Source: Chloroflexota bacterium
Lineage (GTDB): Bacteria; Chloroflexota; Limnocylindria; Limnocylindrales; CSP1-4
DNA length: 32,110 nt
NCBI GenBank assembly: GCA_003158875.1
Contig: PMLK01000081.1
Coordinates: 26,173-58,282, forward strand
Direction of reading: 5' to 3'
Part shown: one piece after another, positions 1-32,110 of the stretch
Numbering within the stretch: the first letter of the stretch is position 1
Layout: the number at the start of each line of letters is the position of its first letter
The notes under the pieces: model-generated
The model's input: the letters and a program-made list of their open reading frames with translations, nothing else
Databases searched by the model: none
What the model was told of the DNA's origin: nothing
Translations under genes and position numbers: made by a program

Positions 1-2650
1 CGGCGCCTTCCGGCCGAACGATGACAGGGTTGCAGTCCATCTCCGCGATCTCCGGATGCTGCTCCACCATGGCCGCGACCCGCAGGAGCAGGTCCTCCAG
101 GCCGGCAACGTCGCACTTGGCGGCGCCACGGAAGCCGTCGAGGAGCGGGAAGGTTCGCAGCGAAGTGACCATCTCGTGAGCGTCGCGGTCGGTCAGCGGC
201 GTGATGCGGACCTTGACGTCCTTGAGCACTTCCACGGCCGTGCCGCCGGCGCCGCAGGCGACCACCGGGCCGAAGAGCTTGTCGTGGACAACGCCCACGA
301 GCATCTCGACGCCGCCAGCCGGAACCATCTGCTGGATGAAGAACTTCTCGACTTCGGTGCCCTGCTTGGCGATCCGCGCGGCCATCTCCACGGCCTGCTT
401 CTCGACTTCGGCGGCGCCTTCCAGGTTGAGAACCACGGCCTTGGCTTCGGTCTTGTGGATCAGCTTGGGGGCGACGCCCTTCAGCGCGACCTTGCCACCG
501 AGTTCCGCCGCTGCCGCTCCGGCCGCCGCGGGCGTGGGCGCGAGGCGCCACTTGGCCATCGGTACGCCGTAGCAATCCATCAGCTTCGCGACTTCGTCCG
601 GCAGCAGCCAGCGCGACTTCTCGTCGGTCGACTTCTCCAGATCCGCGAGCACGTCGGCGACGAGAGCCTTGCCCTCTGACGTCCGCATGTCCTTGAACTC
701 GGGCACGGCGCCTTCCGGAGTCTCGGCCCAGACGCCGTAGCGAACGGCATGGGCGAGGGCTCGGGCCGCGTCTTCCGGGAACGGGTAGGACGGGATCGAC
801 AGACCGTTCGACTTGAGATTGCTGGGGCTGCCCTCGCTGGAGAGGAAGACCGACAGCATCGGGACCTTGCGCTCGATCTCCAGGGCGGCGGCACGAACGC
901 CGTCGGCGATCTCCTGCGAGTTGGTCACGAGGACCGGGACGTACAGGATGATGATGGCGTCGATGCCGTCCCACTCGGCCAGAAGCTTGAGGGCCTTGCG
1001 GTACGACTCGCCCGGAGCGGCGGCGATCATGTCCACGGGGTTGTTGAGGCCCGCGTCCGCAGGCAGGAACTCGGCCAGCTTGGCCTTGATGTCGTCCGGA
1101 ACCTGCGGCACGACCAGGCCGTCCGCCTCGCAGGCGTCCGCGCACAGAATGCCGGGACCGCCGCCGTTGGTGAGGATCGCGACGCGATTGCCCTTGGGCC
1201 GTGGCTGGTTGGCCAGGAGAGTGGCCACGTCGAAGAACTCGCCCAGAGTGTCCGTCCTGATGACGCCGGCTTGCTTGAACAGGGCGTCGACGGTCACGTC
1301 CGAGGCGCCCAGCAGGGCGCCGGTGTGGGACGAAGTGGCGCGGGCACCGGCCGAGGAGCGGCCGCTCTTGACCACGAGGATCGGCTTGTGGCGGCCAACC
1401 CGGCGAGTGATGCGCGCGAACTTGCGCGGGTTCCCGAGCGACTCCAGGTACAGGGCGATGACGTCAGTGGCGGGATCGCCGTCCCAGTACTGGATGAAGT
1501 CGTTGCCGGACAGGTCCGCCTTGTTGCCGATCGAGATGAACGTCGAAAGGCCCAGGTTCAGGGTGTTGGCATATTCGATGACCGCCAGACCGAGCGCGCC
1601 GGACTGGCTCAGGAAGCCGACGTTGCCGGGGATAGGGGCGTTGGGCGAGAACGTGGCGTTCATGCGGATGTCGTCGCTGGTGTTGATGACGCCCATACAG
1701 TTGGGGCCAACCACGCGCATGCCCGCCTCGCGGGCGATGGCCATCAGCTCGCGCTGCATCTCCTTGCCGGCAGGGCCAGTCTCGCCGAAACCGGCGCTGA
1801 TCACGACCATGCCGTGGACGCCCTTCTGGGCACATTCGCGGGCCGCCTGCATCGTCATCTTGGCCGGCACGACGATGACCGCCAGATCTACTTCGTCGGG
1901 GATGTCCAGGATCGACTTGTAGGCGCGCACCGACTGCACGACATCGGCGCTCGGGTTCACGGGATAGACCGGACCGTTGAAGCTGCCGTCCATGAGGTTG
2001 TGGAAGACTTCGCCGCCGATGGTCTTGCGCTTGCGGCCGGCGCCGATGACGGCGATCGACTTAGGGGCGAGCATGCCCCGGACCGCGTTCATGGACGCGA
2101 CCTGGTCTCGGGCGTCGAAGCGGGCACGGGCGTCGGCGGTCAACGAGGTTGGGAACTCGACATGTACGAGGCCCGGCTCGCTCTTCATCGTGATGCCGAA
2201 GCCGCTCTCCTTGAAGACCTCGAGCATCTTGTGGTTCTCGGGCAGAATCTCCGCCTGGAAGGCGGTGATGCCTTCCGCGTCGGCAGTCTCGGCCAGACGC
2301 TTGAGCAGCAGCGTTCCGAGGCCGCGGCCCTGGAACGAGTCCGTAACGGTGAAACCCACCTCGGCCCGATCGTCGGCCGCTCGCGAGAAGCTGGCCTGGC
2401 CCACGACATCCTGGCCGTGGACGGCGACCACGGAGCAGTCCTCGCAACCGTCGGAGCCGGCCCAAACCTTGGCGGTCTTGGCGAGATCCACGCTCTTGGA
2501 GCGGAACCGCAGCCACCGGGACTCGTCCGAGAGGCCGTTGAGGAAGGCGAGAACAGCTGCCTCGTCCTGCTTCTGTGCGGCCCTGATACGAACCGACGAG
2601 CCGTCTCGGAGGACTACGTCGATGTCGCGGGGCGAGAAAGTCGTGCTCAA
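1..2650 (-). CDS. ADP-forming acyl-CoA (acetate-CoA) ligase fused to an N-terminal GNAT acetyltransferase domain; C-terminus cut by window edge
   Basis: Reading from a TTG at 2650 gives 883 codons open to the window edge. Order of domains: a GNAT domain (about residues 10-165, with the acetyl-CoA motif VGFTVTDSFQGRGLGT), a CoA-binding Rossmann domain (SIAVIGAGRKRKTIGGEVF), a succinyl-CoA-ligase-like flavodoxin domain (GFLSQSGALG, then SSHTGALLG, which carries the conserved His expected to be phosphorylated), and an ATP-grasp domain ending in EMDCNPVIV just before the edge. The family converts acyl-CoA, ADP and phosphate to acid, CoA and ATP, or the reverse. The fused GNAT resembles Pat-type protein acetyltransferases and may acetylate CoA ligases; substrate is not readable. 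A GAGG about 8 nt upstream supports the TTG start; no better in-frame ATG lies nearby. Only a few C-terminal residues should be missing. Confidence 0.93.
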   Translation of the reverse strand, partial: MSTTFSPRDIDVVLRDGSSVRIRAAQKQDEAAVLAFLNGLSDESRWLRFRSKSVDLAKTAKVWAGSDGCEDCSVVAVHGQDVVGQASFSRAADDRAEVGFTVTDSFQGRGLGTLLLKRLAETADAEGITAFQAEILPENHKMLEVFKESGFGITMKSEPGLVHVEFPTSLTADARARFDARDQVASMNAVRGMLAPKSIAVIGAGRKRKTIGGEVFHNLMDGSFNGPVYPVNPSADVVQSVRAYKSILDIPDEVDLAVIVVPAKMTMQAARECAQKGVHGMVVISAGFGETGPAGKEMQRELMAIAREAGMRVVGPNCMGVINTSDDIRMNATFSPNAPIPGNVGFLSQSGALGLAVIEYANTLNLGLSTFISIGNKADLSGNDFIQYWDGDPATDVIALYLESLGNPRKFARITRRVGRHKPILVVKSGRSSAGARATSSHTGALLGASDVTVDALFKQAGVIRTDTLGEFFDVATLLANQPRPKGNRVAILTNGGGPGILCADACEADGLVVPQVPDDIKAKLAEFLPADAGLNNPVDMIAAAPGESYRKALKLLAEWDGIDAIIILYVPVLVTNSQEIADGVRAAALEIERKVPMLSVFLSSEGSPSNLKSNGLSIPSYPFPEDAARALAHAVRYGVWAETPEGAVPEFKDMRTSEGKALVADVLADLEKSTDEKSRWLLPDEVAKLMDCYGVPMAKWRLAPTPAAAGAAAAELGGKVALKGVAPKLIHKTEAKAVVLNLEGAAEVEKQAVEMAARIAKQGTEVEKFFIQQMVPAGGVEMLVGVVHDKLFGPVVACGAGGTAVEVLKDVKVRITPLTDRDAHEMVTSLRTFPLLDGFRGAAKCDVAGLEDLLLRVAAMVEQHPEIAEMDCNPVIVRPEGA

Positions 2651-3132
2651 GTTGCCGCCTCGTTCTTTTAGTGGGGCCGGTAGGCCAAGGTTCGGAAGAA
2701 TGTCCGCACTGCGATGGCGCTGCAGGGGACGTCAGCGAGTTTCCGTGAGCATCGAGTATCGCCGAAGCGGGCAGTAGGGCCAATGGACGCGGGATGCGGG
2801 CCGGAAGTCCCGAGGCGGCACGATACGTGCGGCCCACGGTTGCGGGGCCTTGCCCAAATGGCCCCACCGCGGCCGGATCGACCACTGTCAACGCCCGCCC
2901 GGGCCGGTGCGGCCGAACACCGCCCGAAGGGACCTGGGGCGTCTGGGCCGATCGGCAAAGCCTGCGGCGGCACCGGTCGAAAAGGTGCGGTAAAGGCTGG
3001 ATAGGTTCCCTTGCGATGGGCCTAACAGGAGGTCTCGAACGGCCCTTAGACCCCAAACTGGCCGCAAGGGTCCTGGGTAGCAGGACCGCCGTACCATTGC
3101 TGCATAGCCCCTGTCGTCCCATCCTCCGACTC
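2651..3132. other. 482-bp divergent intergenic region
   Basis: This lies between the leftward ligase and the rightward SH3 protein and should hold both promoters. I find no convincing gene on either strand: open frames here lack sensible starts and look like GC-rich background. A 7-bp stem-loop (GGTCCTG, 5-nt loop, CAGGACC) sits at 3069-3087, and an AGGAGG near 3030 has no start codon at a useful distance. I cannot assign a riboswitch family, although the size and purine-rich patches (for example around 2950-3030) make a structured leader possible. Confidence 0.5.
3069..3087. repeat. Stem-loop upstream of SH3 protein gene
   Basis: GGTCCTG at 3069-3075 and CAGGACC at 3081-3087 are perfect complements around a 5-nt loop, 46 bp before the ATG at 3133. 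No T-run follows. It may be an operator or a leader hairpin; function unknown. Confidence 0.45.
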
Positions 3133-4995
3133 ATGACGGACGCCTTCGTCCTCCATCGCTCGCGCGTGATGTTCGGCCTGGTCGCGGCTGTGCCGCTCGC
3201 CTGGCTGTTGCTTGTGGTATCCGCCGGTTCCCCGTCCGCGGCGGCATATACGACTCGCACGCTGACGAACCCGTCGGTGTCGCCCTCAGCGGCGGTTGTC
3301 GGCACGACGATCACCTTCTCGGTCACCTATACGGACAGCAGCGGCGGCACCAAGCCGGTCACGGTGTCCTTGGGCAGCTCGCCGATCAACATGGTCTGCC
3401 CCGCCGATGGCGACACCAAGAGTGGCGTCGTGTGCACGGCCACGGCCACTCCGTCTGTGGGTTCCTATACCGTCACGTTCGCGATCACCAGCAGCAGGAG
3501 CCCCGTCACGCTAGGCGGCGGTACCCTGACCATCAGTGCCGCGCCAACTGCGCCGCCCGCGACGCCGACTCCCAAGCCGACGCCGACTCCCAAGCCGACC
3601 GCCAGTCCCAAGCCGACCGCGACGCCGACCCCAAAGCCGACCGCCACCATGACGCACGCTCCTACGCCCACCCCGGTCGCGACCCCCAAGTCCCCGAGTG
3701 CCACTTCCGGGTCGCAGTCCGGCGGCGTGTCGAAGGCGGCGCCCACGGGCCGTGCCGCCACACCTACGGATGACCTCGACTCGATCGGCGCGGCCGCGGG
3801 TCCGGTTGGGGGCGCGGACGGTTCGGACGGCAACGACGCAGCTCCCGCCGATCAGGTCGCGGCCGGCGGCCCCGCGACGCAGGCCGAACTGACCGCCTAC
3901 GAGTTGACCCGGAGCGGCCGCAGCAGCAGCCCGACCGTCGTGGCCGGCGGCCTCTACCGCGGGCCGGCCGTACCGACGCAACAGCTGCTTCTCCAGTTGC
4001 TGCCGACGATCGCCACGGCCGTGGCCGGCGGCGCCGCCTGGGCCGCCTTCGCCATGTTCGGCAAGCGCCGCCGCGACGACGATCGGGAATCCGCTGGCCC
4101 GGACGACAAGCTTGTCGCTGCCGCCGCCGCGGCTGGATTCGACGGCGATGCCGGCCACGGCCTGGAACCGGTCGACGAGTCGCTTCTGCCTCGCTGGCGC
4201 CGACCGTCGTTGCAGCAGGTCAGACGCGCCGATCCTTTGCGCGCCGGGGAGTCGGCTCCGCACCTGTCGTTCGAATCCGCCGGCATCGAGCCCCTCGGGG
4301 ACTTCGAGCGCCGCGTCATCGCCTACCGTCTGGTCCGCTTGCTCGACTCACCCGACGAGCTTCGGTCCCGCGAGATCGGCATTCTCGATCAGGGTGACGA
4401 GGTCCAGCTGCTGGAGCGCAGCGGCGCGTACTGGCTGGTGCTCTGCCCGGATGGACGCCAGGGCTGGATCCACCGCATGACCCTGGCCGACCCTCACGCC
4501 CCTCAGGTGCAGGCGCAGCCGGATGTGGAGCCGGCATACGTCGAAGCGTCCGAGACGTCCGAGGTCGAATATCCCGAAGAGTCCGGCTCGGACGGGCTGC
4601 TCGAGGCCTATATGACGGCCCGGCGCGACGTGCTCAAGACGCTCGCCGGCAATCCGACCTTGCCGGAGCCGACGGCGGACACGATGGGCCATGCCGCGTT
4701 CCAGGGGTCCACGTTTACCGTTCCGGTCGAGCGAGGGGTCGCGGAGCCCGAGCCCGAACTCGGGCCCGAGCCGATGGCGGTCGTCGCCGCGCTCGCGCCG
4801 GAGCCAGTGGCGCCGCCTACTCGGCAGGCGCCAGCCGAGCCGATTTCGAACGCGCCGACTTCGGCCGAGCTTGTGTCTCCCGTCGCAGAATCAGAACGTG
4901 CTGGTGAGAAATATTCGGCACGTAGGAATGCGGGTAACCGTAAGGCCTCAACCTCGTCCCGGCCTGGTACCAGATCACGTCGCCCTTCACGGTAA
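3133..4995 (+). CDS. Exported single-pass membrane protein: Ig-like domain, Pro/Thr linker, transmembrane helix, SH3b-like domain
   Basis: 620 residues from ATG 3133 (a second ATG at 3169 would also keep the signal sequence). A hydrophobic signal or anchor spans residues 14-38. An Ig-like beta domain (about 45-136) has two Cys, 89 and 101, that could form a disulfide. Residues 138-186 are a low-complexity TPTPKPT linker. A transmembrane helix (about 286-310) is followed by KRRR, which predicts that the C-terminal half is cytoplasmic. An SH3b-like domain (about 395-452, with VQLLERSGAYWLVL and GRQGWIHRMTL) follows, then an acidic disordered tail. Such SH3b domains usually sit outside the cell, so the predicted topology is odd. 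Function unknown; perhaps an envelope sensor or scaffold. The last 179 bp overlap the opposite-strand methyltransferase gene. Confidence 0.8.
   Translation: MTDAFVLHRSRVMFGLVAAVPLAWLLLVVSAGSPSAAAYTTRTLTNPSVSPSAAVVGTTITFSVTYTDSSGGTKPVTVSLGSSPINMVCPADGDTKSGVVCTATATPSVGSYTVTFAITSSRSPVTLGGGTLTISAAPTAPPATPTPKPTPTPKPTASPKPTATPTPKPTATMTHAPTPTPVATPKSPSATSGSQSGGVSKAAPTGRAATPTDDLDSIGAAAGPVGGADGSDGNDAAPADQVAAGGPATQAELTAYELTRSGRSSSPTVVAGGLYRGPAVPTQQLLLQLLPTIATAVAGGAAWAAFAMFGKRRRDDDRESAGPDDKLVAAAAAAGFDGDAGHGLEPVDESLLPRWRRPSLQQVRRADPLRAGESAPHLSFESAGIEPLGDFERRVIAYRLVRLLDSPDELRSREIGILDQGDEVQLLERSGAYWLVLCPDGRQGWIHRMTLADPHAPQVQAQPDVEPAYVEASETSEVEYPEESGSDGLLEAYMTARRDVLKTLAGNPTLPEPTADTMGHAAFQGSTFTVPVERGVAEPEPELGPEPMAVVAALAPEPVAPPTRQAPAEPISNAPTSAELVSPVAESERAGEKYSARRNAGNRKASTSSRPGTRSRRPSR
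3553..3690 (+). repeat. Degenerate tandem repeat encoding the Pro/Thr linker
   Basis: Short imperfect repeats based on CCGACGCCGACTCCCAAG encode the (T/A)PTPKPT linker of the SH3 protein. Such tracts vary in length between strains by slippage. Confidence 0.7.
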
Positions 4996-5770
4996 ATCCG
5001 GCTCGTGTCGCCCGGGCGGCGAGGTCGGCCCCGGTGAAGATGTAGCGCCCCTCCTGATACGCGTCCCGGACGATCACGGCCGCATATCGCTGCGGGCGCA
5101 GAACTCGGCACAGCTCTTCGAAGACCCGTTCCATCCGGTCCAGGAACGTGGCGTAGTCCGCGCTGTTGGCCAGATCGCCGGCGTGCTCGGTGATCATGGC
5201 GTAGTCCGTGCGGCGATTGGCGTGGTCTTCCGCCAGCTTCCCGCCGGACATGGTGATCGGCAGCTGGATGTTGTACGGCGGATCCGTGGCCACGAAGTCG
5301 ACGCTGCCGGACTCCATCTGGGGCAGCAGCAGGAGCGAGTCGCCGAGTCGCATCTCCAGACCTGAGGGGTCGAAGCCGCGCTCGCCGCCCGGATCGGATG
5401 TGCCGATATCGGCCACGATCGGACCGAGCCCATTGCGCTCCGCTGCCAGGTCTCGAACGAGCCCCTCGTAGACCTCGACCCAACGGGGTTCTATCTCCAG
5501 GCCGATGGCGCGTCTCGGTCCACGCGCTACGGCCGCGCCCAGCAGCGTGCCGCCGACGCCGGCGAATGGGTCGAGCACGAGTTCCCCGGTGGTGGTGAAG
5601 AACTCGATGAGGCGAGCCATGAGCCGCGGGGCCTTGTTGGCGCCGTGCTGCTTACGTACGCTGTGACCGAGCTCCGACGGGTAGGCCGTGTTCCACACCG
5701 ACTTGGTGAAGTAGAGCCATTCTTCGCCGGATAGCTCATTTAGTGTGTTGGAAGGATGTCGAGGACTCAC
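4817..5770 (-). CDS. DNA (adenine-N6 or cytosine-N4) methyltransferase, orphan
   Basis: 317 residues from GTG 5770. Motif I (DPFAGVGGT, residues 67-75) comes before the catalytic motif IV (DPPYNIQ, 163-169). This is a PF01555-type N4/N6 methylase core with the AdoMet-binding half first, the reverse of the common beta-class order. It methylates an exocyclic amine in a specific DNA site using S-adenosylmethionine. No restriction endonuclease or specificity subunit is next to it, so it is probably a solitary regulatory or protective methylase. I chose GTG 5770 over an ATG at 5860 because TATGGT ends 6 nt before it, a pattern shared by other genes here, and because conserved sequence begins just after it. 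Its 3' end overlaps the convergent SH3 gene by 179 bp. Confidence 0.88.
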   Translation of the reverse strand: MSPRHPSNTLNELSGEEWLYFTKSVWNTAYPSELGHSVRKQHGANKAPRLMARLIEFFTTTGELVLDPFAGVGGTLLGAAVARGPRRAIGLEIEPRWVEVYEGLVRDLAAERNGLGPIVADIGTSDPGGERGFDPSGLEMRLGDSLLLLPQMESGSVDFVATDPPYNIQLPITMSGGKLAEDHANRRTDYAMITEHAGDLANSADYATFLDRMERVFEELCRVLRPQRYAAVIVRDAYQEGRYIFTGADLAARATRAGFTVKGDVIWYQAGTRLRPYGYPHSYVPNISHQHVLILRRETQARPKSARSKSARLAPAE

Positions 5771-5776
5771 GCCACA

Positions 5777-5782
5777 ACCATA
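5777..5782 (-). promoter_or_regulatory. Putative -10 box of leaderless methyltransferase transcript
   Basis: TATGGT on the minus strand ends 6 nt before GTG 5770, and no Shine-Dalgarno site is present. The -35 region is not recognisable. Confidence 0.45.
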
Positions 5783-5847
5783 GCCGCTGGCCGGCCGGCG
5801 GGAGCGACTGGTACGAAATGGCTGCCCGCTGCGGCACTCCGGCCAGG

Positions 5848-5853
5848 TACGCT
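5848..5853 (+). promoter_or_regulatory. Putative -10 box of leaderless LAL regulator transcript
   Basis: TACGCT ends 9 nt before ATG 5863 with no Shine-Dalgarno site between. The same hexamer stands before the gene at 27215. Confidence 0.4.
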
Positions 5854-5862
5854 TGGCCAACC

Positions 5863-8800
5863 ATGACAGTCAGCGAACGAATCGGGTCGGATCAGGCCTT
5901 CGACGGCGCGTCCATGCATCGGCGACTGTGGAGCGAGCGGTTCATCGGCCGCGAGCGAGCCATGGAGAGAATCGCCCTTGGACTCCAGGGCATAGCCGAC
6001 GGCCGCCCGTCGACGCTGCTTCTTTCCGGAACGTCTGGCACCGGCCTCACCCGGTTGCTGGCTGAAACGAGCCGCCGCGTCGCAGCGCTGGCCGAGCCTT
6101 TTGCCGCGATCCACGGCGTCTCCACCCCGGCAACTTCCGGCGTGCCTTATGCGCCGGTCACCACCGCCCTGCAACGTCTCCTTACGCCGCTCCCCGATGA
6201 CGCCCTGGCGACGTTGGTCGGGCCGAGCGGTGACTCCATCGCCCGCCTCGTGCCCGCAATCGAGCCCCGTCTGGAGAGACTGGATCTGCTTCCGGCGCGG
6301 CCCCGGATCGCCGCCATCGAGTGGCGCGAAGCGCGCATGTACGAGGCCGTTCTCGGGTTGCTCGAGCGGCTCGGCGAGCGGCAGCCGGTCGTGGTCATGC
6401 TCGAGGATCTGCATCACGCCGACGCCGCGACCCGCGGCCTGGTCACGTTCCTGGCGCGCGTCACCCGCGGCCAGCGAGTAATGCTCCTGGCCACGTACCA
6501 GCCGGATCGTTTGCAACGGACGCACCCGCTCCGAACGACGCTGGCCACTCTCACGTCCTCGCCGGCGGTTGGCGGCGTCGAGGTGGAACCGCTGGATCGC
6601 ACGGAGCTTGCTCAACTCATCGAGTCGATCGAGGGAGCGCGGCCGTCCTCCACGACTCTGCTGCTCGTCGCCGAACGCTCGCACGGTAATCCGCTCATCG
6701 CCGAGGAATTGCTTGCCGCCCGCCGCGAGTTGCTGGGCGTCACTCTCGCCGGCAGGTTCGACCGCCTGGTGACGGCCCGTGCGTCGCTTCGCTCGCCTGA
6801 GTGCCGGCGAGTGCTGCGACTGCTGTCGATGGCCGGATCCATGATCGACATGCCAATGCTGCTATCCATGGCCGCGGAATTCGAAGAGCGCTCGCCGTCT
6901 CGGCCGCCCCGTTCCGCCTCCGCGGCGAGGTCCGGCGACATCCTCGAGTCCGACTTTGCCGCCGGCGTGGCCGAAGCGCTTGAACACGGCTTCTTGATCG
7001 AGACCCCGTCCGGGCTGAGCGGCGGCGATGACGGCCCTGCCGCCGGCTCGAGCGTGAACGGGACCGAAGCCGCTTCACGTGACGCTCGACCGGAGTCGCG
7101 CCGGGCGTCCAGCCGACTCGCCGCGTCGAGCCACGCCGCCGCGTCCGGCCGACTTGCTCCGACCGGCCGATCCGCCGGGGCGCGTGCCAGCCGATCCGCC
7201 GGGGCGCGTACCGGCCGTGACGCTGCGCCGCAGAGCCCGCCGGAGAGTTCGCCGGAAGCAGCCGGGGAGCGGCTGATCGGCTTCCGCCACGAACTCATCG
7301 CCGAGGCCATTGCCGGCGATCTACTGCCCGCTACGCGGCGCCGCTATAACGCCGCTCTCGCAGCCGCTCGCTCCGGCGCGCCGGAACCGGAGCCGGCCGC
7401 GGCCCGCACGCACTACATGGAAGCCCATCAACTGGCCGAGGCGGAAACCGCAGCTCTTGAGGCCGCGGCCGCGGCCGAGGCTCTCGATGCCGGGGCCGAC
7501 GCCCTGGTCCACTACGAGTGCGCCCTGAGCTTGCACGAGGTCGTGACGGACGGCGAGCCCGGTGCCGGCGCATCCGACCTGTATTCCCGCGCGGCCGAAG
7601 CGGCCTTCGCCTCGGGCGATCCGGCGCGAGCCTGCGCCTATGCGGAAGCGGCCGCGGCCGCTCTCGACGATCCGCGCGAGCGACTCTCTTTGGGCCTCGT
7701 GATGGAGAGGCTGGGTGGATACCGGCGAGCTTCGGGCGACCACGAGGGTTCGCTGGTTGCCTACCGGCGCGCCGTGGAACTCGTTCCTTCGGAGCCCACC
7801 GCGGCACGGGCTCGGGTACTCGGTTCGCTCGCCCAGTTCCGCATGCTGGAAGGCGTCTTCTCGGAGGCGAAGCGCTACGCTCAGGAAGCCGTAGACGTGG
7901 CCACCGAAGTCGGCGAGGACGCTCGCCAGGAACTCCTTCATGCCACGTGCACTCTGGCCGTGGCCGACGCCTGGGGCGAGGATCCCGAGCCCGCCGTCTG
8001 GCAGCTTCGCCAGACGCGAGACGTGGCCTCGGAGCTCGGTCATCTGGACGACCTGTTCCGGGTCTATGCCAATCTCACCACCGTTCTCGATCTGCTGGGA
8101 CGCCGCGAAGAGGCAATCGCCATTGCCTACGAGGGCATTGCCGAGGCGGAACGAGCCGGGCAGGCGACCGTCTACGGCAACTTCCTGCGCGCCAACGCGG
8201 CGGATTCGCTGTTCTTCCTGGGTCGCTGGGAGGAGTGCCGGAGGTTGTGCCTGGAGGCCCTGAGCTGGAATCCGGTCGGCATCTGGTATCTCTCACCGCT
8301 CCACAGCCTGGCCATGCTGGAAGTCGCGACCGGCGCCGGGGAAACCGCGGGCCGATTGTTGGGCCAGGAACTGCTGGCCATCGAGACTGTCCAGGATCCG
8401 CAGTTTTCGGTTCCGGCCCAGCAGACGGCGGCCGAATACGCGCTCTGGCAGGAGGATCTGGTCGATGCCCACCGCGCCGCCGAACGTGGCTGGCTGCGGG
8501 TCAGCGACACCGAAGACTGGCTCCTGATGGCCCGCATGGCCGCCACTTACCTTGAAGTGGACGCGACCGTTGCTCAGGACGCACTGCGGCGCCGCGATCT
8601 GGCCACATTGGCCGCGACTCGAGAGCGAAGCATGCCGGTGATCCTGCGAGCGGAAGCGGTGGTCCGGGCCTGCGGCGTATCGCCATCCACCGGCTCGCGG
8701 CGCCAGGCCGATCTCGCGATTCGGACCGCTCGGGCCTACCGGATGCGCGTCGAGGGCTCGGACGATCCCGCGGTCTGGCGGCAGCTCGCGGTGGATTGGA

Positions 8801-9390
8801 CCGAACTCGGCGATCCATACCAGGCCGCTAAAGCGAGCTGGCGTGAGGCCGAGGCCATGCTGGACGAAGCCCACGGCCGCTCGACTCGCACCGTGGCCCG
8901 CGAACCTCTCACCGTAGCGGCACAGGGCGCCTTCAAGCTCGGGGCGTGGCCTCTTCTCCGGTCGATCGCCGAGCTGTCACGACGGGCGATGCTGACACTG
9001 CCCAAGCCGATCGAGGCCGCTCTGGCGGGCCGCATGGAGCCGGTCGCGGCTTCGGCCAGGCCGCAGAGTCGAGTCGCCGCTCCGGGCAGGTCGGGCGTGA
9101 CCACCTGGCCGGCCGGATCGAACTCGAGGCCGGGCCGAGGGCTGCTGGCCGATTTCGCCGCTCAGCCGAGGCAGCCGGCCCAGCACGACTTCGGTCTGAG
9201 CAAGCGCGAGCTGGAGGTTCTGGCGCTGATTGCCGAAGGCCGCAGCAACCCGGAAATCGGCCGCCGCCTCTTCATCACCCGCAAGACCGTGGCCGTCCAC
9301 GTCAGCAACATCCTGACCAAGCTCGGTGTGTCCGGCCGCGTGGAAGCAGCCGCAGCAGCAATCCGACTGAACATCACCGCGCGCGAGTAG
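5863..9390 (+). CDS. LuxR-family transcriptional regulator, large ATP-binding (LAL/MalT-like) type
   Basis: 1175 residues. An AAA/STAND-type ATPase region (about 27-330) has a Walker A-like GTSGTGLT (56-63) and a Walker B-like VVVMLEDLHHAD. A long alpha-helical TPR-like region follows, and a C-terminal LuxR HTH (LSKRELEVLALIAEGRSNPE to HVSNILTKLGVSGR). The family uses ATP and an inducer to form an active DNA-binding oligomer. The Walker A lysine is replaced by Leu-62 (codon CTC), so normal nucleotide hydrolysis is doubtful. About 85 residues of Ser/Ala/Arg-rich disorder (around 386-470) are inserted between FLIET and LIGFRHELIAEAI, in what should be a winged-helix segment. ATG 5863 was chosen because the upstream extension is unlike the family and overlaps the divergent promoter region. 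Target genes cannot be inferred. Confidence 0.88.
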   Translation: MTVSERIGSDQAFDGASMHRRLWSERFIGRERAMERIALGLQGIADGRPSTLLLSGTSGTGLTRLLAETSRRVAALAEPFAAIHGVSTPATSGVPYAPVTTALQRLLTPLPDDALATLVGPSGDSIARLVPAIEPRLERLDLLPARPRIAAIEWREARMYEAVLGLLERLGERQPVVVMLEDLHHADAATRGLVTFLARVTRGQRVMLLATYQPDRLQRTHPLRTTLATLTSSPAVGGVEVEPLDRTELAQLIESIEGARPSSTTLLLVAERSHGNPLIAEELLAARRELLGVTLAGRFDRLVTARASLRSPECRRVLRLLSMAGSMIDMPMLLSMAAEFEERSPSRPPRSASAARSGDILESDFAAGVAEALEHGFLIETPSGLSGGDDGPAAGSSVNGTEAASRDARPESRRASSRLAASSHAAASGRLAPTGRSAGARASRSAGARTGRDAAPQSPPESSPEAAGERLIGFRHELIAEAIAGDLLPATRRRYNAALAAARSGAPEPEPAAARTHYMEAHQLAEAETAALEAAAAAEALDAGADALVHYECALSLHEVVTDGEPGAGASDLYSRAAEAAFASGDPARACAYAEAAAAALDDPRERLSLGLVMERLGGYRRASGDHEGSLVAYRRAVELVPSEPTAARARVLGSLAQFRMLEGVFSEAKRYAQEAVDVATEVGEDARQELLHATCTLAVADAWGEDPEPAVWQLRQTRDVASELGHLDDLFRVYANLTTVLDLLGRREEAIAIAYEGIAEAERAGQATVYGNFLRANAADSLFFLGRWEECRRLCLEALSWNPVGIWYLSPLHSLAMLEVATGAGETAGRLLGQELLAIETVQDPQFSVPAQQTAAEYALWQEDLVDAHRAAERGWLRVSDTEDWLLMARMAATYLEVDATVAQDALRRRDLATLAATRERSMPVILRAEAVVRACGVSPSTGSRRQADLAIRTARAYRMRVEGSDDPAVWRQLAVDWTELGDPYQAAKASWREAEAMLDEAHGRSTRTVAREPLTVAAQGAFKLGAWPLLRSIAELSRRAMLTLPKPIEAALAGRMEPVAASARPQSRVAAPGRSGVTTWPAGSNSRPGRGLLADFAAQPRQPAQHDFGLSKRELEVLALIAEGRSNPEIGRRLFITRKTVAVHVSNILTKLGVSGRVEAAAAAIRLNITARE
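7167..7214 (+). repeat. 24-bp tandem duplication within the LAL regulator gene
   Basis: Two adjacent 24-bp copies beginning CCGATCCGCCGGGGCGCGT (7167-7190 and 7191-7214) differ only near the end. They encode repeated RSAGAR segments in the disordered insertion. Confidence 0.8.
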
Positions 9391-9426
9391 CGGCCGATGG
9401 GCGCGCCGGGGCCCGGACAACAAGAA

Positions 9427-9449
9427 ACCCGGGCCTGTTGAGCCCGGGT
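9427..9449 (-). terminator. Intrinsic terminator of the 30-residue peptide gene
   Basis: On the minus strand ACCCGGGC, a 7-nt loop and GCCCGGGT form a perfect 8-bp stem, followed by the T-rich TTTCTTGTTG. It starts 18 nt after the peptide stop codon. On the plus strand the hairpin lies 36 nt after the LAL regulator stop but lacks a T-run, so it is best read as the leftward terminator, possibly acting both ways. Confidence 0.75.
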
Positions 9450-9467
9450 CCCTGCCTGTAGGACGAC

Positions 9468-9560
9468 CTACCAGCGTCGGCCCATGATGCCGAAAAACAC
9501 CAGTAGGACGGGGGCCATGGTGCCCAAGGCCCATGATGCGCGCCGCAATGTTGACTTCAC
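9468..9560 (-). CDS. 30-residue predicted membrane peptide, unknown function
   Basis: GTG start at 9560, TAG stop at 9468. The peptide begins VKSTLRRASWALG, has a hydrophobic core TMAPVLLVFFGIMG and ends RRW: a basic N-terminus, one short membrane segment and a basic C-terminus. A strong Shine-Dalgarno (AAAGGAG, GGAG at 9567-9570) lies 6 nt before this GTG; a second in-frame GTG at 9563 is only 3 nt away and less likely. A promoter-like pair lies upstream (9609-9637) and a T-tailed hairpin downstream (9427-9449). Having all four expression signals around so short a frame makes a real gene likely. I do not recognise the peptide. Options are a regulator of a membrane protein, a toxin-like peptide or a small accessory subunit. 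Confidence 0.72.
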   Translation of the reverse strand: MKSTLRRASWALGTMAPVLLVFFGIMGRRW

Positions 9561-9608
9561 CACTAACTCCTTTGCGATCCCTCGCCACGTACTTTTCGCA
9601 GCTGATTC

Positions 9609-9637
9609 ACCGTACGCGTGCCGCAGTGGTGCCGCAA
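9609..9637 (-). promoter_or_regulatory. Promoter of the small peptide gene
   Basis: On the minus strand TTGCGG (9632-9637) and TACGGT (9609-9614) are separated by exactly 17 bp. This would put transcription start near 9602 and give a leader of about 40 nt before GTG 9560. Confidence 0.55.
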
Positions 9638-9654
9638 TCGCCATTACGTACGGT
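9609..9654. repeat. 8-bp inverted repeat around the small-gene promoter
   Basis: ACCGTACG (9609-9616) and CGTACGGT (9647-9654) are perfect inverted copies 30 bp apart. One covers the -10 hexamer; the other lies just upstream of the -35. This is a plausible paired operator for a dimeric regulator. Confidence 0.5.
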
Positions 9655-9705
9655 CCGGTCCCAACTGGCCGGATGGGCGGTCCTCCCGAGCGTCATCCAG
9701 CTGGG

Positions 9706-12423
9706 CTAGGAAGCCCGTGCCAGGGCGTCTTCGACGGCGGCGAGCAGCGCCTCGGCGGTGAAGGGCTTCGATAGGAAGTTGATGTTCGGCTCCAGAACGC
9801 CGTGCCTCACGATGGCGTGCTCCGCGTGCCCCGACATGTACAGGACCTGGAGTCCCGGGTGCGTGGTTGCCAGGCGGGCGGCGACTTCGCGACCGCTCAT
9901 GTTGGGCATCACTACGTCGGTCAAGAGCAGCGCGATCGGTTGATCCGCGGCGGTTACGAAAGCCTCCTGTCCGCCGATCGCGGCCAGGACGCGGTGCCCG
10001 GCGTGCTCCAGGACGCGAGTGACGAAGCCACGTACTCCGGGATCGTCCTCGACCACCAGGATCGTGGCAGTGCGCCTGGCAGTCACGGAGTCGGAAGTTG
10101 ACGGTGGTTCATCGGCGGCCTCTCCGAGTCGCGGATCCGCGAGCGGCAGGTAGATGCTGAACGTCGCTCCGCAGCCGGGACTGCTACTGGCCAGAATGTC
10201 CCCGCCGGACTGGCGCACGATCCCATACACCGTGGCAAGGCCGAGCCCGGTTCCCCGGCCCGGGCCTTTGGTGGTGAAGAACGGCTCGAAGATATGGGCC
10301 ATCGTCTCTTCGTCCATGCCCATGCCAGTGTCGGTCACGGACAGCATCGCGTTTCGCCCCAGGGTGGCCGACGGATATTGACGGGCGAAGTCCTCATCGA
10401 CGTCCACTTCAGTCGCCTGGATCGTGAGAGACCCGCCGTCGGGCATGGCGTCGCGAGCGTTGACGGCGAGATTGACGATGACCTGCTCGATCTGGCTGGG
10501 GTCCGCCAGGATCGTCACTCGACCCGGCGGTGTGATCGTCGCCAGGGAAACGTCTTCGCCCAACAGGCGGGTCAGCATCGGTTCCACGTTGTGGACGATC
10601 TCGCCGAGATCTATGAACTGGGGCTGGAGGACGGTTCGTCGCGCGAATGCCAGGAGCTGACGCGTGAGTCCGGCGGCGCGATCAGCGGCCCGTTCGATCT
10701 GCTCAAGGTCCGCCCGGGCTTCGTGATCTGGACCCACATCGTGCAGGGCGAGCGTCGCGTAGCCGCGGATGGCGGTCAGCAAGTTGTTGAAGTCGTGAGC
10801 GATGCCGCCGGCGAGCTGACCGATCCCATCCATCTTCTGGACCTGGCGAAGCTGCTCTTCGAGGGCCACTCGTTCGGCCTCCGCCTGGCGTCGCTCTGTG
10901 ATGTCGCGGGCAATGCCGAGCACCGCGACACGGCCGCCCAGGTCCAACATAGTGAGGCTGACCTCGACCGGGAAAACGGTCCCATCTTTGCGAACGTGCA
11001 GCGTCTCGAAGAAGGTGCTGCCGGAGGCCATAATGTCTGCCATCCGCTCGTTCCAGGCCGGCGATGTGGCGGCCGACTCGATCTGTGCGGGAGCTATGGC
11101 CAGCAGCTCGTCGCGCGAATAGCCGAGGTTCCGGCAAGCGCGCTGGTTGACTTCGATGAACGGGCCGTTGGGGTCCCACATGAAGATCGCGTCGCCGGCT
11201 TGCTCGAACAGAGCGCGGAAACGTTCCTCTGAGAGTCGCAGGGCCTGTTCGGCCTCGAAGCGTTCGGTGATGTCGACCGCGGCCGCGATGACGCCGTCGA
11301 TCGTTCCGTCGTCGGCCCGCATCGGCGCCTTGGTGAAGATGACTCGCCTGGTTCCCCCTCCAGCCTCGGTAATCAGATCTTCATGGGTATGGATCTGGCC
11401 ATCGGCCATTACGGCCGCGTCCACAGCGGCATGCATCTCGTTGTTGCTTATGCCGAGGTCCGGACCGACCCGGCCGACCGCCGCGCCCGGAGTAGTGCCG
11501 CGAACTGTGGCGAAGGCCGCATTGGCCAGGGTGACCCGCCCTCGCCGGTCCTTGGCGATGATGGGGATAGGAATGGCGTCGATGATCTGCTGGAGGAATC
11601 TCGCTTGGGCAAGCGCGGTCCCTTGAGCCCTCTTGCGCTCCGATATGTCGCGCTGCACGGACAGAATGGCCGCCTGGCCGCGAAATTCGATCCGTCGTGA
11701 CGATACTTCGACGGGGATGACCCTCCCGTCGTGCGTCAGGTGGGCGGTTTCGAACACGGCCGAGCCGTTCTCCACCACATCTGCGATTCCGGCGGCGATC
11801 GGCTCGCGCCAATCCGGCGCGCTGATATCCGCGACAGTCAGGTTGAGCAGTTCGTCGCGTGAGTAGCCGAGCCGTTCGCACATCACCCGGTTGACTTCCA
11901 CGAACGTCCTGCCCGGTACGTGAATGGCGACTGCGTCGGCGACGTTGTCGAAGATCGCCCGGAATTGCTGCTCCGATTGTCGAACGGCTTCTTTGGCGCT
12001 GTACCGGCTGGCGACATCGTCGAGGATCGACCCGGCGCAGTCGCCGGCCGCCTGGAAGAATGCGGCGATCTTGCAGCCATTCCCGGAGGGGAATACCGCA
12101 AATCTGTGCTCGACCGTTCGAATCGAGCCGTCGGCATGCCGGAGCTGGATGTCGGGATGAGCTCCGACGTCTGGAATCTTTCCGGAGGCCTGCACGGCCG
12201 CGAGCATGGCCTTGACCTTGCCTCGTATCTCGTCCGGTGTACGGTCCGTGGCGGCGATCAGGGCGCTGACGTCCCAGGCGTACAGACCGATCATCTCGGA
12301 GGCGTGGCGGCCGGTCAGGACCTCCATCTCCGGGCCCCAGGTCGTGACTATGCCTTGCTCGTCTGTCAGAACCACGGCTGCCGCCGCAGCTGCCTGCGAT
12401 CCTGATTTGCCTGGGTTCTTCAC
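9706..12423 (-). CDS. Soluble hybrid sensor histidine kinase with four PAS domains and a C-terminal receiver
   Basis: 905 residues. Four PAS-like domains (about 10-130, 150-265, 275-390, 398-515), then HisKA with phospho-acceptor His-543 (GGIAHDFNNLL), an HATPase domain with N box NLAVNARDAM, G1 DTGMGMD, F box FEPFFTTK and G2 GTGLGLATV, and a receiver domain (787-903) with acidic pair EDD, phospho-Asp 836 (LLTDVVMP) and Lys-886 (LSKPF). All catalytic residues are present. There is no signal or membrane helix, so it senses a cytoplasmic cue such as redox state or a small molecule; no heme or flavin signature is visible. GTG 12423 has AAAGGTG four bases upstream. No DNA-binding response regulator is adjacent, so output is unknown. 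It follows the transhydrogenase operon on the same strand. Confidence 0.93.
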   Translation of the reverse strand: MKNPGKSGSQAAAAAAVVLTDEQGIVTTWGPEMEVLTGRHASEMIGLYAWDVSALIAATDRTPDEIRGKVKAMLAAVQASGKIPDVGAHPDIQLRHADGSIRTVEHRFAVFPSGNGCKIAAFFQAAGDCAGSILDDVASRYSAKEAVRQSEQQFRAIFDNVADAVAIHVPGRTFVEVNRVMCERLGYSRDELLNLTVADISAPDWREPIAAGIADVVENGSAVFETAHLTHDGRVIPVEVSSRRIEFRGQAAILSVQRDISERKRAQGTALAQARFLQQIIDAIPIPIIAKDRRGRVTLANAAFATVRGTTPGAAVGRVGPDLGISNNEMHAAVDAAVMADGQIHTHEDLITEAGGGTRRVIFTKAPMRADDGTIDGVIAAAVDITERFEAEQALRLSEERFRALFEQAGDAIFMWDPNGPFIEVNQRACRNLGYSRDELLAIAPAQIESAATSPAWNERMADIMASGSTFFETLHVRKDGTVFPVEVSLTMLDLGGRVAVLGIARDITERRQAEAERVALEEQLRQVQKMDGIGQLAGGIAHDFNNLLTAIRGYATLALHDVGPDHEARADLEQIERAADRAAGLTRQLLAFARRTVLQPQFIDLGEIVHNVEPMLTRLLGEDVSLATITPPGRVTILADPSQIEQVIVNLAVNARDAMPDGGSLTIQATEVDVDEDFARQYPSATLGRNAMLSVTDTGMGMDEETMAHIFEPFFTTKGPGRGTGLGLATVYGIVRQSGGDILASSSPGCGATFSIYLPLADPRLGEAADEPPSTSDSVTARRTATILVVEDDPGVRGFVTRVLEHAGHRVLAAIGGQEAFVTAADQPIALLLTDVVMPNMSGREVAARLATTHPGLQVLYMSGHAEHAIVRHGVLEPNINFLSKPFTAEALLAAVEDALARAS

Positions 12424-12551
12424 GCCGCACCTTTGCCCCGGCCGGATCTCGGTCGATCCCTGTCGTCCGCGCGGGTGCCGGAGTTGGGCAAGTGCAGCCC
12501 CGGAGTATGGCTCTGCCAGGGCTGCCGGCAGCGGTCGACGAACTGGATCAT
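12420..12551 (-). CDS. Possible 43-residue upstream ORF translationally coupled to the histidine kinase
   Basis: ATG 12551 to a TGA that overlaps the kinase GTG by the 4-nt GTGA seen at most operon junctions in this window. The peptide starts MIQFVDRCRQPWQS and becomes Arg/Gly-rich. It has only weak ribosome-binding potential and no recognisable domain, so it may be chance or a leader peptide controlling the kinase. Confidence 0.3.
   Translation of the reverse strand: MIQFVDRCRQPWQSHTPGLHLPNSGTRADDRDRPRSGRGKGAA
12521..12532. repeat. 12-bp perfect palindrome in the histidine kinase leader
   Basis: GCTGCCGGCAGC reads the same on both strands and lies about 100 bp before the kinase start. It could be an operator, but GC-rich palindromes this short arise by chance. 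Confidence 0.3.
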
Positions 12552-12610
12552 GTCACCGCAGCAGGACCAGATCAACGAGGATTCAGCGTGCCCTGCAGCT
12601 GACCAACAGT

Positions 12611-14071
12611 CTAGAGCGCCTTGATGGCCCCTATCAGCTCGGCGAGACCCTTCTTGGCGTCGGCAAAGAACATGCCAGTCTTGGGGTTCAGGTATAGCGG
12701 GTTGTCGATGCCGGCGTAACCGCGGCCCATCGACCGCTTGAGCACGATGACCGATCGCGCCTTGTCGACGTCGAGGATCGGCATGCCGTAGATGGGGCTG
12801 GCGGGGTCGGTGCGGGATGCCGGGTTCGTGACGTCGTTGGCGCCGACGACGAGCGCGACGTCGGTCCTCTCAAACTCGGGGTTGATCTCGTCCATCTCGC
12901 GCAGCTGCGGATAGGGCACGTTGGCCTCGGCCAGAAGCACGTTCATGTGGCCGGGCATACGGCCGGCCACGGGGTGGATGGCGTAGGAGACTTCGATGCC
13001 GCGGGCCTCGAGCAGATCGGCCAGCTCGCGGACGCCGTGCTGGGCCTGAGCCACGGCCAGGCCGTAACCCGGGACGATGATGACCTTGCTCGCATAGGCG
13101 AGCTGAATCGCGGCGTCGTCAACGGACACTTCGCGAATCGTCCCGTCCGTGCCGGCGGCCGCTGCCTGCGTGCCTTCGCCGGCGCCGAAACCACCAACGA
13201 GGATGTTGCCGATCGACCTGTTCATGGCGTTGGCCATGAGGCGCGTGAGTATCGCGCCAGAGGCGCCGACCAGGGCACCGGCCACGATCAGAATCACGTT
13301 CCCGACGACGAAGCCGGCCATCGAGACGGCGGTGCCGGTGAAGGCGTTGAGAAGCGAGATCACGACGGGCATGTCCGCGCCGCCGATCGGCAGAACCATC
13401 AGCAGGCCGAAGACCAGGGCGCAAATCAGAGCCACAACCAGCAGCGTGTACAGCACGCTGACGTCGTAGCTGACCGTTCCACTGCCGGCCATGACCAGGA
13501 CGATCGAGACGCTGATCCCCACCACAACGGTGAGCCATGACAGGATGCGACCGCCGGGAATGGAGATCGGCTGGCCGCGGATCAGGCCCATGAGCTTGGC
13601 TGAAGCCACGAGCGACCCGGTGAACGTCACCGATCCCACGATGACATCGGCCAGGATGAAGAAGGTCCGCCAGCCGTCCAGGCCCGGAGCGCCGCCGGAG
13701 AGGACGCGATGACCGTCGAGGGCGATGAAATCGTTGAGGGCCAGCACGGCCGCGGCGCCGCCACCGACGGCATTGAAGAGCGACACGAGCTGCGGCATGG
13801 CGGTCATGGCCACGCTGCGGGCCAGCCGGAGCCCTAACCCGCCACCGACCACGAAGCCGCCGACGATGATGAGCCAGTTGACCGGGCCTACGCCTGCTTG
13901 AGTTACGGAGATGAGCTGGGCCACTACCGCGATGATCATGCCCGTGGCAGACACGCGGTTGCCCGTTCTGGCGGTAGCTGGGGAATTCATCTGGTGCAAG
14001 CCCATCACGAACAGGGCCGCACCCGCGATGAAAGCGAGATGGACGAGATATCCGATGTCGGTGGCGTTCAT
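12611..14071 (-). CDS. pntB: NAD(P)(+) transhydrogenase, beta subunit
   Basis: 486 residues. The N-terminal part (about 1-290) is a multi-helix membrane domain (dII) forming part of the proton channel. The C-terminal dIII domain binds NADP(H): VIIVPGYGLAVAQAQHGVRE, then HPVAGRMPGHMNVLLAEA, LVVGANDVTNPAS, VIVLKRSMGRGYAG and MFFADAKK, all hallmark motifs. With the two alpha-subunit pieces upstream it transfers hydride between NADH and NADP+ coupled to proton movement, chiefly supplying NADPH. The ATG follows the pntAB stop by 11 nt, the last gene of a three-gene operon. Confidence 0.97.
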   Translation of the reverse strand: MNATDIGYLVHLAFIAGAALFVMGLHQMNSPATARTGNRVSATGMIIAVVAQLISVTQAGVGPVNWLIIVGGFVVGGGLGLRLARSVAMTAMPQLVSLFNAVGGGAAAVLALNDFIALDGHRVLSGGAPGLDGWRTFFILADVIVGSVTFTGSLVASAKLMGLIRGQPISIPGGRILSWLTVVVGISVSIVLVMAGSGTVSYDVSVLYTLLVVALICALVFGLLMVLPIGGADMPVVISLLNAFTGTAVSMAGFVVGNVILIVAGALVGASGAILTRLMANAMNRSIGNILVGGFGAGEGTQAAAAGTDGTIREVSVDDAAIQLAYASKVIIVPGYGLAVAQAQHGVRELADLLEARGIEVSYAIHPVAGRMPGHMNVLLAEANVPYPQLREMDEINPEFERTDVALVVGANDVTNPASRTDPASPIYGMPILDVDKARSVIVLKRSMGRGYAGIDNPLYLNPKTGMFFADAKKGLAELIGAIKAL

Positions 14072-14082
14072 CTAGATCCTCG

Positions 14083-14397
14083 TCACTTCGCCGCTTTGTC
14101 GGTGGTGGGCGTGGGGCGCCGTCTGAACATCTGGAGCATCCGATCGGTAACCAGGTAGCCGCCGACGACGTTTGCGCCGGCGAAGGCCATCGCGACGAAG
14201 GCAAGGGATCCGGCGAGCGGATTATTGGCCGTGGCGGCGAGGCCGATGGCGCCGACCAGCACGATGCCGTGAATCGAGTTCGTACCCGACATCAGTGGTG
14301 TGTGAAGAGTGGCCGGGACCTTACTGATGACCTCGAAACCTAGAAGGATCGCCAGAACGAATACCGTCAACGAGTCGAGCAGTGTGGCTACGTTCAT
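14083..14397 (-). CDS. pntAB: NAD(P)(+) transhydrogenase, alpha subunit part 2 (membrane)
   Basis: 104 residues with three membrane helices (roughly 6-24, 42-58, 62-82), matching the small dII alpha-2 subunit of split-type transhydrogenases. The motif SKVPATLHTPLMSGTNSIHG is typical of the family. Its ATG overlaps the stop of the NAD-binding subunit by 4 nt (ATGA), so translation is probably coupled. It pairs with PntB in the membrane to form the proton path. Confidence 0.95.
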   Translation of the reverse strand: MNVATLLDSLTVFVLAILLGFEVISKVPATLHTPLMSGTNSIHGIVLVGAIGLAATANNPLAGSLAFVAMAFAGANVVGGYLVTDRMLQMFRRRPTPTTDKAAK

Positions 14398-15554
14398 GCC
14401 CTGGCGCCTCCGCGGGACTTCGGCTGAAGGAGTTGCTTGGTGGCCGTTTGGACCACTTCGCCTCCATGGGTGATGACGGTCGCGGCCGTGACCTCGTCGT
14501 CGAAATCGAGCCGGAACTCACCGCGTTTGATGAAGTTGAGCAGCAGGTTGTAGATGTTGCGGGAGTAGAACGAACTCGAGCCGGTCGGCATCGACGACGG
14601 CAGGTTCAGCGGGGCGTGGATGGCGACTCCGTTCTTGGTCATGGCCACCTTGCCGGGCTGGGACAGCTCGCAGTTGCCGCCGAGATCGCCGGCGGCCATG
14701 TCCAGGACGATAGAGCCGGGGCGCATGCACTCGACCGCCTCGGCCGTCACCAGAACCGGGGGACGCCGGCCGGGGACCTGGGCGGTGGTGATGACGATGT
14801 CCTGGGCGGCGATTATGTCGTTCAGCTCTGCTTGTTGAGCGGCCTGTTCCGTGGCCGTGAGCGCCCGAGCGTAGCCGCCCTCGCCGGATGCGTCGACGGC
14901 GGACTTGAGCGCTACGAACTGCGCCCCGAGCGACTCGGCCTGTTCGCGCGTGGCGGCGCGAACGTCATAGGCCTTCACCTGCGCCCCGAGACGGCGAGCG
15001 GTGGCGATTGCCTGGAGACCGGCCACGCCCACGCCCAGGACGAGTACGTTGGCCGGCTTGGCCGTGCCGGCGGGCGTCGTCAGAAGCGGAAAGTAGCGGC
15101 CGAAGGCCTCGGCAGCGACGAGAACGGCCTTGTAGCCGGCCACGTTCGCTTGCGACGAGAGAGCGTCCATTCCCTGGGCGCGGCTCAAGGTGCGTGGAAT
15201 CGCGTCCAGGCTGATCGCGGTCACACCAAGAGACGCGAACTGCGCCATGGCGGCGGGGTCGAGCAGCGGAGCCAGCAGGCCGATCACGACCTGCCCGGAG
15301 TGGAGCTGCTGCATCTCGGCCGGGGACGGACGGTTGATCCGAAGAATCACGTCGGCTTGCGAATACAGGTTGGCCGTGGTGACGATCTTGGCGCCGGCCT
15401 CGGCGTAGTCGACGTCCTGGAAGAATGCCTCCGCGCCCGCGCCGCGCTCCACGAGCACATGGATCTCGGCGGTTCGCAGCTTAGCCACCGCTTCGGGGAT
15501 CAGTGCCACACGGCGCTCCCCGGGTGTGGTCTCCCTGGCGACGCCAATTTTCAT
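14394..15554 (-). CDS. pntAA: NAD(P)(+) transhydrogenase, alpha subunit part 1 (NAD-binding)
   Basis: 386 residues from ATG 15554, which has AGGTGA about 8 nt upstream; an in-frame extension to 15614 is unsupported. It is the soluble dI domain of the alanine dehydrogenase/PNT family: MKIGVARETTPGERRVALIP at the start, the RAQGMDALSSQANVAGYKAV signature (about 126-144) and the NAD-binding Rossmann motif VLVLGVGVAGLQAI (170-183). It binds NAD(H) and passes hydride to NADP(H) on PntB. The three-piece layout (PntAA, PntAB, PntB) is common in bacteria outside Enterobacteria. Confidence 0.96.
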   Translation of the reverse strand: MKIGVARETTPGERRVALIPEAVAKLRTAEIHVLVERGAGAEAFFQDVDYAEAGAKIVTTANLYSQADVILRINRPSPAEMQQLHSGQVVIGLLAPLLDPAAMAQFASLGVTAISLDAIPRTLSRAQGMDALSSQANVAGYKAVLVAAEAFGRYFPLLTTPAGTAKPANVLVLGVGVAGLQAIATARRLGAQVKAYDVRAATREQAESLGAQFVALKSAVDASGEGGYARALTATEQAAQQAELNDIIAAQDIVITTAQVPGRRPPVLVTAEAVECMRPGSIVLDMAAGDLGGNCELSQPGKVAMTKNGVAIHAPLNLPSSMPTGSSSFYSRNIYNLLLNFIKRGEFRLDFDDEVTAATVITHGGEVVQTATKQLLQPKSRGGARA

Positions 15555-15624
15555 AGCGATATCACCTGCTGTACGCGCATGGATCGGCCCCGTCAGGGCG
15601 AGAGCGCCCAGCAACGGCGCCGCA

Positions 15625-15638
15625 TGTCCGTTCGGACA
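15625..15638. promoter_or_regulatory. Palindromic operator candidate upstream of pntAA
   Basis: TGTCCG-TT-CGGACA is a perfect 6-bp inverted repeat with a 2-bp centre, 71 bp upstream of the pntAA ATG. Its form suits a dimeric repressor. No regulator family is identifiable. Confidence 0.4.
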
Positions 15639-15888
15639 CCTGGCGTCGATCGGAAAGGACGCCCCAGAAGTCTAGCCGGGCTTGGCCAGGCATGTCGCGG
15701 CGCGCCTCAGCGGGAGGTCCTCGAAACCCACCCGGACGGGTCGTGGTCCGCCCTGCGCAACCGGCCCGCACTGTTCGAGTTCCGGCAAGGCCGGCACTGG
15801 CTCGTCGGACCTGTTCCGCCCCCTCATACATCTGTGAGATTCGGCTCGGATAACTTGCGAATCTCCTGGTCAGCGCACTTCAAGAGCG

Positions 15889-15894
15889 TATAGT
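15889..15894 (+). promoter_or_regulatory. Putative -10 box for the unknown two-gene operon
   Basis: TATAGT, a near-consensus -10 hexamer, lies 70 bp before the chosen ATG at 15965. No clear -35 is seen. Confidence 0.35.
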
Positions 15895-15964
15895 CGAATC
15901 TGCTATCGCCCTGACATCGGGCGGTGAAATGAATCCCGCCCCCAGCTCTGAGGAGAGGCGCGAG

Positions 15965-16297
15965 ATGGTCAAAGTTCGCAAGGCCGATCCGGCCCTAATG
16001 GACAAGGCAAGCCAGCGACCGCGAGAGCTGAGCCCGGCGGCTCGCGAGCGCGAACAGCAGCAGCGGCAATTCAAGAAACTGATCGCTCAACTCACGGGGC
16101 CGGACCAGGTCTTCGAGGTACGGCTCGACCCAAATGAGAAGCCGATCACGATTCGGCAGCGGCTTCTGCGGGTTGCCGGTGATGCCAACGTGGAAATAGC
16201 CGTTCGAAAACACGGCGATGGATTCCTGGTCGGGCTGCTCACACCTGAGCGACGGACGAACCGTGGCCGCAAAGCATCCGGTACGCCCTCAGCCTGA
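15965..16297 (+). CDS. Small basic protein of unknown function
   Basis: 110 residues. I chose ATG 15965 because GGAGAGG lies about 7 nt before it; an upstream in-frame ATG at 15929 would add 12 residues but lacks such a site. The N-terminal 45 residues are charged and Gln/Arg-rich, probably helical (AAREREQQQRQFKKLIAQL). The rest has alternating beta-like character (FEVRLDPNEKPITIRQRLLR, then EIAVRKHGDGFLVGLL), and the end is basic (ERRTNRGRK). No family recognised; the compact basic fold could bind nucleic acid, but that is speculation. It stands 30 nt before the next gene and is probably co-transcribed with it. Confidence 0.75.
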   Translation: MVKVRKADPALMDKASQRPRELSPAAREREQQQRQFKKLIAQLTGPDQVFEVRLDPNEKPITIRQRLLRVAGDANVEIAVRKHGDGFLVGLLTPERRTNRGRKASGTPSA

Positions 16298-16327
16298 CGA
16301 CGACCGGACGCGCCTCAATGGGCTGAC

Positions 16328-17599
16328 GTGATGGATGAATCGGGCTCGCGCAAATATGTTTCGCCATCGCCCCCGGTGATCGACGACAACCTGTCCGAAA
16401 GTGCGGGCGGGCGTCGCCGCGTGGTCGAGATACGGTGCGGTTTCGCCGAGCTGGCAAGGCGCGAGGCCGACATGCTCGCGGCCCGCGCCACCGCCATGAA
16501 AGCCCGGTACGCCGAACAGCTGGACGTCGTGGCGAAGGCAGAAGCTGCCGCTTCTGAGGGCTCGACGCAGGTCGCCAAGGAAGAAGCCCACCGCAAGTAC
16601 CGGGCCGTCGTGACCGTGTCGCGCACTCACACTCAGGTCGAGACCGCGGCGAGAGAGTGGCTGGAGGCGATCAACCGCATCAACGCTCAGGCCCGCCTGA
16701 TCGAAAGCAGCCTGACCCGAGAGCGAGCGACGGCGAACGCCATGCGGGCGCAACTGGTCGAAGTGATGGAGAGGGCTGAGTCCGGCGCAACGATGGCCGA
16801 CCAGGCGATCGTGGCCTGCCGGGCGGCCGAGGCGGCGCTGGAAGCGGAACGCGACGCTGCCAGCCTTGAGGCAGACTCGACACCGATGCCCGCGGGCGTA
16901 CCCGATGGACCGGTGGCCACGGCCGACGCCGCCGCTCCACCGCCGGCCGCACCGCAGGCGGCTCCCCTCGCACTTTCGGTTGCGCCGGTCACGATCCCTG
17001 AAGAGCCGCAGAATTCCGATTGGCTGGTCATCGACCTCAAGTCGCCGCAACCTCAAGTCGTCACTCGGCTGTTGCGCCGCGACCGCCATGTGATGGCCAC
17101 GCTCGTTGAGAGGCTAGCCGGAAGCGATGTCGCGGCTCGGAGCTGTTGGCAGCTGTTGCTCTCCAACTTCGTCGATGCCGTGGTTGGCGTCGCCATCGAA
17201 GATGCGGCCCTCGAGTTGGACACTGCCAATGAGTTCTGGAGCCAGTTCACGCCGGATGAGGCATGTGCCGTCGCTCACGGCCTGGCCGCGCTTGGGTTCC
17301 GCTTCGACGGATTCGGTTCCTTCGCCGGCGGCCGCATCCCCTCTCGCCGCGACCTCGCCATGGCCGTGGGTTCGGCCGGGCTCCTCCCGGTTCGAGTCAG
17401 ACATTGGCCGGACCCGGAAGACGCCGCGTTCCTCTTTAGGGGAGCGCGTGCGGCCGCGGACACGTTCATCGCGTCCGAAGCCCCGGCCCTGACTCTGGGT
17501 GAGCTGGTTCGGCTGCTCGGCAGGCGGGCGGAGCCGCTCGCCGATCTCTGGAACGAGTGGGATCGGATTCGGCCGCTTTTGTTCCTGACGACGCTATAG
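16328..17599 (+). CDS. Coiled-coil protein of unknown function
   Basis: 423 residues from GTG 16328 (ATG 16331 follows directly and is equally possible). Residues about 37-180 are almost continuous charged helix, rich in Ala/Glu/Arg and likely coiled coil. An Ala/Pro linker (about 187-225) leads to a globular C-terminal domain (about 235-423) with several Trp and alternating helices (SDWLVIDLKSPQPQVVTRLL, then FTPDEACAVAHGLAALGFRF). No signal peptide, membrane segment or known motif was found. No clear Shine-Dalgarno is present and the gap to the previous gene is 30 nt, so translation may depend on it. The stop overlaps the opposite-strand deacetylase stop within the palindrome CTATAG. Confidence 0.75.
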   Translation: MMDESGSRKYVSPSPPVIDDNLSESAGGRRRVVEIRCGFAELARREADMLAARATAMKARYAEQLDVVAKAEAAASEGSTQVAKEEAHRKYRAVVTVSRTHTQVETAAREWLEAINRINAQARLIESSLTRERATANAMRAQLVEVMERAESGATMADQAIVACRAAEAALEAERDAASLEADSTPMPAGVPDGPVATADAAAPPPAAPQAAPLALSVAPVTIPEEPQNSDWLVIDLKSPQPQVVTRLLRRDRHVMATLVERLAGSDVAARSCWQLLLSNFVDAVVGVAIEDAALELDTANEFWSQFTPDEACAVAHGLAALGFRFDGFGSFAGGRIPSRRDLAMAVGSAGLLPVRVRHWPDPEDAAFLFRGARAAADTFIASEAPALTLGELVRLLGRRAEPLADLWNEWDRIRPLLFLTTL

Positions 17600-18373
17600 G
17601 GCAGCGGCGCTTCGGTCGGCCGGCAGGTTGGCGGGCGCGGGATCCTGGTCTATTACCACGACCCGATATGGTTCGGCGGCAGCCACTCCCAGCCGGGCGC
17701 CGGCATCCGCCATCCGCGTCCGCACCCGATTGAATACCGCTTCGGCGTCGTGGATCTGGCTGGCATGGCAGCGCAGCGCGGCGATCTTGCGGTCGACCGT
17801 GGCGGTCACGTCCAGCCAGGTGTTCGGCTGATTCGACCACACGAGGTAGAGCCGCCGGACCTTGTGAATGGCCAGGCCGCTCTTGGCCAGCCACGGAAAC
17901 GCCATGGGGTTGCGGGCGGCCGGGTAGACGGCATCGACTGCGGCCATCCCAGCGGCGCGGTGGTCGGTGTGATTGATGCCGCCGCCGTTGTGAATAACGA
18001 CTTCGGGATCGCCGCATATCACGGCGTCCGGCCGGAAGGTGCGGATCTCCTTTACGAGCATCTCCCGCAGCGGCAGATCGTTGACAAGGGCTCCGTCCGG
18101 TTGATGGAGGAAGGACACGCCGGCATAGCCCACGATCTTCGCGGCTTCGCGCTGCTCCTCCTCGCGGGCTCGAGCCAGCTCCAGCGGGTTCAGGTTTGGG
18201 TCTTCGCTGCCCGCGTCGCCCGAGGTGCAGCAGACCAGCCAGCCCTCGGATCCGGCGTCGATCCAGGCCGCCGCGGTGGCTGCCGGCCCGAAGTCGGCAT
18301 CGTCCGGGTGGGCGACGATGACCATGAACCTGTCCGGCCGCCAGCCGTCCGTTTTGGGCGTCTCTTCCGTCAT
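17594..18373 (-). CDS. PIG-L/LmbE family deacetylase
   Basis: 259 residues from ATG 18373; GGAGG lies 11 nt upstream, and longer frames lack homology-like sequence. The zinc motif AHPDDADFG (about 21-29) and the second metal or catalytic segment NHTDHRAAG are both present, as in MshB, LmbE and PIG-L de-N-acetylases. Members hydrolyse N-acetylglucosamine-type amides, for example in mycothiol, bacillithiol or glycan metabolism; the substrate here cannot be told, since no thiol-biosynthesis partner is adjacent. It lies downstream of bcp on the same strand with a 217-bp gap containing a strong hairpin, so it is probably transcribed separately. Confidence 0.92.
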   Translation of the reverse strand: MTEETPKTDGWRPDRFMVIVAHPDDADFGPAATAAAWIDAGSEGWLVCCTSGDAGSEDPNLNPLELARAREEEQREAAKIVGYAGVSFLHQPDGALVNDLPLREMLVKEIRTFRPDAVICGDPEVVIHNGGGINHTDHRAAGMAAVDAVYPAARNPMAFPWLAKSGLAIHKVRRLYLVWSNQPNTWLDVTATVDRKIAALRCHASQIHDAEAVFNRVRTRMADAGARLGVAAAEPYRVVVIDQDPAPANLPADRSAAAL

Positions 18374-18491
18374 AAACCCGTGTTCCTCCGAGGATTTCTC
18401 GTTGTCGTCTGGCAACGCCCGGCCTCTCGCCCTCGTAAAAGGCACTTGTGGGGCGAATCCAGTCTTTCGCAATCGCGCTATCATGCCGCCC

Positions 18492-18527
18492 GAGGCTTCG
18501 CTCGTCTCCCCCCACGGGCGAAGCCTC
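18492..18527 (-). terminator. Hairpin downstream of bcp, likely terminator or RNA 3' end
   Basis: GAGGCTTCGC (18492-18501) and GCGAAGCCTC (18518-18527) form a perfect 10-bp stem with a 16-nt loop, 64 bp past the bcp stop. There is no T-run, so intrinsic termination is uncertain; it may stabilise the bcp mRNA or act with other factors. Confidence 0.5.
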
Positions 18528-18590
18528 TCTCTGTGCCCCAGACCCTCAGGATCCGCTCGAGCCTCGCGAATGGCTCCGCCCACGCTCCGG

Positions 18591-19076
18591 TCAGGCGGGC
18601 GTTCCTCGCAAGGCCGTCAAGGCGGCCAGGACCTCGACGGCGTGATCTTCCGGCTTGACCTTGGGCCAGACATGCGCGACCCGACCATCCGGCCCGACCA
18701 AGAAGCTGGACCGGATGATGCCCATGTACGTCTTGCCGTAGTTCGTCTTCTCGCCCCAGGCGCCGTAACGCTCGGCGACGGCGTGGTCCTCGTCGGCGAG
18801 CAACGTGAAGGGCAGGCCGTACTTGGCTCGGAACGCGGCCTTACTGGCGGGTCCTTGCGGGCTGAGGCCCCAGACCTCCGTGTCCGCGGCCTTGAATGGG
18901 GCGTCATTGTCGCGGAACGAGCAAGCCTCTTTAGTGCAGCCCGGCGTGTCGTCGGCGGGGTAGAAATACACCACGGTGAAGTGGCCGTGGCGGTCGGAGA
19001 CGCGGTGAGCCGTCCCGGTGTCGTCGCGGAGCTCGAATTCGGGGGCGAGCTCTCCCACCTTCGGCATGGCACTCAT
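18591..19076 (-). CDS. bcp: Thioredoxin-dependent peroxiredoxin, Bcp/PrxQ type
   Basis: 161 residues. The thioredoxin-fold motif VVYFYPADDTPGCTKEACSF holds the peroxidatic Cys-47 and, five residues on, the resolving Cys-52, giving the atypical two-Cys PrxQ mechanism. It reduces hydrogen peroxide and lipid or alkyl hydroperoxides in the cytoplasm using thioredoxin. The remaining conserved segments (WGLSPQGPASKAAFRAKYGL, then FTLLADED) fit the family, and the length is normal. TAGGCT ends exactly 6 nt before the ATG with no Shine-Dalgarno site, suggesting a leaderless mRNA. An internal ATG at residue 4 is an alternative start. Confidence 0.96.
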   Translation of the reverse strand: MSAMPKVGELAPEFELRDDTGTAHRVSDRHGHFTVVYFYPADDTPGCTKEACSFRDNDAPFKAADTEVWGLSPQGPASKAAFRAKYGLPFTLLADEDHAVAERYGAWGEKTNYGKTYMGIIRSSFLVGPDGRVAHVWPKVKPEDHAVEVLAALTALRGTPA

Positions 19077-19082
19077 AACTGC

Positions 19083-19088
19083 AGCCTA
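19083..19088 (-). promoter_or_regulatory. Putative -10 box of leaderless bcp transcript
   Basis: TAGGCT on the minus strand, 6 nt before ATG 19076. It matches the arrangement of the genes starting at 5770, 23371, 24939 and 27215. Confidence 0.45.
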
Positions 19089-19160
19089 GCAGGGACGGTG
19101 ACTGAGGCGGCGTGATCGAGCGGCTGGTAGCGGAACGCACCACCGGCGGCGCGACAATAT

Positions 19161-19946
19161 TCAGCGGCCGGCGGTCAGAGCTGCGACGGCGACCAGTGAG
19201 GCGACGGCGATCGTCAGCCAGTCGCGCCACGAAACCTTCAACTCGCGGAAGTGGGTTCGCCGGATGCCACTGTCGAAGCCGCGCGCATCCATCGCCAGGG
19301 CGAGGCGCTCCGCACCTCGAATAGCGGCCACGAGCATCACCACGAGCCTGTCGCCGGCGGCGCGGATCCGACTCGCGGGCCCGCCGGAGCTCAGGCCTCG
19401 CAAGCGGCGGGCGGCACCGATGATCGCCCAGTCGTCGGCCATGAACGGCGCCACTCGCATGGCGCCCAGAGTGCCATAGGCGAATCTGTCGGGAACGTGC
19501 CACTGCTGGACCAGGGAGTCGGCCATCTGCGTGGGGTCGGACGGGCCGAAGACGAGCAGGGTCGCGAGGGCGATGACGACGACGCGAAGCCCGATGGCCA
19601 GGCCGCCAGTGACAGCCGGGGCAGTTATGCGCACGGGTCCGAATTGGAACAGGGCATCGAGCGATCGATCGCCGTTGGCGCCGGCGAAGAGAATCGAGAA
19701 GAAGGTCAGGCTTGCGATCGCGAATCCGAGCGGAGCCAGGCGTCGCGGGATGCGGCGCAGCGGCAAGCCCGACCACAGGACGATGGCGATCACAGCGGCG
19801 ACGGACAGCCGGATCGGCACGACCGGGTCCAGCGTCACGATCGAGGCCACGAGCCAGATCGAGCCCGCGACGAGGCGGGCCGCCGGCGTGACTCGAGTCA
19901 GGAACGCGGGGCGGATCGGTCCCAGCGGAGCCGGCATGAAGCTCAT
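19161..19946 (-). CDS. ykoC: ECF transporter transmembrane (T) component, YkoC-like
   Basis: 261 residues from ATG 19946, whose ATGA overlaps the stop of the ATPase gene. There are about five hydrophobic segments and the cytoplasmic coupling motifs of EcfT proteins: ADSLVQQWHVPDRFAYGTLG, the basic ARRLRGL segment and the Ala-Arg-Gly motif in AMDARGFDSG. In energy-coupling-factor importers this subunit links the ATPases to the substrate-binding S component. It ends the thiamine operon and is the T partner of the YkoE-like and YkoD-like proteins encoded upstream. Confidence 0.92.
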   Translation of the reverse strand: MSFMPAPLGPIRPAFLTRVTPAARLVAGSIWLVASIVTLDPVVPIRLSVAAVIAIVLWSGLPLRRIPRRLAPLGFAIASLTFFSILFAGANGDRSLDALFQFGPVRITAPAVTGGLAIGLRVVVIALATLLVFGPSDPTQMADSLVQQWHVPDRFAYGTLGAMRVAPFMADDWAIIGAARRLRGLSSGGPASRIRAAGDRLVVMLVAAIRGAERLALAMDARGFDSGIRRTHFRELKVSWRDWLTIAVASLVAVAALTAGR

Positions 19947-21700
19947 CGAGTCTGCCCCGCGGCTGGTTTCGGGGCGGTTTCCGTGGCGGTTTCCGTGGCC
20001 ACTCCGGCACGCCATGGCGCGGCGGGCGTGTAGGGTGGCTCCGCGAGAAAGCGGTCCGGCGACCCGTCGAAGACGACGCGGCCGTGCTCCAGGGCCACTA
20101 CCCGGTCGCAGTGGGGGAGCAGTCGAGGGTCGTGCGTGGCGAGCAGCTGGGTCTGGCCGGTGGCCCGCATGGCGTCCAGCAGCGTCATCACCGCGCCGGT
20201 GCCACGACGATCGAGACCGAATGTGGGCTCGTCCAGCAGCACCACAGCCGGCGGCCGAAGCGCCAGTGCGGCAAGGCTGAGTCGTCTCTGCTCGCCCTGG
20301 CTCAGCCGGAACGGATCCTGATCGGCAAGGTGCCCGAGACCGAACTGGGCGAGCACGCCGTCCGCGTCGGGGGGCACGGAACCGGGTCCGGCGGAAGTGC
20401 GACGGCGGCCGACGGCGGTGTGGCCTTGCGGATCCCGATCCTGGTTCCGATCCTGAGCCGCCAGCTCCGAGGCGGCGACCTCGTCGCGCGCCGTCCTGGC
20501 CACGAACCCCAGCTCGGGGTCCTGGAAAACAAGCCCGATCCGGACGGCGATCTCGTTCGATCGGAGTCTCGCCGGGTCTCGGAACTTCTCGGCCGCTTCA
20601 GCTTCACCTGCCGCCGGCAAGGCCCGCAACCCAACCGAGCCCCGGTTCGGTCGTCGCAGGCCGCACAGGGCGAAGAGCAGCGTCGACTTGCCGCTGCCGT
20701 TCGGGCCGACGATGGCGATCCGTTCGCCGGCTCGCGCCTCGATCGAGAGTCCGTCCACGGCGCTGTGCACGCCCGACTCGATGGTGTAGTCGACGCCGAG
20801 ATCGACTGCCCGCAGCAGCACCGGCGCCCCGCTCGACATCGACGGCGGCTTGGCGATTGCGGCCCCCGCGCCGCCCGCCCCCGCGCCGCCCGCCCCCGCG
20901 CCGCGTCCCGTCATATCCGCGCCTTCCCAGGCGCGGGGCACCCAGGCGCCGCTGCGCTCGAGCAGATCGACCGCATCCCTGCCCACCGAATCGGCTGGGG
21001 CGAACGCCATCTGCCGACCCTCATCGTCGATCAGCAGGACGTCGTCGGCCAGTGGCAGGGCGGCCTCGAGCCGGTGCTCGATCAAGACGATCGTGTGCTG
21101 TCGGCGCCGGGCCAGCGCCGCCAGCTGTTCGAGCGTGTCGTACATGCCGGGCGGGTCGAGGTTGGCGGTAGGTTCGTCGAAGACGAGCAGGCTCGGTTCG
21201 GCCGCCAGCACGTCGGCAATGGCGAGGCGCTGCTTCTCGCCACCGGACAGAGTGCCCGTGGCCCGCGACTCGAAGCCCGTCAGCCCAACTTGACCGAGTG
21301 CGATCGGCACCCTCGCCTGCATATCGGCCCTCGGCCAGCCGCGGTTCTCCAGCCCGAACGCGACCTCGTCGTCGACACGGGCCATCACCAGCTGGCAGTC
21401 CGGGTCCTGGAACACGAGCCCGACGCGTTCGCCCAGGAATCGGGCGGGGGTCGACGCCACGTTCATCTCGCCGATGCGCAGCACACCCTGCCAGATGCCC
21501 GGTAGGGTGTGAGGTACCAGCCCGGTCAGAGCGCGGGCGAGCGTGCTCTTACCCGAGCCCGACGGCCCCAGCACGAGCAGCGTTCGCCCCGGTTCCAGCC
21601 TGAAGGTGATGTCCGCAAGCGCCGGTCTGGGTCGACCGGCATACGTCCAGCGGAGTCCGATCGCCTCTACGGCGGGGGGACCCGAGCGCGGCGAGGTCAC
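19943..21700 (-). CDS. ykoD: ECF transporter fused double ATPase (A1-A2), YkoD-like
   Basis: 585 residues from GTG 21700, overlapping the S-component stop by 4 nt. Two ABC ATPase domains lie in tandem. The first has Walker A GPSGSGKST (45-53), signature LSGGEKQR and Walker B LLVFDEPTANLD. The second has GPNGSGKST, signature LSQGEQRR and VVLLDEPTFGLD. They are joined by a Gly/Ala-rich linker encoded by a 15-bp tandem repeat, and the second half has a polar insertion of about 40 residues before its signature (DRNQDRDPQGHTAVG). It hydrolyses ATP to drive uptake of thiamine or its hydroxymethylpyrimidine precursor with the YkoE-like and YkoC-like subunits. The tail is low complexity. Confidence 0.94.
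   Translation of the reverse strand: MTSPRSGPPAVEAIGLRWTYAGRPRPALADITFRLEPGRTLLVLGPSGSGKSTLARALTGLVPHTLPGIWQGVLRIGEMNVASTPARFLGERVGLVFQDPDCQLVMARVDDEVAFGLENRGWPRADMQARVPIALGQVGLTGFESRATGTLSGGEKQRLAIADVLAAEPSLLVFDEPTANLDPPGMYDTLEQLAALARRRQHTIVLIEHRLEAALPLADDVLLIDDEGRQMAFAPADSVGRDAVDLLERSGAWVPRAWEGADMTGRGAGAGGAGAGGAGAAIAKPPSMSSGAPVLLRAVDLGVDYTIESGVHSAVDGLSIEARAGERIAIVGPNGSGKSTLLFALCGLRRPNRGSVGLRALPAAGEAEAAEKFRDPARLRSNEIAVRIGLVFQDPELGFVARTARDEVAASELAAQDRNQDRDPQGHTAVGRRRTSAGPGSVPPDADGVLAQFGLGHLADQDPFRLSQGEQRRLSLAALALRPPAVVLLDEPTFGLDRRGTGAVMTLLDAMRATGQTQLLATHDPRLLPHCDRVVALEHGRVVFDGSPDRFLAEPPYTPAAPWRAGVATETATETAPKPAAGQTR
20862..20905. repeat. 15-bp tandem repeat encoding the inter-ATPase linker
   Basis: Nearly three copies of GCCCCCGCGCCGCCC (20862-20876, 20877-20891, 20892-20905, the last incomplete) encode Gly/Ala repeats between the two ATPase domains. 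Copy number may vary among strains. Confidence 0.8.
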
Positions 21701-22284
21701 TCGCCGGACTTGAATGCCCCGAGCGCACCTGTGCGACGCAGAGAGCGGACCAGCAACCATCCGCCGAGCCCTGCGATCACGGCGCCCGAAATCACCTCTA
21801 GAGCGGCAATGCCGAACTGAAGATCGGCCGTGTACGTGGCGAACCAGACCTGAAGGTCGTGCAGGGCTTCGCCGAGCCCGGCACCGGCGCCGGCGATGAA
21901 CGCCACGATCGGCCCGAAGCTGCGGTACATCACGAAACCGAAGACGATCTCGGCGCCGGCGCCCTGAACGAACCCGGACAGCAGCGTGTCGAGGCCCCAC
22001 TGGCTGCCCAGTGCGACGGAGATGATCGCCGCCACCATTTCGGCGAAGAGCGCGGCGCCGGGCTTGCGGACGATCAGCGGCGCCACAACCGCGGGCATGA
22101 CCCACATGCCGCTGACGACATATTCCCACGGCTCGCCCAGCGGCTTGAGCCACTCCCACACGTAGGCGTTCCAGGCGTAGAAGACGACGCCGAAGGCAAC
22201 CGCGATGATGGCTACGACGATGATGTCCACGGTCCGCCAGCGGCTCGACTCAGCCTTGGCGTTGACCGACAGAACGTTTGTCAC
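21697..22284 (-). CDS. ykoE: ECF transporter S component, YkoE-like (thiamine or hydroxymethylpyrimidine)
   Basis: 195 residues from GTG 22284, which overlaps the thiN stop by 4 nt and has GGAGGAA about 6 nt upstream. About five or six membrane helices are visible, with the YkoE-type pattern (FYAWNAYVWEWLKPL, then GMWVMPAVVAPLIVRKPGAA). This is the substrate-binding membrane subunit. In Bacillus subtilis the YkoEDC system handles thiamine or its pyrimidine moiety. The TPP riboswitch and adjacent thiamine kinase make that role very likely here. No YkoF-like soluble binding protein is encoded nearby. Confidence 0.93.
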   Translation of the reverse strand: MTNVLSVNAKAESSRWRTVDIIVVAIIAVAFGVVFYAWNAYVWEWLKPLGEPWEYVVSGMWVMPAVVAPLIVRKPGAALFAEMVAAIISVALGSQWGLDTLLSGFVQGAGAEIVFGFVMYRSFGPIVAFIAGAGAGLGEALHDLQVWFATYTADLQFGIAALEVISGAVIAGLGGWLLVRSLRRTGALGAFKSGE

Positions 22285-23003
22285 TTCGCTTCCTCCAGGC
22301 TTGATGGCACGGTTCTCGTTTCGACGATGAGCAGGCTGCCGCTGCGGAGCGTCACGCTCGCCTCGGCGGAAATTCGGACGTTGGACAGGCCCCGGGCCAG
22401 CCCGGGTTGGAGCGTCTCGTCGTTAAGCGGGTACTCCAGGCCGGCCGTCGTGACCCCGGCGGCCGCCGTGCCCCAGGGCAGGAGCGAGACGAGATCGCCG
22501 ATTGACCCCGGCAGGGGGCAAGTGGCCGGCGAGCCGTCCGCGGCCGGTGCCCGCAACAACCGAACCCTGGTGGTGCCGTCGAGCAATTCCACCTCGGCGG
22601 CCGCCGGATCGGGCAGCGCCAGCAATGCCACGTTCGCGAGAGCGTGATCGAGGCGCTCGCCGCCCAAGCCACCCAGGATCGTCACGTGGGTCGCTCCCCG
22701 CCGGAACGCGGCCAGGAGGGCCAGCTCCATGTCCGACTCGTCCTTGGCCACGGGCGATCGCTCGACGGTAATCCCGGCGGCGGCCACTTCGTCGAAACGG
22801 GCCGCGGGCAGCGAGTCGCCGTCGCCCACGAGCAGCTGGGGCCGCAACCCCAGGACCACGGCCTTGCTCCAACCGCCGTCGGCCGCGACGACGAGCGCGG
22901 CTTCGTCCAACCAACCGGGCCACGCTTCGTCGAGAGCGGCACGGTCCGGCACGGCGCCGTCACCCACGACGGTCGCTTGCAGCCCGCCGGCTCCACTCAG
23001 CAA
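22281..23003 (-). CDS. thiN: Thiamine pyrophosphokinase
   Basis: 240 residues. Family motifs are clear: VVAADGGWSKAVVLGLRP, the ATP/Mg site LLVGDGDSL, KDESDMELALLAA, and ILGGLGGERLDHALANVALL. It converts thiamine and ATP to thiamine pyrophosphate and AMP. The start is TTG 23003, with a perfect GGAGG 6 nt upstream (23010-23014), directly after the TPP riboswitch; the T of the start codon belongs to a T5 run that follows the regulatory hairpin. It is first in a four-gene operon with the ECF importer, so imported thiamine can be trapped by phosphorylation and the product feeds back on the leader. Confidence 0.95.
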   Translation of the reverse strand: MLSGAGGLQATVVGDGAVPDRAALDEAWPGWLDEAALVVAADGGWSKAVVLGLRPQLLVGDGDSLPAARFDEVAAAGITVERSPVAKDESDMELALLAAFRRGATHVTILGGLGGERLDHALANVALLALPDPAAAEVELLDGTTRVRLLRAPAADGSPATCPLPGSIGDLVSLLPWGTAAAGVTTAGLEYPLNDETLQPGLARGLSNVRISAEASVTLRSGSLLIVETRTVPSSLEEAK

Positions 23004-23006
23004 AAA

Positions 23007-23034
23007 GCACCTCCATCCACGTAGACAGAGGTGC
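23007..23034 (-). promoter_or_regulatory. Expression-platform hairpin of the TPP riboswitch (terminator and Shine-Dalgarno sequestrator)
   Basis: On the minus strand GCACCTC (23028-23034) and GAGGTGC (23007-23013) form a perfect 7-bp stem with a 14-nt loop. The right arm contains most of the thiN Shine-Dalgarno, and the hairpin is followed at once by TTTTTG. One structure can therefore both terminate transcription and hide the ribosome site. Confidence 0.65.
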
Positions 23035-23042
23035 GTCGATTT

Positions 23043-23132
23043 GGACTCCCTGCGCCGGCATTATCCGGATCAAGTTCCAAGGGTCTGCGGATGCACTCCG
23101 CACTCTCAGCGCCTCGCGGCGCTCCCCTGTCC
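23043..23132 (-). ncRNA. TPP (THI-box) riboswitch
   Basis: The minus strand shows the conserved core: GGGGAGCGCC, a GCGA-capped P3 stem (GCGCC/GGCGC), CTGAGAG, an optional short stem (TGCGGA/TCCGCA), ACCCTTGGAACTTGATC, then CGGATAATGCCGGCGCAGGGA. P1 is closed by GGAC (23129-23132) and GTCC (23043-23046). It binds thiamine pyrophosphate and should turn off the thiN-ykoEDC operon 40 nt downstream when the vitamin is plentiful. Confidence 0.95.
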
Positions 23133-23370
23133 GTCTTCTGTTGTGTTTCGACTCTACACCCTCTGACCCGGCTTCGGCCAGCGAAGCGTCGGTCGGGCCC
23201 GCCGGCGGACCGTCCGTCCCACCCTCTGCCGACCGCCGGTTCGGCGAGACGGAGCCAGAGCCGAGAGGCGGTCATCAACTTGAGGGACCGCGATTTGCCA
23301 CTGTTGCGCGAGGCAGGAGCGCCGATATCTTCATTAAGAAACGACAAGCAGGAATGGTAGATTTCGAAAC
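23133..23370. other. Divergent promoter region (thiamine operon / ybaK)
   Basis: The region separates the riboswitch from the rightward ybaK-like gene. TAGAGT on the minus strand (around 23150) is a possible -10 box for the riboswitch transcript, and TAGATT (23358-23363) serves the plus strand. No gene is apparent. Confidence 0.45.
23352..23363 (+). promoter_or_regulatory. Putative -10 box of leaderless ybaK-like transcript
   Basis: TAGATT (23358-23363) ends 7 nt before GTG 23371. A TTAAGA, four of six bases like a -35, lies about 18 bp upstream. No Shine-Dalgarno site is present. Confidence 0.45.
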
Positions 23371-23928
23371 GTGACAGAGCCGCTTCAGCAGGGAATTCAG
23401 TCGGTCGTGCAAGCCGCCGCTCGCAAGGGTGTGGCTCTCGATATCCGGCGCGCGCCGTCCTCAGTACGAACGCCGGAGGCGATCGCGGCCGTGTTCGATG
23501 TCGAGCTTGGTCAGGTCGTGCAGGCTTCGATCTTCGTGGCTCCGCGGCCCGAAGGCCGGCTTTCGCCGATCGTATGTCTGGCGTCCGGCCGTGACGACGT
23601 CGACCTCGGCCTTCTGGCGGCGGTCACCGGCGAGGTTGCCCTCAGGCCCGCGACGGCCCGCGAGGCTCGTGAGATCACCGGCTCGTTGGCCGGCGGTATC
23701 CCCCCGTTTGGGTTCGGCCACGGCCTGCGCACCGTTATGGATCGCGACCTCAGCCGCTACCAGTGGATCTGGGCCCCGGCCGGCAGCGATTCTGAGGTGA
23801 TGCGAGTTTCACCTGGGACGCTGCGGATGCTTTGCAATGCCGTGGTAGTGCCGCTCGTCGGCTCCAACTGGCTGGCCGCCCCGACTCCGGCCCTGGCTCC
23901 GTCCCTCGCTCTAGGTGTAAACCCCTAG
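23371..23928 (+). CDS. YbaK/EbsC-family protein (aminoacyl-tRNA deacylase-like)
   Basis: 185 residues from GTG 23371. The YbaK fold is supported by LGQVVQASIFVA, VCLASGRDDVDLGLLAAVTG, GGIPPFGFGHGLRTVMDRDL and WIWAPAGS. Classical members remove mischarged amino acids, for example Cys or Ala from tRNA-Pro, in trans. The lysine expected in the (V/A)K(S/T)LVF segment is replaced here by Gln, so the standard chemistry may be altered or lost; many GC-rich Gram-positive relatives also lack it. The gene stands alone between the thiamine operon and an unknown leftward gene. Confidence 0.85.
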   Translation: MTEPLQQGIQSVVQAAARKGVALDIRRAPSSVRTPEAIAAVFDVELGQVVQASIFVAPRPEGRLSPIVCLASGRDDVDLGLLAAVTGEVALRPATAREAREITGSLAGGIPPFGFGHGLRTVMDRDLSRYQWIWAPAGSDSEVMRVSPGTLRMLCNAVVVPLVGSNWLAAPTPALAPSLALGVNP

Positions 23929-23933
23929 ATTGT

Positions 23934-23982
23934 GGTCGAGTTATCCCCATTAGTTGACGGATCGTGGATAACTGGCTCGACC
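23934..23982. repeat. Bulged inverted repeat with two DnaA-box-like 9-mers
   Basis: GGTCG-AGTTATCC (23934-23946) pairs with GGATAACT (23966-23973) and CGACC (23978-23982), leaving a 4-nt bulge. The arms contain TTATCCCCA on the plus strand and TTATCCACG on the minus strand, each one mismatch from TTATCCACA. It follows the ybaK-like stop by a few bases and could be a terminator without a T-run or a protein-binding site. Confidence 0.5.
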
Positions 23983-24173
23983 GTTTCTGAATCTAGGTGG
24001 AAAACCCAATTGAACCGAAGTTGTCTTTCCACTAATTTTGGACACGACGTCCGGAGGTGCTGAGCGTCTGCTAGCGGCTGAGATGACATCAAGGCTCACG
24101 CAGCGAGTAGGTTCCTTCGGGCGTTATTTTGTGCCCGACCGCTGCTCGGGGACCCGTACCCAACTTCAACGTT

Positions 24174-24223
24174 ACATGCGCAAAGGCGGCGTCTGGGAGA
24201 GTCTAGACGCCGCCTTTGCATGT
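24174..24223. terminator. Very strong hairpin between convergent genes, likely bidirectional terminator
   Basis: A 15-nt arm at 24180-24194 (GCAAAGGCGGCGTCT) is perfectly complementary to 24205-24219, with a 10-nt loop. ACATG/CATGT at the outer ends can extend it by 4-5 bp past a small bulge. The arms carry AAA and TTT edges, which suits termination from both sides. Confidence 0.7.
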
Positions 24224-24316
24224 CCGCGAAACCCGGGGTTGGAGGAGGAGGAGTGCCCGAGGTCTCGCAAGTATTCGGTTGTAGGTCGGGCTTCCTTGTC
24301 CGCCGGGTTACTTGTG

Positions 24317-24724
24317 TCAGGCGGGCCGCCGCTCGTAGACGCCCCACTTGGTGTTCGAGTACAGATCGCGCAGGAAGAGCAAGCGATTTACCTGCGACAA
24401 GGACCAGCGACCGTCCGTCCGGGGCAGCCCCACGACATAGCTGATCAAGCCGGCGGCGTCCTGCCCGGAAAAGCCGCTGGTTATCAGCATCCGGTACGCG
24501 GCCTGAGTCTGAATGGCTCGAGGGGCGAAATCCGGCGCCGTTACGACTTCGGGTTCAACTGTCCAGGGGCTCCGGCCGTCGAGAAGAGAGGTCTCGCCGC
24601 CGACCGTCAACGAAACCGGTTCGCGTTCCGGGCGTCCGGTGCCCGAGTGCGGTCGACCCGCAGCCGGTCGCCGGGCCATCGGTCCGGTTTCTCCTGTGCT
24701 GCTGCGGTCCGCTTTGCCGGCCAT
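24317..24724 (-). CDS. Protein of unknown function, 135 residues
   Basis: ATG 24724 has AGGAAAGG 8 nt upstream. The N-terminal 45 residues are disordered and rich in Arg/Gly/Pro. A compact helical C-terminal part follows, containing AIQTQAAYRMLITSGFSGQ, DAAGLISYVVGLPRTDGRW, SLSQVNRLLFLRDLYSNTKW and a terminal YERR. No family recognised. Helical segments, conserved-looking aromatics and a good ribosome site argue for a real gene. It is cytoplasmic, with no membrane segment, and is transcribed toward the strong hairpin at 24174-24223. Confidence 0.7.
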   Translation of the reverse strand: MAGKADRSSTGETGPMARRPAAGRPHSGTGRPEREPVSLTVGGETSLLDGRSPWTVEPEVVTAPDFAPRAIQTQAAYRMLITSGFSGQDAAGLISYVVGLPRTDGRWSLSQVNRLLFLRDLYSNTKWGVYERRPA

Positions 24725-24925
24725 CGTCTTAGCCTTTCCTGAACCTTCGTCCGATCACTGCCCCCTACCGGAACAGTCGGCTCATTGGTGTCCCGGCACG
24801 AGGCCTTACGAGTCCATCGAGACCGGTACTTGCGGTCCAACCCTCGTCCGTTCTGATGAGCGGCGGTGGTCCGCTCCGGTAACGCATCAAGCGCGGCTGC
24901 CGTCACGCGGCTCGTCCACCTGCCG

Positions 24926-24932
24926 CTAGACT
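24926..24932 (+). promoter_or_regulatory. Putative -10 box of leaderless membrane-protein transcript
   Basis: TAGACT ends 6 nt before GTG 24939 (TAGACT-GCCATC-GTG) and there is no Shine-Dalgarno site. Confidence 0.45.
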
Positions 24933-24938
24933 GCCATC

Positions 24939-26144
24939 GTGCGTGTCCGACAGTTCGAGTTACGGCTTCTAGCGGGGTTCCTCGCGATCCTGTGGGCGTC
25001 GGGCGCCGGTCTCGTCTTGATCGCGTATCGTCCGGGCGGGCCCGTGGACCTGCTCGTTGGGGCTGCGGCGTTCTTGCCGCTGACCGTCGCCGTGGCGGCG
25101 GTCCTGTGGCCGCCGATGGTGCGCAGCAACAAAGGCTCGGCTGGGGTCTTCTGGCTCGGTTTGGTGGCGGCCCTGCTGCTCATCCCGTCGATAGCCGGGG
25201 TCGGGGCGCAGATCATGCAGGGTGGCACGGAACCGCTCCTGCCGTCCTTCGAAGTCACCTACCCATGGATAGTGGCTCTCGTAGCCACGAGCCTTTTCGC
25301 CGGCATCGGCGTTAGCCGCCAGGTCGTGGCTGAAGCGGGTATCGGCAAACGCCGCCTCACGCTCGCGATCGCCTTCGCCATAGTCGCCACAACCGGCATC
25401 GGTGGCGTGTTTGCGGGTGTCAGCCTGGCCGACGACGCCGCGCTCAGCAATCGGCCTTTGGCCAATTCACGCTTCGGCCCCACTATCTCGCAGATCGGAG
25501 CGTCTGCCTCGGAAGCCGCGGCGCCGATCGAGTGCGGAGCGGCCCTGACTGTGGCGCAATCGGCGCACCTGGACCTGGATCTCTCGGCCACGGTCGATTC
25601 CCAGGGAGTCGGCACCGTGACTCTTTCAGGCGACCGTTCGGGCAAGAACATTTCGTGGTCGGCGCAGGTGGTCAGGAGCGACCTGTTCGGCCAGTACGGT
25701 GGTATCAGGATCGGTACGGATGCGTGGCAGATGGCACCGGACACCGGCTGGCAATCCGTCTCGGCACCGGCCCTGGACGGCCAGATGATCGACATATCCG
25801 TTCTGGCGAACGCCCTATCGACCGACAATCGAGACACCGCCGAAGACCATGGTCTCGAGTACGTCGAGGGCGCCCGAGCTCGCCATTGCCGGGTTTCAAT
25901 CGACGGCGACACCTTTGGCGCGTCGTTCCCACAGGCCAGCTGGCTGCTCGGCGACGCGTCGCTGTCCACCTGGCGGGGCGAGCTCGACTATTGGATCTTC
26001 ATGGACGGCGAAGTGGGGATGGTCTCCGGAACAGTGAACGGAACTGCCCAGGGCATCCTGCCTCACGGATTGCTGGCGACCGTCCGGGTCAAGCTAACAG
26101 CCGTCGACCGGGATCTCCCCGTCACGATCTCGCCACCCCACTAG
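24939..26144 (+). CDS. Membrane protein with a C-terminal extracytoplasmic beta-rich domain
   Basis: 401 residues from GTG 24939. About five membrane helices occupy residues 8-165 (for example LLAGFLAILWASGAGLVLIA and TLAIAFAIVATTGIGGVFAG). The remainder (about 170-401) is soluble and beta-rich, with patterns like mycobacterial LppX/LprG lipid-binding domains: AHLDLDLSATVDSQGVGTVT, an interior YGGIRIGTDAWQM and a late WIFMDGEVGMVSGTVNG. The resemblance is by eye and weak. It may be an envelope lipid- or ligand-binding protein. The WYL regulator begins 12 nt after its stop, so the two probably form an operon. Confidence 0.72.
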   Translation: MRVRQFELRLLAGFLAILWASGAGLVLIAYRPGGPVDLLVGAAAFLPLTVAVAAVLWPPMVRSNKGSAGVFWLGLVAALLLIPSIAGVGAQIMQGGTEPLLPSFEVTYPWIVALVATSLFAGIGVSRQVVAEAGIGKRRLTLAIAFAIVATTGIGGVFAGVSLADDAALSNRPLANSRFGPTISQIGASASEAAAPIECGAALTVAQSAHLDLDLSATVDSQGVGTVTLSGDRSGKNISWSAQVVRSDLFGQYGGIRIGTDAWQMAPDTGWQSVSAPALDGQMIDISVLANALSTDNRDTAEDHGLEYVEGARARHCRVSIDGDTFGASFPQASWLLGDASLSTWRGELDYWIFMDGEVGMVSGTVNGTAQGILPHGLLATVRVKLTAVDRDLPVTISPPH

Positions 26145-26156
26145 CCGCCGGCCGAC

Positions 26157-27149
26157 ATGACGCTCGATTCCGACCAGGTCGAGAGGGCCAAGCACGATCG
26201 CCTCGCCCGTTTCTACCGGGTCCTGAGATACCTCGCCGCGCATCCTGAGGGAGCGACGGTGGACGCAGTCGCGGGCTTCGTGGCCATGTCGCGGCGAACC
26301 GTCTACCGCGACCTGCGGGCCCTCGAGGGCGAAATCGGCATTCCGTTGTGGAGCGAGGACGGGAAGTGGGGCATCGTGGAGGGGGCCTTTCTGCCGCCCC
26401 TCCGACTCACTCTGGACGAAGCCGTGGCTTTCTTCCTGGCCGCGCGGCTGATGGCCCAGTTTGCCGATCGCTACGACCCGGATACCGGGGCCGCGTTCCA
26501 GAAGCTGGCCGAGATCCTGCCTCCGGCCGTGGCTCGCCATCTCGAGCGGACCGTCGACGTACTAGCGAGCCGTCCGCTGGACGACGGTCTGACCCGCCAT
26601 CTCCGGCTGCTGTCGCGCGCCTGGGCGGCCCGGCGTGTCGTCGAGTTGACCTACGATGCGGCCACGTACAGCCCGGGCCGGCCGCCGCGCCGTTCGCGAG
26701 TGCATCCGTACCTGCTCGAGGCCTCCGCCACGACCAGGGCGTTGTATCTGATCGGCTTCGACGAATCGCGCGGCGCCGTTCGGACTTTCAAGCTGCAGCG
26801 GATCCTCGAACTGTCGCTCGCGCCGGAGACGTTCGATGCCGCCGACTCGACCGTTGTCCAGGACGATTTGGGTCGTGCCTGGGGCGTGATCACCGACCAG
26901 GAGGAAGTGGAGGTCGAACTGCGGTTCGCGCCGTCGGTGGCCTCGCTCGTCACCGAAACGACCTGGCATCCCACCGAGCGTGTCACCCGCGATGCGGACG
27001 GTTCCGTGATCTGGCGGGCCCGCGTGCCGGGCACGATCGAGATCAAGCGCTGGATCCTCGGTTGGGGCGCCGACGTAGAGGTGCTCGGACCGGCGGAGTT
27101 GCGGGACGAAGTCGCGGCCACTTACCGGAAGGCTGCGGAGCGCTACTGA
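26157..27149 (+). CDS. WYL-domain transcriptional regulator with N-terminal HTH
   Basis: 330 residues. The N-terminal winged HTH (about 15-75; YLAAHPEGATVDAVAGFVAM, then SRRTVYRDLRALE) is DeoR/HTH_11-like. The WYL domain (about 150-235) shows ELTYDAATYSPG and the core RALYLIGFDESRGAVRTFKL with QRI, where the usual W of WYL is Leu. A WCX-like C-terminal extension follows (VEVELRFAPSVASLVTET, then IKRWILGWGADVEVLGPAEL). Such regulators sense nucleotides or nucleic acid ligands and control DNA-damage, defence or metabolic genes. No defence system lies next to it; it likely controls the preceding membrane protein gene or the following HD gene. Confidence 0.9.
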   Translation: MTLDSDQVERAKHDRLARFYRVLRYLAAHPEGATVDAVAGFVAMSRRTVYRDLRALEGEIGIPLWSEDGKWGIVEGAFLPPLRLTLDEAVAFFLAARLMAQFADRYDPDTGAAFQKLAEILPPAVARHLERTVDVLASRPLDDGLTRHLRLLSRAWAARRVVELTYDAATYSPGRPPRRSRVHPYLLEASATTRALYLIGFDESRGAVRTFKLQRILELSLAPETFDAADSTVVQDDLGRAWGVITDQEEVEVELRFAPSVASLVTETTWHPTERVTRDADGSVIWRARVPGTIEIKRWILGWGADVEVLGPAELRDEVAATYRKAAERY

Positions 27150-27202
27150 GCCGCGGATCGCGGACGGCGCGGCTGAGGCGTGCCACAGGGCCGGCGTCCG
27201 GC

Positions 27203-27208
27203 TACGCT
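27203..27208 (+). promoter_or_regulatory. Putative -10 box of leaderless HD-hydrolase transcript
   Basis: TACGCT ends 6 nt before GTG 27215. No Shine-Dalgarno site is present. Confidence 0.45.
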
Positions 27209-27214
27209 TGAGCT

Positions 27215-28705
27215 GTGCATTCCACCGACCCAACGGCTCATCCCCAGATGTGGGCCGTGAACCTGGTCAGCGACCCCATCCATGGCTATATCGAACTGAC
27301 CAAGCGGCTCTCGCCCGAACATGCCCGCCTACTCGGATTGGCCGAAGAGTCCGCCGCCGAGGGCGACTTGCTCGACTCGGCCTGGTTGCAGCGGATGCGC
27401 CGGATCAGCCAGCTCCAGAGCGCCCGCTGGGTGTTTCCAACCGCCGAGCACTCCCGGTTCACGCACAGCCTCGGGGTCATGCACGAAGCCGGCCTGTGGG
27501 CTCGCCACCTGTATCCGAGCCTTTGCTCAGCCCTCGGCCAGGTCGAGCCCGAGACGCCGCCGCCGTCCGAGGGCCTGGTCGTGGAAACGCTGCGTCTGGC
27601 CGGGCTGCTGCACGACGTCGGCCACGGGCCGTTCGCCCACTTCTTCGACGAGCACGTACTGCGGCAGTTCCCGGCGCCGCCGGACCCGAGGCGCCGCGGC
27701 AAGAGCCTCACTCACGAAGACCTGTCGCAGCAGATCATCGAAAGCTCCCTCGGCGACACCATACGGGCGATTCGTCGAGCACCCGGCGAGACGCCGGAAC
27801 GGACGGCTTTGCGAGCGGACGAGTCGATCGACCCGCGCTGGCTGTCGTTCCTTATCGGCAAGCCGCCGCCGACCGACCCGTTGATGCCGCGCTGGCTTCG
27901 CTGGCTGCAGCCGCTCCTTTCGGGCGTGTTCACCGTGGACAACCTGGACTACGTCCGCCGCGACTCATACCTGATCGGCGTGGCGACCGGTCCCGTAGAT
28001 GTCGAGCGGCTGCGCCGATACTCGTTCGTCGGCCCGAACGGGCTTTCGCTGTATGAGCCGGGCCTCGGGGCGCTGGAGATGTTCCTGACGGCGCGCCTGT
28101 TCCTGTATCAGCAGATCTACTACCACCGCTCCGTCCGCGCCATCGACCTGGATCTGGCGGAAGTTTTCCGGCCGAGCGTGATCGCCATCTTCGGCGATGG
28201 CTCGCCGGCGGACGACCTGGCCCACTACGCCGACCTGGACGAATACGCCCTGCTGCACCAAGCCGCCTTGTGGGCTCGCGGCGAGGCCATCGCCGATTCA
28301 ACGGTACCGGGCGACGGCACGGTCACGGCCGAAGTCGGGCAGGCCTGGCTGGCGATCTTGCTGCGACAACCGCGCTGGCACGTCGAGGCGGAGCTGCGCC
28401 GCAACTACGAGGCGGCGGAGCGGGTGACGGTCCGGGAGCAAGTCAGGGCGGAACTCGGCGGGGTGAGTGGCGCGGCGGAGCTGAGTGGCGCGGCGGGCGG
28501 CGAGCAGCGCGGCGAGATGGCCGTGGATCTGGCCGAAATCGATGCCCGCCCGGCCGAAGCCACGGCCACGGATTCGCTGCTCGCCATCGTCGGGCGCGAC
28601 GGGGCGCCGGGCTTGCCGCTCAGCGCGGCCCTGGCGCGATTGCCCGCGTATTCGCTGGTGGCGCGCCGCTACCGGCGATCGGCGGCTCCTACCAGTCGGG
28701 GTTGA
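27215..28705 (+). CDS. HD-domain phosphohydrolase, SAMHD1/dGTPase-like
   Basis: 496 residues from GTG 27215; an internal start at the ATG of MWAVNLVSDPIHG is possible. The opening VSDPIHGYIEL and the metal-binding set fit deoxynucleotide triphosphohydrolase-like proteins: His-84 in RFTHSLGVMH, His-133/Asp-134 in LLHDVGHGPFAH and an Asp in VDNLDYVRRD (241-250). The family hydrolyses dNTPs or related nucleotides; the exact substrate is unknown. A low-complexity SGAA segment (about residues 418-432) comes from an 18-bp duplication near 28465. The stop overlaps the opposite-strand lysA by 17 bp, and the gene stands 65 nt after the WYL regulator with its own leaderless-type promoter. Confidence 0.9.
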   Translation: MHSTDPTAHPQMWAVNLVSDPIHGYIELTKRLSPEHARLLGLAEESAAEGDLLDSAWLQRMRRISQLQSARWVFPTAEHSRFTHSLGVMHEAGLWARHLYPSLCSALGQVEPETPPPSEGLVVETLRLAGLLHDVGHGPFAHFFDEHVLRQFPAPPDPRRRGKSLTHEDLSQQIIESSLGDTIRAIRRAPGETPERTALRADESIDPRWLSFLIGKPPPTDPLMPRWLRWLQPLLSGVFTVDNLDYVRRDSYLIGVATGPVDVERLRRYSFVGPNGLSLYEPGLGALEMFLTARLFLYQQIYYHRSVRAIDLDLAEVFRPSVIAIFGDGSPADDLAHYADLDEYALLHQAALWARGEAIADSTVPGDGTVTAEVGQAWLAILLRQPRWHVEAELRRNYEAAERVTVREQVRAELGGVSGAAELSGAAGGEQRGEMAVDLAEIDARPAEATATDSLLAIVGRDGAPGLPLSAALARLPAYSLVARRYRRSAAPTSRG

Positions 28706-30038
28706 TCTGCCGATCCAGCAATTCGGCTGGCGCGACGCGCGGCCGGATCAGCTGGGCGCGGCCCGACTTGACGGCCACTTCCGCGGCCGAGGGGTGCGAC
28801 AGGAATAGCGGCATCGCCTCGGTGAAGCCGTAGGCACCCGTGTCCAGTACGGCCACCAGGTCGCCGACGCGCGGCCGGGGCAGCATGGTGCCGGTGGTGA
28901 AGACGTCGATGCCGGTGCACAAGGGACCCGCGACGGTGGTCCGGACCATGGCCCGCAAGCCGTCCGTGGCCAGGATCGCGAGGCGGTGCTCGCTCTGGAC
29001 GAGGGCCGGCCGCAGAACGTGGTTGATGCCGCCGTCCAGGATCGCGACCGGGGCGGAATCGGGGCCCTTCACGTCCACGACCCGAGCCACGTAAGCACCG
29101 GCCGGTCCGACCAGGAAGCGGCCCGGTTCCAGCACGATCTCCATGTCGTGCAACTCGATGTCGGAGTCCCAACGGTTGCGAAGCGCTTGGAGGCCGTAGC
29201 CGAGGCGCTCCAGGTCCAGCGGAGTCTCGGCGTCCGAGTAGGGGATGCCCAGGCCGCCGCCCGCGTCCACCAGCCGCAGTTGCGTGCCTGTTTGCGCGGC
29301 CATCCGCCGGCCGACTTCGACGAGTTGAGCTACGTGATCGACGAGCTGATCGGCGTCGCGGAGGTTCGAGGCGCCGAAGGCGTGGATGCCGAGCAACTCC
29401 ACGTTCTTCGAAGCGGCAGCGATTCGAGCCGTCTCGAGGAGCGTCTGGAGCGGCATCCCGAACTTGCCCTCCACGCCGCCGATGAGTCGCACGGTCTCCA
29501 GGTGCGCGTCCTCCGAAACGGAGAGACGCAGCAGGATGGGCTGCCGTTTGCCGGCCGCGGCCGCTATCGCGTCGAGGCGGCGCAGCTCCCCGGGCGACTC
29601 GACGGTGATGAAGCCGATCCCCGCGGCCACGGCCGCCTGCAGCTCCGAGTCGCGCTTGCCGGGCCCGGTCATGGCCACGGCCGTCGAGTCGAAACCGGCC
29701 CGCAAGACCGTCTCCAGCTCGCCGCCGGACGCGACGTCCGCCCCGACTCCGCAACGCCGCAAATGCGTGACCACCGCCAGGGCCGGGTTGGCCTTCACGG
29801 CGAAGGCCAACCGGAAGCCGCGTGGCAGGGCCGCTCGCAACGCCTCGACGCGACGCCCGATCAGATCCAGGTCGTAGACGTAGAAGGGCGTGCCGAATTC
29901 CGTGGCCAGATCGGCGGGCGAGAGGCCGGCCAGTCGACCCGAGTCCAGAACGCCGTCGGTCAAAGCGGTGGGATCGCCGTCGGCGCCCGTGTCCGCACCG
30001 GAACCCTCGCCCGCGCCGGAGCCCGCACCCATGGTCAC
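28689..30038 (-). CDS. lysA: Diaminopimelate decarboxylase (type III PLP enzyme)
   Basis: 449 residues from GTG 30038 (GTGA overlap with dapD); an ATG two codons on is the alternative. PLP Lys lies in FAVKANP, the phosphate loop in DAGGGLGIPY, then EPGRFLVGPAG, the catalytic Cys segment GPLCTGIDVF and DTGAYGF. It decarboxylates meso-diaminopimelate to L-lysine. The segment usually written HxGS reads GIHAFGASN, and residues 3-22 are a Gly/Asp/Ser-rich extension, so a related decarboxylase specificity cannot be ruled out. The position as last gene of dapB-dapA-dapD-lysA strongly favours LysA. Confidence 0.92.
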   Translation of the reverse strand: MTMGAGSGAGEGSGADTGADGDPTALTDGVLDSGRLAGLSPADLATEFGTPFYVYDLDLIGRRVEALRAALPRGFRLAFAVKANPALAVVTHLRRCGVGADVASGGELETVLRAGFDSTAVAMTGPGKRDSELQAAVAAGIGFITVESPGELRRLDAIAAAAGKRQPILLRLSVSEDAHLETVRLIGGVEGKFGMPLQTLLETARIAAASKNVELLGIHAFGASNLRDADQLVDHVAQLVEVGRRMAAQTGTQLRLVDAGGGLGIPYSDAETPLDLERLGYGLQALRNRWDSDIELHDMEIVLEPGRFLVGPAGAYVARVVDVKGPDSAPVAILDGGINHVLRPALVQSEHRLAILATDGLRAMVRTTVAGPLCTGIDVFTTGTMLPRPRVGDLVAVLDTGAYGFTEAMPLFLSHPSAAEVAVKSGRAQLIRPRVAPAELLDRQINPDW

Positions 30039-30847
30039 CGCAACGCCTCTTCGAGAGCGACGCGGGCGTCGGTGCGTTCGTCGCGATACTTCACGATGAT
30101 CGCGGCAGACAACGCCAAACCCTGAGCGGCGGCGAATTCGCCACTCGCCTGACGGACGCCGGGAACGACCACGGCACCGGCGGGAACCACGAGCGGCCGG
30201 TCGAGAGTGCCCACGATGACCTCTTCCTTGACCAGGTCGTAGAGGCGGCTGGTCCCCGTCAGTATCACCCCGGCGGCGATGACGGCACTCTTCTTGACCA
30301 GCACTCCCTCCAGGAGCGCGACCTGAGCGCCGACGAAGGCCGCGTCCTCGACTATGACCGGCCGCCGACCGGCCGGCTCGAGTACGCCGCCGATCTGGAC
30401 GCCGGCCGAGAGATGGACGCGCGATCCGATCTGGGCGCAGGAGCCGACAAGGACGTGCGAGTCGACCATGGTGCCCTCGCCGATCCAGGCGCCCACGTTT
30501 ATGTACGAGGGCGGCATGACCGTCACGCCGGGAGCCATATAGACACCGCCTCGAACTGACGTGCCTCCCGGAACGATTCGCCACGGCTTTCCGGCGGCGA
30601 GCGCGGCGGCGGCTTCGACCGAATCGAGGAGGTCCTTCGTCGGCAGCCCGACCCGGTCGCGGAACTGCATCGCTCCGTCCAGGTCCCACGTCCGAGTCTG
30701 GCGATTTGCGAACAAGCCCAGGATGGCTTGCTGGATCTCCGAGTTGACACGCCATCCGTCGGGCGAGTTGACGTCAGGTTGAGCTACCCGAACCCGCCCG
30801 GAATCCAGTTCGGCCAGAATCCCGTGGCGTTCATCCACCTCGCTCAC
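30035..30847 (-). CDS. dapD: 2,3,4,5-tetrahydropyridine-2,6-dicarboxylate N-succinyltransferase
   Basis: 270 residues from GTG 30847, overlapping dapA by GTGA. It is a left-handed beta-helix (hexapeptide) acyltransferase closely resembling the E. coli DapD pattern: VPGGTSVRGGVYMAPGVTVM, then PPSYINVGAWIGEGTMVDS, VGSCAQIGSRVHLSAGVQIG and GVLEP. The enzyme succinylates tetrahydrodipicolinate using succinyl-CoA, committing the cell to the succinylase branch of lysine and diaminopimelate synthesis. The aminotransferase (DapC) and desuccinylase (DapE) needed next are not in this window. Length matches the family (about 274). Confidence 0.95.
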   Translation of the reverse strand: MSEVDERHGILAELDSGRVRVAQPDVNSPDGWRVNSEIQQAILGLFANRQTRTWDLDGAMQFRDRVGLPTKDLLDSVEAAAALAAGKPWRIVPGGTSVRGGVYMAPGVTVMPPSYINVGAWIGEGTMVDSHVLVGSCAQIGSRVHLSAGVQIGGVLEPAGRRPVIVEDAAFVGAQVALLEGVLVKKSAVIAAGVILTGTSRLYDLVKEEVIVGTLDRPLVVPAGAVVVPGVRQASGEFAAAQGLALSAAIIVKYRDERTDARVALEEALR

Positions 30848-31824
30848 GCGTGAGCCGCCGCTGTGGCGCGCACCAGCGAGTCGGCCGAACCGGTGATTCG
30901 AGTCGTCCCGTCGGTGCCGAGCAGGCCGGACGTTTCGAGCAGCGTTCGCAGCTTGGTTCGGTGGGGTTCGTCCAGGGGAAGGAGCGGCTGGCGCAGCGCG
31001 TCGGTAAGCAAGCCCATCATCGACATCGCGGCCTTGACCGGCACCGGATTCGGGCCGCCGACGAAGTTGGCCTTCATGAGCGGCAGCCAGCGTTCGTGGA
31101 TCAGGCGTGCCTGCTCCCAATCGCCCGCAAACGCGGCGTCGCACATTGCCGCCATCTCGGCCGGGATCTCGTTGGCGCAGGTGCAAATGACGCCGTCTCC
31201 GCCGAGGGCGAGCATCGCCATGGTCCAGGTGTCGTCGCCGGCGAGAACCGAGAAGTCGGCGGGGCGGTCGCGCAGGATCGTGGCGATCTGGTCCATGTTG
31301 GCCGACGCTTCCTTCACGGCCACGATTCTCGGATGCTCGGCAAGCCGCAGCAGAGTTGCCGCCTCGACGTTGACTCCGGTTCGGCCCGGGACGTTGTAAA
31401 CGATGATCGGCAGGCCGCCCTCATCGGCGACGGCTCGGAAGTGCGCTTCGAGCATCCGCTGATCCGGCTTGTTGTAGTACGGGGCGACGACGAGAGCGGC
31501 ATCGACTCCCAGCTTGGCGGCGCGCTGCGTGGAGTGGATCGCGGTGGCGGTGCTGTTGGAGCCCGTCCCGGCGATGACGCGGAGGCGGCTCCGACTTGGG
31601 CGCTCGGAGGCGATCTCCACCGTCGTGCCGATGACCCACTCGTCTTCTTCGTGGCTCAGGGTTGGCGTTTCGCCGGTGGTGCCGCAGGGCACGAGGCCGT
31701 GGATTCCAGCGTCGATCTGGCGGTGGACGAGGCTGCGGAAGGCGTCCTTGTCGATTTCGCCGTTCTGGTCGAACGGGGTCACGAGAGCGGTAAACGCTCC
31801 TCGTAGCGGGCGGGTCGATGGCAT
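30844..31824 (-). CDS. dapA: 4-hydroxy-tetrahydrodipicolinate synthase
   Basis: 326 residues from ATG 31824, with AAGGAG 8 nt upstream. The TIM-barrel aldolase motifs are present: GLVPCGTTGETPTLSHEED, YNVPGRTGVN with its Tyr, and the Schiff-base Lys in IVAVKEAS. It condenses pyruvate with aspartate semialdehyde, the first dedicated step to diaminopimelate and lysine. It is about 30 residues longer than typical, with an extended C-terminus (TTRITGSADSLVRATAAAHA). It lies between dapB and dapD in the operon; the gap to dapB is filled by a GC-rich tandem repeat. Confidence 0.97.
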   Translation of the reverse strand: MPSTRPLRGAFTALVTPFDQNGEIDKDAFRSLVHRQIDAGIHGLVPCGTTGETPTLSHEEDEWVIGTTVEIASERPSRSRLRVIAGTGSNSTATAIHSTQRAAKLGVDAALVVAPYYNKPDQRMLEAHFRAVADEGGLPIIVYNVPGRTGVNVEAATLLRLAEHPRIVAVKEASANMDQIATILRDRPADFSVLAGDDTWTMAMLALGGDGVICTCANEIPAEMAAMCDAAFAGDWEQARLIHERWLPLMKANFVGGPNPVPVKAAMSMMGLLTDALRQPLLPLDEPHRTKLRTLLETSGLLGTDGTTRITGSADSLVRATAAAHA

Positions 31825-31938
31825 CTGGGTTGCTCCTTGGTCGGCGTCGTGTGGCGGCGGTGGCGGTTGCGGCGGTGGCGGTTGCGGCGGTGGTGAGTTG
31901 CGGCGGTGAGTGGCGGCGTTGGGTGGCGGCGCCCCGCC
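31825..31938. repeat. Tandem GCGGCGGTGGCGGTT repeats in the dapB-dapA gap
   Basis: Two exact 15-bp copies (31854-31868, 31869-31883) are followed by degenerate copies to about 31930. The unit encodes nothing convincing. The plus strand has many closely spaced GG runs that could form a two-tetrad G-quadruplex; the transcript of the lysine operon would be the C-rich strand. Confidence 0.7.
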
Positions 31939-32110
31939 CTACTTCGTGGCCGTCTGGACGGCCGGCTGTTTGGCGATGATCGAGTCGACCACGGCGTCGA
32001 AGCTGTGATATCCGGCCGAGCGAGGCTCGGCGAGCAGCCACTCTGCGGCCGTGATGGCGCCCGCGGCGTATGCGGATCGGTCGCGGGCCGTGAGGCGCAT
32101 CTCCAGGCTC
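31939..32110 (-). CDS. dapB: 4-hydroxy-tetrahydrodipicolinate reductase, C-terminal fragment
   Basis: Only the last 57 codons are visible, reading in from the window edge and ending at TAG (31939-31941). The segment SLEMRLTARDRSAYAAGAIT, AAEWLLAEP and SAGYHSFDAVVDSII matches the DapB C-terminus (the usual R-x-x-F/Y-A-x-G-A-x-x-A-A-x-W pattern and the final Y/H-S-x-D/E-x-V). DapB reduces hydroxy-tetrahydrodipicolinate with NAD(P)H, the step after DapA. It is upstream of dapA on the same strand, 114 bp away, so it probably begins or continues the operon. Confidence 0.85.
   Translation of the reverse strand, partial: SLEMRLTARDRSAYAAGAITAAEWLLAEPRSAGYHSFDAVVDSIIAKQPAVQTATK

Follow-up and report, generated by a model that had tools for sequence, protein, structure and literature searches.

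The leader of the thiamine diphosphokinase gene thiN in this Chloroflexota genome ends in a single hairpin that carries the Shine-Dalgarno (SD) sequence of thiN and runs directly into a T-tract, which raises the question of whether the hairpin acts on translation, on transcription or on both. The window, that is, the whole stretch of DNA analysed (32,110 nucleotides), is part of a 2.64-Mb draft genome, and L060-L064, the named relatives of its ThiN, belong to metagenome-assembled Chloroflexi. A covariance-model search bore out the TPP riboswitch that had been proposed in the initial annotation: RF00059 was matched on the minus strand from 23138 to 23030 with 74.7 bits (E 3.5e-13, cut-off 54.3), and the match covered model positions 1 to 105. 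This riboswitch precedes thiN and a set of ECF transporter genes joined by 4-base overlaps (Table 1). The element resembles RF00059 riboswitches in its full aptamer, its thiN-ykoEDC context and its expected OFF logic. Compared with RF00059, the aptamer is no different, whereas the expression platform of the window is family-specific.

Table 1. Features of the thiN leader and of the downstream genes in the window.
Feature	Position	Strand	Remarks
Putative extended -10 promoter element GGTGTAGAGT	23151..23160	minus	conserved just upstream of aptamer
TPP aptamer (THI element)	23030..23138	minus	RF00059, full length 1-105
P1/P2 5' strand GGACAGGGG	23124..23132	minus	pairs within aptamer or with 23031-23023
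P1 3' strand GTCC	23043..23046	minus	partner is GGAC 23132-23129 (RF00059 alignment)
Shared strand CCTCTGTCT	23023..23031	minus	antisequestor strand or left arm of SD hairpin
Sequestor/terminator hairpin GCACCTCTGTCT-ACGT-GGATGGAGGTGC	23007..23034	minus	12 bp
Shine-Dalgarno GGAGG of thiN	23010..23014	minus	within right arm of hairpin
U-tract TTTTT	23002..23006	minus	directly after stem
TTG, most likely thiN start	23001..23003	minus	SD spacing 6; first usable in-frame start codon
thiN, thiamine diphosphokinase	22281..23003	minus	TIGR01378 137 bits, PF04263, PF04265
ykoE-like ECF substrate-binding permease	21697..22284	minus	PF09819 127.8 bits; 4-base overlap with thiN (GTGA)
ykoD-like double ATPase of ECF transporter	19943..21700	minus	ABC_tran, ECF_ATPase_1 294 bits; 4-base overlap with ykoE (GTGA)
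ykoC-like ECF T component	19161..19946	minus	PF02361 80 bits; 4-base overlap with ykoD (ATGA)

TPP aptamers were searched for in 21 genomes of the window's genus and 107 of its family. Eighty-six leaders were fetched, 54 of which precede thiN, and the comparison set consisted of 37 thiN leaders (the window's and 36 others) whose platform could be read, all from the window's family (11 genera); one further same-genus leader (L008) was left out because of Ns in its platform. The 37 leaders were aligned on CAGGGGAGC in the aptamer 5' strand, CCTC in the left arm of the hairpin and GAGG in its right arm. For the genomic background, 503 kb of the window's genome were sampled, in which there are 189 SD-led starts. 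The two inner P1 pairs were kept in 37/37 leaders. Upstream of the aptamer, GGTGTAGAGT or one of the variants GGTGTAAAGT and GGTGTAGATT occupied this place in all ten same-genus thiN leaders, and similar boxes were found at varying distances in most of the family. GGTGTAGAGT is thus likely to be an extended -10 element, in which case the transcript would start a few bases 3' of it.

The genus itself is split, with 11 genomes having ThiN and a TPP-thiN leader whereas in the ten others (L023, L033, L035, L036, L039, L040, L041, L043, L044 and L045) ThiN was not detected and a single TPP aptamer is present. In most of the latter genomes the aptamer precedes a ThiD-like frame (LTIAGSDSGGGAG). The hairpin in these leaders is separate from the SD sequence, and TTTTT follows it once (L040).

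The GCACCTC/GAGGTGC stem with GGAGG in its right arm, as described in the initial annotation, is present and is in fact longer than was written there, comprising 12 pairs. The full 28-nt hairpin folds at -17.9 kcal/mol and a 32-nt piece (23032-23001) at -12.6 kcal/mol, a value which none of 200 shuffles reached. An SD-masking hairpin was found in all 37 leaders. When the hairpin pairs were read across these leaders and their 11 genera, 95% of the cells over 11 pairs were paired, compared with 36-61% when one arm was slid by 1-4 bases. The outer pairs B-1 to B-3 covary through A-T/G-C and C-G/G-C swaps to a level matched by 0/300 shuffles; since the shuffles keep no phylogeny and shared ancestry remains, this covariation is strong support and is not to be read as a probability. 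The GAGG:CCTC core is invariant (37/37) and is therefore uninformative by covariation. Because compensatory changes recur in the 36 further leaders, the hairpin is not a product of chance, and the comparison strongly supports SD masking, namely the translational part of the proposed control.

A second helix competes for the same strand, which the initial annotation had not mentioned. The aptamer 5' strand GGACAGGGG is complementary to the left arm CCUCUGUCU, with 9 pairs in the window, and the resulting antisequestor helix, GGACAGGGG:CCUCUGUC, covaries. In leaders with CCTCTGTC it runs without interruption over 8-11 pairs; in leaders with CCTCCGTCCC a single A-C mismatch divides it into 5+4 pairs. 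Over the 37 leaders, 89% of the antisequestor cells were paired in register and 37-58% when slid by 1-4 bases, and the two variable outer pairs covaried to a level attained by none of 300 shuffles. The pair A-4:B9 lies just outside P1 and occurs as G-C (17 leaders) and C-G (5) and also as A-T, T-A and G-T. It was paired in 25/37 leaders against 13.6 in shuffles (0/300 equal), whereas the same base, when used to extend P1 by one pair instead, was paired in 1/37.

The ligand-free state was modelled by folding the nascent RNA cut just before the SD sequence, since equilibrium folding of the complete leader says little about it. Under this condition, the antisequestor with all or nearly all of its pairs was the unconstrained best fold in 34 of the 37 leaders, and over all 37 it was better than the ligand-free P1 fold by a median of 9.0 kcal/mol (6.4 kcal/mol in the window). 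When the SD arm was included, the hairpin fold of the window became the better one by 8.1 kcal/mol, and the equilibrium fold of the whole leader without ligand was already OFF, with the hairpin formed. The ON state would thus depend on folding during transcription. Since the nascent fold favours the antisequestor and the complete fold favours the hairpin, the choice between them is probably kinetic. Complementarity, covariation and nascent folding all indicate that the alternative helix excludes both P1/P2 and the sequestor.

Based on these results, the leader is likely to be a TPP-responsive OFF switch of thiN-ykoE-ykoD-ykoC, in which the SD-masking hairpin and the antisequestor are mutually opposed, probably with some termination in addition. 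When little TPP is present, GGACAGGGG would pair with CCUCUGUCU as soon as the left arm has been transcribed; the antisequestor formed in this way would remove the left arm from the hairpin, leave the SD sequence free and allow thiN to be translated, and the transporter genes would presumably be translated after thiN by coupling through the 4-base overlaps. When TPP is bound, presumably before the left arm emerges, GGACAGGGG would be held in P1/P2 and the left arm would stay free, so that GCACCUCUGUCU could pair with GGAUGGAGGUGC and hide the SD sequence. In the window's genus, the U-tract at the foot of the hairpin probably makes it stop a part of the transcripts ahead of thiN as well, which would amount to dual attenuation.

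TTTTT does follow the stem immediately (23006-23002) and overlaps an in-frame TTG (23003-23001), as had been claimed, and the frame read from this TTG encodes ThiN (TIGR01378, 137 bits). The codons at this point are TTG ATG AGT GGA GCC in L013, TTG GTG AGT GGA GCC in L010 and TTG CTG AGT GGA GCC in the window, and thus the CTG of the window (23000-22998) aligns with an ATG or GTG of its relatives. This alignment suggests that the ancestral start was probably the second codon; the change to CTG would leave TTG as the likelier start in the window's genome. It is unlikely that translation of thiN instead begins at CTG 23000-22998, or that a true G was misassembled as the C of this codon. L013 and L010 have ATG and GTG at exactly the same codon after the same TTG, which favours such a start, but CTG starts are rare in bacteria and the TTG is in frame and 6 nt from GGAGG. 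The only other ATG, GTG or TTG in frame near the N-terminus, a GTG at codon 13 or 14, was rejected as a start since it lies inside the first beta-strand segment (ATVVGDG, aligned with ALIVADGD of the relatives), and the ATG at 23016 in the hairpin was rejected since it is out of frame and soon meets a stop. The rarity attributed to the TTG start did not hold up, as 18 of the 189 SD-led genes in the 503-kb sample (about 10%) use TTG and relatives start one codon downstream. The close fusion of U-tract and start codon is thus accidental and local and not a design that the relatives share. Two further thiN leaders, L093 (on the same contig as L060) and L018, seemingly start with TTG as well (GGAGGTGCTGTTTGTTGAATCGG; GGAGGTGTTTTCTTGCGC), suggesting that thiN start codons change easily.

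Whether the U-tract terminates transcription to any extent was judged from its distribution and from the genomic background. A T-run of at least 4 within 12 nt of the GAGG core was present in 9/10 same-genus leaders, as T4-T5, and in 1/27 others; the tenth same-genus leader has TTCTT in its place. ThiN proteins of the genus are only 66-71% identical to that of the window, which indicates that the U-tract has been retained beyond mere recent ancestry, with shared descent still possible. Composition of an ordinary spacer is an unlikely source of the U-run, as a T-run of at least 4 between SD sequence and start, counted into the start codon, was found for thiN and one other gene among the 189 SD-led starts. 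The 503-kb sample has only 7 hairpins (8 bp or more) that run straight into four or more T, that of thiN among them. Two of the 7 are found immediately after genes, one after a tRNA-Asp gene and one after a pilin-like reading frame, where real terminators would be placed. An approximate linear terminator score was 31 for the window, 23 on average for the genus and -4 elsewhere.

These data have to be set against a purely translational switch, in which the T-run would be an unstructured U-rich spacer without termination of consequence. Such a switch is a real possibility, though a somewhat doubtful one. In the rest of the family almost every genus masks the SD sequence without a U-tract, the U-tract of the window consists of just 5 T before GC, and terminator-like sites in the window showed no excess over the shuffled expectation, so that such sites may be little used by the organism; yet the rarity of such T-runs after SD sequences, their retention at the stem foot in the genus and the comparable hairpins behind the tRNA gene and the pilin-like frame are at odds with a mere spacer. 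The opposite extreme, that the hairpin is solely a terminator and encloses the SD sequence merely because the leader is short, would account for a 12-bp stem running directly into TTTTT. It is very improbable, since pairing of the SD sequence is conserved and covaries in genera that have no U-tract. The balance tips slightly towards added termination in the window's genus, and the transcriptional part is best regarded as plausible and genus-specific. Accommodation of the SD mask and the U-tract in one hairpin, as the initial annotation had it, therefore stands and makes dual control plausible, but the two roles are unequally supported, as the mask is conserved family-wide and the U-tract hardly occurs outside the genus.

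Tight overlap of this kind had been considered unusual, whereas TPP riboswitches of such a design form an established category. Barrick and Breaker (2007; PMC2258182) described terminators that lie close enough to the gene for the ribosome-binding site (RBS) to fall within the 3' arm of the hairpin, and named this "dual transcription and translation attenuation", citing an earlier comparative TPP study for the category. The window element fits this platform in its anatomy, having a terminator-type hairpin (12 bp and TTTTT) 3' of the aptamer and the RBS (GGAGG, 23014-23010) within the 3' side of that hairpin. It differs from the dual platforms of PMC2258182 in that its relatives keep the SD mask more widely than the U-tract and that its U-tract directly adjoins the start codon. 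Translational TPP riboswitches likewise have a mutually exclusive antisequestor and SD sequestor; the antisequestor of the window, unlike theirs, comes from the P1/P2 5' strand and not from the P1 3' strand, a difference for which novelty is not claimed. The leader is thus a well-supported further member of an already described switch type, and what is added here is a comparative series within one family and an antisequestor from the aptamer 5' strand.

Since the mask occurs in all 37 leaders and the U-run is nearly confined to one genus, the ancestral device would have been a translational OFF switch to which the U-tract was added in that genus. Whether the family in fact preserves such a series, from a purely translational ancestor to one genus that gained a U-tract and hence a dual switch with its other parts unchanged, is evenly poised. 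The leaders form a natural comparison set, with the same aptamer, hairpin and gene with and without a U-tract, which can serve for tests of how control by riboswitches moves between the translational and the transcriptional level. They also provide a concrete model of the regulation of thiamine uptake for an uncultured Chloroflexota lineage.

Several other elements were noted in the same material. In the window, a strong inverted repeat without a long T-run (GCAAAGGCGGCGTCT...AGACGCCGCCTTTGC, 24180-24219) lies downstream of a tRNA-editing-domain gene (23371-23928) and is possibly a terminator. In a TPP-thiN leader of the same class (L049, genome G056), a GC-rich hairpin, GCGGCGCTCAGGTGCGCCGCTTTTTCGTTTCATG, stands just 3' of the aptamer; it is terminator-like with no obvious SD sequence within, indicating that a sister family has a platform of another kind. 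Finally, in genomes of about 1.1 Mb from the same order (G037-G052; e.g. leaders L005, L006 and L009), CATCGCG precedes the thiN aptamer, and a conserved sequence complementary to CATCGCG, either CGCGATAG or GCGATAG, follows the aptamer. These complementary flanks suggest that another kind of switch helix may form there before the SD sequence.
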